A stretch of DNA of 64,000 nt from the NCBI GenBank assembly GCA_027491155.1, contig JAIXWR010000028.1, forward strand, positions 62,001 through 126,000. Reading direction: 5' to 3'. The stretch comes from Verrucomicrobiaceae bacterium (GTDB lineage Bacteria; Verrucomicrobiota; Verrucomicrobiia; Verrucomicrobiales; Akkermansiaceae). The first letter of the stretch is position 1; each line of letters starts with the position of its first letter. The notes beneath the pieces are model-generated. The model made no database searches and was not told the origin of the DNA. It saw only the letters and a program-made list of their open reading frames with translations. The translations under genes were made by a program, and so were the position numbers. Shown here piece by piece: positions 1 to 64,000 of the stretch.

Positions 1-3000
1 TCCTTGCCGGCCGGGATTTTGTCGAGGGCGGCAAGCGAGGCCTCGCAGCCTTCGGCGGAGTCGGTCTTGGCGAGGCAGGCGACCGCCTGCGCGAGCAAAG
101 CCGGCGGGCCGTCCATACGGGCGGCCTTGAGCAGGATCGGGATGGCTGGCGCGGGGACATTTTCGGTTCCCGCGAGTTGTGCGACGACGTCAGGAGCCAG
201 ACCGGCATCATCGTTCGCCAGCGCGAGCAAGCGATCGAGCGCGTCGTTCGATTCGATCCGGTTGAGCTTCATCTCCCGGGCAAGGAAGGCAGCCTCGCCC
301 GGCGTCGCCTTGGCCAGCGCCGCCTTCAGGGCCGCTGCGATCTTCGGCGTCTCGCTCCACGCTTCGGGCTGATAGTAGGGCCCGCGGGTGTCGGGGCGGG
401 TGCCCCAGGAGTCGCCCTTCCAGGTTCCTTCGTGGAAATGCAAGCGGCACAGCGCGCCTAACAGGTCGTTTCTTCGGGCCGCTTGCGCCGGTTGATCGAG
501 CCGTGCCAGCAGACCATCGACGACCGCCGGCTGGTGCATCCGCATTAGGGCGCGCAGCGCGCCGGTCCGCTGAGCGGAAGGCGCGTCGGTGCGATCGACC
601 ACTGCGAAGCAAGCCTCCGCCGCGCCGAGCATCGCCAGACCGCGGAAGGCGGTGTGGGCGAGCACCGGATCGGCATCACCGAGTTGGGTCGCGATCTCAT
701 TACCTAACACTTTCAAGTTCTGCCGCGTCGCCCCGACGATCGCTTCTAGCCGCGTTCGTGGATCGGCGCTCTTCAACCCGGCGGCGAAGATCTCGGCCGG
801 TGCACTCGACTTGCCCGATGCCAGTTGATCCAAACCCATGTCCCCCAGCGCGCGCAGCACGAAGCGCTGCAACTGCGGATCGGCCGCCAGCGGGGCCAGC
901 AAAGTGATCACCGGCCCGGCGGCGTCCGCCTTCAACCCGCGGTCGGCCAGCGCGAACACCGCCGCGACCCGGCCGGCCAGCGGCTTCGATGCGTCGCGAG
1001 CCAGCGCGACCAAACCCTGCGCCATCGCGGCATTCGCCGGCCGGCGGTTCAGCGCGCGCTGCGCTTCCATCGCGCGGACCTGACTCGGCGATTCGAGCAG
1101 CTGGATCAATTCCGCATCGCTCAGTTTTTCGAAATCCGGCAGCGGCTCCGGCGTGTAGCCCTTCGGCGTGACACGGACGATGTAGCCGACATCCGGGCCC
1201 TCCCAATTGAAGGTCGCGCCTTTCCAACTCGCCTGATAGATCGCGCTCATGCCGTCGACATCGGCATCGGTCGGCCGCGTGACCCGGACCAGCGGCTCCG
1301 GCTTCGCGGTCTCGGCGAAGGTCGCACCTCGAGGTTCCACCGTGTGTTTCCAAAGCGCGCCGCTGCCCCAGTCGCAGGTGAAAGGCGCGTCGTTCCAGGG
1401 CTTCGGAATGCCCGGCTCCGAGATGTAAACCGACCCGCAACCCGAGCCACCGCCGTAGTCGGCCAACGGCTTCACGATCTCGTCGCCGAAGTTGATGTAC
1501 ATCCGCGGATAGCCATGATCCTCGAGACCGGTGAAGTGATGGAGCCTCACGTCCCAGCCGCCGCCGTCGTTGGTATTGTCGCGGGAGAACAGGTCGAGCA
1601 GCGGGCTGATCGGCGTGCCGAGGATGTTGCGGGTGCCGGTGCTGAAAATTTCCAGTCCGCTCCCGTCCGGTCGGAAACGGATCACGCCGCCGTTGCGATG
1701 CTGCACCTTCCTGCCATCGGTGCCGGTCGCCTCCATGAAGCCGAAGTCGCCGCCCGCGATGTAAAGCCACCCGTCGATGCCGAGGCTGAGCCCGTTGGTC
1801 GTGTGGTCGGCCGGCCGGTCCTTGAACCCGAACGCGATCCCGGTGATCAGCGTCTTCTGCTCGTCCGCCTGGCCGTCGCGGTCGTGGTCGATGAACTCGC
1901 TGACGTCCGGCGGATGCACGACGTAGAGCCGGTCGTGATCCCACACCATGCCGCGCGGCGAATCGACGTCCTTCACGAACTCGGTGACCTGGTCGGCGCG
2001 GCCGTCCTGGTCGGTGTCGCGCAGCCGCACGATCCGCCCGCGGTTCGGCTCGCGGCCGAGCGAGCCGTTGCCATCGCTGGCCACGTAAAGGTCGCCGTTT
2101 GGTGCGGCGGCGACATAGACCGGATAGTTCGCCGCGGCGGCGGTCGAGAACAGGCTGACATCGAAACCCTCCGCGACTTTCACATCGTTGAGAATCGCCG
2201 CTTCTTCCTCCGGCGTCAGCTTCTCGATCTTCGGGATCGTGTTGCCGCGCTTCTGATAGGGATCGGCGATCTTGGCTTTTTCCGCCTCCGGGATTTTCGC
2301 GAACAGCGGCCCGACGCCTTCGCCGCTTGCCGTGATCTCGCGGATGCTCGACCAGCCGCCTTGAGAAGTGCCCTTGCAGGTGATCTTGAGAAACATCACC
2401 TCGGTTTGCGCGAACTCCGCCGCGGTGTCGCCGGGCTTGCTGTTGTCGCTTGCCTCGGAGAGGACCGACCACTGCTTGCCGTCCACCGAGCCTTCGATGA
2501 CATGGCGATACGCGTTGTTCCCGCTTTCCCAGACGATCTTCACGCCGGTGAGTTTCTGCGGCTTGTCGAACTCCAGCTGATACCACTGCGGGAACGACGG
2601 GCCTTCCGCGCACCAGCGGGTATCCGGCGCCCCGTCGACCGCTTTCCAGAGCCAGTTGTCCGGCTGGACGCTCGAGGCGGTGGCGGTGACCAAGGTGGCA
2701 TTCGCCGGCGGCTCGCCGCGCATCTCGGACCTCGGCGGGACCACCGTGGTGCGGCCTTTCGGACCGGCGTAGGGTTTCAAATACTCCGCGTTGAGCTTGT
2801 CGCAGCTCCACAGCAGCCCGCGCGTCACCAGGTCGAGGTAACGGGCATCGCCGACCGTCTCGTTGTTATGTCCGATCGTCGTGCTGAAGCCGCGCGTGCC
2901 GTGGAAATCGTTCGTCCACACCACCACCGCGCTGTCCTTCCTGCCGTCGCCCTGCACCTGGCTGCCGAGCGCCAGCGGGGTGGCGGTGCCGAAAACCTTG

Positions 3001-3518
3001 ACGCTGTTGTAGAGCTCCTCGTCGCCCGTGGTCCAGTTCGCCAAGCCCTTGGTCACCGGATGCTCGGCGACGGTGAAGTCGATCTCGATCGGCTTCTGCC
3101 AACCGTGGCCGGTCGACTGGAGACCGAGGAACTCGAACCAGCGGTCGTCGCCGGTGCGGTAGCTGTGCATCGCGCAGTGCAGGTTCACCGCGGCGACGCC
3201 GTTCTTGTGTGCGTCGATGACATGCTGCACGTACGGCATGTCCTTCACGTCGGCCGCGCATTCGTCGTGGATCACCACGTCGTAGCCCTTCGCCCAGTCC
3301 TTGTCCTCGTAGATCGGGAACCACGGCTTGGTCCCGTTGTCCTCGCTGCGGATCACGTCGACCTGGACGTTCGCCCGGGCCTGGATGCCGTCGCGCAGCA
3401 GGGCGGACTGCTTTTCGTAGTCGTGGCAACATCCGCCGCACACCAGCAGCGCGCGGAGCGGGGCTTCGGCGGCAGCAAGCGGGGTCGCGGCGAGGATCAG
3501 GAAGGCAAGGGAGCGCAT
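1..3518 (-). CDS. ThuA / discoidin / PVC-type membrane-bound dehydrogenase with HEAT-like repeats (C-terminus cut off)
   Basis: An open frame runs from an ATG at 3518 off the left edge of the window (about 1,172 residues visible). It begins with a signal peptide (MRSLAFLILAATPLAAAEA). Residues ~20-235 look like a ThuA (trehalose-utilisation) glutamine-amidotransferase-like fold, with the CGGCCHDYEKQ segment and HDECAADV. Residues ~250-370 resemble an F5/8 type C (discoidin) sugar-binding domain. Residues ~440-800 are the soluble glucose/sorbosone-dehydrogenase-like propeller of the 'PVC-type heme-binding' family (NGDLYVASDGNGSLG, PRGMVWDHDRLYVV). From ~800 the chain is HEAT-like helical repeats. 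The CxxCH heme domain usual in this family would lie beyond the edge and is not seen. Probable periplasmic or surface sugar oxidation; the substrate is unknown. The neighbouring acetylesterase supports a role in glycan use. Confidence 0.85.
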   Translation of the reverse strand, partial: MRSLAFLILAATPLAAAEAPLRALLVCGGCCHDYEKQSALLRDGIQARANVQVDVIRSEDNGTKPWFPIYEDKDWAKGYDVVIHDECAADVKDMPYVQHVIDAHKNGVAAVNLHCAMHSYRTGDDRWFEFLGLQSTGHGWQKPIEIDFTVAEHPVTKGLANWTTGDEELYNSVKVFGTATPLALGSQVQGDGRKDSAVVVWTNDFHGTRGFSTTIGHNNETVGDARYLDLVTRGLLWSCDKLNAEYLKPYAGPKGRTTVVPPRSEMRGEPPANATLVTATASSVQPDNWLWKAVDGAPDTRWCAEGPSFPQWYQLEFDKPQKLTGVKIVWESGNNAYRHVIEGSVDGKQWSVLSEASDNSKPGDTAAEFAQTEVMFLKITCKGTSQGGWSSIREITASGEGVGPLFAKIPEAEKAKIADPYQKRGNTIPKIEKLTPEEEAAILNDVKVAEGFDVSLFSTAAAANYPVYVAAAPNGDLYVASDGNGSLGREPNRGRIVRLRDTDQDGRADQVTEFVKDVDSPRGMVWDHDRLYVVHPPDVSEFIDHDRDGQADEQKTLITGIAFGFKDRPADHTTNGLSLGIDGWLYIAGGDFGFMEATGTDGRKVQHRNGGVIRFRPDGSGLEIFSTGTRNILGTPISPLLDLFSRDNTNDGGGWDVRLHHFTGLEDHGYPRMYINFGDEIVKPLADYGGGSGCGSVYISEPGIPKPWNDAPFTCDWGSGALWKHTVEPRGATFAETAKPEPLVRVTRPTDADVDGMSAIYQASWKGATFNWEGPDVGYIVRVTPKGYTPEPLPDFEKLSDAELIQLLESPSQVRAMEAQRALNRRPANAAMAQGLVALARDASKPLAGRVAAVFALADRGLKADAAGPVITLLAPLAADPQLQRFVLRALGDMGLDQLASGKSSAPAEIFAAGLKSADPRTRLEAIVGATRQNLKVLGNEIATQLGDADPVLAHTAFRGLAMLGAAEACFAVVDRTDAPSAQRTGALRALMRMHQPAVVDGLLARLDQPAQAARRNDLLGALCRLHFHEGTWKGDSWGTRPDTRGPYYQPEAWSETPKIAAALKAALAKATPGEAAFLAREMKLNRIESNDALDRLLALANDDAGLAPDVVAQLAGTENVPAPAIPILLKAARMDGPPALLAQAVACLAKTDSAEGCEASLAALDKIPAGK

Positions 3519-3594
3519 GACGGCAGGCAGGGTTCGGCGGAATCCGGCCTGATACGGATGAGCCCCGCCGAATCCCGCACCGATTTCCGCCGGC

Positions 3595-5538
3595 CTACTT
3601 CTTGCCGTCGGTCACGCCCGGCCAGTCGTCGGTGCGGAACGGCCCCGCCGGCAACCCGGCTTGATTGTACAAGGTTGCATCCGGATTGTTCGCCCAAGCG
3701 TAGCGGACCGCAACCGGCTTGGACACCTGCGGTGAAGACACCAGCACGGTGTCGCCGTCGATCTTCGCATCCGCCCAGACGAACTTCTTGTCCTCCCCGG
3801 CGATCGCGAAGCCCTTCAAAGATCCGTCCTTGGCGGTCAAGCCGCCGCCGACCGAATCGAAGCTCACCCGGATCGCGCCGCCCTCCACCTTCGCCGCCTT
3901 GAACTCCGGCCCCGCGGCCACGACGTCCTTGCCGTAGGTCTTGGCCAGCGCCTGAAGGGCGAGCCGCTTCCCGACGTCCTGCTTGTTGCGCGGGTGGATG
4001 TCGTCCGCCTCGCCGATGTCGATGGTCACCGCGATCCCGCTCTGAGGGACCTTCTTCCCGGTCATCGCCTGGGCTTCGCGCAGTTCCGCCCAATCCGACT
4101 CGCCGGGCTCCGGCCGCTTCGGGGTGAAATTGGCGAGCTGCACGATGTAGAACGGGAAGTCCCCCTGGCCGAAACGCTTCCGCCAGTCGCCGATCAAGGC
4201 GGGCAGAAGTTTGCGGTACTGCTGCGCACGACCCGCATTGCTTTCGCCCTGATACCAGATCGCGCCCTTCACGCCATAGGGCAGCAAGGGGGAGATCATC
4301 GCGTTGTAGAGCACGGTGGGGACGTTCGGATTTCCTCCGGCACGCCGCGGGAATGGTGGGTTGTTTGCGAGCCCCGCGCCGATCTTGTAGCGCCACGGTC
4401 CGTGCAGTGCCAGGAAGCCGGTGTCGAAGGCCAGCTTCATCTGGTCCGCCGGTCCGGTCATCCCGCCGCCGCCGCTGTGATCGAGCACCCGCACCGCGAG
4501 CACGTTCTTGCCCGGCTTCAGCACACCGGCGGGCACCTTGTAAGTGCGGGCCTTGTTCCAGCCCTCGCCCTCGCCGATCTTCCGGCCGTTCAGCCAGACC
4601 GTGTCCTCGTCGTCGATCGCGCCGAGCTGCAGCACCGCCTCCTTGCCCTCGATCTCGTGGGGAAGCGCCAGCGGCCGGCGGAACCACACGACGCCGTCAA
4701 ACCCGGCCAGTTCCGCCACCGTCGAACCGGTCCACTGCATCGGCTGCTCGATCCTCGTCCACGCGGCATCGTCGAAGGCCTCGCCCGACCACCCTTCCTT
4801 CGTTCCGGCATCGTGCTTGGCAAACCAATCCTCCTGCCGGCTCGCTCCGCCTCCTTTGGCCTGGGCATCCAGCGCCGCGAGGGCCGCGTCGAAATCGCCG
4901 AGCGGTGCCAGGCCCTCCTTGCTGACCCACGCTTCCGCAATGGTGCCGCCCCAAGAGGTGTGGATCAGCCCGACCGGCACCTTCAGTTCCTCGTGAAGCT
5001 TCCGTCCGAAATAATAGCCGACCGCCGTGAAGCCGCCGGCCGTCTGCGGCGAGCAAACTTCCCACCCGGCGCTGCTGAAAGTCGTCTGCGGCTCCGCCGC
5101 CGTCACGTGCGGCAAGGTGATCGAGCGGATCCGCGGATGGTTCGCGGCGGCGATCTCGGCCTGCGCATCCTTGGAAGCGGCGACCTTCCACTCCATGTTC
5201 GACTGGCCGGAACAGATCCACACGTCGCCGATCAGGATGTCCTTCAGGGTCACGCTTTCCGGACCGGAAACGGTCATCACGTGCGGCCCGCCCGCCGGCA
5301 TCTCCGGCAACAACATCTGCCATTTGCCGTCGGCCCCGGCGACCGTCTCGAGCGACCGGCCGGCCAAGGTGACGGTGACCTTCGCCCCCGGCTTGGTCCA
5401 ACCCCAGACCGGATCCTTGCGGTCGCGCTGCAGCACCATGTGATCGGTGAAGACGGGACTGAGGAAGGGTCCCTCCGCAAGGCAGCAGGAGACCGTCAGG
5501 ACGCAGGCGGTCGAAATCCGGAGAAGCAGGGTTTTCAT
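3595..5538 (-). CDS. Sialate O-acetylesterase-like SGNH/GDSL hydrolase, secreted
   Basis: 647 residues from the ATG at 5538, chosen because MKTLLLRISTACVLTVSCCLA is a clear signal peptide; an in-frame ATG at 5562 would add eight residues. The family hydrolyses O-acetyl esters on sugars. The catalytic serine block is ICSGQSNMEW, the second block is WYQGESNAG, and the Asp/His block is DDIHPRNKQ, so the SGNH catalytic set is present. A beta-sandwich insertion (WFRRPLALP to VLAVRVLDHSGGG, about residues 260-350) sits between the first two blocks, as is usual for this family in PVC and Bacteroidetes genomes. It lies 76 bp upstream of the ThuA/dehydrogenase gene on the same strand and may be co-transcribed with it in a glycan-degradation unit. 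Confidence 0.88.
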   Translation of the reverse strand: MKTLLLRISTACVLTVSCCLAEGPFLSPVFTDHMVLQRDRKDPVWGWTKPGAKVTVTLAGRSLETVAGADGKWQMLLPEMPAGGPHVMTVSGPESVTLKDILIGDVWICSGQSNMEWKVAASKDAQAEIAAANHPRIRSITLPHVTAAEPQTTFSSAGWEVCSPQTAGGFTAVGYYFGRKLHEELKVPVGLIHTSWGGTIAEAWVSKEGLAPLGDFDAALAALDAQAKGGGASRQEDWFAKHDAGTKEGWSGEAFDDAAWTRIEQPMQWTGSTVAELAGFDGVVWFRRPLALPHEIEGKEAVLQLGAIDDEDTVWLNGRKIGEGEGWNKARTYKVPAGVLKPGKNVLAVRVLDHSGGGGMTGPADQMKLAFDTGFLALHGPWRYKIGAGLANNPPFPRRAGGNPNVPTVLYNAMISPLLPYGVKGAIWYQGESNAGRAQQYRKLLPALIGDWRKRFGQGDFPFYIVQLANFTPKRPEPGESDWAELREAQAMTGKKVPQSGIAVTIDIGEADDIHPRNKQDVGKRLALQALAKTYGKDVVAAGPEFKAAKVEGGAIRVSFDSVGGGLTAKDGSLKGFAIAGEDKKFVWADAKIDGDTVLVSSPQVSKPVAVRYAWANNPDATLYNQAGLPAGPFRTDDWPGVTDGKK

Positions 5539-5622
5539 GGTCGGCAACGAGGATTGGAACATCGCGCCCCTAACAACGCGAGTCGCGCCATCGAACTTGC
5601 GATGGTGACACGGGCGCAGGCC

Positions 5623-6828
5623 TCAAGGCACCCGCGCCACCGGCCGGTCGTCGCCGCGCCGCAGGATGCCCTTCACCCATTCCTTCAGCGCCGCGAAGCC
5701 GCGCGCCAGCGAATGCTCGCGCACCCCGTGGAGCTTCAGGTGACCGGCCATGCTCTCCTCATGACCCCGGTAGCGCGGCAGGAAGATCAGCAGTTTCATC
5801 TCTTCCACGCCGCACCGGTGGACCAGCGCCGGGGAAAGCAGACCCTTCTCGACATGGCGCGTCCCGTCCGGCAAGGGCACCGTCCGTTCGTCGAGCACGC
5901 ACCAGCGGCGGTAGCGGAAGACCATGCTGCCATCCTCTAACAGCACCATCCGCCCGCCGGTCCGCGGCGGCAGGCCGGCCACCCGGCCCAGCGTGAAGGC
6001 GTGCGGCTGCTCCGGCGTCGCCCGCTTCCGCCCGCGCCACGGCAGCAGGATGTCCGCCGCGTAGCGCGCCCCGAAGATCGCCAGCCGCAAGGCCGACGGC
6101 GCCAGCCAGGCCGCGACCGCGATGATCGCCAGGCACATCAGGGCCGCCAGCCACGGGGCGATCGCGTAAAGCAGGCCGACCATGGCCAGCAAGCCGGTGC
6201 GCATGAGCTTCAGCCCGGCGTCCAGCGTCGAAAACGGCGACAGGATGATCAGCACGTTGATGGCGTGGCTGCAGATCCACACCATCAGGAACGCGACCAC
6301 TGCGACCGGCACCATCAGCCATGCCGCGTTGACGCCGGTGAAGGCCAGCCCGGCGATCGACGCGACCGGCACTTCCAGCGCCCGCTCCGCCTGCCAGTGG
6401 GCCGCCATTTCCTGCGCCACCAGCGGCACGAAGGCCCCGCTCGCAACCAGCGCGCTCGCCTTGTTCTCGAAGAGCTCGATCATGTCGAAGGGCTTCTTCA
6501 GCACGCCGGGCAAGGCCGTTCCCAGCGAGTCCTTGAGAAAGCACAGGGCCAGCAAGGCCAGCCCGGTGCCCCAGGCCCAGGGCTGGGCATACCACGGCAG
6601 CGAGGCCCGACCCGCGGCCGGGGTTTTCCAGTAGCGCCAGGCCCCGACCGAACTGACCCCGAGCAGAGGCGAGATCGCCACCCCGGTGATCTCGGTGATG
6701 CCCTGGCTCAAGGCCACGCCCGGAAGATAGGCTTCCTCCTGCGACGACGGCGGAGGCTCCGGTTCCGCCGCGCGGAGCGGGCCCGCGATGCAAAGGATCA
6801 GGCAAAGCCAGGTGCGGAGGGCATTCAT
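5623..6828 (-). CDS. Polytopic membrane protein of unknown function with N-terminal signal sequence
   Basis: 401 residues from the ATG at 6828; the start is supported by GGAG about six bases upstream and by the signal peptide MNALRTWLCLILCIAGPLRAA. After a Pro/Glu-rich stretch comes EITGVAISPLLGVSSVGAW, then several long hydrophobic segments (ALLALCFLKDSLG, VAVVAFLMVWICSHAINVLI, AMVGLLYAIAPWLAALMCLA). The last ~120 residues are soluble (LEDGSMVFRYRRWCVLDERT). I do not recognise the family with certainty; the layout resembles DUF4126-type inner-membrane proteins. It is divergently oriented from the lipoprotein gene at 6923, with 94 bp between them that should hold both promoters. Confidence 0.7.
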   Translation of the reverse strand: MNALRTWLCLILCIAGPLRAAEPEPPPSSQEEAYLPGVALSQGITEITGVAISPLLGVSSVGAWRYWKTPAAGRASLPWYAQPWAWGTGLALLALCFLKDSLGTALPGVLKKPFDMIELFENKASALVASGAFVPLVAQEMAAHWQAERALEVPVASIAGLAFTGVNAAWLMVPVAVVAFLMVWICSHAINVLIILSPFSTLDAGLKLMRTGLLAMVGLLYAIAPWLAALMCLAIIAVAAWLAPSALRLAIFGARYAADILLPWRGRKRATPEQPHAFTLGRVAGLPPRTGGRMVLLEDGSMVFRYRRWCVLDERTVPLPDGTRHVEKGLLSPALVHRCGVEEMKLLIFLPRYRGHEESMAGHLKLHGVREHSLARGFAALKEWVKGILRRGDDRPVARVP

Positions 6829-6922
6829 GCAGGACTCCATAGCACCCCGCGACCCGCCCGTCCACGACTCCGCGGACCGCGCCGCTTGACTCGCCAATCT
6901 TCTTCCGTCAGATGCTGCAGCC

Positions 6923-7561
6923 ATGGCTTCCCTCTCCAAACTCCGGCTTGCCGCCGCCGCCCTTTGCCTCGCCGCCTGCTCCTGCGTCTCCCTGGTCACC
7001 CCGGAGCAAACCGCCATCGCACCGCAGGGCAAGACGGTCTCGCCGGTCGGCATCGCGGTCGCCGACCACCGCACCAACACCACCGGCATGCGCAAGGACC
7101 GCTACTACGGGCGCGTCCGCCTCAGCTACGGGATCCCGACGCCGATCCTCGATCCGAAAATGGCCGCCGCCGAACGGCTGACCCGCCAGCTCGAAGCCGG
7201 CTTCCGCAGCCAGGGCGCCGAGGTCCGCACGCTCGTCACCGAACCCTTCGCGAAAAACGCGGAAATCGTCCCGGCACTCGCCGGCCAGGGAGCCAGCAAG
7301 GTCCTGCTGGTCCGCCTCGACGACGTGTGGATCGACTTCGCCAATCCGATCGGCGGCCGCGACTCGATCCTCTACTTCGATGCCACCGCGCAGGTGCTCG
7401 ATCCCGCCGGCCGCGTCCTGGCGACGACCACCCGCCGCTTCGAGCGCAACTTCCGCTACGACGCCAAGGATTCCTTCTTCAACCAGGCCGTCCGCACCCT
7501 CCAGCCGGAGTTTGCCGCCCTTGTCGGACAACCTTCCATCCGCCGGGCCCTCGCGCCGTGA
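6923..7561 (+). CDS. Putative lipoprotein (YajG-like size and layout), unknown function
   Basis: 212 residues. A signal peptide ends in a lipobox (LCLAAC), so the mature protein should be lipid-anchored. The body has a segment LTRQLEAGFRSQGAEVRTLV followed by ASKVLLVRLDDVWIDF, an alternation of helix and strand seen in small outer-membrane-associated lipoproteins that handle ligands, but I cannot name a family. Its stop codon overlaps the GTG start of the next gene (GTGA), so the two are almost certainly translated together. Confidence 0.75.
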   Translation: MASLSKLRLAAAALCLAACSCVSLVTPEQTAIAPQGKTVSPVGIAVADHRTNTTGMRKDRYYGRVRLSYGIPTPILDPKMAAAERLTRQLEAGFRSQGAEVRTLVTEPFAKNAEIVPALAGQGASKVLLVRLDDVWIDFANPIGGRDSILYFDATAQVLDPAGRVLATTTRRFERNFRYDAKDSFFNQAVRTLQPEFAALVGQPSIRRALAP

Positions 7562-8451
7562 AACTCCCGCGCGTCGCCGCCGGCATCGGCCGCCGCCGCT
7601 TCCTGCGGCTGGCCGCGGCAACCTTGCCCGCCGGGTGGGCGAAAGGCGAACCCGCGGAAGGCGCGGGCCGCTTGCTCGATTTCAAGATCACCGGCGACTT
7701 CGGCACGGCCTCCGCGGCCGACATCCGCGCGGTAATCAACTCAGCCGCCACGGAACTCTGGAAGCATTGCCCGGACACCCGCTGGCAGACCCGCGGCTTC
7801 TTCATCTTCCCGAACGAGGGCAGCCCCATCACCCTCTTCGACCACACCGCCGACCAGCGCGTGGCGATCGGCCTGAACTGCCGCGACACCTACTGGGCCC
7901 AGTATGCCTACCAGTTCGCCCACGAGTTCCTCCACGCGCTGGCCGGCCACAGCAACGACTGGCGCCAGCCGCGGATCCGGGGCAAGAAGCCGAACCACTG
8001 GCTGGAGGAATCGCTGTGCGAGGCCGCCTCGCTGTTCTCCCTGCGGTCGATGGCGAAGTCGTGGAAGACCGAGCCCCCCTACCCCAACTGGCGGGATTTC
8101 TCCGGTGCCCTGCACCGCTACGCCGGGGAGCGGATGGAAGCGACCCGCAAGGAATTCCCCGACGACAAGGACTTCCCGCGCTGGTTCCGCACGGAAGAAA
8201 CCTCGCTCCGCGGGAACGCGACCCAGCGCGAAAAGAACAACCGCATCGCCCTCCGCCTGCTGCCCCTGTTCGAGAAGGAACCGGCCGGCTGGGAAGCGAT
8301 GACCTTTTTCAACCTCGGCGAACGCGGCCCGGAAGCGAGCCTCGCCGATCACTTCCGGATCTGGCGCGAGCAAGCTCCTGAAAGGCTGCGGCCCTTCGTG
8401 GGCAAGATCGCCGCGATTTTCGGGCACGACAGCGGACCGCGGGGCGGTTAG
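7558..8451 (+). CDS. Tat-exported zinc-metallopeptidase-like protein (HEFLH)
   Basis: 297 residues starting at a GTG that overlaps the previous stop by four bases. The N-terminus GRRRFLRLAAATLPAGWA carries a twin-arginine RRxFL motif and hydrophobic stretch, suggesting folded export by Tat. HEFLHALAGHSN at residues ~122-133 matches the HExxH zinc-binding helix, and LEESLCEAASLF about 30 residues later could supply the third ligand, as in gluzincins. I infer a periplasmic metallopeptidase; catalysis is not proven and the family is unnamed to me. Tight coupling to the upstream lipoprotein suggests they work together at the cell envelope. Confidence 0.7.
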   Translation: MKLPRVAAGIGRRRFLRLAAATLPAGWAKGEPAEGAGRLLDFKITGDFGTASAADIRAVINSAATELWKHCPDTRWQTRGFFIFPNEGSPITLFDHTADQRVAIGLNCRDTYWAQYAYQFAHEFLHALAGHSNDWRQPRIRGKKPNHWLEESLCEAASLFSLRSMAKSWKTEPPYPNWRDFSGALHRYAGERMEATRKEFPDDKDFPRWFRTEETSLRGNATQREKNNRIALRLLPLFEKEPAGWEAMTFFNLGERGPEASLADHFRIWREQAPERLRPFVGKIAAIFGHDSGPRGG

Positions 8452-8461
8452 AACGGCTCCC

Positions 8462-8773
8462 GTGAAACCCCTCGTCATCGGCATCAACGGCCACGTCTCG
8501 GCAATCGATCCACGCAACGGACGCCAGCTCTGGGCCACCAAACTGCAAGGCGGCAACTTCCTCGCCAGCACCAGCCACGAGGATGTCTCGGTGCTGCTTC
8601 ACGACGGCGTTGTCTTTGCCGGCTGCTACGGCCACCTGTTCGGGCTGGATGCCTCCAGCGGCCGAATCCTCTGGCACAACGAACTGCCCGGCATGGGCCA
8701 CAACGACATCTCGCTCGCGATGGAGGGCGTCTCGGTCCAGTTCCAGCAGAAGGTGGTGCGCCGCGACAGCTGA
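8462..8773 (+). CDS. Small PQQ-repeat-like beta-propeller fragment protein
   Basis: 103 residues from a GTG start ten bases after the preceding gene. The sequence HVSAIDPRNGRQLWATKL and HLFGLDASSGRILWHNELPG are two copies of the quinoprotein (PQQ_2/PQQ_3) blade motif, in which each blade carries a D..(T/N/S)G...W pattern. A working propeller needs six to eight blades, so this two-blade protein is either a remnant or an oligomerising mini-propeller. There is no signal peptide. Proximity suggests co-transcription with the metallopeptidase-like gene. Confidence 0.6.
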   Translation: MKPLVIGINGHVSAIDPRNGRQLWATKLQGGNFLASTSHEDVSVLLHDGVVFAGCYGHLFGLDASSGRILWHNELPGMGHNDISLAMEGVSVQFQQKVVRRDS

Positions 8774-8815
8774 CAGCCCGTCTTGCGCGGATCGGATCAC
8801 CCGCCAGATTCCGCC

Positions 8816-10042
8816 ATGATCTGCCCCTCCACCCGCGCGGCGGCCCTCGAGCAACTCGCGGCCTTTCTCCCGAAAGCCCCGCTTTACGCCCGCGACCGCA
8901 ACCACGTGCAACCCGGCCACCCGGCGGTGTCCCGGCTGTCCCCCGCGATCCGCCACCGGCTGATCTCCGAGGACGAGGTCGCCTCCGCCGTGCTCGGCCG
9001 GCACGCCGCCGGACGCGTGGAGAAGTTCGTCCAGGAAGTCTACTGGCGCCGCTACTGGAAGAGCTGGCTTTCCCTGCGCCCGCAGGTCTGGCGCGACTAC
9101 CTCGAATCGCTCGCCACCTTGCCGGAAAGCGACTTCGCGCGACGGGTTGAGGCCGGCGATTCGGGCAACGCGGTGATCGATCACTTCGCGAACGAACTCG
9201 TCGCCACCGGCTACCTCCACAACCACGCGCGGATGTGGTTCGCCGCGTGGTGGGTCCACGAGGCGAAACTCCCGTGGCAAAGCGGTGCCGCTTTTTTCTT
9301 CAAGCACCTGCTCGATGGCGATCCCGCCGCGAACACGCTCTCCTGGCGCTGGGTCGCCGGACTCCAGACACCGGGCAAGACCTACCTCGCCCGCCGATCC
9401 AACCTCGAGAAGTACCTCGCGCCCGGGCTGCTCGAGTCGCTGGCCGACAGCCTGACAGAATTCGAACACCCGCAGCCCCACCTGCCCTGTATTCCGACGA
9501 AAGAACCGGTCACCCGCGCGGAGCTTCCACCGTCGGAATTCCAAGCCTCCGCCAGCACCGGGCTGTGGATCCACGAGGAGGATCTTTCGCCGGAAACCTC
9601 GCCCCTCGCGGGACACACCTTCGCCGCGATCCTCGTCAGCGGCCACTCCGCGGCGTGGGACCGTCACGGCTTCCCGGCATCGAAACGGCAGTGGCTGTTA
9701 GAAGCGCTGGAAGACACCTCCCGCCGCGCGACGGAACAATGGAACACCGCGGCGAGCATCACCACGCCGGCCGATCTCCCCGGCGAACTCGTCCGCTGGG
9801 CGAAAGACCGGCGGCTGGAGCAGATCGTCGCGCTTCGCCCCGACACCGGCCCTCTCGACGACGCCCTGCCGGAGATCGCCGCCGCTCTCGCCGCGGCCGG
9901 GATTCCTCTCGCCCTCGTCGACCGCCCGCGCGACCTCGTCCTCCGTCCGCTCGCCACCGGCGGCTTCTTCCAATTCTGGGAGCGGCTGCAGAAGCGCGGC
10001 CTCCTGCCCGGAGCGATTGCCAGCGCGGGATCCTTGCTCTAA
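8816..10042 (+). CDS. Cryptochrome/photolyase-like FAD-binding protein, apparently with permuted domain order
   Basis: 408 residues from ATG 8816. Residues ~15-220 match the helical FAD-binding domain of DNA photolyases and cryptochromes: FVQEVYWRRYWKSW, NHARMWFAAWWVHEAKLPW, and ANTLSWRWVAGLQTPGKTYL contain the conserved N-xxR-M, W-W and W-R/Q-W-x-AG elements near the flavin. The normal N-terminal Rossmann-like antenna domain is missing from the front. Instead, residues ~235-408 (IHEEDLSPE, AAILVSGHSAAWD, LEQIVALRPDTG, AAAGIPLALVDRPRDLV) look like an alpha/beta domain placed after the FAD domain. The role may be light-dependent DNA repair or light sensing; the substrate cannot be told from sequence alone. 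Confidence 0.75.
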   Translation: MICPSTRAAALEQLAAFLPKAPLYARDRNHVQPGHPAVSRLSPAIRHRLISEDEVASAVLGRHAAGRVEKFVQEVYWRRYWKSWLSLRPQVWRDYLESLATLPESDFARRVEAGDSGNAVIDHFANELVATGYLHNHARMWFAAWWVHEAKLPWQSGAAFFFKHLLDGDPAANTLSWRWVAGLQTPGKTYLARRSNLEKYLAPGLLESLADSLTEFEHPQPHLPCIPTKEPVTRAELPPSEFQASASTGLWIHEEDLSPETSPLAGHTFAAILVSGHSAAWDRHGFPASKRQWLLEALEDTSRRATEQWNTAASITTPADLPGELVRWAKDRRLEQIVALRPDTGPLDDALPEIAAALAAAGIPLALVDRPRDLVLRPLATGGFFQFWERLQKRGLLPGAIASAGSLL

Positions 10043-10051
10043 CTCCGAGGC

Positions 10052-10678
10052 ATGTTGCGCGTCGTCATTCCCATGCTCGCCCTGCTGTTCGGTTCCTGCG
10101 GATTCACCGGAAAGTCCGGGGGTGTGAGCGGCTACCAGCCCGTGGAGGGCGACATCCTCTTCCAGTCCCTGCCGAATCCCGCCGGGCTCGACCTCGTCGA
10201 TGCCATCGAAGGAGCGACCGGCTCGCCCTATTCCCATTGCGGCATGGTTTTTCAGGAGGACGGCCGCTGGCAGGTCATTGAGGCCATCGGCCCGGTGAAG
10301 ATCACCCCGCTCGACGATTACGTTGCCCGAGGTCGCGGCAAGCAGGTCTGGGCCTACCGTCTCGACGAACCATCGAGAGCGAAATTCCCGGTCGCCCTCG
10401 CCGCGATGAAGCGGGACCTCGGCAAACCCTACGACCCGCGTTACCGCTTCGACGACGAGGCGATCTACTGTTCCGAACTCATCTGGCGCGGCTGGAAATC
10501 CGCCACCGGCCGGGAACTCGGCAGCACCGTCACTCTCGGCAGCCTGAACTGGCAGCCCTACCAGCCGGTGATCGAGGCCATCGAAGGCCCGGGCAATCTC
10601 CCGCTCGAGCGTCCGATGATCACCCCGCGCGACCTCGCGAAGGCGAGGGAGCTGACGCGGGTGTTTCCCGCCGAGTGA
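10052..10678 (+). CDS. YiiX/YebB-like permuted NlpC/P60 cysteine hydrolase, lipoprotein
   Basis: 208 residues. The N-terminus MLRVVIPMLALLFGSC is a lipoprotein signal peptide. GDILFQSLPN, YSHCGMVFQ and IYCSELIWRGWK are the ordered motifs of the circularly permuted NlpC/P60 (YiiX) fold, with the SHCG histidine preceding the YCSEL cysteine. Family members are thought to cleave amide or ester links of peptidoglycan peptides or lipids. It starts nine bases after the photolyase-like gene, but a functional link to it is unlikely. Confidence 0.85.
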   Translation: MLRVVIPMLALLFGSCGFTGKSGGVSGYQPVEGDILFQSLPNPAGLDLVDAIEGATGSPYSHCGMVFQEDGRWQVIEAIGPVKITPLDDYVARGRGKQVWAYRLDEPSRAKFPVALAAMKRDLGKPYDPRYRFDDEAIYCSELIWRGWKSATGRELGSTVTLGSLNWQPYQPVIEAIEGPGNLPLERPMITPRDLAKARELTRVFPAE

Positions 10679-10696
10679 CTGGGGACGAGATGAGCC

Positions 10697-11410
10697 TCAA
10701 GGAACCGGTTTCTCTTTCGGATCCCAGATCTTCCTGAAGCCGTTCTCCTCCGAGGTCGCCTGGCGCACCAGGCCGCCGGCGGAGAGGGCGGTGGAGGTGT
10801 TGATCGAGAAGCCGCAGCTCTGGAGCGCCTGCACGGTCCAGACGTTGCAGATACGAGGGAAGTAGTAGGAGTAGTTCTCCGGGCAGCGGATCAGGCGGCC
10901 GTCGCCCCAGCTCGAAGGCGCGATGGTCACGGGCCGGCCGTCTTCCCCCTGCACGGCGCAGGCGTTCAGGAAAGCGGCGAGCGAGGGACCGGCGGCGCGC
11001 GGGACATCGGCGACGAAGACCCGCTGGTGGTGGCAGACCTGCTCGACCTTCCAGTCGATCGGGATGCACTCCATGACCGAGGGCGACGGCGTGCAAAGCG
11101 CGCGGAAGACCTGGACCGGCGAGAGCCAGCGCTTCTGGACGTAGGCGACCTCGTCGCCCCAGCTCATCGTCAGATACTTCGGGTTGCCGATCCCCGCCGG
11201 CTTGCGGTAGCCGCTTTCCTCCAGCCACTGCCGGTCGAAGACGAGGGCGGTGTGCAGGTTGTCCGCCAGCAAATACAGGGGCACGGTCTCGACCGTTGCG
11301 GGCCGGGTGGCCTCGACCCGGTATCGCGCCGCCTCCGGGGCGGGCAGATGCATCGTGCAGGAGGCCAGGAAGGCGACCGGCAGGAACAGGACGAAGCGGA
11401 GCAGGGACAT
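10697..11410 (-). CDS. DUF2459-like lipoprotein
   Basis: 237 residues with a lipobox (FLASC) at residue ~17. The segments VPLYLLADNLHTALVF, LTMSWGDEVAYV and YYFPRICNVWTVQALQSCGF match the DUF2459 layout: a His near the start, a W-GD strand and a late N-x-W-T motif. That family has been proposed to be papain-like because of its His/Asn/Cys-like residues, but no activity is known to me. It converges with yiiX (18 bp between stops). Confidence 0.7.
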   Translation of the reverse strand: MSLLRFVLFLPVAFLASCTMHLPAPEAARYRVEATRPATVETVPLYLLADNLHTALVFDRQWLEESGYRKPAGIGNPKYLTMSWGDEVAYVQKRWLSPVQVFRALCTPSPSVMECIPIDWKVEQVCHHQRVFVADVPRAAGPSLAAFLNACAVQGEDGRPVTIAPSSWGDGRLIRCPENYSYYFPRICNVWTVQALQSCGFSINTSTALSAGGLVRQATSEENGFRKIWDPKEKPVP

Positions 11411-11444
11411 GGCGGGAGCGGGAGGAGCTCGCCGGCTGCCGGGA

Positions 11445-11768
11445 TCAAGGCGTGCCGAAAGAGCAGATGTATTCGCAGGGCGCGTCCTTCACCGTGATGG
11501 TGAAGCCGCTGTTGCCGGGGACGTCGAAGGCGGAACCGGCGGCGACCTCGAGCGTGTCCGAAGTGCCGTCGAGCACCACGGAGCAGGCGCCGGCGGTGAT
11601 TTCCATGACTTCCGGATCCCCGGTGCCGAAATGATACTCGCCCGGGAAGATCACGCCGAGCGACTTCTTGCGGCCGTCGGCGAGGGTGAGCGAATGGGAG
11701 ACGACCTTGCCGTCGAAATAGACGTTGGCTTTGGTCGAGACGGTGACGTTTTCGAAGGTAGCGGACAT
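11445..11768 (-). CDS. ppnP: Pyrimidine/purine nucleoside phosphorylase (YaiE/PpnP, DUF1255)
   Basis: 107 residues, close to the family's usual ~95. This single-domain cupin cleaves nucleosides by phosphorolysis to base plus ribose-1-phosphate. Diagnostic segments are VYFDGKVVSHSLTLADG, KSLGVIFPGEYHFGT, EVMEITAGACSVVL and FDVPGNSGFTITV, all characteristic of PpnP. The start at 11768 gives the expected N-terminus (MSATFENVTV). It lies two bases downstream of the FKBP gene's stop, on the same strand, so the two are probably co-transcribed. Confidence 0.92.
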   Translation of the reverse strand: MSATFENVTVSTKANVYFDGKVVSHSLTLADGRKKSLGVIFPGEYHFGTGDPEVMEITAGACSVVLDGTSDTLEVAAGSAFDVPGNSGFTITVKDAPCEYICSFGTP

Positions 11769-11770
11769 GA

Positions 11771-12523
11771 TCAGAGAATATCGAGGAGTTCCACGTCGAA
11801 GACCAGCATCCCGGCCGGCGCGCCGGGAGGCGGGTTGTGGCCGTAGGCGAGGTTCGCGGGGATCCAGAAGCGGCGCTTTTCACCGCCGACCATCAGCTGC
11901 ACGCCTTCGGTCCAGCCGGGGATCACGCCGTTGAGCGGGAAGTCGATGGATTCGCCGCGGACGACCGAGCTGTCGAAGAGTTTCCCGTCGGTGGTCCAGC
12001 CGGAGTAGTGGACTTCCACGCGGTCCGTCGCCTTCGGATGGCGGCTGCCGTTGCCGGGCGAGAGGACCTTGGAAGCCAGTCCGCTGGCGGTCACCTGGGC
12101 ATCGGCCGGCGGGGCGGCGACGTCCTCGGGCACCGGCGGCGGCTCGGGTGCCTTCTGGATGGCGAAAAGCTCGACGTCGAAGACCAGCATGCCCTTCGGC
12201 GCGCCGGAGCGCGGGTTGTCGCCGTAGGCCAGGTTGCCGGGGATCCAGAAGCGGCGCTTTTCACCGGCGACCATGAGCTGCAAGCCCTCGGTCCAGCCGG
12301 CGATGACCTGGTTGAGCGCGAAGGAGATCGTGCGGCCGCGGTCCACCGAGCTGTCGAACTGCTTCCCGTCGGTCGTCCAGCCGGAATAGTGGACGGTCAC
12401 GGTATCGGCCGGGCCGGGCTTGTCGCTGCCGGTGCCGGGCTGGAGGACTTTGGAAGCCAGGCCGCTGGGGCTGGTGATGGCATCGGCGGGCGGGGCTTTG
12501 ACGTCGGCTGGGGCGGCGGGCAT
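11771..12523 (-). CDS. Tandem-domain FKBP-type peptidyl-prolyl isomerase
   Basis: 250 residues from ATG 12523; an in-frame ATG at 12562 would only add a low-complexity tail. Two FKBP domains are repeated almost identically: VTVHYSGWTTDGKQFDSS to GMLVFDVELFAI (~residues 35-130) and VEVHYSGWTTDGKLFDSS to GMLVFDVELLDIL (~155-250). Each contains the canonical VxVHYxG, FDSS, GW-xEG-(V/L)QLM and YG motifs, so both should be active prolyl isomerases. No export signal is seen, which suggests a cytosolic folding role. High similarity between halves points to a fairly recent internal duplication. Confidence 0.92.
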   Translation of the reverse strand: MPAAPADVKAPPADAITSPSGLASKVLQPGTGSDKPGPADTVTVHYSGWTTDGKQFDSSVDRGRTISFALNQVIAGWTEGLQLMVAGEKRRFWIPGNLAYGDNPRSGAPKGMLVFDVELFAIQKAPEPPPVPEDVAAPPADAQVTASGLASKVLSPGNGSRHPKATDRVEVHYSGWTTDGKLFDSSVVRGESIDFPLNGVIPGWTEGVQLMVGGEKRRFWIPANLAYGHNPPPGAPAGMLVFDVELLDIL

Positions 12524-12735
12524 GGCGGCGTGAGCCTTGGGCCCGCGGGGCGGGACTGTCAATCCGCGGCATCGCCCGACGGCCTGCTTTTCGCGAGAGG
12601 GCGGTCGATGATGTGGGCCGGCGCCGACTCGCCGATGTCAGGGTTCCGCCCGATGAACGATTGCGCGAGCCCGCCCGCATCTGCTAAACGCATCCCGCGC
12701 GTTGAACATTCCCCCCGCGGCACGCCACTCCCCCC

Positions 12736-13959
12736 ATGAACCCCCGCTTTCTCGCGCTGTCGCTCGGCAGCCTGCCCCTGCTGGCCCACGGCGCCGGCTT
12801 CCAGCTCCAGGAACGCTCCGCTTCCGGCCTCGGCCGGGCTTTCTCCGGTGAGGCGGCGATGGCCGACGACGCCTCGGTGCTGGCTTCCAATCCCGCGGCG
12901 ATGCTGCTGCTCGCCGACGAGTGGTCCTTCGCCCTCGGCGGCAGCGGGATTTTTCCGGAAGTCGAGGTCCGCGGCACCTACGCCCCGCCCGCCCCCGCCC
13001 CGCCGGGCACCCGCTTGCCGGCCATCGGCGGAAACGTGTCGGACGATGCCTTCGTGCCCTTCTTCCACGCCGTGAAACGGGTCAACGAGCGGCTCGCGCT
13101 CGGCTTCGGCAGCTACACCACCTTCGGGCTGAACAGCAACTACCCGACCTCCTTCCCCGCCCGCGCCGTGGCGGATTCCAGCGAGGTCCTCACGCTCAAC
13201 CTCAACCCCTCGCTCGCCTGGCGGATCGACGAGCGCTGGTCGCTCGGCCTCGGCTTCGACGCGCTTTACGCCGAGGGCAAGCTCACCGCCACCGCGCCGT
13301 CCACCTTGCCGCTGCTCGACCTCGCGGGCGACGACTGGGGCTACGGCTTCAATGCCGGCCTGCTGTTCGAAGTGTCGCCCTCGACGCGCTTCGGCCTGCA
13401 CTACCGCTCGGCGATCGATCTGGAAATCGAAGGCCGCGCCGTGTCGCTGGTGCCCGCGTTCAACGGCCCCGCCACGCTCTCCGTCGAGCTGCCGGACAGC
13501 ATGGAATTCAGCGCGGTGCATGATTTCGGCGACTGGTCGGTCCACGGCGACGTGATGTGGACGAACTGGAGCGTCTTCAAGCAACTCGCCCCGCAGGTCA
13601 CCGGCGCGCCGGTCCAGCCGACGCCGACGCAGGAGAACTGGAAGGATTCGTGGCGCTTCGCCCTGGGCACCACCTGGCGGGCCGGCGAGACCTGGACCTT
13701 CCGTGCCGGCGTGGCTTACGACTGCAGCCCGGTGCCCGAGGCGAACCTCACGCTGCGCATCCCCGATGCCGACCGCCTGTGGGTCAGCGCGGGCTTTTCG
13801 TGGGAATTCACGCCGTGTTGGACGCTCGATTTCGGCTACGCGCACATCTTCGCCGACGACGTGCCGATCACCGACGGCAATGCCGCGGCCGGCATCTTCC
13901 GCGGCACCGCGGGCGGCGGCGCGGACGTGGTCTCGCTGGGGATCTCCACCAGCTTCTGA
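12736..13959 (+). CDS. OmpP1/FadL/TodX-family outer-membrane transport protein
   Basis: 407 residues. After the signal peptide (MNPRFLALSLGSLPLLAHGA) the mature N-terminus GFQLQERSASGLGRAFSGEA is the hallmark of FadL-type channels, and DDASVLASNPAAMLLL is the conserved NPA element of the plug domain. The rest is alternating amphipathic strands ending in FSWEFTPCWTLDFGYAHIF and a terminal Phe (GISTSF), as expected for a 14-strand beta-barrel. The family imports long-chain fatty acids or other hydrophobic compounds; the substrate here is unknown. Confidence 0.9.
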   Translation: MNPRFLALSLGSLPLLAHGAGFQLQERSASGLGRAFSGEAAMADDASVLASNPAAMLLLADEWSFALGGSGIFPEVEVRGTYAPPAPAPPGTRLPAIGGNVSDDAFVPFFHAVKRVNERLALGFGSYTTFGLNSNYPTSFPARAVADSSEVLTLNLNPSLAWRIDERWSLGLGFDALYAEGKLTATAPSTLPLLDLAGDDWGYGFNAGLLFEVSPSTRFGLHYRSAIDLEIEGRAVSLVPAFNGPATLSVELPDSMEFSAVHDFGDWSVHGDVMWTNWSVFKQLAPQVTGAPVQPTPTQENWKDSWRFALGTTWRAGETWTFRAGVAYDCSPVPEANLTLRIPDADRLWVSAGFSWEFTPCWTLDFGYAHIFADDVPITDGNAAAGIFRGTAGGGADVVSLGISTSF

Positions 13960-14015
13960 AAGCGGCGCTTTTCCCATCGCCAGCCCGCGGGACGATTCGT
14001 TAGGCTCGCTCCCGA

Positions 14016-14969
14016 ATGACACCGCGCGTCAAGCAAACGGCCTCGATCACCATCGGCGAGTTCTTCGAGCGCCACGCCGGCGCGCTTTCCCTCACCCTGC
14101 TCGGCGAAAAGCACGGCTTCGAGCGCCCGATCAGCGAGCCCGCCCCGAACCGCCCGGGCCTCGCGCTGGCGGGCTTCTTCAGCTACTTCGCGAAGAAGCG
14201 GATCCAGGTGCTCGGGAATTCGGAGATCTCCTACCTGAAGAAACTGACGCCCCAGATGAGCAGCGAGCGCTTCCGCCGGATGTGCGAGCGCGACATCCCG
14301 GGCATCGTCATTTCCCGCGGCGCGGTTCTTTCCGAGGAGCACATGAAGATCGCCGCGGAGCACCGCATCCCGGTCTTCGGCACCACGCTGGTGACCATGA
14401 AATTCCTCAACGCCGCCACCCTGCGGCTCGAGAACGAGTTCGCGCCGAACGTCACCCTCCACGGCTGCATGGTCGACCTCCGCGGGATCGGCGTGCTGAT
14501 CATGGGCAAGAGCGGCGCCGGCAAGAGCGAGACCGCCATCGGCCTGATCGAAAAAGGCGGCGCGCTGGTGGCCGACGACATGGTCCGCATCAAGCTGGCC
14601 GGCGGCGAACTGACCGCCTCCGCCCCCGCCCTGTCCCGCGGCTACCTGGAAATCCGCGGCATCGGCATCGTCAACGTCGCCAACCTCTACGGCCTCGCTT
14701 CGATCCGCCCGGAAAAGCGCCTCGACCTCGTCGTCACCCTCATCGCCTACTCCGACCAGAACGAGATCGACCGCCTCGGCCTGCAGCCGAAGTCCTACGA
14801 GATCCTCGGCCAGCAGGTCCCCCACGTCGAAGTCCCGGTCGCCCCCGGCCGCGACACCGCGCGGATGGTCGCCATCGCCGCGCTCGACCAGCAGCTCCGC
14901 CGCCTCGGCTACAACATGGCCGACGAGTTCAACCAGCGCCTGCTCCGCCACATGTCGGGGGAGGTCTGA
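14016..14969 (+). CDS. hprK: HPr kinase/phosphorylase
   Basis: 317 residues, the normal length. HprK phosphorylates and dephosphorylates Ser46 of HPr. The N-terminal half is the DRTGG-like regulatory domain; the catalytic half carries LHGCMVDLRGIGVLI, the P-loop GKSGAGKSETA (~residues 163-173), LVADDMV and the signature LEIRGIGIVNVANLYG. All key residues are visible. ptsH and ptsI lie within 1-3 kb, so the genome keeps a full HprK-HPr-EI phosphorelay, as known for Verrucomicrobia and Chlamydiae, where it is thought to be regulatory. Confidence 0.97.
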   Translation: MTPRVKQTASITIGEFFERHAGALSLTLLGEKHGFERPISEPAPNRPGLALAGFFSYFAKKRIQVLGNSEISYLKKLTPQMSSERFRRMCERDIPGIVISRGAVLSEEHMKIAAEHRIPVFGTTLVTMKFLNAATLRLENEFAPNVTLHGCMVDLRGIGVLIMGKSGAGKSETAIGLIEKGGALVADDMVRIKLAGGELTASAPALSRGYLEIRGIGIVNVANLYGLASIRPEKRLDLVVTLIAYSDQNEIDRLGLQPKSYEILGQQVPHVEVPVAPGRDTARMVAIAALDQQLRRLGYNMADEFNQRLLRHMSGEV

Positions 14970-14980
14970 TTGGGGGAGAA

Positions 14981-15548
14981 ATCTTCAATCAGCAATCCTT
15001 CAATCATCAATCGGAGTGCACGTTGCGATTGGAGGAAGCTTTGATGGAAGAGCCTGACCGTGAGGAAATGGCGGTCCGCCAAGGGTGAAGGCGAACGGGA
15101 TTTGATCCTTGCCGGGCGGGAGGAAACCGGTCCAGTTTCAAACTGCAATGGACGAGAAGGATCATGACCGGCAGTTGATTGAAGAGATCCGCGCCCTGCG
15201 AGCCGATCTCCGGCGATATGCGGTCACAGCAATTTGGGTGTTTTGCGGAGCATGCCTCTTGGGCTTCCTGCTGTTTTCCAATCATGCTTCTCGCGAGGCG
15301 GGCAGCTGGCTGTTTGCAGCTTTCCTCCTGATCGGTTTCCTCTATTTGATCGGCTTGATCTTCCAAGCCGCCTTCAACGCGAAGCTCCGCCGCCAGCGGG
15401 AACGTGCGGAATTCGCGATCCTGTCCGGCCGCACCTCGGGCTCGAATCGCAAGCCTTGAGGCGGATGCCGTTCACCGGTCCTCCTTGTGAGGCCCCCACC
15501 CCGCGAAGCGCACTCCGCTTTGTGATTGAGGGATTGGAGATTGGTGAT
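14981..15548. repeat. Imperfect ~39-bp inverted repeats bracketing a small membrane-protein gene
   Basis: The left copy (14981-15019) and right copy (15510-15548) are inverted. Both contain an identical GCACTCCG next to a GATTG-rich word, and over the adjoining 31 positions I count 23 matches without gaps. They enclose the ORF at 15148-15459. The words are AT-rich compared with the genome. No flanking target duplication or transposase is visible, so this is a MITE-like or cassette-like arrangement rather than a proven mobile element. Confidence 0.6.
15148..15459 (+). CDS. Small two-helix membrane protein, unknown
   Basis: 103 residues from ATG 15148; a TTG at 15109 could add 13 residues but the ATG gives the more natural soluble N-terminus (MDEKDHDRQLIEEIRALRAD). 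Two hydrophobic segments (YAVTAIWVFCGACLLGFLLF and SWLFAAFLLIGFLYLIGLIF) are separated by a short loop, and a basic tail follows (KLRRQRERAE). The layout resembles small heat-shock-type or DUF6768-like membrane proteins, but I cannot assign a family. It lies between inverted repeats and between hprK and ptsH. Confidence 0.65.
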   Translation: MDEKDHDRQLIEEIRALRADLRRYAVTAIWVFCGACLLGFLLFSNHASREAGSWLFAAFLLIGFLYLIGLIFQAAFNAKLRRQRERAEFAILSGRTSGSNRKP

Positions 15549-15564
15549 TCGGCCTCCGGCCGCC

Positions 15565-15831
15565 TCACTCTTCTTCGAACTTCCGCCCGATCAGATCGGC
15601 CAGGGCGTCGAGAGCCGCGTCGGCATCGGAACCATCCGCCGCGACGCTGATCACCGATCCGTGGCCGGCGGCCAGCATCATGAGGCCCATGATGCTCTTG
15701 CCGTCCACTTCCTCGCCGTCTTTCTCGACGCGGACTTCCGAGGTGAACCGGCTGGCGGTCTTCACGAATTGGGCCGCGGGACGGGCATGAATGCCGAGTT
15801 TGTTCTGAATGGTGAATTCGCGCTGCGGCAT
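15565..15831 (-). CDS. ptsH: Phosphocarrier protein HPr
   Basis: 88 residues from ATG 15831. HPr receives phosphate from enzyme I on His15 and is regulated by HprK at Ser46. Both residues are present at the canonical numbers: GIHARPAA contains H15 and DGKSIMGLMMLAA contains S46. Ser46 and the surrounding helix mark it as an HprK substrate. It is transcribed away from ptsI, with 136 bp between the start codons, instead of being in an operon with it. That space holds a short GGGGG-ATG-CCCCC palindrome (15867-15879) and a T6 run (15894-15899). Confidence 0.96.
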   Translation of the reverse strand: MPQREFTIQNKLGIHARPAAQFVKTASRFTSEVRVEKDGEEVDGKSIMGLMMLAAGHGSVISVAADGSDADAALDALADLIGRKFEEE

Positions 15832-15967
15832 CGGGGTGATCAATCGTTCGGGACGGCCGGAGCCTAGGGGGATGCCCCCCGCCTTCCAAGGGATTTTTTC
15901 GCCCCGCGGGCCGTGCCGATTTTTATCCTTTGAACCGCGCCGCGCCCTTCGCAGCATCCCGGGAGGA

Positions 15968-17731
<1,764 letters not shown>

Positions 17732-17760
17732 CGGACGTCCCGGGACTCAGCTTGCCGCAC

Positions 17761-17780
17761 TCGCGGCGCGTCTGCCGCGA
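17761..17780. terminator. GC-rich hairpin after ptsI, possible terminator
   Basis: A 7-bp perfect stem (TCGCGGC / GCCGCGA) with a 6-base loop begins 30 bases after the ptsI stop and 62 bases before the stop of the convergent hydrolase gene. No T-tract follows on either strand, so intrinsic termination is uncertain; it may instead be a chance palindrome in GC-rich DNA. Confidence 0.3.
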
Positions 17781-17842
17781 CAAACGGACCCTCCCGTGCC
17801 TCGTGAGAACCACCGGCGGTCATAGACTCGCCGCTACATCAC

Positions 17843-18970
17843 TCAGCGCACCAGCGGGTTCCGCGGGATTCCCCGGTCCTCCTTGGGAAAGGCGGGGGCG
17901 ACCGGCTTCGCGGGTTCCGGTTCCGGGCTGCGGTCCCGGTTGGCGTCCAGCAGCTTGGCCACCCGCTCCGCGTCGTGGAGGACCAGCGCCGCCTGCGGGC
18001 TTGCACCGGCCTGGCCGGCGAGCTGGACGTAGGCGTTGTTCACCTTCACCAGCTCCGGCAGGGTCTTCGCGTTGATCTCGTCCGCCAGCAACTGGCGGTG
18101 GCGCTTGAAAAGCTTCGCCTCGGGCGCCACGGCGGGATCCTGTTCGAGTTCGGCGATCCGCTTGGCCACCTTCTCCTTCCACGGCTGGCCGGGGAAAGCG
18201 ACCGAAGGCCGCTCGCGGAACTCGAGCAGCTTCCACCATTGGTCCACCGGCTGGAGCTTTCCGATCTCCGCGAACTCCTGCTCGAAGGCATCGGCATCCG
18301 GCTTCCCCCCGTTGCGCAGGGCGAACCATTCCTTCAGCCCGGGCGAGCCGCCGGTCGGGAACTCGTGCTTGAGGTCCTGCCAGGTTTCCATGTTCACCGT
18401 CACGCCGAGCTTGCCGTAGAAAAGCCGGGCCTTGAGCGCGAAGGGGTAGTTGCCGTCGAGCCGGCCGACCCCGACGAACAGCGGCGTGCCCGGCGGGAAC
18501 GCGGCGGTCTTCGGCGCGGCTTCCCTCATGTGCCCGGCACCGAGGATCACCGCCCCGGCCAGCGAGCGCTCCGCCTGGAAAAACAAGCCGCTGACCCAGC
18601 CACCCTGGCTGAAGCCCGAAACGTAAAGCCGCTTGGGATCGAGCCCCTGCTCCTTCGCCAACCGGTCGCGGACGCGACGCAGGATCACCAGTTCTTTCTC
18701 CAGGTTCTCCGGCGTCTGGGTGAAAGCGCCATCGAAGGTGTAGGTCATGCCGACCACGATCCAGTCCGCCGGCCCGGCGTGCTGGCGGATCAGCTTCGTC
18801 GACGGCCGGCCGCCGCTGCCGTGGTAGTAGAACACCGCCGGCCACTTCTTCGCGGGGTCGTGGTTTTCCGGCAGCGAGACCTCGACCGGCACCGGCAGGC
18901 CTTCCACCTGCAGGTCATCGGCTTGGACCGCGGCGACCAGAGCGAGGGCGGCAAGGAAACGGGCGATCAT
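17843..18970 (-). CDS. Secreted alpha/beta hydrolase (esterase/PHB-depolymerase-like)
   Basis: 375 residues from ATG 18970, which gives a clean signal peptide (MIARFLAALALVAAVQA); an upstream in-frame ATG at 19006 would spoil it. PAVFYYHGSGG provides the oxyanion-hole strand and LYVSGFSQGGWVSGLFF the G-x-S-x-G nucleophile elbow, as in dienelactone-hydrolase and feruloyl-esterase/PHB-depolymerase-type enzymes. A helical, charged C-terminal extension (~residues 230-375) contains AKRIAELEQDPAVAPEAKLF and a Pro-rich tail. The substrate is unknown. Confidence 0.75.
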   Translation of the reverse strand: MIARFLAALALVAAVQADDLQVEGLPVPVEVSLPENHDPAKKWPAVFYYHGSGGRPSTKLIRQHAGPADWIVVGMTYTFDGAFTQTPENLEKELVILRRVRDRLAKEQGLDPKRLYVSGFSQGGWVSGLFFQAERSLAGAVILGAGHMREAAPKTAAFPPGTPLFVGVGRLDGNYPFALKARLFYGKLGVTVNMETWQDLKHEFPTGGSPGLKEWFALRNGGKPDADAFEQEFAEIGKLQPVDQWWKLLEFRERPSVAFPGQPWKEKVAKRIAELEQDPAVAPEAKLFKRHRQLLADEINAKTLPELVKVNNAYVQLAGQAGASPQAALVLHDAERVAKLLDANRDRSPEPEPAKPVAPAFPKEDRGIPRNPLVR

Positions 18971-19020
18971 GAGTTGAAGCGTGCACCGGACAAACCGGCA
19001 ACGCAACGGCTCAAGTCGCG

Positions 19021-19389
19021 CTACTTCAGCGCGTGAGCCCGCAGGTCGTCGAGGTCCAGGAACTCCAGGGCCGACTCGTGGGTGGCTTCAAGCACCACCG
19101 CCGGAGCCTTGCCGGCCTCGAAGGCCTCCTTCCAGCGGGCGGCGCAGAGGCACCACTGGTCGCCGGGCTTCAAGCCGGGGAAATCGAACTCGGGACGTGG
19201 CGTTGAAAGGTCGTTGCCGCGGGACTTCGACCACTCGAGGAATTCCTCCGTCACCCGGGCGCAGACCACGTGCACCCCGACGTCGCCGCGGCCGGTCCGG
19301 CAGCAGCCGTCGCGGAAAAACCCGGTCATCGGGCTGGTCGAACAGGGCTGGAGGATCCCGCCGGTCACGTTGCGTCGTTCCAAAGGCAT
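19021..19389 (-). CDS. DUF2237 family protein
   Basis: 122 residues from ATG 19389, matching the family's ~120. The motifs NVTGGILQPCSTSPMTGFFR, DGCCRTGRGDVGVHVVCARV, SKSRGNDLSTP and GLKPGDQWCLCAARW are those of DUF2237 proteins, with several invariant cysteines (PCS, GCC, VCA, CLCA) that could bind metal. The biochemical role is not known. Its start lies 175 bp downstream of the yidC stop, and a repeat element sits between them. Confidence 0.88.
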   Translation of the reverse strand: MPLERRNVTGGILQPCSTSPMTGFFRDGCCRTGRGDVGVHVVCARVTEEFLEWSKSRGNDLSTPRPEFDFPGLKPGDQWCLCAARWKEAFEAGKAPAVVLEATHESALEFLDLDDLRAHALK

Positions 19390-19440
19390 GGCGGAACCTA
19401 GACGCATTCGGCCATCCGTCCACCGCGGGCTTGGTGACTT

Positions 19441-19552
19441 TCGTAGCGGACGGGCTGCGCCCGTCCGGCAGGGGACAGCCCGCCAGAACCACCGGACTTC
19501 CACTTGCCTTCGCGCCGCTCCGGGCGGAACGGCACAGCCGGTTCCGCTACGA
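19441..19552. repeat. 112-bp REP-like element with 10-bp perfect terminal inverted repeats and internal hairpins
   Basis: TCGTAGCGGA (19441-19450) is repeated inverted as TCCGCTACGA (19543-19552). The left end also forms a 9-bp hairpin CGGACGGGC-TGC-GCCCGTCCG (19447-19467), and the right end forms a nearly perfect GCGGAAC-GGC / GCCGGTTCCGC hairpin. The element fills the gap between yidC and the DUF2237 gene. Its build matches REP/BIME-type non-autonomous repeats, but copy number elsewhere cannot be judged from this window. Confidence 0.65.
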
Positions 19553-19563
19553 GGCAAAAGAGA

Positions 19564-21411
19564 TCAACCTCCCGTGCGCGGCGGACGCTTCTTCGAGGAG
19601 CCGCCATCGTCCTTCGGATCCACCACGCGGCCCTGCGCCTGGCGCATCCGCTGGGCCTGGTCGGCCTTTTCGGCCATCCGCTCGACGAAGCTCTTCCCGC
19701 CGCCGCCGGGCTTGGCCTTGAGCACTGGCTCCGGCATCCGGTTGCTCAGCCAGGTCTGGCCGATCGAGAAGACGTTGGAGACCGTCCAGTAGAGCGCGAG
19801 CGCCGAGGCGAAGTTGTAGCAGATGAAGAGGAAGAAGAAGGGCATCAGCTTGATGATCATCATCTGCGTCTTGTCCCCGCCGGTGTTCGGCATCATCGCC
19901 ATCTGGGCGAAGCTGGTGATCGCCATCACGATCGGCAGCGGGTTGATCGGGATTCCCAGCACGTGGCCCAGGGTGTCGGGCAGCGAAAGATCGTTCACCC
20001 AGAGGAAGGGCTGCCCGCGCATTTCCACCGCGTGGAGCAGCATCGAGTAGAAGCCGAAGAAGATCGGGAGCTGGGCGAACATCGGGAGGCAGCCACCGAG
20101 CGGGTTGACCCCGTAGGTCCGGTAGAGCTTCATCATCTCCTGCTGCTGCTTCTGGACGTCGTCGGGATACTTCTCCTTCAGCTTGTCCATCTCCGGCTTC
20201 AGCTTGGCCATCCGCTTCATGGTGCGGTTGGAGCGGTTGTAGAGCGGCCAGATCGCAACGCGGAGCAGGATGGTCAGCACCACCACCGCGAGGCCCCAGG
20301 ACCACTTGCCGGAAATCTTTTCCATGCCGGCGTGGACCCACCACAGCGACCAGTTCATGAAGCGGCTGAAAGGGCTGAAGAACCCGTAGTTCATCAGGTC
20401 GCCCCAGTCGTCGCCCATCTTGCGCAGCATCCGGTTCTCCTTGGGACCGGTGAAGACCTGGTAGCCGAAGGAGCGCTTCTCGGCCGGTGCCAGCACCACC
20501 GAGGGGAAGCGCAGGCCGGCGCGGATCGCCTTCACCGGCTTGGCCCCGGGCTTGAGGTTGACGTCGGACACCTTGCTCCACAGCAACGAGGGGCCGGCCT
20601 CCGCCGGCTTGACCACGGTGGCGAAAAACTGGTTGGCCACCCCGGCGTAGTCCGCCCGCTCGAGCGGCTCGGTGATCATCGTCTTCTCCTTGCTGAACCA
20701 GCCGCCCGCGAAGGACGTGGCAGCGGTGAAGGAGAACTCGCGGTTGTCCCGCATCACGAAGCCGGACTGCTCCGGTCGCTCGATCGTGTCCAGCGGGGCG
20801 GCGGTGCCGAGGAACAGGCTGTAATTCTCCAGGTTGACCGTGGTCTCGTTGGCGTTCTCGAGCTGGACCTGGAGGTCGAGGCGGTAGGGATCGCCCAAAG
20901 TGCCGGACTCGACCAGCGACCAGGTCTTGGTGACTTTCAGGCCGGAAGGCAGGCGGCCGGTCATGACGACCGACTTGCCGGTGTCGGGATTGAGCGGGAC
21001 GAACTCGTAGGCGACGCCTTCCATGCGGTCGGGTCCCTCGGCGATCGCGCCAATCGGGCTGGAGCCGTGGCGGTTCAGCCGGACGGGTCCCTCCGTGCCG
21101 TGTTTCTGGTTCTTGAATTCGGCGTGCTTCAGGCCGCCGCCGATCGAGGTGAAGGTGAACACGACCTCCGGGGTCTCCAGCTTCGCGAACTGCTCGACGA
21201 CCTCTTCGGCCGGCGGTGCCTCGACCAGCGAGCCGGGCTTGTCGGGCGCGGCGGCGGGCTTGGCTTGATCGGTCCCGGGCGTCACCTGCGCGGGAGTCTC
21301 CTTCTTCTTCTGCTCGGCGATCGCGCGGGCGTTCTTCTGCTGAAGGGTGATGTTGACCGCCAGCAGAATGCTGCAGGCGATGACGACGATCCAGGTCTTG
21401 CGGTCGTACAT
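19564..21411 (-). CDS. yidC: Membrane protein insertase YidC
   Basis: 615 residues. YidC (Oxa1/Alb3 family) inserts and folds inner-membrane proteins with or without SecYEG. MYDRKTWIVVIACSILLAVN is the first membrane helix; residues ~60-350 are the large periplasmic beta-sandwich of Gram-negative YidC. The conserved core follows from WSWGLAVVVLTILLRVAIWP, with RSNRTMKRMAKLKPEM and KYPDDVQKQQQEMMKLYRTY as the cytoplasmic hairpin and NPLGGCLPMFAQLPIFFGFY as the signature. The C-terminal tail is basic (KPGGGGKSF, SSKKRPPR), which suits ribosome binding. It ends the rpmH-rnpA-yidD-yidC cluster. Confidence 0.97.
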   Translation of the reverse strand: MYDRKTWIVVIACSILLAVNITLQQKNARAIAEQKKKETPAQVTPGTDQAKPAAAPDKPGSLVEAPPAEEVVEQFAKLETPEVVFTFTSIGGGLKHAEFKNQKHGTEGPVRLNRHGSSPIGAIAEGPDRMEGVAYEFVPLNPDTGKSVVMTGRLPSGLKVTKTWSLVESGTLGDPYRLDLQVQLENANETTVNLENYSLFLGTAAPLDTIERPEQSGFVMRDNREFSFTAATSFAGGWFSKEKTMITEPLERADYAGVANQFFATVVKPAEAGPSLLWSKVSDVNLKPGAKPVKAIRAGLRFPSVVLAPAEKRSFGYQVFTGPKENRMLRKMGDDWGDLMNYGFFSPFSRFMNWSLWWVHAGMEKISGKWSWGLAVVVLTILLRVAIWPLYNRSNRTMKRMAKLKPEMDKLKEKYPDDVQKQQQEMMKLYRTYGVNPLGGCLPMFAQLPIFFGFYSMLLHAVEMRGQPFLWVNDLSLPDTLGHVLGIPINPLPIVMAITSFAQMAMMPNTGGDKTQMMIIKLMPFFFLFICYNFASALALYWTVSNVFSIGQTWLSNRMPEPVLKAKPGGGGKSFVERMAEKADQAQRMRQAQGRVVDPKDDGGSSKKRPPRTGG

Positions 21412-21443
21412 GAGGGAATGGTGGAAAAGGAAAGGTCCCGCGC

Positions 21444-21725
21444 TCAGGCATCCGGCCCGGCGGGACGGCGGGAGTGCCGGTGTTCCGCTCCTTGCGGCGG
21501 CGGGACGGGGTCATAACCACAGCCCCCCCACGGATGACAGCGGAAAATCCGGCGGATCCCGAGCCAGGAGCCGCGGAGCGAGCCGTGGGCCTCGACGGCC
21601 TGGAGAAAGTAGTTCGAACAGGTCGGCTGGAAGCGGCAGCCGGTGTTCGGCCCGCCCAAGGCCTTCAGCACCGGATTGAGGAACCTCTGGTAGAATCGGA
21701 TGGCCAGCCGGATGAGCGGTTTCAT
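21444..21725 (-). CDS. yidD: Membrane protein insertion efficiency factor YidD
   Basis: 93 residues from ATG 21725. YidD is a small membrane-associated protein that helps YidC-dependent insertion. The family motifs are all present: [15 protein letters not shown] start ([14 protein letters not shown]), [19 protein letters not shown] and [13 protein letters not shown]. The order rpmH, rnpA, yidD, yidC is conserved across bacteria. The frame stays open upstream through the repeat region to 21827, but that part is repeat-derived and not expected to be coding. Confidence 0.95.
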
Positions 21726-21758
21726 GGAAGTGCCAAGGGGAGAAGTGCCAAGGAAGAA

Positions 21759-21837
21759 GAAGTTCCAAGTGCCAAAGAAAGGCAGAAGAGAAGCAGATGC
21801 GGCTCGGCCGGGGCTGTTCGTTGGCACTTGGAACTTC
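21759..21837. repeat. 17-bp perfect inverted repeat and related words between yidD and rnpA
   Basis: GAAGTTCCAAGTGCCAA (21759-21775) is exactly inverted at 21821-21837, with 45 bases between. Further direct copies of AAGTGCCAAG lie at ~21728-21752 and of (C)TTGGAACTT at ~21841-21870. The whole 147-bp gap between these two normally tightly spaced genes consists of these words. RNA from the operon would form a long stem-loop here, so it could affect processing of the rpmH-rnpA part versus yidD-yidC. Confidence 0.7.
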
Positions 21838-21872
21838 TCACTTGGAACTTCCGGGCCGGCAGTTGGAACTTT

Positions 21873-22226
21873 TCACGCGGAACGCAATAGCCCCAGCCGC
21901 TTCGCTTGTCGCAGCCAGTCGGTCTCCAGGTCCTCGAAGCTGGCCGCGGCGGAGCCGGGGCGCGGGATGGTGACGAGCAGGCGCCTGGGATCGGCGATCC
22001 GGTCGCCGTGGCGCTGGAGGATGGCACGGATGCGGCGGCGCAGCAGGTTGCGGTCGTGCGCCTTGCCGATCTTGCGGGTCGTGATGACGGCCACCTTGAG
22101 GTGCGGCAGCGCGGGATCGGCCAAGGTGCTGAGCACGACAAAACGGCCGGCTTTCGCCTGGCCGTCTTTCCGGGCGCGGGTGAAATCCCCGCGCTTCGAC
22201 ATGCTGTGCTTCCGCGGGAGGCGCAT
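21873..22226 (-). CDS. rnpA: Ribonuclease P protein component
   Basis: 117 residues. It is the protein subunit that helps the RNase P RNA process tRNA 5' ends. The conserved RNR motif region is present as KIGKAHDRNLLRRRIRAILQ, preceded by KVAVITTRKI and the F-TRARKDG entry strand, as in other RnpA proteins. It begins 28 bases after the rpmH stop in the classic order. The C-terminus ends with LRQAKRLGLLRSA. Confidence 0.95.
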   Translation of the reverse strand: MRLPRKHSMSKRGDFTRARKDGQAKAGRFVVLSTLADPALPHLKVAVITTRKIGKAHDRNLLRRRIRAILQRHGDRIADPRRLLVTIPRPGSAAASFEDLETDWLRQAKRLGLLRSA

Positions 22227-22253
22227 GGGCCGGGCGCGGCGCGCGTGCTGGGA

Positions 22254-22436
22254 TCAAACCCCGTGCTGGGTGGTGTGGCGCGCGTACTGGATCTCGGCGC
22301 CCTTGGGGATGAGGCGCTTGCGGCCCTTCTGGCGGCGGCGCTTGATGATGTCGCGGCCGGCCTTGGTCGCCATGCGTGCGCGGAAACCGTGCTGACGCTT
22401 GCGGGTGCGCTTGGAGGGCTGGAAGGTGCGTTTCAT
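22254..22436 (-). CDS. rpmH: 50S ribosomal protein L34
   Basis: 60 residues from ATG 22436; L34 is normally 44-50, so this has a slightly longer C-terminus ([18 protein letters not shown]). [20 protein letters not shown] and the [16 protein letters not shown] tail are diagnostic. It heads the rnpA-yidD-yidC cluster, which in many bacteria lies near oriC and dnaA, but neither dnaA nor obvious DnaA boxes are next to it here. Confidence 0.97.
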
Positions 22437-22624
22437 GGCGGTATCGGGAAAAAACGGTGGTTCACCCGCCGGTGGAACCCTTGTTCCGGCCCGGGCGGGG
22501 GCGCACTCTAGGAACCGGGCCCGGCTTGTCAATGCGCCAAATCGGGGCTTGCCGCGAAATTTTTCGGGGCGCCCGGGAAAATTTCGTGCCGCCCCCGCCC
22601 CGCCGTGCCACGCTTTTCCGCGTG

Positions 22625-23116
22625 ATGCAAGGTTCCGCCGACAGCGCCGCCGCGGTTGCCAACCGACCGAAGGTCCAGCCCGCGACCATCGAGGACCTGC
22701 CGGCCCTGACCGGCCTGGTGATGGAGCTTTTCGCCCTCTCGGACGATTTCACCCCGGACCGCGAGGCCCAGGAGCGCGGTCTCGCCCTGATCCTCGAGCA
22801 ACCGAGCCGCGGCCGGATCTTCGTGGTGCGCAACGAAACCCGCATCATCGGCATGGTGAACCTGCTGTTCACGATTTCCACCGCGATGGGCGGCTTCGTG
22901 ATCCTGATGGAAGACGTCATCGTCCACCCCGACCACCGCGGCCAGGGCTACGGCACCATGCTGCTCGACCAGGTGATCGAGTTCGCCAAACAGAAGGACT
23001 TCAAGCGGATCACCCTGCTGACCGACAAGATCAGCGCGGAGTCCCAGAATTTCTTCCGCAAGAACGGCTTCGAGTATTCGAACATGATCCCGATGCGCCG
23101 CATCATCTCCGCTTGA
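22625..23116 (+). CDS. GNAT-family N-acetyltransferase
   Basis: 163 residues from ATG 22625 (a GTG one codon upstream is also possible). The GNAT acetyl-CoA site is clear: [20 protein letters not shown] contains the V-x-x-x-x-R-G-x-G-x-G motif A, followed by [16 protein letters not shown] motif B. The N-terminal part ([17 protein letters not shown]) matches motifs C and D. The acceptor substrate is unknown. It is divergent from rpmH, with ~190 bp between starts. Confidence 0.9.
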
Positions 23117-23121
23117 ACCCG

Positions 23122-23382
23122 ATGAACCTCGCAAAGATCAGCGACGTGGACGGCCTGGCGATGGCGATGGTGGTCGTCCTGGTGCTGAGCTTCGGCGTGG
23201 TCGCCATGCTGGTCGTTTCCATCACCCGCCAGGGAAAGCGCCGCGACCGCGAGGTGGAGGAATTGCTCGACGAGGTGCGGCGCGAGCAGGAAGCGGAAAA
23301 ACTCCCCGCCCCGTCTTCCGGAGCCACCGCCACCGAGTCCCGCGAGCCGTGGGAAAAGGACGGCGACTGGTGGAAGAAGTGA
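23122..23382 (+). CDS. Small single-pass membrane protein
   Basis: 86 residues starting five bases after the acetyltransferase stop, so probably co-transcribed. One membrane segment (AMAMVVVLVLSFGVVAMLVV) is followed by a charged, probably helical stretch (KRRDREVEELLDEVRREQEA) and an acidic/Trp-containing tail (EPWEKDGDWWKK). No family recognised. Confidence 0.65.
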   Translation: MNLAKISDVDGLAMAMVVVLVLSFGVVAMLVVSITRQGKRRDREVEELLDEVRREQEAEKLPAPSSGATATESREPWEKDGDWWKK

Positions 23383-23388
23383 GGCCGC

Positions 23389-24489
23389 TCACCGCCGGCG
23401 CCGGATCCCGAGCAGCAGCCCGCCCAGGGAGAGCAGCAGGGCGCTACCGGGCTCGGGAACGGAAACGATGTCCCATCCGATGAGGTCGAAGGCCCGCAGG
23501 TCGGCGTCGCTGAGCAGGAACACCTGCTGGGGGGCGATCGTGGGATCCATCGAACCGATCAACAAGCCGGTCAGGCCGTTGTCCTTCCAGTGGCTCGCTT
23601 GTCTTCCGTCGCCGTTATCGATGCCGGTGGAAAATGCCGCTTCGAGGTTCAGGTCGTCGAAGATCGCCGCCGACCCCGGCTGCAGGTTCCGGCTGCCGGT
23701 GGTGAAGTCCAGGGCCGTCGCCGGATTCCCGCCCCCGCCGAGCGCGAAACGGAACAGGTCGAGCGTGGTCGGCTGGACCTCGATGGAAATGCTCTGCGAC
23801 ACCGCGAAATCCACGTCGTCCACGGCGGACAGGAAGCCGAGGGCGTGGCCGATCTCGTGCAGCGCCACCGATTCGAAGTCGAAGGTGCCCGGCGCGATGC
23901 CGTCGGAGCGGTCGTAGTCGAACGCGAACGCCGAGTTGAACTCGATCGTCGCGTCGGAGGCCCCGAAGATCGAATCGAGGCCGGTGAAGCCGAGTGCCTT
24001 CGCGTTGGCTTTCGAAAGGGCGATGTTGCCCGCGTAGCTCATGCCCGGGGCGGTGGTGAAACTCATCTGGGCCGCGGTCGGCAACAAGGCCACCACGCTG
24101 TCGTCGCTCTCGCCCGAACTGTCGCTCACCATCGCGTTGCGGATCAGGTTGTGCCCGCCCGCCAAGATCACCGAGCTGGCCTGGCCGAGGATCGAGGACG
24201 ATCCGAGATTCCGCACGTCGGCGGTGATGTTCACGGTGACCGGGTCGGAAATGTAGCTTTCCCAGGTCGCCGCGGCCCGCTCGAAGGCGGCCAGCGCGGG
24301 TGCGTTTGCCTGCAGCGAGGTGCCGGGGTTGATCACGACATTGAAAGAACCCAGCGACGTCGTGGCCGTGCCGGCCGGCGACAGTGCCGGAGTCTCCGGG
24401 TCCGTGCCTTGAACCCACAGGTCGGCGGCGAAAGCGGGACAAGGGAACGCGATGCACGCGACCAGCGCGATGAAGGTCCGGATCTTCAT
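23389..24489 (-). CDS. NF038122-type metalloprotease with PEP-CTERM sorting signal
   Basis: 366 residues. After a signal peptide (ALVACIAFPCPAFA) the protein has a metzincin-like zinc site HEIGHALGFLSAVDD at residue ~204, with the third ligand likely just after. The C-terminus VPEPGSALLLSLGGLLLGIRRRR is a textbook PEP-CTERM tripartite signal (PEP motif, hydrophobic helix, arginine cluster), so it should be processed by an exosortase and sent to the cell surface or matrix. No exosortase gene is in the window. Its stop lies seven bases from the convergent small membrane gene. Confidence 0.88.
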   Translation of the reverse strand: MKIRTFIALVACIAFPCPAFAADLWVQGTDPETPALSPAGTATTSLGSFNVVINPGTSLQANAPALAAFERAAATWESYISDPVTVNITADVRNLGSSSILGQASSVILAGGHNLIRNAMVSDSSGESDDSVVALLPTAAQMSFTTAPGMSYAGNIALSKANAKALGFTGLDSIFGASDATIEFNSAFAFDYDRSDGIAPGTFDFESVALHEIGHALGFLSAVDDVDFAVSQSISIEVQPTTLDLFRFALGGGGNPATALDFTTGSRNLQPGSAAIFDDLNLEAAFSTGIDNGDGRQASHWKDNGLTGLLIGSMDPTIAPQQVFLLSDADLRAFDLIGWDIVSVPEPGSALLLSLGGLLLGIRRRR

Positions 24490-24537
24490 GGGTTCACCAC
24501 GACTAAGCGGACCACCGGTGCCTCATCCAGCCCAAAC

Positions 24538-25737
24538 TCATCCCAAAAGATACTTCGCCGCCTGCTCCACGTCCTTGTCGCCGCGGCCCGAAAGATTGGC
24601 GATGATGATGTCGCTCTTCGGCAGGCTGCCGGCGATCTTCGAGACGTAGGCCATGGCGTGGGAGCTTTCCAAGGCGGGAAGGATCCCTTCGGTGTGGGCC
24701 AGTTCCTTGAACGCGGCCAGCGCCTCGTCGTCCGTGGCGTAGGTGTATTCCACCCGGCCGATGTCCTGAAGATAGGCGTGCTCCGGCCCCACCGCCGCAT
24801 AGTCGAGTCCGGCTGAAACGGAGTGGGTGAGCTCGATCTGGCCGTCGTCGTTCGCCAGCAGCCAGGTCTTGGTGCCCTGCAAGACGCCCAGCTTGCCGCC
24901 CTGGAAGCGGGCCGCATGGCGCTCCGGCACGATCCCGTCGCCACCGGCCTCCACGCCCACCATCCGGACGTGCTCGTCCTGCAGGAAGGGATGGAACAGG
25001 CCCATCGCGTTCGACCCGCCGCCGACGCAGGCGACCAGCAGGTCGGGCAGCCGGCCTTCCTTTTCCAGAATCTGGGCGCGCGCCTCGACGCCGATCACCC
25101 GGTGAAAGTCCCGCACCATCATGGGGAACGGATGCGAACCCAGTGCGGAGCCGAGGATGTAATGCGTGTGGTCGACGGTCGCCACCCAGTCGCGCATCGC
25201 CTCGTTGACCGCCTCTTTCAGCGTGGCCTGGCCGGCCGTGACCCCGCGGACCTCGGCCCCCATCAGGCGCATCCGGGCCACGTTCAAGGCCTGCCGCTCC
25301 ATGTCGACCGCGCCCATGTAAACGACGCATTCCATCCCGAAGCGCGCGCAAACCGTCGCGGTGGCCACGCCGTGCTGGCCGGCGCCGGTTTCGGCGATGA
25401 TCCGCTTCTTGCCGAGCCGCTTCGCCAGCAGGATCTGGCCGATGGCGTTGTTGATCTTGTGCGCGCCGGTGTGCAGCAGGTCCTCGCGCTTGAGGTAGAT
25501 TTTCGCGCCGCCGAGCTTCTCGGTCCAGCGCTCGGCGAAATAGAGCGGCGTCGGGCGCCCGACGTAGTTGTGCAGCAGGTCGTCCAGTTCCGCCTGGAAG
25601 GCCGGATCCCGGCGGGCCTCGGCGTAGGCCACCGTCAGCTCCTGCAAGGGGGCCATCAGGGTTTCGGGCACGAACATGCCTCCGAATTTGCCAAAATGAC
25701 CGGAAGCGTCGGGAAGCGCGGGCGAAGGAAGTGCCAT
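24538..25737 (-). CDS. trpB: Tryptophan synthase beta chain
   Basis: 399 residues from ATG 25737 (a TTG at 25752 is a weaker alternative). TrpB joins indole and serine to give tryptophan. [14 protein letters not shown] is the N-terminal signature; [19 protein letters not shown] holds the PLP lysine (~residue 93), and the phosphate loop GGGSNAMG is present, as is [12 protein letters not shown]. No trpA or other trp gene is adjacent. bioD ends 66 bases upstream on the same strand, so it is probably part of the cdaA-bioD-trpB transcription unit. Confidence 0.97.
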
Positions 25738-25803
25738 GGCGGCGGCAAACAAACACAGGATGCGGGCGGCGACAGAGGAAAAAATCCGGCCGCCGCGGAA
25801 TCG

Positions 25804-26433
25804 CTACCTTTGCAGGAACGGCTCCACATCCAGGAAATCCTGCCCGTGGATGATCTCGGCGAGGATCGGCGCGCCGGTCAGCTGCTCCAGCACCCCCTTG
25901 TTGGTGATCGATGCCGTGTCGAGCTCGTCGGAAAGCTGGTTCACCACCAGCCCCGCGACCTCCAGCCCGCGGGCCCGGATCGCGTCCACCGTCAGGATGG
26001 TGTGGTTCAGCGCACCGAGCCGGTTGCCCACCACCACGATCACCGGCAACCCGAGATCCGTCGCGAAGTCCGCCATGTCGTAGCCGTCCGCCAGCGGCAC
26101 CCGCCAGCCGCCCGCGCCTTCCACGATCACCACCGGATGCTCCGCCGCCAGCGCACGGTAGCCCGCATGCATCGCCGCCACGTCGACCGGACGGCCTTCC
26201 AGCATCCCGCCCACCAGCGGCGCGACCGGAGCCTTCAGCCAGACCGGGTTCACCCGTTCCGGATCAAGCCCGCCCGACGCGGCGGACAACAGCATGGGAT
26301 CCTCCCGCTCGCCGCAGCACACGGGCTTGTAGCCCGCGGCCGCGATGCCCTCCGCCCGCAAGGCCTCGATCAGCAGGCAGGAAAAACGGGTCTTGCCCGC
26401 GCCGGTGTCGGTGCCGGTGATGAAATAGCTCAT
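25804..26433 (-). CDS. bioD: Dethiobiotin synthase
   Basis: 209 residues from ATG 26433. BioD closes the ureido ring of dethiobiotin with ATP and CO2. The P-loop GTDTGAGKTRFSCLL, the KPVCCGE substrate loop, the VEGAGGWRVPLADGYDMADF signature and VVVGNRLGALNHTIL are all present. Other bio genes are not in the window. It follows the short CdaR-like gene by 31 bases. Confidence 0.95.
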   Translation of the reverse strand: MSYFITGTDTGAGKTRFSCLLIEALRAEGIAAAGYKPVCCGEREDPMLLSAASGGLDPERVNPVWLKAPVAPLVGGMLEGRPVDVAAMHAGYRALAAEHPVVIVEGAGGWRVPLADGYDMADFATDLGLPVIVVVGNRLGALNHTILTVDAIRARGLEVAGLVVNQLSDELDTASITNKGVLEQLTGAPILAEIIHGQDFLDVEPFLQR

Positions 26434-26464
26434 GCCGCAGCCGTGGCGGGGCGGGACGCTCCGG

Positions 26465-26629
26465 TCAAGGCGCATCCTCTTGCACCGGGATCGCCCGCGG
26501 ATAGCCGCCCGGCGGAACCCCCAGCTCCCCCTGCTCCCGCAGGTGATCCCTAATCAGGAACCAGATCGCTGTCGCCAGCAGCAGCGACACGACCTTCGGC
26601 ACCAGGTTCTTTCGGAACGCCTTTCTCAT
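26465..26629 (-). CDS. Very short CdaR/YbbR-type N-terminal anchor, no YbbR domains
   Basis: 54 residues from ATG 26629 to TGA at 26465. The sequence begins MRKAFRKNLVPKVVSLLLAT followed by AIWFLIRDHL, which is the typical N-terminal membrane anchor of CdaR (YbbR) proteins, the regulator encoded right after cdaA in many bacteria. A Pro/Gly-rich tail (GELGVPPGGYPRAIPVQ) ends the chain where YbbR repeats would normally start. It overlaps the 3' end of cdaA by 80 bases in another frame. Translation is inferred from sequence likeness and position; it could be a decayed cdaR. Confidence 0.6.
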   Translation of the reverse strand: MRKAFRKNLVPKVVSLLLATAIWFLIRDHLREQGELGVPPGGYPRAIPVQEDAP

Positions 26630-27392
26630 GATTCGTTTCTCCGGCGAGGAAGATCTCGGCCATCCTCTCGCGGAACCTTTCCTCGCCGAGGTTCCGCTCC
26701 AGGTGACCCTCGATGCAAATCGAAATCGCCCCGGTCTCCTCGCTGACGATCACCGCGACGCAGTCGGTTTCCTCGGTCACCCCGATCGCCGCGCGGTGCC
26801 GCAGGCCGATCGAGCGGTCGCTCAACTCCCGCTGGCTCACCGGGAACACGCAGGCCGCGGAGGAGATCTTCTTGTTGGCGATCACCATCCCCCCGTCGTG
26901 CAGCGGGGTTTTCGGGAAAAAGATCGTCTTCGCCAGCTCCGGCGAGAAATCCGCGTTCAGGATGACGCCGGTCTCCTCGAAGGGCTTCAGCGCGATGTCG
27001 CGCTCGATCGCGAACAGCGCGCCGATCCGCTTCTTCGAAAGCGCCACCACCGCGTCCTCGAAGACCTCCAGGAAGTCGAGCTGGCTCTTGTTGGAGAACG
27101 AGAAAAAGCGGCTGCTGCCGAGCTTCGCCAGCGCGTTGCGCAGCTCCGGCTGGAAAATGATCGGCACCGCGAAGACCAGCAGCAGCGCCGCCCGGGTGAT
27201 CAGCCAGGAAATCACCGCGAACTCGAACAAGCGCAGCAGCAAGGTCACCGCCACCAGGATCACCACCAGCCCGACCAGGATCCGCGCCCCGCGGGTCGCC
27301 CGGAAGGCCCGGAAGATCTGATAAATGGCGATGGCGAGGATCAGGATCTCGATCCCGTCCCGCCAATGCTCGCTGATGAACTCCCACGCCAT
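26550..27392 (-). CDS. cdaA: Diadenylate cyclase (CdaA type)
   Basis: 280 residues from ATG 27392. CdaA makes the second messenger c-di-AMP from two ATP. Three N-terminal membrane segments (GIEILILAIAIYQIF, ARILVGLVVILVAVTLLL, RAALLLVFAVPIIF) precede the DAC domain, whose active-site motifs KTPLHDGGMVI and IGLRHRAAIGVTEETD are intact. The C-terminal ~30 residues (EKGVPKEPGAEGRVAAAG) are unusual and are encoded by the stretch overlapping the CdaR-like ORF. Usual partners glmM and cdaR are missing or reduced. Confidence 0.95.
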   Translation of the reverse strand: MAWEFISEHWRDGIEILILAIAIYQIFRAFRATRGARILVGLVVILVAVTLLLRLFEFAVISWLITRAALLLVFAVPIIFQPELRNALAKLGSSRFFSFSNKSQLDFLEVFEDAVVALSKKRIGALFAIERDIALKPFEETGVILNADFSPELAKTIFFPKTPLHDGGMVIANKKISSAACVFPVSQRELSDRSIGLRHRAAIGVTEETDCVAVIVSEETGAISICIEGHLERNLGEERFRERMAEIFLAGETNHEKGVPKEPGAEGRVAAAGDSDLVPD

Positions 27393-27477
27393 CCCGGACC
27401 GATTACTACTCCCGGCCACGCCGGCCTGTCATTTCCTTTTCCTCGACGCGGCCGATTTGGAAGCCCCGGGCCGTCGG

Positions 27478-27738
27478 TCAGTAGCAGCGGTAATGATGAT
27501 GCCCGCCACCGTAGTAGCCCCCGCCATAGTAGCCTCCGCCGTAGTAGCCGCGGACATACCGCGGTTCGTTATTCTGGCCGATGGCGTAGCCGATCGCCCC
27601 CGCCGCCAGGACCCCGGCCGCGGCGGCGCCGGGATCGACCGTCTGGACCGGCCGGCCGTAGGCATCGTAGGTGGTCATGCAGGAAGCGAGCGGAAGGAGG
27701 GCCAGCAGCGCGGCGGCCTTGGTGAGGATCGTTTTCAT
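27478..27738 (-). CDS. Small Gly/Tyr-rich lipoprotein
   Basis: 86 residues. Lipobox LLPLASC at residues ~14-20, then a glycine-zipper-like hydrophobic stretch (PGAAAAGVLAAGAIGYAIGQ) and a tail of three YYGGG repeats followed by HHHYRC. Such zippers occur in small outer-membrane lipoproteins of the SlyB/Rcs type. The His/Cys end could bind metal; this is speculative. Confidence 0.7.
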   Translation of the reverse strand: MKTILTKAAALLALLPLASCMTTYDAYGRPVQTVDPGAAAAGVLAAGAIGYAIGQNNEPRYVRGYYGGGYYGGGYYGGGHHHYRCY

Positions 27739-27816
27739 CAGCGGTGAAACTCGCCGGCCGCCGGTTTATTCAAGCTCCCCGGAACTCGCCGGCCGGAACC
27801 TTCGGTCCGCGGCACT

Positions 27817-28314
27817 TCAATCCTCAACCAGAAGCAGAGGATCCAGGGCCGATCGAAGCTCTTCGATCAACTCGGGATCCATGAACTTGAACCGGTCCTC
27901 CAGGCCCAGGACGAGTATCTCCTTGTGGCGCAGCTCTTCCCCGAAATCGGCCGCGATGCGGTTGCAGTGCTTGTCCTCCATCACGACGATCAGGTCCGCC
28001 CAGCGGATGTCTCCCACGCCGATGCGCCGCCTTGCCTTCGAACTCGTTCCCGCGGAGCGGCACGCCAACAGCGGGTGCCTCGCGTAAATCCGCTCGGCCG
28101 TGGGACTCCTCCACTTGTTCATCGTGCAGACGAACAGGACATGGAGGACCTCCGCCTGGACCATCTCCCGATCATTCAAGCGGGGATACTCGAATCCGAG
28201 CTGCTGCGCCCTGCGGACTTTCACGCTCCGCGTGTAAAGCTGACGCCACTTCTTCTCCCGCGGCCACTCGTCCTCCTTCACTGTCGTTTCACCCGTCATG
28301 AAATCGGGAAGCAC
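27817..28314 (-). CDS. Low-molecular-weight tyrosine-phosphatase-like protein (COG4551 type)
   Basis: 165 residues as drawn; family members are ~110, so the in-frame ATG at 28164 is an alternative start. VLFVCTMNKWRSPTAERIY contains a C-x5-R-S phosphate loop, and ADLIVVMEDKHCNRI matches the LMW-PTP strand. The general-acid aspartate may be in GLEDRFKFMDPELIEEL. The N-terminal 50 residues have a KKWRQLYTRSVKVRRAQQLG helix-rich segment and may be a real extension or untranslated. Protein dephosphorylation is inferred. Confidence 0.75.
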   Translation of the reverse strand: MLPDFMTGETTVKEDEWPREKKWRQLYTRSVKVRRAQQLGFEYPRLNDREMVQAEVLHVLFVCTMNKWRSPTAERIYARHPLLACRSAGTSSKARRRIGVGDIRWADLIVVMEDKHCNRIAADFGEELRHKEILVLGLEDRFKFMDPELIEELRSALDPLLLVED

Positions 28315-28399
28315 CGGAGGAACAAGCCCTCTTTCAAGCGAACGACCGGATCGTGCCTGGCATCCCCCGGGGCATCGCAGGAAGTCCTCAACGCCTTGG

Positions 28400-28795
28400 T
28401 CAAGGCACAGCTCCCTTCCGCTGCTCGCGGTATCCCTGCCTGGTCAGGAAGCTTTTGAAAGCAGCCAGACCCGCGGTCGCATCCGCTTCCACGGCAAAGC
28501 GAAAGTCCTCCAGCCCGCAATAATTCAGGGTCGAGTGGAACTCGCTGCCATCCGAAGTGCGGATCGCAACGGCATCGAATCCGCCTCCGCTGCAACAACC
28601 GTGTTCGAGAATTACCGACGCCGATTCCCCGGACCCGAGATCGATCACGGCCACCGGTTCCGTCCCGCTTCCGCCCCTTAACTGGACGAACGCCCGCTCC
28701 AGGAACCAACGCTCGCGGTTCCCGTGACGGTGGATCATGACTCCCGCAATCCCGGAAACCACCACAGCCAGAAGCCCGAGCATCCTGAGTTTCAT
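28400..28795 (-). CDS. Hypothetical protein with N-terminal membrane anchor
   Basis: 131 residues from ATG 28795 (in-frame ATGs at 28831 and 28810 also exist). MKLRMLGLLAVVVSGIAGVM is an uncleaved signal-anchor or signal peptide. The rest is a small alpha/beta domain with VAVIDLGSGESASVILEHG and an unusual CCSGGG motif. No family recognised. Base composition is slightly lower in GC than its neighbours. Confidence 0.55.
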   Translation of the reverse strand: MKLRMLGLLAVVVSGIAGVMIHRHGNRERWFLERAFVQLRGGSGTEPVAVIDLGSGESASVILEHGCCSGGGFDAVAIRTSDGSEFHSTLNYCGLEDFRFAVEADATAGLAAFKSFLTRQGYREQRKGAVP

Positions 28796-28873
28796 CCGGC
28801 AAAAGATCATGAGGTGCCGTGCTCCCGTCAACTCCGCCAGTGCCCTCCGCCATGCCGGATCCCCGTGACCAGA

Positions 28874-29716
28874 TCACCCGACCCCGTTCAAAATCGCCTC
28901 CACCATCCGCAGCGCCTCGACGTTCGGCTTCACGTCGTGAACCCGGTGGATCATCACCCCGGCTTCACGTGTCCGGGCGGTGATCGCCACCGTCGGCCAA
29001 GCCCGGTCGGCGAGATCGGTGCTGCCGAGCACCTTCCCGATGAAGGATTTCCTCGAGACCCCGAGCAGCAAGGGCCGGCCACCGACGCCGAGCTCCGGCA
29101 ATCCGCGCAGCAGCGCGAGATTGTGCTCCACGGATTTCCCGAAGCCGATCCCCGGGTCGAAGCAGATCGCTTCGGGATCGATCCCCGCCGCGCTCAGCGC
29201 CGCCAGCCGCTCTTCGAAGAACCCGCGGACTTCCGCGACCACGTCGTCGTAACGCGGGGAAAGCTGCATCGTCCGCGGGTCGCCCTGCATGTGCATCGCC
29301 ACCACCCCGCAGCCGCGTTCCGCACAGACCCCGGCCATCGCCGGATCGGCGGTGAGGCCGCTGACGTCGTTGACGATGTCCGCTCCCGCCTCCAGCGCTG
29401 CCGCCGCGACCGGGGCTTTCATGGTGTCGATCGAGATCAGCCCGTCCCACTCCGCCCGCAGCGCCGCAACCACCGGCCGGGTGCGCTCGATTTCCTCGGC
29501 CTCGGGCACCTCCGCCGCGCCGGGACGGGTCGACTCGCCGCCGACATCGATGATCCCCGCGCCCTCCGCGATCATCCGGCGGGCATGCTCCAGCGCGCCA
29601 TCCGGACCGCCGTGACGGCCGCCGTCGGAGAACGAGTCCGGCGTGACATTGAGGATGCCCATGATGACCCCGCGGTGGCTCAGGTCGAGCCGGGTGCGCC
29701 TTGATTTCCACCACAT
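28874..29716 (-). CDS. folP: Dihydropteroate synthase
   Basis: 280 residues from ATG 29716. FolP condenses p-aminobenzoate with dihydropterin pyrophosphate in folate synthesis and is the sulfonamide target. IMGILNVTPDSFSDGG is the pterin-binding signature; GGESTRPGA, ADIVNDVSG, CFDPGIGFGKSV and LGVSRKSFIG follow in the right order. Nothing resistance-like stands out. It is divergent from the secreted protein at 29773, with 56 bases between starts. Confidence 0.97.
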   Translation of the reverse strand: MWWKSRRTRLDLSHRGVIMGILNVTPDSFSDGGRHGGPDGALEHARRMIAEGAGIIDVGGESTRPGAAEVPEAEEIERTRPVVAALRAEWDGLISIDTMKAPVAAAALEAGADIVNDVSGLTADPAMAGVCAERGCGVVAMHMQGDPRTMQLSPRYDDVVAEVRGFFEERLAALSAAGIDPEAICFDPGIGFGKSVEHNLALLRGLPELGVGGRPLLLGVSRKSFIGKVLGSTDLADRAWPTVAITARTREAGVMIHRVHDVKPNVEALRMVEAILNGVG

Positions 29717-29772
29717 TCCGGCGCGGAAATGGCCACTTGCCGCGCCTCCGGCCAAGCCCTAATCTCCACGCC

Positions 29773-30357
29773 ATGAAGATTGCCAACTTGGTCGCCGCCG
29801 GACTCCTGCTGGCCGCCGCCGCCTCTGCGGACGTGCCCGGACTCGAAGTGAAAGGCCCTTACGCCAGCGTGAAAACCAACAAGGACGGATCGCGCGAATA
29901 CTTCTCCCGGACCCGTGACATGCGGACCATCACCAAGCAGACCAAGGGGGCCGACGGCACCCTGCGCCTCACCACTGTTTACCGACTCAGTCCGCAGGGC
30001 AACCCGCTGACCTGCGACATCTTCGACGGCAAGGGCGAGCGGCTGTTCAAGTCCCGCTACGGCTACGACCCGAAGCCCGGCCTGACCTTCGGCAAGCTGG
30101 TGGAAGAGCAGATGTTCGACGCCCGGGTGAAGCGCACCGACACCAGCGGCCAGGAGATCCCGGTCCGCCGCTTCCTCTACACCTACGACGCCCGCGGCAA
30201 CCGCAACGCCCCGATTTCCATCACCACCATCCCCGGCAAGACCGCCGAGGAAGCCTTCGGTCCCTCCGCCCTGGAGTTCGATCCCTTCGACGGCCAGGGA
30301 GCCCCGGTCGCCCCGAAGCAGGCGAACCCTCGCGCGAAGCCCGTCGGCGGCAAGTGA
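29773..30357 (+). CDS. Secreted hypothetical protein
   Basis: 194 residues with a signal peptide (MKIANLVAAGLLLAAAASA). The mature part is rich in short strands (DGTLRLTTVYRLSPQGNPLT, CDIFDGKGERLFKSRYGYD) that resemble RHS/YD-like beta-hairpins and include GYDPKPG and YTYDARGNRNAP, the latter very like an RHS/YD repeat unit. A full RHS shell is not present. The next gene starts 12 bases later, so both are probably co-transcribed. Confidence 0.65.
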   Translation: MKIANLVAAGLLLAAAASADVPGLEVKGPYASVKTNKDGSREYFSRTRDMRTITKQTKGADGTLRLTTVYRLSPQGNPLTCDIFDGKGERLFKSRYGYDPKPGLTFGKLVEEQMFDARVKRTDTSGQEIPVRRFLYTYDARGNRNAPISITTIPGKTAEEAFGPSALEFDPFDGQGAPVAPKQANPRAKPVGGK

Positions 30358-30369
30358 TCCCGCGCCGCC

Positions 30370-31656
30370 ATGCGTCCCGATAAAATCCTGCCCTGGCTCC
30401 TCGGTGCCGCTTTGGGTGCCGCCGGCTGGATCCAGGGTTCCCACTGGCGCTCCACCTCGCCCGCTTCCGGCGACGGCGAACTCGAAGCCAAGGTCGTCGG
30501 CCTCGAGAACGAGATCGCCCTGCTCAAGCGCGAGAACGAAAGCCTGCGCTCGCTCGCCCAGGGCGGCGGAGAGGTACATGTCGATCCCGCCCTGATCGAC
30601 TTCACCGAGGAAGCGCTCGGCATGGATTTCAAGAGCAACCCGCAGGTCCACCGCGTGGCCGGCGAGGAACTGCGCGACCGCATCGTGGCCTCGATCGAGG
30701 CCCGCTACGGCCCCCACGGCCTCGATTCGCGCCAGCAGGCCTGGGCGCTGATGGGGCTGCTGACCGCCGACGACCGCTTCGCGCCGCAGCTTGCCGCGAC
30801 CAAGTCGGTCGGCGCGCGCTCGTGGTTCGACGAGCAGAGCGGCGAGGGCTGGGTGACCGACCGCTTCGACCCGCAGTCCGTGCCCGACCAGGCCGCACTG
30901 ATCCGCGCGCTCGGCCGGATTCTCCTCCACCAGCATTATCCGCCCGCCCCCGGCTGGCCCGGCGACGAAGCCGCGATGGCCCGCGAGGCCCTTCACCACG
31001 GCGCCGCCATGGCCGCCGAAAACCGCTACCTTGCCCGCCAGGCGCTCGCCACCGGCTTCACCGGCTTGAAGGAGAACACCGAGGCGCGCGACCTGATGGA
31101 AAGCCTGCCGCCCTTCGTCCGCGGGCTCGCCACCTTCCCTTCGGTGCTCGGCCTGCCCCGCGCCTCCCGCCTGATGGACCAGGAGGAATTCCGCGGCGCC
31201 CTCCACAAACCGCCGGCCATCACCGCCGACTTCTATCCGGACCACGAGGGCATGGAGTTCAATCCGCCGCCGCTCCCCGAAACCCCGGGCAATGCCTTGC
31301 TTGTCGAATCCGCCGGCATGCTCGGCTTGAAACTCTGGCTCGATTCGATGGGCGAGGAATTCCCGAAACTCGGCGACGGCTGGCACGGCGACCAGTACCG
31401 GCTCTTCGCCACCAGCGACGTCGCCAGCCACCTCGTCTGGGAGATCCGCTTCGACTCCGCCAAAACCGCCGACACCTTCCTCAAGGCCGCCGGGGAAATG
31501 ATCTCCGCGCTGGCCGGCACCGAACAAGCGCCGGCACCGGGCGAAATCACCGCCACCCCGGAGAACCGCTTCCTCGCCCTGGCCCGCAGCTCGCCGGACA
31601 CCGTCCGGTTTCTCAATACCGCCGACCGGCCGACCGCGGAAACCCTCGTCCGTTAG
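30370..31656 (+). CDS. Hypothetical membrane-anchored protein with coiled coil
   Basis: 428 residues. An N-terminal hydrophobic segment (ILPWLLGAALGAAGWIQG) anchors a short coiled coil (ELEAKVVGLENEIALLKREN). The remainder is helical and without recognised motifs: ALIRALGRILLHQHYPPAP, NRYLARQALATGFTGLKENT and LFATSDVASHLVWEIRF can be seen. The layout suggests a periplasmic domain tethered to the inner membrane. A paralogous family in Verrucomicrobia is possible but unknown to me. Confidence 0.65.
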   Translation: MRPDKILPWLLGAALGAAGWIQGSHWRSTSPASGDGELEAKVVGLENEIALLKRENESLRSLAQGGGEVHVDPALIDFTEEALGMDFKSNPQVHRVAGEELRDRIVASIEARYGPHGLDSRQQAWALMGLLTADDRFAPQLAATKSVGARSWFDEQSGEGWVTDRFDPQSVPDQAALIRALGRILLHQHYPPAPGWPGDEAAMAREALHHGAAMAAENRYLARQALATGFTGLKENTEARDLMESLPPFVRGLATFPSVLGLPRASRLMDQEEFRGALHKPPAITADFYPDHEGMEFNPPPLPETPGNALLVESAGMLGLKLWLDSMGEEFPKLGDGWHGDQYRLFATSDVASHLVWEIRFDSAKTADTFLKAAGEMISALAGTEQAPAPGEITATPENRFLALARSSPDTVRFLNTADRPTAETLVR

Positions 31657-31772
31657 ATTCGAGCCTGCCTGCCGAGGGCGTCACAGGAGCGCTCGAAGCA
31701 GTCATCGCCGGAGCCGCCGAGTGGATCCGGAAAAGGATCGACCCCGCCCTCAAAGCCCGCGAGGAAGAATTG

Positions 31773-31901
31773 GGAACAACGAAATCATCGAAACTTCGCG
31801 AAAGTCGGATCATCTCTTCATCTGCTGGCCACTACCTCGAAAAGGATCGGCCACCCACGAGCCCTCTTCATTTTCGCCCGTTTCGTCCCTTTCGTTGTTC
31901 C
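31773..31901. repeat. 12-bp perfect inverted repeat in the 261-bp gap before 31918
   Basis: GGAACAACGAAA (31773-31784) is exactly inverted at 31890-31901. Around it lie AT-richer words such as CATCGAAACTTCGCGAAAG and TTTCGCCCGTTTCG, built from repeated TTTCG/CGAAA units. The intergenic region 31657-31917 contains no convincing gene; short open frames there are low in complexity. Confidence 0.55.
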
Positions 31902-31917
31902 ACCCTCCCAAAACTGC

Positions 31918-32412
31918 ATGACTCCCGACTTCCCCCCGCCCGACCGCGAGCCGCCGCCCTTGCCCGCGTCGCCGCCGTCGTCCGACCGGGAGCCGCCACC
32001 TTTACCGGGCGAATGGCAGGATCCGCGCCCCGCCCCGCCGGCCCGGCGCCGCTGGCCCGCCTGGAGCGCCATCGCCGCGATGGCCCTCGCCGCCCTCTAC
32101 CTCGGCCCCCTGCGCGCCGAGATCCTCTTCGCCGACGACACCGGCCGCGTCCCCACGCCCTTCGACCTCACGCTGCGCTCCGGCTCCACCGAGAAAAAGA
32201 TCCGCATCGAGAAAGGCCGGCTCCATCTCCTCCGCGGCCGCTGGGACGAGATCGAGGTCACCGATCACTTCTACGAAAGCACCGTCCATCCGCTCAAGGG
32301 CGGCGCCATGCGCTTCACCATCCAGCGCAACCTCCGCCTCCGCCTCAAACAGGCCTCCACCGGCCACCGCTCCGTCCCCCAGCGCGGCGACCCGGATCCG
32401 CGGGAGGATTGA
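31918..32412 (+). CDS. Proline-rich single-pass membrane protein, unknown
   Basis: 164 residues. The first ~45 residues are proline-rich with a duplicated DREPPPLP unit, followed by one membrane segment (WSAIAAMALAALYLGPL) and a periplasmic domain of ~100 residues with strands (TPFDLTLRSGSTEKKIRIEK, GAMRFTIQRNLRLRLKQ). The cytosolic proline-rich arm suggests a protein-interaction role. No family recognised. Confidence 0.6.
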   Translation: MTPDFPPPDREPPPLPASPPSSDREPPPLPGEWQDPRPAPPARRRWPAWSAIAAMALAALYLGPLRAEILFADDTGRVPTPFDLTLRSGSTEKKIRIEKGRLHLLRGRWDEIEVTDHFYESTVHPLKGGAMRFTIQRNLRLRLKQASTGHRSVPQRGDPDPRED

Positions 32413-32415
32413 CGT

Positions 32416-32463
32416 CCAGATGTTCCTCGACGGGGTGGCGGCCGATGCGGCATCTTCCGCCCC
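32416..32463. repeat. 48-bp direct repeat, copy 1
   Basis: Starts CCAGATGTTCCTCGACGGGG and ends in CCGCCCC; identical to the copy at 33159-33206 except for one base. It lies just after the stop of the gene at 31918, on the far side of the META-domain gene from copy 2. Confidence 0.8.
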
Positions 32464-32535
32464 TTTCTGCCACGACTCGCGTTCTCAACGACCCAACCTT
32501 CCCGGGCAACGGCAATTGCCTGGAATCGGCCTCTT

Positions 32536-33045
32536 TCAAGGCACTTCGAAAGTCTTCCGAGTCGACTTCCCGCCATCCGGCTCGAGTTCATAAACCCCAC
32601 CTCCATCCTTGAGGGACAAAAACAGCCGGCCCTCTTTGATTTCATAACCGTTGAAATCGGGGAGGTCCCTCACCACCAGGCGGTCCAGTGATCCGGCCGG
32701 ACACACCATGATTGTTGATGAGATGGGACCGAAGGAGATTCTCCCGGGGGCCGATGACGCCCACGTCCCATTTCCGCGGTTGCAATCGATTCGAGCGTTC
32801 AGGCGTCCGCCAGGGAGGAACTCGAAGGTATACTTCTCCGGCTTGTCCGGCTTGTGGACCTTCCCGTCCCTGTAAGTGATCTTGGCCAGTTTCCACAAAG
32901 TTCCGGCCAATTCCGAATCCGCCGGTTTCGGCACAGGCTTGGCAGGTTCGGGTTTCGGGTCCGGTCTGACAGGCTCAGCTTGCTTGGGAGACTGGGCGAA
33001 TCCAGCCGCGGACATCAAAAGGCAGAAGACCAGGGTCCGTTGCAT
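32536..33045 (-). CDS. Secreted META-domain (HslJ-like) protein
   Basis: 169 residues with a signal peptide (MQRTLVFCLLMSAAGFAQ) and a Pro/Lys-rich linker (DPKPEPAKPVPKP). The domain begins LAGTLWKLAKITY and shows YTFEFLPGGRLNARIDCNRG and NGTWASSAPGRISFGPIS, the typical META strand order in which 'CNRGNG' resembles the C-N-xxxG pattern of HslJ. Family members are periplasmic or surface stress proteins with unclear biochemistry. The gene is bracketed by 48-bp direct repeats and is opposite in direction to its neighbours, suggesting insertion. Confidence 0.75.
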   Translation of the reverse strand: MQRTLVFCLLMSAAGFAQSPKQAEPVRPDPKPEPAKPVPKPADSELAGTLWKLAKITYRDGKVHKPDKPEKYTFEFLPGGRLNARIDCNRGNGTWASSAPGRISFGPISSTIMVCPAGSLDRLVVRDLPDFNGYEIKEGRLFLSLKDGGGVYELEPDGGKSTRKTFEVP

Positions 33046-33158
33046 GACAAACTGATTCAGACTTGGGAAGTCTGGTCACGGAATCCCTGCTCATACAAGC
33101 TCCGTCATTCCGGCCCGCCAACCTCACATCGCCCCGTGAACTTGCTCCAACTGGCCGC

Positions 33159-33206
33159 CCAGATGTTCCTCGACGGGGTGGCGGCCGATGCGGCATCCTC
33201 CGCCCC
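33159..33206. repeat. 48-bp direct repeat, copy 2, directly before the acylphosphatase start
   Basis: Matches 32416-32463 with one substitution (C for T near the end). The repeat abuts the GTG start of the acylphosphatase gene, so it covers that gene's leader and possibly its promoter. Confidence 0.8.
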
Positions 33207-33482
33207 GTGATCGCCCGTCGCGTGATATTCGAGGGCCGCGTCCAGGGCGTCGGCTTCCGCTACACCACCAAGGACATCGCCAAAGGCTTCGAAGTCTGCG
33301 GCACTGTCAGGAATCTGCCCGACGGCAACGTCGAGCTCGAGGTCATGGGCGAACGCGAGGAGGTCGAGGCCTTCCTCAAGGAGATCGCCGAGGAATCCGC
33401 GATGGCCCACCACATCAAGGGCATGCACGTGAAAAACATCCCGCCGCTCGAAGGCGTGAAAGGCTTCACGATCGAGCGCTAG
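33207..33482 (+). CDS. acyP: Acylphosphatase
   Basis: 91 residues from GTG 33207, the family's usual size. The enzyme hydrolyses acyl phosphates. VIFEGRVQGVGFRYTTKDIA holds the phosphate-binding loop and catalytic Arg, and VCGTVRNLPDGNVELEVMGE holds the catalytic Asn. GTG is chosen because it sits right before the conserved first strand. The 48-bp repeat immediately precedes it. Confidence 0.95.
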   Translation: MIARRVIFEGRVQGVGFRYTTKDIAKGFEVCGTVRNLPDGNVELEVMGEREEVEAFLKEIAEESAMAHHIKGMHVKNIPPLEGVKGFTIER

Positions 33483-33560
33483 CCGCCGGGCCTCCCTTCG
33501 GGGCGCGAAACTTCGGAGCTTCCTCCGGGTTCGACCCGATGGCCCCGCGGGGCTCTGCCG

Positions 33561-34586
33561 ATGATCCGCTGTTTCCCCTCCCTTCTTGCCTCGCTGGCTC
33601 TCCTGACCTCGGCCCCGGCCGCGAGCCCGGCAGCTCCCGCCGCCACCCGCAACGCCGACGGCTCCGTCACCCTCGCCTGGCCCGCTGTCACCGGCGGCTG
33701 GTATCAGGTCGAAACCAGCGACGATCTCGTCCGCTGGACCCTCCTCGGCAGCTCCACCGAAGCCGCCGCGTCCCCGATGACCTGGACCGACGACGGCTCT
33801 CTAACAGGCAGCCACCCCTCCACCGCCGCCAAGCGCTTCTACCGCATCCGCGACTGGGGCGTCTTCGACGTCGCCTTCACCGCCACCCGCTTCACCTACA
33901 CCGACTCCGAACGCACCGTCACCGGCCTCTTCCGCAAGCCCGCACTGCCCGGCCGCTTGCCCGCCCTCATCATCAACCACGGCACCGGCGGCAATACCCA
34001 GACCAACGGCTTCACCGACCGCCGCGCGCAGGAAATGAGTCCGTGGGGCCTCTTCTGCATCGGCCCCGATCTCACCCACGCCGCGGGTGCCGTCACCGAC
34101 CTCCAGACCTTCGGCTTCTCACCGGAAAACCTCGCCCGCGATCTCGCCTGCCTCGCCGTGCTTTCCACCCGCAGCGATGTCGACCTGAACCGCCTCGCGA
34201 TGTGGGGCCACAGCCGCGGCGCATTCACCTCGATCGGCGTCGCCTCGGTCCTCGGCAATCGTCTCCACGCCCTCGGCTTCAGCGCTGGCGGCGTCACCGA
34301 TGACCCGCAAGACGTCTCCTTCCCCACCGTCGCCGAAGCCGCCGGCGTCACCGCGCCCGCGATCTTCTTCCACGGCAGCACCGACACCGTCGTCGATCCC
34401 GCCACCTCGTTGCTTTTCAAGACGGGCCTCGAAGCCCGCGGCATCACCCACCAGCGCGTCATCTACGACACCACCGGCTTCACCACCGGCAACGCCCACA
34501 GCATCCAGAACGTCCCCGCCATCAACAGCGACATGCTCGCCCAATGGCAGGCCTGGTTGGTCGCCCGCGGCGTGCTGCCGCCTTGA
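33561..34586 (+). CDS. Secreted alpha/beta hydrolase with N-terminal fibronectin-like module
   Basis: 341 residues. Signal peptide (ASLALLTSAPAASPA), then a ~85-residue module containing GSVTLAWPAVTGGWYQVETS, WTLLGSS and KRFYRIRDWG. This module recurs at the C-termini of the proteins at 34698 and 54785. The hydrolase begins at TVTGLFRKPALPGRLPALII with NHGTGG as the oxyanion loop, MWGHSRGAF as the nucleophile elbow and NAHSIQ as a candidate catalytic His. It is dienelactone-hydrolase- or cutinase-like; the substrate is unknown. Confidence 0.75.
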   Translation: MIRCFPSLLASLALLTSAPAASPAAPAATRNADGSVTLAWPAVTGGWYQVETSDDLVRWTLLGSSTEAAASPMTWTDDGSLTGSHPSTAAKRFYRIRDWGVFDVAFTATRFTYTDSERTVTGLFRKPALPGRLPALIINHGTGGNTQTNGFTDRRAQEMSPWGLFCIGPDLTHAAGAVTDLQTFGFSPENLARDLACLAVLSTRSDVDLNRLAMWGHSRGAFTSIGVASVLGNRLHALGFSAGGVTDDPQDVSFPTVAEAAGVTAPAIFFHGSTDTVVDPATSLLFKTGLEARGITHQRVIYDTTGFTTGNAHSIQNVPAINSDMLAQWQAWLVARGVLPP

Positions 34587-34697
34587 GCCACCCGTAACCG
34601 CCCTGTTACGCAAAACGGTTTCACTCCGGGACGCGGATCGGCAGCCTGTCGATGCTTCAAACAGGCTGTTCCCGAATCGCCAGCCCCTCCCGGAACC

Positions 34698-37388
34698 ATG
34701 AAACGATCCACCTTGCTCCTCACCGCGACCGCCCTGCTCGCCTTCGCCGCGACCAGTCACGCGCACACCGTGAGCATCGCGTCCAGCGACACCAGCCTCG
34801 CCGAGACCGCTCCCGGCCAGCCCGCGAATCCCGCCGCCATCCAGTTCTCCCGCAGCGGCCCCGTCACCGCCCCGCTTACCGTCTGGGTGAAAGTCAGCGG
34901 CACCGCGCTGCAAAACACCGACTACCGCTTCGGCAGCCCGATCGGCTCCTTCGTCACCATCCCCGCCGGCATCGCGCAGTTGAACGTTCCCGTCACCGCG
35001 ATCGACGACGCCCTGATCGAAACCGCCGAAACGATCCGCGTGGAGTTGGAAGACCAGACCAGCGCCGACCTTCCAGTCCCTTACACCATCGGCACCGACC
35101 GCGTGGACCTCACCCTCGCAGACAACGAGGACCCGCTCGCCCCGCCGCTGCCGATCGTCAGCGTCACCGCTTTCGATCCCCAGGCCGCGGAGTCGCCCGC
35201 GAACCCCGCCGCCTTCCGCCTGACCCGCACCAACAACCTCACCGTCGGCTTCAACGTCAGCTACTCCCTCGGCGGCACCGCTAGCGCCGGCACCGACTAC
35301 GTCGCACCGCCCGCCATCATCGCCTTCCCGCCGGGTGCCGCCTTCGTCGATGTCCCCATCGCGCCGGTCAACGACTCCCTCGTCGAACCCGTCGAAACGA
35401 TCGTCTTCACCCTGCTCCCCGCGGCCGGCACCTATGCCTTCGGCCCGGCCACCAGCGCCACCGCCCACCTGACCAGCGAAGACCTGCCGCCGCCGCCCGT
35501 CGTCGCCATCACCTCGCCCGCCCCCGGCTTCAATGTTACCTCGCCCGCCGCCACACCGGTCTCGATTCCGATCAGCTTCACCGCTTCCGATTCGAACGGC
35601 CACATCACCAGCTACGTCATCTACGACGGCGGCCGAGTCGTCACCCGCGGCACCGCCACCTACCCGGAACCGCCCGCGCCCGGCACGCCGTTCAGCACCA
35701 CCTTCACGATGCCGAACGCTTACGGCGGCACCCACCAGCTCCGAGTGGCGGTCACCGACAACAGCGGCGTCACCGCCTCCTCCGCCGTCGTCGCCGCCAC
35801 CGTGACCTACGACTACCCGACCATGTCCGTCACCGCCCTCGACGCCAGCGCCGCCGAGAAAGCCGCGGGCGAGGAGCCCGACCCCGCCGTGTTCGTGCTC
35901 TCGGTCGACGCGCCGATGCCCATCGACCAGCACGTCTTCTACCGCCTCACCAGTCCGGGCCCTGCCATCGACTTCCAGCTGCCCGCCGGCTACAGCCTCA
36001 GCAACTGGCCCATCAATATCTTCACCGGCCCCACCGACTATGGCATCGCCGTCTTCCCCGCCGGCACGACGAGCATCGAAATCCCGGTCACCCCCGTCGA
36101 CGACCTCCACCTCGAGGGTCAGGAAACCCTCACGCTCGAACTTTCCTACCCCTTCGTCATCACCGAGCGCACCTTCGAAGGCATCGTCCAATACACCCAG
36201 GGCGGCTTCCACGTCGACCCGAACGCCATCCCGGTGGTCAATTTTCAATACGAGATCTCTAGTACTCCCACCGCCACCGCGACCATCGCCGACAACGACA
36301 CCCGGCCTGCGCCTTTCTCCATCGTCAGCCTTTCCGTCAGCGACTCTGACGCCGCCGAAACCGCGCCGAGCACCCCCGCCAATCCCGGCGCCTTCACCAT
36401 CACCCGCGACGGCCCGACCGACCGGCCGCTGACCGTCCACTACGCCCTCACCACCCCGCCGCGGCCGACCGTCATCACCACCCAGGTCGCCCTCGCCCAG
36501 AACGGCATCGACTTCGCCCCGCTCTCCGGCGTCGCCACCATCCCCACCGGCGCGACCAGCGTGGACATTCCCATCGCCCCCATCCACGACCTCCTCGTCG
36601 AGCCCGGCGAACTCGTCCAGATCTCGCTCCGCCCCTCGCCCGTCGCCGTGCCGGATCCCGCGAGCTACATCTTCGGTGCCACCACCGTCGCCAGCCTGAC
36701 CATCCGCGATGCCACCCTGCCCGCCGGCACCCCGGTCGTCCGCGTCAGTGTCTCCGATTCCCAGGCCTACGAAGGTGCCGCGCCCAGCCGCGCCGCCTCC
36801 TTCCTGGTCCACCGCACCGGCGACCTCACCCTGCCGCTCACCGTCGCCTACGCCCTCGGCGGCACCGCCACCAACGGCACCGACTACGACGCCCTCCCTG
36901 GCACCGTCGAGATCCCCGCCGGCAGCGCCAGTGCCGCGATCCTCATCAACCCCATCGCCGACGGCCTGACCGAGGACATCGAAAGCGTCGCCCTCACCCT
37001 GCAAGCCCCGCTTGCCATCGATCCGCCGACCTACGTCCTCGGTGCCACCACCTCGATCCAGCGTTCCGGCGGCGTCACCATCCGCGACACCTACACCCCG
37101 CCGCTCAACCGCTTCGAACGAGCCCTCCGCCTCCGCTACCCCGGCCGCTACGCCGTCGTCCAGCGCCCGCCGCTCGCCGCCGAAAGCAGCACCGCCACCG
37201 CCGAAGCCCCGGCCGCCCTCACCGCTCCGACCGCCTGGAACGTCGAAGCATCCCCCGACCTCGTCCACTGGGAGCAAATCGGCACCGTCCAGCCCGGCGA
37301 GTCCACCGACGAATTCGTCGACCTCGACGCGCACAATCATCCGAAGCGCTTCTACCGCTTCGTCCCGGTCACCGCGGCGGAGCCGTGA
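34698..37388 (+). CDS. Secreted Calx-beta repeat protein
   Basis: 896 residues after a signal peptide (LLTATALLAFAATSHA). Five Calx-beta domains begin with the repeated pattern V-S-(I/V)-x-(S/A)-x-D-x-x-x-x-E: VSIASSDTSLAE, VSVTAFDPQAAE, MSVTALDASAAE, VSLSVSDSDAAE and VRVSVSDSQAYE. An Ig-like domain (VVAITSPAPGFNV, GHITSYVIYDGGRVV) lies between the second and third. Calx-beta folds bind calcium and form adhesive rods. The C-terminus is the shared 'VEASPDLVHWEQIG..KRFYRFVPV' module. No PEP-CTERM or barrel is seen, so the mode of surface attachment is unknown. Confidence 0.82.
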   Translation: MKRSTLLLTATALLAFAATSHAHTVSIASSDTSLAETAPGQPANPAAIQFSRSGPVTAPLTVWVKVSGTALQNTDYRFGSPIGSFVTIPAGIAQLNVPVTAIDDALIETAETIRVELEDQTSADLPVPYTIGTDRVDLTLADNEDPLAPPLPIVSVTAFDPQAAESPANPAAFRLTRTNNLTVGFNVSYSLGGTASAGTDYVAPPAIIAFPPGAAFVDVPIAPVNDSLVEPVETIVFTLLPAAGTYAFGPATSATAHLTSEDLPPPPVVAITSPAPGFNVTSPAATPVSIPISFTASDSNGHITSYVIYDGGRVVTRGTATYPEPPAPGTPFSTTFTMPNAYGGTHQLRVAVTDNSGVTASSAVVAATVTYDYPTMSVTALDASAAEKAAGEEPDPAVFVLSVDAPMPIDQHVFYRLTSPGPAIDFQLPAGYSLSNWPINIFTGPTDYGIAVFPAGTTSIEIPVTPVDDLHLEGQETLTLELSYPFVITERTFEGIVQYTQGGFHVDPNAIPVVNFQYEISSTPTATATIADNDTRPAPFSIVSLSVSDSDAAETAPSTPANPGAFTITRDGPTDRPLTVHYALTTPPRPTVITTQVALAQNGIDFAPLSGVATIPTGATSVDIPIAPIHDLLVEPGELVQISLRPSPVAVPDPASYIFGATTVASLTIRDATLPAGTPVVRVSVSDSQAYEGAAPSRAASFLVHRTGDLTLPLTVAYALGGTATNGTDYDALPGTVEIPAGSASAAILINPIADGLTEDIESVALTLQAPLAIDPPTYVLGATTSIQRSGGVTIRDTYTPPLNRFERALRLRYPGRYAVVQRPPLAAESSTATAEAPAALTAPTAWNVEASPDLVHWEQIGTVQPGESTDEFVDLDAHNHPKRFYRFVPVTAAEP

Positions 37389-37466
37389 GCCAGAGTCACG
37401 GAAAGTTCCGCCTCCCGATTCAGCCGGAAGGGTAGCATCGAGAATTGGACCCGCAGTCATTCGAGA

Positions 37467-37600
37467 GGGCCAACGGCCCATTCCATACCAGCCTAGGCCG
37501 CAGGCCTAGGTCACTGCCGTCCAGAGATTGGAAGGGCCAACGGCCCGCTCGATCCGCCGCCACGGACCCTAACCCGACATGGAACGGACCCTTGGCCCGC
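37467..37600. repeat. Cluster of perfect palindromes (GGGCC-AAC-GGCCC and CCTAGGCC-GCA-GGCCTAGG)
   Basis: GGGCCAACGGCCC occurs at 37467-37479 and 37534-37546; between them CCTAGGCC-GCA-GGCCTAGG (37492-37510) forms an 8-bp stem with a GCA loop. The first block plus its flank (37467-37486) is also imperfectly inverted at 37579-37598 (ATGGAACGGACCCTTGGCCC). The 272-bp gap 37389-37660 holds no convincing gene. The build is that of REP-like dispersed repeats. Confidence 0.65.
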
Positions 37601-37660
37601 CCAAAAGCCGCATCCGACTTCCTTCTTGCCACTTCCCTTGCCTACCTTCAAACGTCCAGC

Positions 37661-37765
37661 ATGAACGGAAGGATCGAAACAATCGACCCGAGCGCCGCAT
37701 ATGCAGGTGTTATGCAGCACGCTGAAAATGCAGCGCGCCGCATGATTACACTGTTCGGCAAATAA
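37661..37765 (+). CDS. Very small ORF, 34 residues, unknown
   Basis: ATG 37661 to TAA, beginning MNGRIETIDPSAAYAG and ending RRMITLFGK. It stops five bases before the next gene's ATG. Composition is AT-richer than the rest of the window. It could be a leader peptide or a small partner of the following protein; translation is not certain. Confidence 0.4.
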   Translation: MNGRIETIDPSAAYAGVMQHAENAARRMITLFGK

Positions 37766-37770
37766 ATATC

Positions 37771-38253
37771 ATGAACTTTACGGATCTACTCAACGACGAA
37801 CGATTCACTCAGTTTGAGGAGCGGTTATCAGCACGACTCGGCCTCGAACGGCGCACTGGCAATTCGACGGGGCGAGAGCTATTGCGGAAACAAATCGAGG
37901 ATTCCCGATATGACCTAGCCCAGATCGCCGAACGTGTATTGAACCGCTCCAGCCACTTCGATCGATTCGCTCCAGCGTGGTATTGTGACGCAAGTGGAAT
38001 CGATTACGGCGAAGAGTTCGATCCTGACGAAGGCGATCAGCAGGATGGAAAGCGCAAGGGCGAACTAAAGGGTATTAGCGAAGGTTTTACGATTTCGTAT
38101 CTCCTCCTGTTTCTTTACGGGACCGAGGCTCCGGATGACCTCGAAGCTTGGATTCGAAAACGTCGGATTCCCGCAGCGAAGAAGGTGGCTCGGGACGTGA
38201 GGCGGATTATCGGCGCGACTGCCAAAAGCGCCGAATCGGGTCCCGGGGAGTAG
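37771..38253 (+). CDS. Hypothetical soluble protein in a low-GC island
   Basis: 160 residues, starting five bases after the 34-residue ORF. The chain is mostly charged helices (RFTQFEERLSARLGLERRTG, RELLRKQIEDSRYDLAQIAE) with an acidic patch (DYGEEFDPDEGDQQDG) and a basic C-terminus (RIPAAKKVARDVRRIIGA). A central segment, GISEGFTISYLLLFLYGTE, is moderately hydrophobic. I recognise no family. The codon usage (frequent A/T third positions) differs from adjacent genes, a sign of acquisition by transfer. Confidence 0.55.
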   Translation: MNFTDLLNDERFTQFEERLSARLGLERRTGNSTGRELLRKQIEDSRYDLAQIAERVLNRSSHFDRFAPAWYCDASGIDYGEEFDPDEGDQQDGKRKGELKGISEGFTISYLLLFLYGTEAPDDLEAWIRKRRIPAAKKVARDVRRIIGATAKSAESGPGE

Positions 38254-38727
38254 TAAACTCTCCGGTCCCACAACACCCTGCGTACGGCTCTGGACAAAGC
38301 GGCTCCTATCAGACACGGACATCTTTGCCGTAGTGTAGAACGATCCAGATGACACCGGACACCGCACCAGGCATTCAGTCAAATATCACGACGCGCAGCT
38401 CATTGACCACCAGCGCCTTCCTCTACAGAAGCAGACCCTGAAATCCGGAACGGAACACACCCCGGTGGTGTCTAACCAAGCGACACCCCTGAAGGCCCGC
38501 GACTGCGCGGACCGGATTTACTGCCCGGCGTCTTGTCTGGAGCTGCGTCGCAGGTGGGGAATTTCAATCCAGCGGATTCACTAAGCGGACCCGGGGGAAG
38601 CGCCCAACGAACGTCTTTACCTGTCCCTTTCGCACCCCCTTGAGGAGTTCTTCGTCGATTCGACAACGTGGGGCGAAGCCTCATGAACTGGCCCGATTCC
38701 CCAACCGCCCGCCGCGTCATCCCAACC
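38254..38727. other. Intergenic region without a convincing gene
   Basis: 474 bases with intermediate GC content. Open frames here are short, Pro/Arg/Ser-rich and lack recognisable motifs. I see no strong hairpin, tRNA or repeat. The segment separates the low-GC ORF from the convergent Fic gene and may be degenerate former coding DNA. Confidence 0.5.
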
Positions 38728-40113
38728 TTACCCCCACACCACCCTCCAAGCCTCGAACTCCGACGGCCTCACCCGATACCGCGCGAAATTCCCTTCATGA
38801 ATCCCGGCAAGGGTTTCTTCCGCAGCGGCGACGAATCGTTTGCGGTCGGCTTCGATCAAGGAAGCTTCCGCCCATCGGCGCAGGCGGGCGACGGCTTCGC
38901 GGCGGTCGCAGCGGGAGCGGATGATTTCCGCCACCTGATCGGCGATGGCCTGGCGGTATCGGACCCGGAAGGGATCGGGATCGCCGACGGCCCCGCGGAT
39001 GACGGTGTAGCGTTGGGCGGAGCGTTCATAAGCCCGGATGAAGACTTCCTGCAGGATGCGGAGGTCGTTGAGCTCGTAGACGGCGAGCACTCCGTCGGTG
39101 TAGTCGGCCTCGGAGACATCGACGAAGGAGAGCGGGGCGAGGTTGTGCCGGAAGAGCGGCAGGTTGGCGGCGAGGCGGGAGACCCGCTTGTTGCCGTCGA
39201 TGAAGGGCTGGAGGTAGGGCAGGTGGACCATCGCGAAGAACGCCTGCTCGAAGGGATCCCGGATCTCGCGGGCCTTGGCCAGGATGGTGTCGAAGAGCGT
39301 CTCGATCAGCGCGGGGATGGCAGGCGGAAGGTAGGACGACTTGCCGATGCCCACCGGCACGGTCCGCAGGGCGCCTTCCGCGGAGGGATCGCGCAAGAGG
39401 TCGGCGGTGAGCAGGGCGTGGAGGTTGAGGATGGTCCGGCGGTCGAATCCGGCCTCGGTGGATGATTCCAGCAGGAACTCGATGGCGGCCTTGTGGTTGA
39501 GGATCATGACAGCCTCCAAGGAGAGCTGCGAGTCCCCGGAATGCCCTGCTTGAAGGAGTTGCTCGGTTTCCAGAAGGGAGTAGGTATTGCCCTCCAGCCG
39601 GCTGGAGTTCCACGAGAGGTCGATGAGAAGACGCTGGCAGATGTTGCGGGCATAAGTGCCGGCAGGTTCCGCTTCCATCCCTGTCTGACTGCCGATCTCG
39701 AAAAGCCTCCGCCGGACGGGGTCCGGCAGGTAGTGGGTTTCGTTGGGAGTGTAAGCGTCCAGGAACGAGCGCTGGTAGCCCACCGCCGGTCGCCCGGAGA
39801 CAGGCTGGCGGAGTGCTTTCCGTACTTCTTCAGCCCCGGTTGACAGGCGGGAGGGAAGCGGCCCCGCGCTCTCGGAAGGCTGCGACGGTGGATCCGACTC
39901 CAGTGTCGCCCGTCCTGCTTCGGTGAGCTGGTAGATCGTGGCGCGGGAATCCCCGTGCCGATCGATCCAGCCTGCGTCGCGCAGACGCTTGAGCCGGTTC
40001 AATGCGGTCCGCCGGGGAAGCGGCGGCGTGAAAGCCGCTTCATAATCCCCTGCGCCCCATCTCTCGCGGAGCCGGAACGGTTCGAGCCATTCGACAGGTG
40101 TCGGGCGCTTCAT
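38728..40113 (-). CDS. Fic-domain protein with N-terminal winged helix; catalytic His replaced by Gln
   Basis: 461 residues. Residues ~33-72 (RRTALNRLKRLRDAGWIDRH, then IYQLTEAGRATL) look like a winged-helix DNA-binding domain. An inhibitory motif (S/T)xxxE(G/N) is present as SSRLEGN (S170...E174-G175), placing it with Fic proteins that carry an N-terminal autoinhibitory helix. The active loop reads LQPFIDGNKRVSRL (residues 301-314) against the canonical HPFx(D/E)GN(G/K)Rxx(R/G), so the catalytic histidine is glutamine (Q302) while the phosphate-binding DGNKR part is kept. It is probably not an ordinary AMP-transferase. The start codon overlaps the first unit of a phased repeat array, which suggests autoregulation. 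Confidence 0.85.
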   Translation of the reverse strand: MKRPTPVEWLEPFRLRERWGAGDYEAAFTPPLPRRTALNRLKRLRDAGWIDRHGDSRATIYQLTEAGRATLESDPPSQPSESAGPLPSRLSTGAEEVRKALRQPVSGRPAVGYQRSFLDAYTPNETHYLPDPVRRRLFEIGSQTGMEAEPAGTYARNICQRLLIDLSWNSSRLEGNTYSLLETEQLLQAGHSGDSQLSLEAVMILNHKAAIEFLLESSTEAGFDRRTILNLHALLTADLLRDPSAEGALRTVPVGIGKSSYLPPAIPALIETLFDTILAKAREIRDPFEQAFFAMVHLPYLQPFIDGNKRVSRLAANLPLFRHNLAPLSFVDVSEADYTDGVLAVYELNDLRILQEVFIRAYERSAQRYTVIRGAVGDPDPFRVRYRQAIADQVAEIIRSRCDRREAVARLRRWAEASLIEADRKRFVAAAEETLAGIHEGNFARYRVRPSEFEAWRVVWG

Positions 40114-40219
40114 GGCGAGAAAATGGCGAAAAACAGAGAGAATGGCAAGGAAATGGCGATTAAATGGCGAGAGACCGAATCAATGGCGCCAAAATGGCGA
40201 GAAACCGCCCAAATGGCGA
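40112..40219. promoter_or_regulatory. Eight phased direct repeats (ATGGCGA) over and upstream of the Fic gene start
   Basis: Units start at 40112, 40123, 40142, 40153, 40164, 40183, 40194 and 40213, so the spacings are 11, 19, 11, 11, 19, 11 and 19 bases: one or about two turns of the helix, which places every copy on nearly one face of the DNA. Core is A-ATGGCGA with variants ATGGCAA and ATGGCGC. The first unit contains the Fic start codon on the other strand. This looks like a multi-site operator or iteron array; the winged-helix part of the Fic protein is an obvious candidate to bind it. Confidence 0.75.
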
Positions 40220-40399
40220 GAAACTGGCTTCAGTCGGGTCATCCGCGTCCGTCCGGTCGTTTCTCCCGGCTTCACACCCAACCCCAGGAATGCGAAACCC
40301 GAGAAACCCCGTTCGAGCCACCGGTCACCCCCAGAATTCCCCCACCCCCAAATTTCCCCGGCAAATCCCCCTCCTCCGCGGAGTATCACCGCAAGCCTC

Positions 40400-42457
40400 A
40401 TGAAACTTTCCCGCTGCCTCCTCCTCCTGCTCCCGGCCCTCTTTCCCGCTGCGGGGGCCAAGCCGCTGCCGGAAAACACCGTCGCCCAGGCCGCGGCGCG
40501 GATCGACCGGTTGCTTGAGGACGATCTCCAACGCGCGAAACTCGCCCCCACCGCGATCATCGACGACGCCACCTTCGTCCGCCGCGCCTACCTCGGCATC
40601 GCCGGCCGCATCCCGTCGGCGGAAGAAGCCCGTGCCTTCCTCGACGACAAAAGCCCCACCAAGCGCGCCGTCCTGGTCGACCAGCTCGTCGCCTCGCCCG
40701 GCTTCGACTCGCACCTCTTCAACTGGACCGCCGACCTGCTCCGCGTCCAGACCCGCCAGGAACAGTTCGGCCTCGGCTGGCACGTCTGGCTCCGCAAGTC
40801 GCTCGCCGAGGACATGCCCTGGGACACCCTGGTCAGCGAGATGCTCACCTCGAACGGCCACTGCTCGGACGACCCCGCCGTCGGCTACTACCTGCGCGAC
40901 CGCAACATGCAGCTCGATAACTTCAGCAACACCATGCAGGTCTTCCTCGGCCGGCAGATCGGCTGCGCCCAGTGCCACGACCATCCTTTCGACGACTGGA
41001 GCCAGTTCGAATACTACCAGATGGCGGCCTTCGGCGGCGGCATCGAATACAAGAGCAAGGACGCGCAGGACGCGATCCGCAAGACCGTCAAGGCCCTCTC
41101 CAACAACCGCACCGCCAAGGAGCCCGCGGCCAACTTCGCCCCCAAGCCCGGCAAGAAGAGCAAGCAGGACCTCAACAAGGCGAAACAGCTCGAAAAGCAG
41201 AGGAAGAACGAACAGCAGCGCCTGACCCGCACGGTCGGCAGGCAGCTCAACCCGCTCTTCAAGGACTTCAACAAGAACGCCATCCTCGAGGACCCCGGCT
41301 CGATGCTGAAGCTGCCGGAAGATTACCAATACCGCGACGGCAAGCCCGGCGAAGTCATCCAGCCCGAGACCCTCTTCGGCGAGAAGGTCAGCAACGTCGC
41401 CCCCGAGAAGCGCCGCGACACTTTCGCCGGGTGGCTGACCTCGCGCGACAATCCCTACTTCACCAAAGTCATCGCCAACCGCCTCTGGGACCGCGTCTTC
41501 GGGCACGGCCTGGTCGATCCGCTCGACGACTGGAACGACGACTCCACCAGCGCCCACCCCGAGGTCCTCGCCTACCTCGAGACCACCATGAAGGGCGCCA
41601 ACTACGACCTCCGCCAGTTCCTCCGCATCCTCTACCGCACCCGCCTGTTCCAGCGCGCCTGCCTCGAAGAAGAGCCCGACATGGGCGTCCCGCTCGCCTT
41701 CCGCGGCCCGGTGCTCACCCGGATGAGCGCGGAGCAGCTCCACGATTCCTTCCTGGTGCTCTTCCACGGCGAGGTCGAGGACAGCAGCAACGAATTCGCC
41801 AAAGATTGGGAGGCCTACCGCAGCCAGGTCAAAAGCCTGCTCAGCACCGAGCCGAAGCAACTCATGGTCATGGGCAAGTCCGCGCAAGAAGGCGAACAGC
41901 TCTTCCGCAAGGCACAGTCCGAGTTCCGCGCCGCCCAGCGCGCCCTCTCCGACGCCGACACCGGCGAGGCCCGCGCCAAGGCCCAGCGCGAATTCCAGGA
42001 AGCACGCCGCGCGGTCGGCGAGGCCCGCCGCCAGTATGATCCCTTCAAGGGCATGCAGATGGGCAAGAAGGCCGGCGGCAAGAACGGCAACAGCACCCTG
42101 CGCGCCTCCGAGCAACCCGCCCCCTTCAATCCCGGCACCCTCGTCCGCGAGTTCGGCGGCTCCGACCGCCAGACCCCGTCGTCCAGCCACACCGAGGCCA
42201 CCGTCCCGCAGGCCCTCGCCCTGCTGAACAACAACCGCACCGACCCGCTGTCCGGCAAGAAGACCCGCCTCGGCCAGGCCCTCGAACGCTGCGACTCGCC
42301 CGAGGAGAAGCTCGACCTGCTCTTCATCACGCTCTTCAGCCAGCGCCCCGACGCGGACGACAAGCAGCGCTTTCTCGTCCACGCCAAGGACCCCGCCGCC
42401 CTCCGCGACCTCACCCGCGCCATGCTGACCTCCAGCCGCTTCCTTTTCATCCAGTGA
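40400..42457 (+). CDS. DUF1549/DUF1553 domain protein, secreted
   Basis: 685 residues from ATG 40400, giving signal peptide MKLSRCLLLLLPALFPAAGA; the frame is open back into the repeat array, but that part is not coding-like. ATFVRRAYLGIAGRIPSAEE opens the DUF1549 (PSCyt2) domain and IGCAQCHDHPFDDWSQFEYY carries a CxxCH heme-like motif. The central part has a Lys-rich coiled coil (KKSKQDLNKAKQLEKQRKNE). DUF1553 (PSD1) spans FAGWLTSRDNPYFTKVIANR to the C-terminus. These paired families are hallmarks of Planctomycetes/Verrucomicrobia and are linked to breakdown of complex polysaccharides; the biochemical role is unproven. It precedes the DUF1501 gene, its usual partner. Confidence 0.9.
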   Translation: MKLSRCLLLLLPALFPAAGAKPLPENTVAQAAARIDRLLEDDLQRAKLAPTAIIDDATFVRRAYLGIAGRIPSAEEARAFLDDKSPTKRAVLVDQLVASPGFDSHLFNWTADLLRVQTRQEQFGLGWHVWLRKSLAEDMPWDTLVSEMLTSNGHCSDDPAVGYYLRDRNMQLDNFSNTMQVFLGRQIGCAQCHDHPFDDWSQFEYYQMAAFGGGIEYKSKDAQDAIRKTVKALSNNRTAKEPAANFAPKPGKKSKQDLNKAKQLEKQRKNEQQRLTRTVGRQLNPLFKDFNKNAILEDPGSMLKLPEDYQYRDGKPGEVIQPETLFGEKVSNVAPEKRRDTFAGWLTSRDNPYFTKVIANRLWDRVFGHGLVDPLDDWNDDSTSAHPEVLAYLETTMKGANYDLRQFLRILYRTRLFQRACLEEEPDMGVPLAFRGPVLTRMSAEQLHDSFLVLFHGEVEDSSNEFAKDWEAYRSQVKSLLSTEPKQLMVMGKSAQEGEQLFRKAQSEFRAAQRALSDADTGEARAKAQREFQEARRAVGEARRQYDPFKGMQMGKKAGGKNGNSTLRASEQPAPFNPGTLVREFGGSDRQTPSSSHTEATVPQALALLNNNRTDPLSGKKTRLGQALERCDSPEEKLDLLFITLFSQRPDADDKQRFLVHAKDPAALRDLTRAMLTSSRFLFIQ

Positions 42458-42489
42458 CCCGTCCCGGATCCCGCAAAACTTCCACCGCC

Positions 42490-43806
42490 ATGAATCCCAA
42501 CCGCCTCGACGAACTCAGCCGCCGCGATTTCCTCAGCCGCACCGCCCGCACCTGCTTCGGGCTGACCATCGGCGGCTCGATGGCCCGGCTTTTCGACAGC
42601 ACCGCCTTCGCCGCGGACCCCGCCGTGGTGAAAGCCGGCGGCGGCAAGGCCAAGCACGTCATCTATCTCTACATGTCGGGCGGGATGACCCACATCGACA
42701 CCTTCGACCCCAAGCCCGACGCCCCCGCCGACGTCCGCGGTCCGGTCACCGCGATCAAGACGAAGGCCGACGGCATCCAGCTCGGCCACTGCCTGCCTCA
42801 GCTCGCCCGGCACGCCGACAAGATCGCGCTGGTCCGCTCCCTCAACACCACCCAGGGCGCCCACGAGCAGGGGAAATACCTCATGCACACCGGTTACGCC
42901 CCGCGCGGCACCATCAGCCATCCGTCCTCCGGCTCCTGGGTCGCGAAGCTCGCCGGCCGTATCAATCCCGACCTCCCGCCCTTCGTCCTCGTCGGCGGCG
43001 CGAACCGCCACCCCGGCGGCGGCTTCTTCGAGCCGCCCTTCGCCCCGCTGCCGATCGGCGATCCGGAACTCGGCCTGCAGAACGTCGCCCGCCGCCCGAA
43101 CACCAGCGACGAGGCCTTCCAACGCCAGCTCGATCTCCGCCGCGAGCTCGACCACGACTTCGACACGAAATTCCACAAGGGCCAGAAAGCCGTCCGCGCC
43201 TACGACGACGTTTACGACGCCGCCGTCGCGATGATGAAGTCGAAGGACCTCGAAGCCTTCGATCTCTCCAAGGAGCCGGAGGACAGCCGCGCCGCCTACG
43301 GCAGCGACCGCTTCGGCCAGGGCGTCCTGCTCGCCCGCCGCCTCGTCGAGCGCGGCGTGCGCTTCATCGAGGTCGAATACGGCGGCTTCGACTGGCACGC
43401 CGACAACTTCGAGCAGATGGAAGACAAGATCCCGGTGCTCGACCAGGCGCTGTCCGCCCTGCTTTCCGACCTCGCCACCCGCGGCCTGTTAGAGTCGACC
43501 CTGGTCGTCGTCGCCACCGAATTCGGCCGCACGCCGAAGATCACCAACAACGCCGGCCGCAACCACTACCCGAAGGCCTTCTCCTGCCTCCTCGCCGGCG
43601 GCGGCATCCGCGGCGGCCAGGCCTACGGCGCGACCGACAAGACCGCATCGACCGTCACCGAGAACCCGGTCGGCGCCCACGACTTCAACGCGACCATCGC
43701 CTTCGCCATGGGCCTGCCGCACGACCTGCCGCTGATGTCCCCGTCCAAGCGCCCCTTCAAAATGGGCGGCCTCGACGGCAAGCCGATCACCGCGATCTTC
43801 GGGTAG
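42490..43806 (+). CDS. DUF1501 (sulfatase/alkaline-phosphatase-like) protein, Tat-exported
   Basis: 438 residues from ATG 42490. LSRRDFLSRTARTCFG is a twin-arginine signal. The metal-centre-like motifs of the alkaline-phosphatase superfamily version are YLYMSGGMTHIDTFDPKP near the N-terminus, YGGFDWHADNFEQM and VVVATEFGRTPKITNNAGRN with NHYPKAFSCLLAGGGI. DUF1501 proteins are encoded next to DUF1549/1553 proteins throughout the PVC group, as here (33 bp apart), and probably act together in the periplasm. Confidence 0.92.
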   Translation: MNPNRLDELSRRDFLSRTARTCFGLTIGGSMARLFDSTAFAADPAVVKAGGGKAKHVIYLYMSGGMTHIDTFDPKPDAPADVRGPVTAIKTKADGIQLGHCLPQLARHADKIALVRSLNTTQGAHEQGKYLMHTGYAPRGTISHPSSGSWVAKLAGRINPDLPPFVLVGGANRHPGGGFFEPPFAPLPIGDPELGLQNVARRPNTSDEAFQRQLDLRRELDHDFDTKFHKGQKAVRAYDDVYDAAVAMMKSKDLEAFDLSKEPEDSRAAYGSDRFGQGVLLARRLVERGVRFIEVEYGGFDWHADNFEQMEDKIPVLDQALSALLSDLATRGLLESTLVVVATEFGRTPKITNNAGRNHYPKAFSCLLAGGGIRGGQAYGATDKTASTVTENPVGAHDFNATIAFAMGLPHDLPLMSPSKRPFKMGGLDGKPITAIFG

Positions 43807-43808
43807 GT

Positions 43809-44123
43809 TCACTCCGGCTTACAACTCTCCCCCAGCCACTTCAAATACCCCGCCAGCCCCGCCGCCACCGGCAAGGCGAGGATCTCCGGCACCTCGTACG
43901 GATGCAGCTCCTCCAACGCCGCCTCCAGCTCCGGATAGCGCGTCGTCTTGATCACCGCCAGCACCTCGCCCGCGCGCTCGACCTTGCCTTCCCAGCGGTA
44001 GATCGACTCCACCCCGGGCAGCAGGTTGACACAGGCCGCGAGCCGACGCTCGACCAGAGCCGTACTGACGGCCCTTGCCACTTCGATGTCAGGATAGGTG
44101 CAGAGAACGACGAACGCTTCCAT
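43809..44123 (-). CDS. cutA: Divalent-cation tolerance protein CutA
   Basis: 104 residues from ATG 44123, typical of the trimeric CutA1 family. VLCTYPDIEVARAVSTALVE, RRLAACVNLLPGVESIYRWE and KTTRYPELEAALEELHPYEVPEI are diagnostic, including the Y-x-P-E-I end of the fold. CutA is linked to copper and other divalent-metal tolerance in E. coli, but its exact role is unclear. It converges with the DUF1501 gene (stops two bases apart). Confidence 0.95.
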   Translation of the reverse strand: MEAFVVLCTYPDIEVARAVSTALVERRLAACVNLLPGVESIYRWEGKVERAGEVLAVIKTTRYPELEAALEELHPYEVPEILALPVAAGLAGYLKWLGESCKPE

Positions 44124-44226
44124 GCCCCATTGTCGCCAAGTCGGCGGAGAGAAGGGCAGCACGAATCCGCGAAAAGTGGATCACCGGATTTGATGCAGCC
44201 CCCCCGGTCTGATAGAGCCTCGGGCC

Positions 44227-46461
44227 GTGAAGCGGAAATGGCGTTGGTGGCTCTTGATGGCGACGGTCTATGGACTCGTCGCGGCATGCGGAAAAAAGGA
44301 GTCGTCCACCGCTTCTAACAGCCCCGCGGCGGTCGTGCCGCCCCCCGCGAAGCAACTCCCCAAGCCGCCCTCGACCGAGTGCCTCGACTGCCACCAGAAG
44401 GCCGCCGAATCGTGGAAAGGTTCCCACCACGCCCTCGCCCACCGCGACATCGGCACGCCGGCCGACGGCCCCGCCTTCGCCGGCCATGAAGTGACCGAAG
44501 GCGACGCCACCTGGAAATTCTCCGGCGGGGCAGCCTCTCCGGAGATCCGCTGGGAGGACAAGACCGCCAAGGACGTGCAGCCGATCCAGAAGAAGCCGCC
44601 GATGGCCATCGGCTACGAACCGATCATCCAGTACCTGCTCGATGCCGGCAAAGGCCGCTACCAGGTCCCCGACATGGCCTGGGATCCCGCGAAAGAGGAC
44701 TGGTACAGCATTTACGAAGGCCAGAACCGCCGCCCGCACGAATGGGGCCACTGGACCCAGCGCGGCATGAACTGGAACAGCCAGTGCGCCTACTGCCACT
44801 TCACCGAGTTGAAGAAGGGCTACGACGCCGAAAAGGACAGCTACCACACCACCTGGGTCGAGCAGGGCGTCGGCTGCGCGCAATGCCACGGCGGCACCCC
44901 GGAGAATCACCCGATCGGCGGCTGCGGCATCGATCCGAAACGGAAATTCAGCGTCGCCCAGTGGACCCACACCTGCGCCACCTGCCACGCCCGGCGCGAG
45001 GAACTCGACGAGAACTTCCAGCCCGGCAATTCCTTCTTCGACCACTACAACCTCGCCCTCCCCAGCCAGCCCGGCCTCTGGCATCCGGACGGCCAGCAGA
45101 TCGACGAAGTCTACAACTACACGTCCCTCCAGCTCTCGCGCATGGGCCACAAGGGCATCGGCTGCACCCATTGCCACGACCCCCACGCCGCCACGCCGCT
45201 CGGCGGCAAGCAGGCCGTCGATACCAACGCGCTCTGCATGACCTGCCACTCCGCCGGGGCGAACGAGGCGGTGGTGATCGATCCCGCCAAGCACGTCTTC
45301 CACACCCCCGGCACGCCCGGCAGCCGCTGCGTCGACTGCCACATGCCGAAGAGAACCTACATGGGCCGCGACCCGCGCAGCGACCACCGCTTCCCCATCC
45401 CCGATCCCCTGCTGACGAAGGAACTCGGCACCCCGAACGCCTGCAACAATTGCCACGAGGACAAGGGCCTCGACTGGCAGATCAAGCACGTCGACCAATG
45501 GTATGGCGAAAAGATGAACAAGCCCGCCCGCGGCCGGCAGCGCACCCGGGCCATCGCCGCCGCGCAAGCCGGCAAAGGCGACCTGATCTCGCTGCTCGCC
45601 GCCTTCGACGTGGAGGAAATCGGCGCCTGGAAAGCGACCCTGCTGCGCCTGATGGAGCCCTGGACCGGCGATGAACGCGTCGCCGTCCGCGCGGAAAAGC
45701 TCGCCACCGATGCCGACCCGCTCGCCCGCAATGCCGCCGCCTTCATCCTCGGCCCGCGGCAGGACCGGCAGAAAACCGTCGACGCTCTTCTAACAGACGC
45801 ATCCAAGTCCGTCCGCGCCGAAGCCGCCTGGGGCGCGCTCGACCGCCTGCCCGCCAACCACCCGGCCGTCACCGAACTCACGGAAATCGCCAGCCACCAG
45901 TCCGACCAGCCCGCCGGCGCGATGCGCATGGCCCGCCTCGCCATCCACCGCCGCGATGCCGCGGACGCCGAGAAATGGTTCAAGCGCGCCATCACCTGGG
46001 ACCAGTCCTCCGCCGCCCCGCGCCGCGATTTCGCCGTCTTCCTCGGCGGTCTCGGCCGCGCCGAAGAGTCGGTCCGCTGGCTCGACGACGCCGCCTTGCT
46101 CGATCCCGCCAATCCCGACATCCCTTACCTTGCCGCCCTCGGCAAAGCGGAGCTCGGCGACCTCGAAGGCGCGGAAAGCCGGCTCCGGCAGACCCTCAAG
46201 CTCAACCCCTCCTTCGCCCGTGCCCATTACAACCTCGGCCTGCTGCTTTCCTCGAAGAACCAGCCGGCCGACGCCATCGCCTCGCTCCGCCGCGCCGAGC
46301 AACTCGACCCCTCCGACGCCGGCGCGCCGTGGGCCCGTGCCACCATTCACCTCCGCCTCGGCGACCGCGCCGCCACCCTGGAAGCCGTCGAAACCACCCT
46401 CGCCCGCGACCCCGCGAACGTCGAGGCGCTGCAACTGAAGGCCGAGCTCCAGTCCCGCTGA
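44227..46461 (+). CDS. Octaheme c-type cytochrome with C-terminal TPR domain, lipoprotein
   Basis: 744 residues from GTG 44227. The lipobox is GLVAAC. Eight CxxCH heme sites are visible in order: CLDCH, CAYCH, CAQCH, CATCH, CTHCH, CMTCH, CVDCH and CNNCH, across about residues 50-420. HEAT/TPR-like helices follow, with clear TPRs near the end (NPSFARAHYNLGLLLSSKNQ, ALGKAELGDLEGAESRLRQT). Similar multiheme-TPR proteins are common in PVC bacteria and are thought to serve in periplasmic electron transfer; the partner is unknown. The NtrB/NtrC-type pair lies ~290 bp downstream. Confidence 0.9.
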   Translation: MKRKWRWWLLMATVYGLVAACGKKESSTASNSPAAVVPPPAKQLPKPPSTECLDCHQKAAESWKGSHHALAHRDIGTPADGPAFAGHEVTEGDATWKFSGGAASPEIRWEDKTAKDVQPIQKKPPMAIGYEPIIQYLLDAGKGRYQVPDMAWDPAKEDWYSIYEGQNRRPHEWGHWTQRGMNWNSQCAYCHFTELKKGYDAEKDSYHTTWVEQGVGCAQCHGGTPENHPIGGCGIDPKRKFSVAQWTHTCATCHARREELDENFQPGNSFFDHYNLALPSQPGLWHPDGQQIDEVYNYTSLQLSRMGHKGIGCTHCHDPHAATPLGGKQAVDTNALCMTCHSAGANEAVVIDPAKHVFHTPGTPGSRCVDCHMPKRTYMGRDPRSDHRFPIPDPLLTKELGTPNACNNCHEDKGLDWQIKHVDQWYGEKMNKPARGRQRTRAIAAAQAGKGDLISLLAAFDVEEIGAWKATLLRLMEPWTGDERVAVRAEKLATDADPLARNAAAFILGPRQDRQKTVDALLTDASKSVRAEAAWGALDRLPANHPAVTELTEIASHQSDQPAGAMRMARLAIHRRDAADAEKWFKRAITWDQSSAAPRRDFAVFLGGLGRAEESVRWLDDAALLDPANPDIPYLAALGKAELGDLEGAESRLRQTLKLNPSFARAHYNLGLLLSSKNQPADAIASLRRAEQLDPSDAGAPWARATIHLRLGDRAATLEAVETTLARDPANVEALQLKAELQSR

Positions 46462-46474
46462 TTGTGAGGTAGAA

Positions 46475-46552
46475 TCGGACGCCCTCAGCGGGTAACATCC
46501 GACGCCCTCGGCGGCAGGATCGGACGCCCCAAAAGGTAGGGTCGGACGCCCT
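46475..46552. repeat. Four tandem ~22-bp repeats (TCGGACGCCC)
   Basis: Copies of T-C-(G/C)-GACGCCC start at 46475, 46498, 46520 and 46542, i.e. every 22-23 bases, about two helical turns. They begin 14 bases after the cytochrome gene and lie upstream of the sensor kinase gene. They could be operator sites or a transcription-end element. Confidence 0.65.
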
Positions 46553-46705
46553 CGGCCGACCGGAACGATACCCGGCAGCCCGACACACTCAGGAGGAAAG
46601 AGCCCACCTCCTCGCGTCTCCACCAAGCAAGCCAGCCCTCCCGCTTGCCATGCCACCCGACCTGCGCCATTCTGTCGCGCCGTCGAGCACCAATCTTTGC
46701 CTTTC

Positions 46706-46732
46706 CTTGGCGAACTTGGCGACTTGGCGGTG
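46706..46732. repeat. Three short CTTGGCGA tandem units before the kinase start
   Basis: CTTGGCGAA, CTTGGCGA and CTTGGCGG start at 46706, 46715 and 46723, ending ~20 bases before the TTG start at 46752. Spacing of 8-9 bases makes simple operator phasing unlikely; this is a low-complexity intergenic word. Confidence 0.45.
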
Positions 46733-46751
46733 AAAACTTCCCCTGCCTCCC

Positions 46752-47927
46752 TTGAAACCCGGCTTCCTCGACAAACTCCTCGCCCGCATCGACCGGATCG
46801 ACCCGGCCGAAGCGCGGCAGTTGCTCGACCGCCTGGTCCGCGAGAAAGGCTTCCTGGAGCAGGTCTTCGAGTCGCTCCACGAAGGCGTGATCGTGCTCGA
46901 TGAAGACGGCGAGATCACCTTCATCAACGGCGCCGCCTGCCGCTTCTTCGGGATCGATCCCGAACAAGCCCCCGGCACGCCCCTGACCGCCCGCATCCCC
47001 GGCCTCGACTGGGCTTCGATCGCCAAGCCCGGCAAGTCGGTCTCCCGCGATCTCGAAATCTTCTACCCGGAGAACCGCTACCTCAATTTCTACCTCTCGC
47101 CCATCAAGCCGGAGGAATCGGCCAGCGAGACCGTCGGCTGGGTCATGCTCGTCCGCGACCTGACCACCACCCGCCAGGAGGCCGAACAAACCCTGGAGTC
47201 CGAGCGCCTCAACGCGCTGACCCTGCTCGCCGCCGGCGTCGCCCACGAAATCGGCAATCCCCTCAACTCGCTGGACATCCACCTCCAGCTCATGTCCCGC
47301 AAGCTCCGCAAGCTGCCGCCCGGCGACCGCGGACCGCTGGAAGAACACCTCAACACCGCCCGCAGCGAGATCAAGCGGCTCGACACCATCCTCCGCCAGT
47401 TTCTCCAGGCCATCCGCCCCACCACCCCGGACCGCGAGCGCTGCGACCTGACCAAGGTCCTGCGCGACGCCCTGCGCCTGCTGGAGCCCGAGCTCGAATC
47501 GCGCGGCGTCGCCGTGGAACTCGACTTGCAGGAGGACTTCCCCCGCATGGAGCTCGACGCCGGGCAGTTCCAGCAGGTCTTCTACAACCTCCTGCGCAAC
47601 GCCTTCCAGGCCATCGGCGGCCACGACGGTGTGATCCGCATCAGCGCCCGCGCCAACGACTTCGAAGCCACCCTTTCCATCGAGGACAACGGCACCGGCA
47701 TCCCGCCGGAGCAGATGGGCTCGCTCTTCGAACCCTACCGCACCACCAAGCAGCACGGCACCGGCCTCGGCCTGCTCATCGTCCGCCGCGTCGTCCGCGA
47801 ACACGGCGGCGAGATCGAAATCCAAAGCGAACCCGGTGCCGGCACCCGCATCCTCATCCACCTCCCCCGCGGCCCGAAGCCGGTTCGTTTGTTAGAGCAG
47901 CCGGTGAGCATCATCGATATCGATTAG
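46752..47927 (+). CDS. PAS-domain sensor histidine kinase (NtrB-like)
   Basis: 391 residues from TTG 46752 (TTG gives a natural MKPGFLDKLLARIDRID start; no ATG lies nearby). A PAS domain spans residues ~35-140 (EGVIVLDEDGEITFINGAAC). HisKA has the phospho-acceptor in AGVAHEIGNPLNSLDIHLQL, and the HATPase has N-box NLLRNAFQAIG, G1 DNGTGIP and G2 GTGLGLLIV. No membrane segment is present, so it senses something in the cytosol. The cognate sigma-54 regulator follows 57 bases later. Confidence 0.95.
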   Translation: MKPGFLDKLLARIDRIDPAEARQLLDRLVREKGFLEQVFESLHEGVIVLDEDGEITFINGAACRFFGIDPEQAPGTPLTARIPGLDWASIAKPGKSVSRDLEIFYPENRYLNFYLSPIKPEESASETVGWVMLVRDLTTTRQEAEQTLESERLNALTLLAAGVAHEIGNPLNSLDIHLQLMSRKLRKLPPGDRGPLEEHLNTARSEIKRLDTILRQFLQAIRPTTPDRERCDLTKVLRDALRLLEPELESRGVAVELDLQEDFPRMELDAGQFQQVFYNLLRNAFQAIGGHDGVIRISARANDFEATLSIEDNGTGIPPEQMGSLFEPYRTTKQHGTGLGLLIVRRVVREHGGEIEIQSEPGAGTRILIHLPRGPKPVRLLEQPVSIIDID

Positions 47928-47983
47928 CTAGATCCGACCGATCCGTCGGCTCCGTCCGATCCCACTCCATCGCCTCCCTCCCC

Positions 47984-49363
<1,380 letters not shown>

Positions 49364-49391
49364 GGCCCGCGGGTGCTCCGACCGATTCCCC

Positions 49392-51236
49392 ATGAGCAGC
49401 TTGCCATCACCCCAGTTCGAGACGGCGGTCATGATCCGCCGGATCCTGTTCTTCCTGGTACTGATCAGTTTCACCCTGCTCCACCTGCTGCCCCTGTTCC
49501 GCGGCCTCGACACGCCCCAGGCGATGGAACAGGCCCAGATCGGCCGCGAGATCGCCCGCGGCAACGGCGCCGTCACCAAGTGCATCCGCCCCCTCGCCTA
49601 CTACGAGGCGGAAAAAGCCAACGACGGCGCGGTCGCCTTCACCGGCTTCAAGGACACCTACCACGCCCCGCTCAACCCGCTCATCCTCGGCGCCGTGCTC
49701 AAGCTGGTCGGCGCCGACAAGGAAGGCGCCTGGCCGATGGGCAAGAACGAGTACATCTACCCGCTCGACCGGGTGATCGCCCTGGTCTCGACCCTGTTCT
49801 TCCTGATGTCGATCGGGGTCACCTATCTGCTGGTCGGCCGCATCTTCGACGCGAAGATCGCCGGGGTCACCGCGGTCCTGATGGTGCTCTGCGACTTGTT
49901 CTGGAAGTACTCCCAGAGCGGCTTGCCGCAAATGCTGGTGATGCTGCTTTTCACCTGCGGCCTCTATTTCACCTACCGCGCGGTCGAGGATTCCGAGGAA
50001 GGCAAGATGCCCTTCGCGCCCGCCCTGATCGGGGCGGCCTTCTTCGTCCTGATGGTGCTCGCCCACTGGATCACCGCCTGGATCTTCATCGGCTACCTGA
50101 TCTTTGCCGCCGTCGCCTTCAAGCCGCGCGGCGTGGTCGCCCTTTCCGCCCTCGCCATGCTCGTCGCCGCGGTGATCTTCCCCCTGATGCGGGCGAACGA
50201 CTTCTCCGGCCAGCCCTTCGGCACCGGCTTCTACGTCCTCTACAACGGCCTCGCCAGCGGCACCGAGTCCACGGTCATGCGCAACCACGACCTGGAGAGC
50301 GCACCGCTGTCGCTCGACGGGCTGCTGCTCAAGATCCTCTCCACCACGCTGATCCAGGCCTCGGACATCGTCCCCTTCCTCGGCGGCATCCTCGCCGCCC
50401 CCATCTTCTTCATCGCCCTGCTCCACCCCTTCAAGCGCCCGTCCATCGCGAACTTCCGCTGGGGCATCGTCCTGATGTGGCTGTTCGGAGCCCTCGGCAT
50501 GGCCGTCTTCGGCATCGACCGCAAGGAAGGCCTCAACCCGAACCAGGTCCACCTGATCTTCGCGCCCGTCATGGCCGCCTACGGGCTGGCCTTCATCTCC
50601 ATCCTGTGGAGCCGCCTCGAGGTGATCAACGAGGTGCCCTTCCTCCGCAACGCCCACTATTTCGCGGTGGTCATCCTTTCCTCCGCCCCGATGGTCCTTT
50701 CGATGCCCAATCTGGTGAAGATCGGCCTCGCCTTCCGCGAACGCGGCGTGCCCCAGTGGCCCCCCTACCTGCCTTCCGTCCTCAACGACAAGATCCCCAA
50801 GCTGCTCGAACCCGAACCGCAGGAAGACGAAGTGGAGAAAATCGTGGTCTCCGACCAACCCTGGGCCGTCGCCTGGTACGCCGACCGCCTCAGCCTCTGG
50901 CTGCCGAACACCAAGCGCGGCTTCGAGCAACTGGAGGAGCGCGCCTCCTCGCTCGGCACCCCCTTCGCCGGCATCCTGGTCAGCCCCAGCTCCAGCGGCG
51001 CCGAACCCGCCCCTGTCGTCCGCGCCCGATACGGCGAGTTCAGCTCCCTCGTCTTCAACGGGCTGGTCATCGACATCACCGCCCCGGGCGTCGGCCGCGC
51101 CGGCTTCCAGATCTTCGACCGGGATCCCAAATTGACCGAAATCTACCGCCGCTACCCCTATCTGGAACCCCTTCAGGGAACCGATATCCTTTTCTACGGC
51201 GAACGCGCGGTGAAGCCAGCAGCCGAATCCAAGTGA
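49392..51236 (+). CDS. Polytopic glycosyltransferase-like membrane protein (GT39-type fold)
   Basis: 614 residues. Many membrane segments (IRRILFFLVLISFTLLHLLP, VIALVSTLFFLMSIGVTYLL, MLVMLLFTCGLYFTYRAV). The first external loop contains GLDTPQAMEQAQIGREIARG and later FKDTYHAPLNPLI, matching the D-containing loop layout of GT39/ArnT-type dolichyl- or undecaprenyl-dependent transferases. A soluble C-terminal part (~residues 470-614) is present. Lipid-linked sugar transfer is inferred from topology. Its TGA overlaps the xseB ATG. Confidence 0.65.
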   Translation: MSSLPSPQFETAVMIRRILFFLVLISFTLLHLLPLFRGLDTPQAMEQAQIGREIARGNGAVTKCIRPLAYYEAEKANDGAVAFTGFKDTYHAPLNPLILGAVLKLVGADKEGAWPMGKNEYIYPLDRVIALVSTLFFLMSIGVTYLLVGRIFDAKIAGVTAVLMVLCDLFWKYSQSGLPQMLVMLLFTCGLYFTYRAVEDSEEGKMPFAPALIGAAFFVLMVLAHWITAWIFIGYLIFAAVAFKPRGVVALSALAMLVAAVIFPLMRANDFSGQPFGTGFYVLYNGLASGTESTVMRNHDLESAPLSLDGLLLKILSTTLIQASDIVPFLGGILAAPIFFIALLHPFKRPSIANFRWGIVLMWLFGALGMAVFGIDRKEGLNPNQVHLIFAPVMAAYGLAFISILWSRLEVINEVPFLRNAHYFAVVILSSAPMVLSMPNLVKIGLAFRERGVPQWPPYLPSVLNDKIPKLLEPEPQEDEVEKIVVSDQPWAVAWYADRLSLWLPNTKRGFEQLEERASSLGTPFAGILVSPSSSGAEPAPVVRARYGEFSSLVFNGLVIDITAPGVGRAGFQIFDRDPKLTEIYRRYPYLEPLQGTDILFYGERAVKPAAESK

Positions 51237-51580
51237 TGCCCGCCCGCAAGAAATCCCCGGACAGCGGAGCTCCCGCCGCCACGACCTTCGAAGCCGCCTA
51301 CGCCGAGCTCGAGGAAATCGTCGCCGCGATGGAGGAAGAGCAGCTTCCCCTTGAAGAATTGGTGGCCCGCTACGAAAAGGGCTCGAAATTGCTCGCCCGC
51401 TGCGAGAGCGTCCTCGCCTCCGCCCGGAAACGACTCCACACCATCAACGCCGGAACCGCCGCCGAAACCGTCGAAACCGACGACGAGGCCGACCTTCCCG
51501 ACGAGGATGACCACCGCTCCGGCCCCGCTGCCGGCACCCCGGACGAACACGACGACGATGACGACATCCGCCTCTTCTGA
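51236..51580 (+). CDS. xseB: Exodeoxyribonuclease VII small subunit
   Basis: 114 residues from an ATG that overlaps the previous stop (TGATG). XseB supports XseA in degrading single-stranded DNA. FEAAYAELEEIVAAMEEEQL and PLEELVARYEKGSKLLARCE are the family core, forming a helical hairpin. A long acidic tail (DDEADLPDEDDH, then a D-run before IRLF) is unusual; family members end near residue 80. It overlaps dxs by 23 bases, so translation is coupled. xseA is not in the window. Confidence 0.93.
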   Translation: MPARKKSPDSGAPAATTFEAAYAELEEIVAAMEEEQLPLEELVARYEKGSKLLARCESVLASARKRLHTINAGTAAETVETDDEADLPDEDDHRSGPAAGTPDEHDDDDDIRLF

Positions 51581-53453
51581 GCCTCCCGCCCTTGGACCGC
51601 TTCTTTCCGCGATCCGCTCGCCCGATGACGTCAAGGCTCTCCCCGAGGCCGACCTGCCGAAGCTCGCCGAGGAGGTCCGCCACTCGCTCATCACCTCGCT
51701 TTCGCGCACCGGCGGCCACCTCGGCCCCAACCTCGGCGTCGTCGAATTGTCCATCGCGCTTCACCGCGTGTTCTCCACGCCCAAGGACAACTTCGTCTTC
51801 GACGTCGCCCACCAGGGCTACGTCCACAAGATGCTCACCGGCCGCGCCGCCCAGATCCACACGATCCGCACCTACAAGGGCCTCAACGGCTTCCTGCTCC
51901 GCACCGAGTCCGAGCACGACTGCTACGGCGCCGGCCACGCCGGCACCGCCCTCTCCGCCGCCCTCGGCATGGCCGCCGCGCGCGACCTCGCCAACGACGA
52001 TTCCCACGTGGTCGCCGTCGCCGGCGACGCCGCCTTCACCTGCGGCCCGACCCTCGAAGCGCTGAACAACATCGCCGAGACGACCAAGAAATTCATCGTC
52101 GTCCTCAACGACAACGAATGGTCGATCGACAAGAACGTCGGCGCCATCGCCCGCTACTTCAACGCGCTGCAGACCCACGCGACCTACGCCAGCGTCCGCA
52201 ACACCGCCGCCGAGTTCGTGGAGAAAATCGCCGGCAAGGCCGTCCGCAAGCTCGCCCACAAGGTCGAGGAAGGCGCCAAGAACCTGCTCTTCCCCAACGT
52301 CCTCTTCGAAAAGTTCGGCCTCCGCTACTTCGGCCCGATCGACGGCCACGACCTGCCGCTGCTGGTCAAGACCTTCGAGCACCTGAAAACGCTGCACGAA
52401 CCGGTCGTCCTCCACATCATCACCGAAAAAGGCCGCGGCTACCAGCCCGCCCTCGACAACCCCGGCAAGTTCCACGGACTCGGCGCTTACAAGATCGAGG
52501 ACGGCTCCACCGACATCTCCGCCACTCCGACCTGCTCCGACATCTTCGGCCGCACCGTCACCGACATGGCGAAAGGCGACGACAAGATGGTCGCCATCAC
52601 CGCCGCCATGCCCGGCGGCACCAAGCTGGAGATCTTCAAGAAGGAGCTGCCCGGCCGCTACTACGACGTCGGCATCGCCGAGGAACACGCCGCCCTCTTC
52701 GCCTGCGGCATGGCCACCCGCGGCTTCAAGCCCTTCCTCGCGATCTACTCGACCTTCATGCAGCGCGCCTACGACATGATCATCCATGACATGGCGCTGC
52801 AAGGCCTGCCCGTCCGCCTCTGCATGGACCGCGGCGGCCTTTCCGGCGACGACGGCCCGACCCACCACGGCCTCTTCGACATCGGCTACCTCCGCCCCGT
52901 CCCCGGCATCGTCCACATGCAGCCGGCCAACGAGGCCGAGTTCATCGCGATGCTGAAATGGATGGCCGCCTACGAAGCCGGCCCCTCCGCCATCCGCTAC
53001 CCGCGCGGCCCCATCAACGGCACCCCGCTCGACGCCCCGGTCGCCCCGATCGAACTCGGCAAGGCGGAAGTCGTCGCCGAAGGCACCGACGTCGCCCTGA
53101 TCGGCCTCGGCACCACCTTCGCCATGGCGCAAAAGACCAAGGCGATGCTCGAAGAGAAGGGACTCTCGGTCGCCCTGATCAATCCCCGCTTCATCAAGCC
53201 GCTCGACGCCACCGTGTTCGAGCGCTTCGCCCGCCAGTGCAAGGTCGTCTGCACCTTCGAGGACCACGTCCTCCACAACGGCTTCGGCTGCGGCGTCATT
53301 GAACTCCTCCACGACGCCGGGATCACCACCCCGGTCGAACGCATCGGCTGGCCGGACGAATTCGTCGAACACGGCAAGCCCGACATCCTCATGAAGCTCC
53401 ACGGCCTGACCGCCGAGGCGGCCTTCGAGAAGGTGATGCGGCATTTCCAATAG
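51558..53453 (+). CDS. dxs: 1-Deoxy-D-xylulose-5-phosphate synthase
   Basis: 631 residues from ATG 51558. Dxs makes DXP from pyruvate and glyceraldehyde-3-phosphate in the MEP isoprenoid pathway, also feeding thiamine and PLP. SRTGGHLGPNLGVVEL, VFDVAHQGYVHKML, YFGPIDGHDLPLLVKTF, DVGIAEEHAALFACGMA and DRGGLSGDDGPTHHG are all intact. The thiamine-binding motif is GDAAFTCGPTLEALNNI with NDNEWSI instead of GDGA.TAG..; the acidic Asp and the downstream Asn are kept, so activity is likely. xseB-dxs adjacency is common. Confidence 0.95.
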   Translation: MTTSASSEPPALGPLLSAIRSPDDVKALPEADLPKLAEEVRHSLITSLSRTGGHLGPNLGVVELSIALHRVFSTPKDNFVFDVAHQGYVHKMLTGRAAQIHTIRTYKGLNGFLLRTESEHDCYGAGHAGTALSAALGMAAARDLANDDSHVVAVAGDAAFTCGPTLEALNNIAETTKKFIVVLNDNEWSIDKNVGAIARYFNALQTHATYASVRNTAAEFVEKIAGKAVRKLAHKVEEGAKNLLFPNVLFEKFGLRYFGPIDGHDLPLLVKTFEHLKTLHEPVVLHIITEKGRGYQPALDNPGKFHGLGAYKIEDGSTDISATPTCSDIFGRTVTDMAKGDDKMVAITAAMPGGTKLEIFKKELPGRYYDVGIAEEHAALFACGMATRGFKPFLAIYSTFMQRAYDMIIHDMALQGLPVRLCMDRGGLSGDDGPTHHGLFDIGYLRPVPGIVHMQPANEAEFIAMLKWMAAYEAGPSAIRYPRGPINGTPLDAPVAPIELGKAEVVAEGTDVALIGLGTTFAMAQKTKAMLEEKGLSVALINPRFIKPLDATVFERFARQCKVVCTFEDHVLHNGFGCGVIELLHDAGITTPVERIGWPDEFVEHGKPDILMKLHGLTAEAAFEKVMRHFQ

Positions 53454-53554
53454 GATCGGGCCCGGCCCGGTGGAGAAGCCGCCTTTTCCCTGCCAGCCAT
53501 CCAACCGCGGTCTCGACGGATCGCGCAAGACGGTCCACCCTGCTTGGAGACCTC

Positions 53555-54388
53555 ATGAATCCCGCCGCTCCCTCCCCGTCGGAAATCGAAGCTGCCATCC
53601 AAGGCCTGCTCTCCTCACTTCCGGAACCCTACGCCACCGAGGCCCGGTCGTTCGCCCGGCCGGTTACCCTCGCCAAGCCGTTCCGCTCGCTGCAAACCAT
53701 TCCGCCCGATGCTTCCAGCCTGTCGGGTCCCGCGCTTCTCGCCGCCGGCGAATCCTGGCCGGCCCGTGATGGAAAGCCCCTGACTTTCCTGGCCCGCATC
53801 AATTTCGCCGATCTTCCGTCCACCGCCTTCCCGCATCCGGGACATGGGGCGGTCGAGATTTTCTTCGATGCCGGAAATCCGCCCTGGGGCCATGATGCGG
53901 CCGACGCGGCAGGACACGCGATCCTCTTCCACCCCGACTCCCCGGGATTGAAGCCCGCGCTCGCCCCGGGCTCCGGCCGCCACCCGCCGCTCCGCAAGCC
54001 TCTGGTCTTTTCCCAAGCACCCGAGTTCACCCCGTCGAGCGACTTCGAAGAACGGTATCAAGACCTCCTCGACACGCTCGACGACGCCACCGGCGAAGCC
54101 GTCGACGATTTCTACCAAACCCTTTCCGAGCTCCAGTTCGGGGACGGGCACCGGGTGCTCTCCCTGCCTCTCCCGATCCAGGGCGACATGGACGAAGAAT
54201 TGGCAATCGCGGCCAGGGTTCGCGGCCTGCCCGAAGATACCCCGTGGGCCTTGTTGCTCCAACTCGACTCGGACCCCACTCTCAACTGGAAATGGGGGGA
54301 TTCGGGATACCTCTACTTTTGGGTTCCAACCGCAGACCTCGCCGCCGGCCGATTCGACCGGTCGTGGGTGGTCCTGCAATGCAATTGA
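53555..54388 (+). CDS. DUF1963 (YwqG-like) protein
   Basis: 277 residues; a GGAG six bases before ATG 53555 supports the start. KPLTFLARINFADLP and GAVEIFFDAGNPPWG near the centre, then PWALLLQLDSDPTLNWKWGD and GYLYFWVPTADLAAGRFDRS at the end are the DUF1963/YwqG pattern (Leu-rich 'LLQ-D' and 'FW'-strand ends). No enzymatic role is known; members are probably ligand-binding cytosolic proteins. Confidence 0.85.
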   Translation: MNPAAPSPSEIEAAIQGLLSSLPEPYATEARSFARPVTLAKPFRSLQTIPPDASSLSGPALLAAGESWPARDGKPLTFLARINFADLPSTAFPHPGHGAVEIFFDAGNPPWGHDAADAAGHAILFHPDSPGLKPALAPGSGRHPPLRKPLVFSQAPEFTPSSDFEERYQDLLDTLDDATGEAVDDFYQTLSELQFGDGHRVLSLPLPIQGDMDEELAIAARVRGLPEDTPWALLLQLDSDPTLNWKWGDSGYLYFWVPTADLAAGRFDRSWVVLQCN

Positions 54389-54412
54389 AGATCGGATAAG
54401 CGAGAAACCGCC

Positions 54413-54649
54413 ATGGCCCAGTTCATCGAGCGAGTCGCCATCCAGTGGTTCGAAATCCAGGCCGGGCGCGTCCGCGTCCGCAAGGGCCACCCGTCCCAGC
54501 TCAAGCTCAACGCCCTGAAGCAGCTCTTCGAAAACGAAGAGCTCCCCGCCCTCACCGGCTTCTGGACCACCCGCGACCGCTGCATCCATTTCAAGCTGAA
54601 CTTCCCCCAGCATCTCCGCCCCGCCGTCCGCGCCATCGTCGATCCCTGA
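54413..54649 (+). CDS. Small hypothetical protein
   Basis: 78 residues, starting 24 bases after the DUF1963 gene and probably co-transcribed with it. QWFEIQAGRVRVRKGHPSQL suggests a small beta-hairpin, followed by a helix and FWTTRDRCIHFKLNFPQHLR. No membrane segment or family recognised; the length and composition suggest a DNA-, RNA- or protein-binding module. Confidence 0.55.
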   Translation: MAQFIERVAIQWFEIQAGRVRVRKGHPSQLKLNALKQLFENEELPALTGFWTTRDRCIHFKLNFPQHLRPAVRAIVDP

Positions 54650-54784
54650 ACGGCGGGACCGCGGACGCCTGCGCCGGCAGCGCTGATTCCCCCGCTTTCA
54701 GGAGATACCCGCTGCCCGGATCCGGGGAGATTGCTCCGGCGGCGTTCCGCTGCTAGGGATATCCCGAACCCGCGCTACCGGCAA

Positions 54785-57700
54785 ATGCTCCAAACCAAAC
54801 CCGCCCGGAATCATCGTGCACCGGACGCCCTGCTTTCCCTCGCCAGGATCGCGGCCGCCATGTCGTGCGCACTCGGGATGGCGGGCGCCCAGGTCGCCAC
54901 CAGCTCCTGGGTCTATCCCTCCGCGTCCGGCAACCTGATCCACCGCCTCGACGAACGCGGCCAGAGCATCGCGGACTTCTCGAACTGCGGATACCGATCC
55001 GGAACCGTTCCTCTCCCCGACGTGCAACGCGAGATCGCCCCGGCCCGCTGGGTGACCGTCAGCCCGGGCGATGGCGACGACACCGCCCTCATCCAGAACG
55101 CGATCAACACCGTCAAGGCGATGACGCCCGATGCCAACGGCTGGCGCGGCGTCGTGTATCTGAATGCCGGCGAATACCAGTTGGAGAACACCGTCACCAT
55201 CGACGCGGGCGGCATCGTCCTCAAGGGCGCGGGCGATTCCCCGACCACCGGCACCCGCCTGCGCGCCACCGCCACGCGGCAATACGCGCTCATCAACGTC
55301 ACCGGCAGCGGCTCGCACGCCACGGTTGCCAACACCACCCGCAACCTCATCCAGAAAACCGTGCCCGCCGGCGCGCGGACCTTCGAGGTGGACTCCGCCG
55401 CAGGTTATGCCGCCGGCCAGACCGTGCGCATCCAGCGCCCGAGCACCGCCGAGTGGATCGCCGACATCGACATGGACCAGCTCGGCCCGCAAAGCGGCGG
55501 AGCCTCCGACGACGTGCCGTGGACCGCGGGATCGAAGGATCTCTTCTTCGACCGCGTCGTCACGAACGTGGACGGCAACTGGATCACCGTCGATGCCCCG
55601 CTTCCGCAAACCTTCGAGTCCCAATACGGCGGAGGGAAGATCTGGCGCTACACCTGGAGCGGTCGCATCCAGCAGTCCGGCGTGGAAGGCCTCTACGGGA
55701 TCTCCAACTACACCTCGTCCACCGACGAGAACCACGGCTGGACCTTCATCCGCTTCTCCGCCGTGCAGCACGGCTGGGTGCGCGACATCACCGCGCAGTA
55801 CTTCGGCCACAACGCGGTGCTGCTCACCGGAGCTTCGAAATGGATCACCGTCGCCGATTCCCAGTGCCTCGATCCGATCTCACAGATCACCGGTGGCCGC
55901 CGCTATGCCTTCTCCAACGAAGGCGCCGAACTCACGCTCTTCATCAACTGCTACTCGCGGAAAGGCCGCCACGATTTCGTCTTCGGTAGCACCATCGAGG
56001 GGCCGAACGCCTACGTGCAATGCAAGGCGGACACCGCCTACTCGGACACCGGCCCGCACCACCGCTGGGCCGTCGGCGGGCTGTTCGACAACATCACGGT
56101 CAACGGCAACGCCATCAACGTGCAAAACCGAGGCAACCTCGGCACCGGCCACGGCTGGGCCGGCGCCTACATGGCCGTCTGGAACTCCGTCGCCGGCTCG
56201 TTCCGCGTCCGCAATCCGCCCACCGCCCGCAACTGGCTCATCGGCTCCACCGGTCCGATCTACGCCAGCCAGTTCCCCGTCGGCGCCGATCCCGAAGGCA
56301 CCTACGAAAGCAGCGGCAGCTCCGGGGAAAACGTCTTCCCGCGCAGCCTCTACTTCGCCCAGCTCCAGCAGCGGATGAAATGGCCGGATTCCTGGTTCCG
56401 CGAAGCCTGGCTCGGCGACATCGACGAACACTACAGCATCGGCGGCAGCGGCAATGCCCAGAGCTGCGACCCGGCATGGCTCGCCGCCGCGACCGCCATC
56501 AGCCCCTCCGTTCCCACCGATTCGCTGCACGACAATCTGACAGCCAACCGCCGCCGGGCCTTCACCCTTTCGTTCACACCGGTGCCCGGCGAATCGGTCG
56601 CCAGCGCCACCCTCAGCATCGGCCTGCGCGCCACCGGCACGAGTTCCGGCGACGACCGCATCTTCCTCGATTCCACCGCGACACCCGTCACGCTCGCATC
56701 GCTCGGCTGGACGCCGCTTTCGACCACCGCCTCCACCGTCCGCACGATGACGCTCGATCCGGCCTTGCTCGCCGACGGCCAGTTGAACGTGGCGATCGAG
56801 AACGACAGCGCCGTGGACTTCGCCGTCCTCCACCTCCAGATCCGGAAAGCCGGTCCCGCCGTGCGGGTGGTCACCCTCACACCGGCCGCGGACGCCTACA
56901 CCCGCGGCGGCGTCCATGCCAACACCAACTTCGGCACCGATTCCACGCTCGCCACCAAGGACCTTTCCGTCACCGATGTCTTCCGCGAGTCGTGGCTGCG
57001 CTGGAATCTAACAGGCCAGTCCGGACGCCTCGTCGACGCCCGGGTCCGCCTCGGCGGCACCACCACCAGCCAGGCCGGGAACGAAAGCGCAGCCGCCTTC
57101 GTCGAAAACGATGCGTGGGGCGAGACGACCATCACCCACAACAACCGCCCCGCCTCCGGCAACCTCTTCACCCAGTGGCTCCCGGTCAACGGCCAGCCGG
57201 TCGAGTTCTCCGTCCTGCCGCTCGCCATCGACGCGCTCGCCGGCGATGGCGCGATTTCGCTCAAGGTCTTCTCCACCGGCAACTACGGCGGCCTCGGCAA
57301 CGCCGGATACGCCTCGCGGGAAAACGCCAGCACCTCGCTCCGCCCGCAACTCATCCTCACCTTCGAGAACAACGCGCCCGTCCTCTCGTCGGTCGCCGAC
57401 GCCTCCATTCCGCTCAACACCAGCCACGGTCCGGTCGCCTTCACCGTCAGCGATCCCGACACCGCCGCGGCAGGCCTCGTTCTAACAGCCATCTCCTCGA
57501 ACACCGCCCTCGTTCCCGCCAACGCCATCACCCTCGGCGGCAGCGGGGAAAACCGGACGATCTCCCTCACGCCCGCCTCCAACAGCCTCGGCACGTCCAC
57601 GATCACGATCCGCGCCAGCGACGGCTCGCTCACCACCGATTCCTCGTTCCAACTCACCGTCACCGGCACGCCCGAGCAGACCTGGCGCTTCACCCACTTC

Positions 57701-60079
57701 GGCACCACGCTCGACAGCGGAAACGCGGCCGATACCGCCGACCCGGACCTCGACGGCTGGACCAACGCCCAGGAACGCGCCGCCTCTTCGGACCCGAACG
57801 ATGCGGCATCGCAGCCCGACGGCAGCTCGGGCATCACCCGCTACTGGAACGCCACGCCGCGATCCAACACCTGGCAACCATCCGCCACCCACTGGAACAC
57901 CGCCCCGCTCGGCACGGGCATCCAGGGCGTCTGGAACACCGGGGACGACGCCGTGTTCGACCGCAATGAAACCTACACCGTCACCCTTCCCGAGCTCCTG
58001 AACTCCGGGCCCGTCGCCCTCCGCGCGGGACAGGTCGGCTTCGATGGCAGCGGCTCGGTTTCCACGCCCTCGCTGACCGTCGATGCAGGGGCCATTCTAA
58101 CAGCAAATGGCGATGCCGTCTTCCGCGAAGGCTCCACCACCTTCACCCTGAACGGCGACTTCGAGTCCTTGTCCGCCGCCTCCACCGCCACCCGCGCCGT
58201 CACGCTGCAAGGCGCCGGCCGGGTGCTTTCCGGCCCCTTCCGCGCGGCCGCCGGCAGCTTCGCGGGCAGCTTCACGGGGAATGCCGCCCTGACCAAAAGC
58301 GGCACCGGCACGCTCGTTCTAACAGGATCTTCCGATGCCACCGGAGCCATCGCCATCGAATCCGGCACACTGCAAGTCGGCGACAACACCGCTGCCGGAG
58401 CCATCGGCGCGGTGCCCGTCTCCGGCAGCGGCACGCTGGCCTTCCACCGCAGCGACGCCGCGTCATGGGCCGGCTCCACCGGCGGCGCGCTGGCACTCCG
58501 CAAGTCCGGCACCAACACGCTCACCCTCACCGGCGACCTCAACCACACGGGAGGCACCGTCATTTCCGGCGGCATCCTGCAGATCGGCGACGGCGGATCG
58601 ACCGGCAGCCTCGCCGGCGGCACCGTCACCAACAGCGGCACGCTCCGCTTCAACCGCTCCGGCCTCACGACCTGCGGCGCGGTGATCAACGGCGGCTCGC
58701 TCTCCAAAATCGGCACCGGCACGCTCGTTCTAACAGGCAACAACAACTTCGGCAGCGGCACCTTCACCCTCGGCGGAAGTTCACAGAACGTCGGCTACCT
58801 CCGCCTCGCCCACCCGAAGGCCCTCGGCAATCACGTCAAGATCAGCCTCGCTTCCTCCGGTGCGACCTTCTCCGGCATCGAGGTCGCCGGCGACCACACC
58901 TTCACCCAGGCCATCGACACCGTCGGCCGCAATTCCACCGCCGGGTCCGTCTTCCTGCGCAATGTTTCCGGTTTCAACACCTGGTCCGGCACCATCACCA
59001 TCACCGGCGCCGGCGGAAGCTACGAGATCGAATCCCTCGCCGATGAACTCGTGGTCACCGGCTCCCTCGGCGTGGCCAACATCAGCATCGGCACCCGGAA
59101 CTTCGTCGTGAAAGGCGCGGGCAATGTCACCCTCGCCGGAACGGTCACCGATCAGCCCGCCACCCCGATCGCCCTGACCAAAACCGGCGGCGGCATCCTC
59201 CGCCTCAACGCGGCCAACACCTTCGGCGGCGGGATTTCCGTCCAGGCGGGCTCCCTCCGCGTCAACGGCTCCGTGACTTCCAACGCGACCGTCGGAGCCG
59301 GCGCATCCCTCGGCGGCAGCGGCAACATCGCGTCCGCCACCCTCGGCGGCTCGACCTCCGCACCCGCCGTAATGGCACCCGGCGACGACTCGGCCGCCCG
59401 GCTCACCTCCGGCGGCACCGTGACCTTCGGCCTGAGCTCCCGCTACGAGTGGGAACTCGCCGGATCCGACGACGAACAGGCTCCCGAACACGACCGGCTC
59501 ACCGCGTCGCAGATCGCGATCACCGCCACCGCCGCACGCCCCTTGGTCATCTCGATCCGCCCGCGCGATCTCGACACGCTGCCATCCACCGTCACCGCTT
59601 TCCCCGTCGCCACCGCGCTGGCAGGCCTCACCGGCTTCAGCACGACCTCCGTCACAGTCGACGCCTCCGCCGTCCAGGCCCTCGGCGGCACCTGGTCGCT
59701 GCGCCAGTCCGGCCTCACCCTCGAAGCGGTCTTCACCCCCGGGGGCTACGCCGGATGGATCGCCGGCTTCCCCTCCATCGCCGATCCCGCGGAGTCCGCC
59801 GACCCCGACGGCGATGGCTGGACGAACGGCGACGAATGGATCGCGGGCACGGACCCCACCAACCCCGCCTCCCGATTCACCACGGCCGTCACCCCGGCGC
59901 TCGGATTGCGGTTCACCCGCATCCCCGGCCGGGTTTACAGCGTGGAAACCTCCACCGGCCTCACCGGCTGGACGCTTCATGCCACCGTCACCGGAGGTTC
60001 CGGCGAGATCGACGTCCCTCCCCCCGCTCCCGCCGGGCCGACCCGCTTCTACCGGGTCCGCATCGCATTTGCCGAATGA
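54785..60079 (+). CDS. Giant secreted beta-helix protein with DNRLRE, cadherin-like and autotransporter-associated repeats
   Basis: 1,764 residues from ATG 54785. A signal peptide (around MSCALGMAGAQVA, inside a longer N-terminus) precedes a right-handed beta-helix (~60-570: DDTALIQNAINTVKA, YLNAGEYQLENTVTIDAGGI), as in pectate lyase-3-like enzymes. A DNRLRE/CBM96-like domain follows (~700-870: NFGTDSTLATKDLSVTDVFR, ESWLRWNL). Next come a cadherin-like domain (NAPVLSSVADASIPL), a calcium-loop stretch (DPDLDGWTNAQE) and several PATR units (KSGTGTLVLTGSSDATGAI, IGTGTLVLTGNNNFGSGTF). The C-terminus has DPDGDGWTNGDEWIAG and the 'VETSTGLTGWTL..RFYRVR' module. No autotransporter barrel or PEP-CTERM is found. 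A sodium symporter lies downstream, so oligosaccharide degradation and uptake are likely linked. Five copies of CTAACAG lie inside it. Confidence 0.85.
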   Translation: MLQTKPARNHRAPDALLSLARIAAAMSCALGMAGAQVATSSWVYPSASGNLIHRLDERGQSIADFSNCGYRSGTVPLPDVQREIAPARWVTVSPGDGDDTALIQNAINTVKAMTPDANGWRGVVYLNAGEYQLENTVTIDAGGIVLKGAGDSPTTGTRLRATATRQYALINVTGSGSHATVANTTRNLIQKTVPAGARTFEVDSAAGYAAGQTVRIQRPSTAEWIADIDMDQLGPQSGGASDDVPWTAGSKDLFFDRVVTNVDGNWITVDAPLPQTFESQYGGGKIWRYTWSGRIQQSGVEGLYGISNYTSSTDENHGWTFIRFSAVQHGWVRDITAQYFGHNAVLLTGASKWITVADSQCLDPISQITGGRRYAFSNEGAELTLFINCYSRKGRHDFVFGSTIEGPNAYVQCKADTAYSDTGPHHRWAVGGLFDNITVNGNAINVQNRGNLGTGHGWAGAYMAVWNSVAGSFRVRNPPTARNWLIGSTGPIYASQFPVGADPEGTYESSGSSGENVFPRSLYFAQLQQRMKWPDSWFREAWLGDIDEHYSIGGSGNAQSCDPAWLAAATAISPSVPTDSLHDNLTANRRRAFTLSFTPVPGESVASATLSIGLRATGTSSGDDRIFLDSTATPVTLASLGWTPLSTTASTVRTMTLDPALLADGQLNVAIENDSAVDFAVLHLQIRKAGPAVRVVTLTPAADAYTRGGVHANTNFGTDSTLATKDLSVTDVFRESWLRWNLTGQSGRLVDARVRLGGTTTSQAGNESAAAFVENDAWGETTITHNNRPASGNLFTQWLPVNGQPVEFSVLPLAIDALAGDGAISLKVFSTGNYGGLGNAGYASRENASTSLRPQLILTFENNAPVLSSVADASIPLNTSHGPVAFTVSDPDTAAAGLVLTAISSNTALVPANAITLGGSGENRTISLTPASNSLGTSTITIRASDGSLTTDSSFQLTVTGTPEQTWRFTHFGTTLDSGNAADTADPDLDGWTNAQERAASSDPNDAASQPDGSSGITRYWNATPRSNTWQPSATHWNTAPLGTGIQGVWNTGDDAVFDRNETYTVTLPELLNSGPVALRAGQVGFDGSGSVSTPSLTVDAGAILTANGDAVFREGSTTFTLNGDFESLSAASTATRAVTLQGAGRVLSGPFRAAAGSFAGSFTGNAALTKSGTGTLVLTGSSDATGAIAIESGTLQVGDNTAAGAIGAVPVSGSGTLAFHRSDAASWAGSTGGALALRKSGTNTLTLTGDLNHTGGTVISGGILQIGDGGSTGSLAGGTVTNSGTLRFNRSGLTTCGAVINGGSLSKIGTGTLVLTGNNNFGSGTFTLGGSSQNVGYLRLAHPKALGNHVKISLASSGATFSGIEVAGDHTFTQAIDTVGRNSTAGSVFLRNVSGFNTWSGTITITGAGGSYEIESLADELVVTGSLGVANISIGTRNFVVKGAGNVTLAGTVTDQPATPIALTKTGGGILRLNAANTFGGGISVQAGSLRVNGSVTSNATVGAGASLGGSGNIASATLGGSTSAPAVMAPGDDSAARLTSGGTVTFGLSSRYEWELAGSDDEQAPEHDRLTASQIAITATAARPLVISIRPRDLDTLPSTVTAFPVATALAGLTGFSTTSVTVDASAVQALGGTWSLRQSGLTLEAVFTPGGYAGWIAGFPSIADPAESADPDGDGWTNGDEWIAGTDPTNPASRFTTAVTPALGLRFTRIPGRVYSVETSTGLTGWTLHATVTGGSGEIDVPPPAPAGPTRFYRVRIAFAE

Positions 60080-60209
60080 GCGTTGGATGCCCGCCGCGAC
60101 CGGCAGGAAGCCACGGGAAAAAGGGGTTGATCCACCCGGCAAGCAGCGCTCTTGTTGGCGACTTTCACTCCTCCGGCGGGCTCCGCTTCTTTCCCGGATT
60201 TCACACGAA

Positions 60210-60222
60210 GGGAATCGAACCC
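60210..60222 (-). other. tRNA T-arm-like fragment (GGGTTCGATTCCC), no complete tRNA
   Basis: On the minus strand the sequence reads ...GGCCACGGGTTCGATTCCC..., which matches a tRNA T-arm and loop exactly. The upstream bases do not supply a partner for the acceptor strand or D-arm, so no full tRNA can be folded. Such 3' tRNA pieces are often left by integrative elements that use tRNA genes as attachment sites; this is only a candidate scar. Confidence 0.4.
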
Positions 60223-60260
60223 GTGGCCGGCAGCACGATCACCAAGTCTCCCGACCATTC

Positions 60261-60509
60261 ATGAAAGCATTCGCCCTCGCCGCCCTCACCGCGGCTTTTT
60301 ACGTCCTGCATCAGGATGTCTGGAACTGGCGCGACACCACGCCCCTGCTGTTCGGGTTCCTCCCCATCGGCCTCGCCTACCACGCCGGCTACTCGCTGTG
60401 CGCGGCCGGCATCATGGCGGTACTCGTCAAACACGCCTGGCCGAAGGGACTGGATCCCGATGAAGTCCACGGGGAACACGCCGGCAATCCAAACGAGAAA
60501 CAGCCATGA
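60261..60509 (+). CDS. Small two-helix membrane protein (DUF3311-like symporter companion)
   Basis: 82 residues. MKAFALAALTAAFYVLHQ and YHAGYSLCAAGIMAVLVKHA are membrane segments. The stop overlaps the start of the symporter gene by four bases (ATGA), so they are translated together. Small DUF3311-type proteins commonly sit next to sodium:solute symporters and are thought to be accessory subunits; assignment here is by position and topology. Confidence 0.7.
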   Translation: MKAFALAALTAAFYVLHQDVWNWRDTTPLLFGFLPIGLAYHAGYSLCAAGIMAVLVKHAWPKGLDPDEVHGEHAGNPNEKQP

Positions 60510-62047
60510 TCCCCGCCATCGTCGTCTTCATCTATCTCGCGATCATCCTCTACGTCGGCATCTTCGCCTTCCGACGGGGAAACAACACGAGCGAGGACTT
60601 CTTCCTCGCCGGTCGATCCCTCGGGCCCTGGGTCTTCCTCCTCACGGTCTTCGGCACCAACATGACGGCCTTCGCCATCCTGGGCAGCAGCGGGCTGGCT
60701 TACCAACGGGGCATCGGAGTCTACGGGCTCATGGCCTCGTCCTCGGGCCTCGTCATCCCGCTCTGCCTGCTCTTCATCGGGACCAAGCTCTGGAGCGTCG
60801 GCAAGAAGCACGGCCACATGACCCAGGTCCAGTATTTCCGCGACCGGTGGGAGTGCAACGGCACCGGGACCGTCATCTTCTCGCTCACGGCGCTCATGAT
60901 GATCCCCTACATCGTCATCGGCATCATGGGCGGCGGCCAGACCCTGGAAGCGCTCAGCGGCGGACTCGTGCCCTACTGGTTCGGCGGCGGACTCGTCGCG
61001 CTCGTGGTGATGAGCTACGTTTTCTTCGGCGGGATGCGCGGCGTGGCATGGGTCAACGCCTTCCAGACCGTGATGTTCCTGCTGTTCGGCGGGGTCGCGT
61101 TCTTCCTCATCGCCCGGAACCTCGGCGGCTTCGACAAGATCGTGGCCGAAATGATGGCGAACCCGGCCCAGGCGCCGCTGTTGACACGCCAGCGCATCAG
61201 CCCGGAGGAGTTCTTCAGCTACACCTTCATTCCTCTCTCCGCGATCATGTTCCCGCACATGGCCATCATGTGCATGACCGCGAAGTCCGTCCTCTCCTTC
61301 AAGAAGACCGTCGTCTGGTACCCCGTCTGCATCATGCTGATCTGGCTGCCCAGCGTGTTCCTCGGAGTGATCGCCGCCCACCAGTTCCCCGGCCTGCGCA
61401 TGGGGGAAAGCGACGACGTGCTGCTGCGGATGCTTTCCGACAATACCAACGTGATCCTCGCCGGCGTGCTCGGGGCCGCCATCATGGCCTGCGTGATGGC
61501 CACGGACTCCCAGATCATGGCCCTCAGCACCATGTTCACCACGGACGTGGTTTCCCACTACGGCGGGGAGAAGGTCAGCGAGCAGCGCCGCATCTGGGCG
61601 GGACGCGCTTTCGCCGTGCTGTTCACCGTCATCGGCTACGCCGTGGCGCTGATGCTGCAGGACATCAAGTCGATCTTCGACCTGGCGATCCGCTTCGGAT
61701 TCTCCGGATTCGCATCGCTCGCTCCCATCATGCTCGCCGCCCTCTACTGGAAACGCAGCACCAAGTGGGGCGCGCTGGCCGCAACCCTCTGGGTGGCGAC
61801 GGGCACCGGGTTCCTGTGGTGGCTGCACGAGCACTCCGCTCTCATCGCTCCCAAACCCGGCCAGGCGGCGGTGCCCGTCTTCGAGTCACTCGGCAACCTG
61901 TTCCTTCGCACGCCCTCCGGCGTCACCATCCACGGCTACATGCCGGTGATGTTCCTCTGCCTCGGCAGCGTGCTGTTCATGGTGGCCTTCTCCCTGATGA
62001 CGAAGCCGCCCCGCCGCGAGGTGATCGACCGCTACTTCAACTCCTGA
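60506..62047 (+). CDS. Sodium:solute symporter (SSS family)
   Basis: 513 residues with about 13 membrane segments. YVGIFAFRRGNNTSEDFFLA and GRSLGPWVFLLTVFGTNMTA match the SSS N-terminus (R-x-x-x-D-FFLAGRS). Later conserved parts include GVLGAAIMACVMATDSQIMA and LSTMFTTDVV, where the S/T in TDSQ and STM belongs to the sodium site. The substrate is unknown; its place after the beta-helix protein suggests a sugar or uronate. Confidence 0.92.
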   Translation: MIPAIVVFIYLAIILYVGIFAFRRGNNTSEDFFLAGRSLGPWVFLLTVFGTNMTAFAILGSSGLAYQRGIGVYGLMASSSGLVIPLCLLFIGTKLWSVGKKHGHMTQVQYFRDRWECNGTGTVIFSLTALMMIPYIVIGIMGGGQTLEALSGGLVPYWFGGGLVALVVMSYVFFGGMRGVAWVNAFQTVMFLLFGGVAFFLIARNLGGFDKIVAEMMANPAQAPLLTRQRISPEEFFSYTFIPLSAIMFPHMAIMCMTAKSVLSFKKTVVWYPVCIMLIWLPSVFLGVIAAHQFPGLRMGESDDVLLRMLSDNTNVILAGVLGAAIMACVMATDSQIMALSTMFTTDVVSHYGGEKVSEQRRIWAGRAFAVLFTVIGYAVALMLQDIKSIFDLAIRFGFSGFASLAPIMLAALYWKRSTKWGALAATLWVATGTGFLWWLHEHSALIAPKPGQAAVPVFESLGNLFLRTPSGVTIHGYMPVMFLCLGSVLFMVAFSLMTKPPRREVIDRYFNS

Positions 62048-62187
62048 CGGCCCGTCCGAAACCCGGGATTGAGGGGTTCCCGTTGTGTCCCAAGCCGGGC
62101 GGCCAGGCCCGGTGATCGGAAAACTTTGCCTGCCCGGCGTGTTGGCGGTTCCACCTTGCCCTCTCCCGGTCTAAAACCCCTCCGCCG

Positions 62188-64000
62188 ATGCCCGCCGCCC
62201 GCGTCCTCATCGACGGCCCTTCCGAGCTCGTCTTCGATTACGCCATCCCCGATGGCCTGCCGGTCGTGCCCGGCTGCCGCGTCCGCGTGCCGTTGCGCCA
62301 CAAGCTTTCCCAAGGCACCGTGCTCGACCTCGTCGAACCCGAAGACCTCGGCTTCGCCCTTCGCCCGCTGCACTCGCTCAGCGATCCCGAACCGCTGATC
62401 ACCCCCAAGCTGCTCGAAGCCGGCCGCTGGATCGCCGGCTACTACGGATGCAGTATCGAAAGCGTCGTCCGCGCCCTGCTGCCGGAAGCCGTCCGCACCG
62501 AGGACAATTCCGCCAAGGTCCGCAAGTTCGCGATCCTCGACGCCCCGCCGCCGCCCGAGGTCCTCGCCAAGCTCGACAAGCGTGCCCCCAAGCAGTCCGC
62601 CATCATCGCCCTGCTGTCGCACGCCCCGGAAAACAAGCTCCCCCTTGCCGACCTCGGCGACGGCGCCTCCGCCTCCGTCAAATCCCTCGTCAAACAAGGC
62701 CTCGTCCGCCTCGTCGAAGAAGAAGTCCGCCGCGACCCCGAAGCCGATGGCATCGAGGAAATCCTCCCCGACTCCCCGCTCCCCCTCAACGACGAACAAG
62801 CCGCCGCCCTCGAAGTCATTCTCTCTTCCCTCCAACAATCTGAAATCAACCATCAACAATCGACAATCGACAATCGACAATCTGCATCCGCCCGATCCCC
62901 CATCTTGCTCCACGGCGTCACCGGCTCCGGCAAAACCGAAGTCTACCTTCAGGCCGCCCGCGCCGCGCTCGACCTCGGCAAGACGGTCCTCGTCCTGGTC
63001 CCGGAAATCTCCCTCACTCCCCAGACCGTTCGCCGCTTCCGCGCCCGCTTCGCCGGGATCCAGGAACAGGTCGCCGTCCTCCACTCGAACCTCTCCCAAG
63101 GCGAACGCTTCGACGAATGGCACCGCATCCGCAAGGGCATCGCCCGCATCGTCATCGGCGCCCGCTCCGCCGTCTTCGCCCCGCTGCCGGACCTCGGGCT
63201 GATCCTCGTCGATGAGGAGCACGAGAACTCCTACAAGCAGGACCAGATCCCCCGCTACCACGGCCGCGATGTCGCCGTGCTGCGCGCCCACCTCGAAGGC
63301 TGCACCATCGTCCTCGGCTCCGCCACGCCCTCGCTCGAGTCCTTTCAAAACACCCTCGACGGGAAGTATCAGCTCGTCCGCCTGCTCAAACGCGCCGACG
63401 GCCAGTCCTTGCCACTGATCCGCATCCTCGACATGCGGCTGGAGTCGAAGAAGCACAAGGGCGGCATGGCCATCCTCTCCGACCGCCTGCGCAGCGCCCT
63501 GGAGCAACGCATCGCCAAGAACGAGCAGTCGATCCTCTTCCTCAACCGCCGCGGCTTCGCCCGCTCCCTCCAGTGCCCGTCTTGCGGCCACGTCTGCATG
63601 TGCCCGCACTGCGCCGTCGCCCTGACCTACCATCGCGAGGACGAGCGCCTCTGCTGCCACGTCTGCGGCCACCAGGCCGTGGTCCCTCGCAAATGCCCCG
63701 AGTGCCGCGACCCGGCGATCGCCCTGCAAGGCTTCGGCACCCAGAAGGTCGAGGAAGTCCTCGCCAAGGTGCTGCCCTCCGCAAAAATCGCCCGCATCGA
63801 TGCCGACGCGATGCGCAAGAAGAACGCCCTGCGCGACCTGCTCAACGCCTTCCAGGCCCGCAAGATCGACGTGCTGATCGGCACCCAGATGATCGCCAAG
63901 GGCCTGCATTTCCCCAACGTCACCCTGGTCGGCATCCTCAACGCCGACATCGGCCTCCACGTCCCCGACTTCCGCGCCGGCGAGCGCACCTTCCAGCTCC
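62188..64000 (+). CDS. priA: Primosomal replication protein N' (PriA), C-terminus beyond the window
   Basis: About 604 residues visible from ATG 62188. PriA is the helicase that restarts stalled replication forks. The N-terminal DNA-binding domain starts ARVLIDGPSELVFDYAIPDG; the helicase has Walker A LLHGVTGSGKTEVYL, the LVDEEHENSYKQDQ DEEH box and LGSATPSLESF. The zinc-binding segment CPSCGHVCMCPHC and CCHVCGHQ..CPEC and the IGTQMIAKGLHFP motif follow. An AT-rich repeat inserts about 18 residues (Q/S/N-rich) in the linker just before Walker A, at ~216-233, without breaking the frame. Confidence 0.96.
   Translation, partial: MPAARVLIDGPSELVFDYAIPDGLPVVPGCRVRVPLRHKLSQGTVLDLVEPEDLGFALRPLHSLSDPEPLITPKLLEAGRWIAGYYGCSIESVVRALLPEAVRTEDNSAKVRKFAILDAPPPPEVLAKLDKRAPKQSAIIALLSHAPENKLPLADLGDGASASVKSLVKQGLVRLVEEEVRRDPEADGIEEILPDSPLPLNDEQAAALEVILSSLQQSEINHQQSTIDNRQSASARSPILLHGVTGSGKTEVYLQAARAALDLGKTVLVLVPEISLTPQTVRRFRARFAGIQEQVAVLHSNLSQGERFDEWHRIRKGIARIVIGARSAVFAPLPDLGLILVDEEHENSYKQDQIPRYHGRDVAVLRAHLEGCTIVLGSATPSLESFQNTLDGKYQLVRLLKRADGQSLPLIRILDMRLESKKHKGGMAILSDRLRSALEQRIAKNEQSILFLNRRGFARSLQCPSCGHVCMCPHCAVALTYHREDERLCCHVCGHQAVVPRKCPECRDPAIALQGFGTQKVEEVLAKVLPSAKIARIDADAMRKKNALRDLLNAFQARKIDVLIGTQMIAKGLHFPNVTLVGILNADIGLHVPDFRAGERTFQL
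62833..62885. repeat. AT-rich (CGACAAT)n repeat inserted in frame inside priA
   Basis: The stretch contains three head-to-tail CGACAAT units (62861-62881) preceded by CAACAATCTGAAATCAACC. It resembles the AT-rich words of the inverted repeats at 14981-15019 and 15510-15548, and it encodes the Gln/Asn/Ser-rich linker before the PriA Walker A motif. Confidence 0.6.

What the first reader, a model, noticed from the sequence alone, without database searches (positions are those of the whole stretch)
40112..40219. Helically phased eight-unit iteron array covering the start of a Fic-domain gene
Seen: ATGGCGA-type units start at 40112, 40123, 40142, 40153, 40164, 40183, 40194 and 40213, with spacings of only 11 or 19 bases. 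Each step is about one or two helical turns, so all units face the same side of the DNA. The first unit contains the Fic start codon on the minus strand. Inference: this is a cooperative binding array for a repressor or other protein, most simply the Fic protein itself, which has a winged-helix-like N-terminus. I know of no described Fic system with this arrangement.
Basis: partly seen in the sequence, partly recalled or inferred. Interest (0 to 1): 0.85.

Follow-up and report, generated by a model that had tools for sequence, protein, structure and literature searches.

The report
Self-binding operator array of Fic gene
A row of repeated short DNA words in front of a Fic-type gene is, by the computed evidence, most likely the docking strip for the protein that the gene itself makes, and across bacterial phyla the words change in step with the amino acids that would read them.

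Summary
The array is real: eight ATGGCGA-type units (six exact, two one-off) at 40112-40219, all in one direction, the first overlapping the fic start codon. The gene (38728-40113, minus, 461 aa) encodes an N-terminal winged helix fused to a Fic domain whose catalytic His is replaced by Gln. Relatives from several phyla carry unit arrays in front of the gene, but with other words. The word follows the recognition helix: Tyr, His or Phe at the N39 position goes with GCGCAA in 19 of 20 non-redundant loci, against 1 of 129 without; in loci fetched after the rule was noted, 11 of 12 against 0 of 62; in 16 plasmid relatives, 7 of 7 against 0 of 9. Of 453 protein columns the best for core base 5 is N39, by far. 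Spacings are quantised at 10.2 bp. So the Fic protein very probably binds its own array; repression is the likely outcome, not shown. HTH-Fic autorepression is known (CccR, two boxes). Long phased arrays, the residue-to-base code and the family-wide His-to-Gln change were not found in the searches I could run (open-licence papers only).

The parts
40112..40118 (+). array unit 1, ATGGCGA (TCGCCAT on the fic strand), overlaps the fic start codon
40123..40129 (+). array unit 2, ATGGCGA
40142..40148 (+). array unit 3, ATGGCAA (one mismatch)
40153..40159 (+). array unit 4, ATGGCGA
40164..40170 (+). array unit 5, ATGGCGA
40183..40189 (+). array unit 6, ATGGCGC (one mismatch)
40194..40200 (+). array unit 7, ATGGCGA
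40213..40219 (+). array unit 8, ATGGCGA
38728..40113 (-). wHTH-Fic gene, 461 aa, ATG start
   Evidence: ORF; PF02661 E 9.3e-13; 268 related stretches in genome contigs
39895..40095 (-). winged helix-turn-helix, residues 7-73 (H7-14, H21-26, H34-46, strands 50-53 and 60-63, H65-73)
   Evidence: AlphaFold model, mean pLDDT 86-94 in the ten-residue blocks from 11 to 70
39976..40014 (-). recognition helix, residues 34-46 (RRTALNRLKRLRD), just after P33
   Evidence: position; covariation with unit sequence; that it is the recognition helix is inferred from the fold
39589..39606 (-). SSRLEG, residues 170-175, class II inhibitory-helix motif [ST]xxxE[GN]
   Evidence: invariant in 27 aligned sequences; class II and its motif in PMC9755527
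39175..39210 (-). Fic active-site loop QPFIDGNKRVSR, residues 302-313, Gln in place of the catalytic His
   Evidence: alignment to FICD homologue; Gln in 174 of 174 loci where the motif was found (of 184 examined)

Best explanation
The array is the operator of the fic gene. The Fic protein binds it with its own N-terminal winged helix, one protomer per unit, side by side along one face of the DNA. Bound protein covers the promoter region and start codon and so holds its own synthesis down (autoregulation, most likely negative). Shown by computation: the array, arrays at most of the relatives examined, the helical quantisation of spacings, and the residue-to-base covariation between recognition helix and unit. 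Inferred: physical binding, one protomer per unit, cooperativity through the Fic part, repression rather than activation, and that the Fic domain, which lacks the catalytic His, acts as a non-AMPylating ligand-sensing or oligomerising part.
For: (1) Blind motif search upstream of 149 non-redundant fic relatives scores median 27.7 against 12.6 for 191 control regions upstream of other ORFs in the same loci; 73% exceed the control 95th percentile. (2) Unit word follows the recognition helix: Tyr/His/Phe at the N39 position with GCGCAA in 19 of 20, without it 1 of 129; later-fetched loci 11 of 12 and 0 of 62 (with Tyr/His alone, as first noted, 10 of 11 and 1 of 63); plasmid set 7 of 7 and 0 of 9. 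Asn/His/Asp/Glu at the P33 position or Pro/Ser at the R34 position: 25 of the 30 labelled loci with A at core base 4, and 0 of the 93 without it (rule made after seeing the data). (3) Of 453 columns, core base 5 is best matched by N39 (0.61 bit, next 0.21); base 4 by P33 (0.24, level with G20) and R34 (0.22); base 1 by L38 (0.51, next 0.46 in the Fic part). (4) On a tree of the Fic part alone the GCGCAA trait changes 7 times and the residue 6 times; supported independent pairs never go opposite ways. (5) Spacings: same direction about 10/20/31/40, converging 13/23, diverging 18; pooled period 10.2 bp, mean cosine 0.76 against a null maximum of 0.20 in 300 draws. (6) The own-genome paralogue L104 has a different helix and different units. 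(7) No neighbour gene (80 aa or more) is widely shared, so the array goes with fic.
Against: No binding or expression data. 24 of 149 loci had no winning word and 9 had ties, 7 of which were counted as GCGCCA; 27% of loci do not exceed the control 95th percentile. The tree is a FastTree one; the test for GCGCAA alone is not significant (4 supported pairs, p 0.125), the A-at-base-4 rule gives 7 pairs, median p 0.03. For core base 2 the best column is R89, outside the helix (R34 second); for base 1 Fic columns are close behind L38; and for the whole core Fic columns (S198, A326) rank just after N39, so relatedness contributes. L078 has GCGCAA without such a residue; L139 has the Tyr but no GCGCAA. 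Viral relative L194 has a mixed array. A control meant to be array-free, the non-family Fic L191 of the own genome, also has an array. No sigma-70 promoter was called in the window and a crude pattern hit only 17 of 149 regions (5 on the opposite strand), so 'covers the promoter' is inference.
Confidence: 0.85

Rival explanations
1. The array is bound by a different repressor, and fic is only one of its targets.
For: Arrays of operators for separate regulators are common in general (established knowledge, no call).
Against: The unit covaries with the Fic protein's own recognition helix; no neighbour of 80 aa or more is widely shared; two paralogues in one genome have two different arrays.
Confidence: 0.04
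2. The protein binds its array but activates, or DNA binding mainly switches the state of its Fic part, as it does for CbFic2.
For: DNA binding is proposed to move CbFic2 from AMPylation to deAMPylation (abstract of PMC10628234); the inhibitory motif SSRLEG is kept, which would be odd in a fully idle domain.
Against: A unit (two of them the variant ACGCCA) overlaps the start codon in 6 of 7 window-type loci, which suits a block; the characterised HTH-Fic CccR represses; the catalytic His is absent in 174 of 174 loci read.
Confidence: 0.08
3. The array is a by-product: tandem duplications of a short word without function, or a coding repeat.
For: Units lie head to tail here, and the count differs between close relatives (8 in the window, 5 in L006 with 97% identical protein).
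Against: Relatives have other words, mostly in both orientations, with quantised spacing, and the word follows the helix. The array lies upstream of the ATG; the + strand ORF through it (40112-42457) is better started at 40400, where the PSCyt2 domain gene begins.
Confidence: 0.01
4. An RNA-level element: the repeats act in the fic leader (attenuation, translation control).
For: Unit 1 overlaps the start codon.
Against: Units occur in both orientations in 93 of 111 labelled relatives with two or more units, expected for a DNA site, not for an RNA one; helical period of spacing.
Confidence: 0.02

Closest known systems
CccR of Yersinia pseudotuberculosis (PMC9755527; abstract, section 10 part 1 and passages read)
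   Same: Fic domain plus HTH in one chain; class II inhibitory motif; represses its own gene by binding upstream of it.
   Different: HTH is C-terminal; Fic motif is canonical (HPFGNGNGRTVR) and AMPylates FtsZ; two inverted boxes with a 26-bp gap instead of a phased array; T6SS effector.
CbFic2, CBU_0822 of Coxiella burnetii (PMC10628234; abstract and passages read)
   Same: Fic plus two-stranded winged HTH; DNA binding is coupled to the Fic part; Coxiella Fic protein 2 is a hit in the fold search (8cil).
   Different: C-terminal HTH, active enzyme, no defined operator; random DNA is bound with high affinity (passage).
HTH-Fic fusions discussed by Kinch et al. 2009 (PMC2686095; passages read)
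   Different: No operator, array, code or His-to-Gln family in the passages read.
FICD/HYPE and C. elegans FIC-1 (PDB 6i7l, 5jj6)
   Same: Fic core fold (Foldseek TM by target 0.60, E 6e-8; phmmer E 2e-13).
   Different: Catalytic His present where this family has Gln (alignment); the match covers the Fic part only.
SoFic and PDC-S04 defence models of PADLOC
   Same: Profile matches over the Fic part (E 6e-14 and 1e-14). SoFic is a one-gene Fic defence protein (recalled, no call).
   Different: The match leaves out the N-terminal winged helix; no cut-off is given; shared fold is enough to explain it. A defence role is neither shown nor excluded.

Membership tests
Fic/DOC fold (PF02661) | Profile match over the curated cut-off | tested here: met
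   49.3 bits against cut-off 24; Foldseek matches to FICD
Canonical Fic AMPylase | Catalytic His in HxFx(D/E)GN(G/K)R | tested here: not met
   QPFIDGNKR here; Gln in 174 of 174 loci with the motif found, of 184 examined (two of the other ten, L132 and L140, also show Gln)
Canonical Fic AMPylase | AMPylation activity | not testable with these tools
   needs an assay
Class II Fic (N-terminal inhibitory helix) | [ST]xxxE[GN] before the Fic motif | tested here: met
   SSRLEG at 170-175, Fic motif at 302-313; the pattern occurs in 147 of 149 proteins, position not checked
HTH-Fic autoregulator of the CccR kind | DNA-binding domain in the Fic chain | tested here: met
   winged helix in the model; it is N-terminal, unlike CccR
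HTH-Fic autoregulator of the CccR kind | Protein binds and represses its own promoter | tested here: inconclusive
   binding inferred from covariation; sign of regulation not testable
HTH-Fic autoregulator of the CccR kind | One pair of inverted boxes 26 bp apart | tested here: not met
   eight direct units here; 2 to 8 units in 111 of 115 labelled relatives scanned, 1 in the other 4 (labels required two words, so this set is selected)
FicTA toxin-antitoxin module | Partner antitoxin gene next to fic | tested here: inconclusive
   no neighbour family shared by more than 9 of 149 loci, and that one is an ABC-type ATPase by eye; ORFs under 80 aa, where a small antitoxin would fall, were not examined
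SoFic / PDC-S04 defence genes | Match to the PADLOC models | tested here: inconclusive
   E 6e-14 and 1e-14 over the Fic part only; no cut-off available, no defence assay

The most novel reading that the evidence does not exclude
The family is a widespread class of one-gene, self-wired regulators: a Fic fold that has given up His-based AMPylation and serves as a nucleotide or other ligand sensor and as an oligomerising part, stacking along one face of DNA on a private operator array whose letters are set by a simple residue-to-base code. New helix/array pairs then arise again and again, so copies in one cell stay insulated from each other.
Probability: 0.4. Interest if true: 0.85.

Novelty: new variant of a known kind. 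Interest (0 to 1): 0.7.

Why it matters
It offers a natural data set across phyla in which a DNA-binding protein and its own operator change together several times, with candidate residues and bases named. That makes a winged-helix recognition code directly testable and gives a source of possibly insulated repressor/operator pairs. It also shows a Fic branch without the catalytic His that keeps its inhibitory motif, so the question of what a Fic domain does without AMPylation can be asked in a defined system.

Tried and rejected
Rejected: coding repeat, RNA leader element, separate repressor (see rivals). A toxin-antitoxin pair with a neighbour gene is not supported by neighbours of 80 aa or more; smaller ORFs were not examined. 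Not accepted as stated: exact two-turn phasing of the 19-bp step at 10.5 bp/turn. Led nowhere: sigma-70 and terminator scan of 38400-40500 (none); NCBIfam (nothing over cut-off); phage records (no match at E 1e-20); neighbour clustering; PHROGs (Fic-part matches to families of unknown function). My first start-codon guess for L006 missed its array, so later calls anchored regions on the HTH. A Pfam query meant for L104 used wrong coordinates and hit a PEPcase; it was dropped. I meant the two non-family Fic genes of the own genome as array-free controls, but one (L191) proved to have an array of its own (score 30.0; the other, L193, scored 15.4).

Rows dropped before counts: of 184 loci, 9 had no readable HTH, 3 too little upstream DNA, and 23 were near-duplicates, leaving 149 (the window itself is represented there by L006, 97% identical). 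The covariation and tree-pair counts used the 123 labelled loci. Distances over 60 bp, and hits closer than 5 bp, were left out of the spacing counts. The viral set was read by eye, 11 of 11 loci: L194 has a mixed GCGCCA/GCGACA array; the others carry a word already seen with a like helix, several being near-copies of one another. In the plasmid set I fetched 16 of 25 hits, the better-ranked and more varied ones by my choice; 5 of the 16 (L231-L235) are distant, with other helices and none of the seven words twice. L222/L223 and L224/L228 are close pairs. The rule for base 4 and the seven core words were chosen after seeing data; the Tyr/His rule was noted, before L086 and later loci were fetched, and Phe was added later (one locus, L131).

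Full report
What is there. Eight units of the ATGGCGA type stand head to tail at 40112-40219 with steps of 11 and 19 bp, six of them exact. They lie upstream of a gene on the minus strand, 38728-40113, and the first unit overlaps its start codon. A divergent reading frame with PSCyt2/PSD1 domains lies on the other side; translated from 40400 it matches both families. Shuffles of the upstream region never reached the observed copy number (0 of 100). The pair pattern is found 5 times in the 5.73 Mb genome, 2 of them here.

The protein. Pfam gives Fic (E 9.3e-13) over its cut-off, with six sub-threshold hits within residues 34-74, several of them winged-helix or regulator families. The AlphaFold model (mean pLDDT 83, pTM 0.62, 27 sequences) shows a winged helix at residues 7-73 with helix 34-46 in the recognition position, then a Fic core that matches FICD in the PDB. 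The FICD catalytic His aligns with Gln302. Gln stands there in all 174 loci, of 184 examined, in which the motif was found. The inhibitory motif SSRLEG is kept. PADLOC models SoFic and PDC-S04 match the Fic part, and so do PHROG families of unknown function.

Relatives carry arrays with other words. A scan of genome contigs found 268 related stretches, of which 80 loci were kept. The first six are titled as Verrucomicrobia or Akkermansia kin. Five of them are labelled by TCGCCA units like the window, and the sixth, L011, has TTGCCA. 11-bp steps occur in 7 of 7 window-type loci and 19-bp steps in 4 of 7, the window counted. More distant relatives, by record title in Proteobacteria, Desulfobacterota kin, Chlamydiae and others, have arrays of GCGCCA, GCGACA, GCGCAA and more. 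Genome searches found the family in 18 of 286 genomes of the window's class (E 1e-30), and, at E 1e-40 with other family members as queries, in 39 of 369, 7 of 337, 4 of 218, 25 of 100 and 6 of 247 genomes of groups centred on relatives' genomes; each count includes the centre itself. It is patchy, has no widely shared neighbour of 80 aa or more, and also occurs on plasmids (25 records) and in 11 viral contigs, but not in the phage collection.

The code. Labelling each of 149 non-redundant loci by its commonest core word, from DNA alone, gave 43 GCGCCA, 28 GCGACA, 20 GCGCAA, 12 GTGCCA, 6 CGGCCA, 5 TCGCCA, 2 CGGACA, 9 ties and 24 without label. Seven ties between GCGCCA and GCGCAA (one also with GTGCCA), which arise because TGGCGCAA holds both words on its two strands, were counted as GCGCCA; the other two were left out, which leaves 123. 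Of 20 loci with Tyr, His or Phe at the N39 position 19 are GCGCAA (L139 is unlabelled); of 129 without, 1 is (L078). I had noted the Tyr/His form of this rule. In the 74 non-redundant loci fetched afterwards the Tyr/His/Phe form held in 11 of 12, with 0 of 62 false (Fisher p 3e-12, which ignores relatedness); the strict Tyr/His form gives 10 of 11 and 1 of 63. In the 16 plasmid loci it held in 7 of 7, with 0 of 9 false, 5 of those 9 having none of the seven words twice; several of the seven are close to each other. Mutual information over 453 columns puts N39 first for core base 5 by a wide margin (0.61 against 0.21), P33 (level with G20) and R34 at the top for base 4, and L38 first for base 1 by a narrow one (0.51 against 0.46 for a Fic column). 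For base 2 column R89 is slightly ahead of R34, so relatedness is not fully removed. Bases 3 and 6 do not vary among the labelled words. On a FastTree tree of the Fic part alone the label changes 32 times; supported independent pairs never oppose, but only the base-4 rule reaches a median p of 0.03.

Geometry. Between neighbouring units of the 115 loci in six label classes, same-direction distances pile up at 18-22, 30-32, 40-42 and 9-12 bp, converging ones at 12-14 and 21-24, diverging ones at 16-20. One period of 10.2 bp with an orientation offset of 2.25 bp fits all three sets (mean cosine 0.76, null maximum 0.20 in 300 draws). So units tend to face one side of the helix in the family as a whole. 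Both orientations occur in 93 of the 111 with two or more units; the window type uses one direction only in its array. In the window the period that fits best is 10.1 bp.

Controls. Regions upstream of other ORFs in the same loci score far lower (median 12.6 against 27.7, 191 and 149 regions), and hold 0.15-0.25 of each core word per region against 0.85-1.59. The second family member in the own genome, L104, has the helix KKRTLQRRL and units of the TCGTGCCA kind. Against expectation, a non-family Fic gene of the own genome, L191, also has an array, and so by eye do four of its relatives, so arrays are not confined to this branch.

Mechanism. Best reading: the protein binds its own array through the winged helix, one protomer per unit on one face, and so limits its own expression. 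CccR proves the principle for an HTH-Fic protein: its deletion raises its own promoter's activity 3.3-fold, and it footprints two inverted boxes (section 10 part 1 of PMC9755527). Kinch et al. suggested such regulation (passages). What the Fic part does without the His is open. A kept inhibitory motif suggests that nucleotide binding still matters; this is inference.

Novelty. Searches on Fic with repressor, operator or autoregulation terms returned 0, 0 and 1 paper, the last being CccR. Searches (10 of 42 listed; 15 of 17; 3 of 3; 10 of 37) listed no title on arrays or on a winged-helix code in Fic proteins. The library holds open-licence papers only, four further searches timed out, and I read few of the listed papers, so absence is weak evidence.

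Noticed in passing
L191:463-832 (own genome, contig C23, upstream of the Fic ORF at 793-2361): A Fic gene of another subfamily, with canonical HPFSDGNGR, also has a long array upstream, of GTAATCG/GTAACCG units that run over its start codon; some relatives (L206, L208, L209, L210) show arrays of yet other words by eye. Arrays may be a general habit of HTH-bearing Fic genes.
   Followed up: partly
L104 (own genome, contig C3:346554-347666): Second member of the window's Fic family, 54% identical over the aligned part, with its own TCGTGCCA-type array and a different recognition helix.
   Followed up: partly
L006 against the window array: 97% identical proteins but 5 against 8 units: the array changes copy number faster than the protein changes sequence.
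   Followed up: no
L194:3741-4000: Viral-contig relative with a mixed array of GCGCCA and GCGACA units and an intermediate helix (PSRRSLQRWL), possibly a specificity in transition.
   Followed up: no
L231-L235 upstream of fic: Distant plasmid relatives with unrelated helices have repeats of other words by eye: ATCGTTTCA in two Sulfitobacter plasmids, GAGCAGATT in Cupriavidus necator.
   Followed up: no
L139, about 250 to 100 bp upstream of the open frame's start: Relative with Tyr at the N39 position but no GCGCAA; it has repeats of another kind (AAAG-GGCATTTT) further upstream, seen by eye.
   Followed up: no
L103:2303-2380: A tRNA-Glu gene lies close upstream of a distant fic relative.
   Followed up: partly
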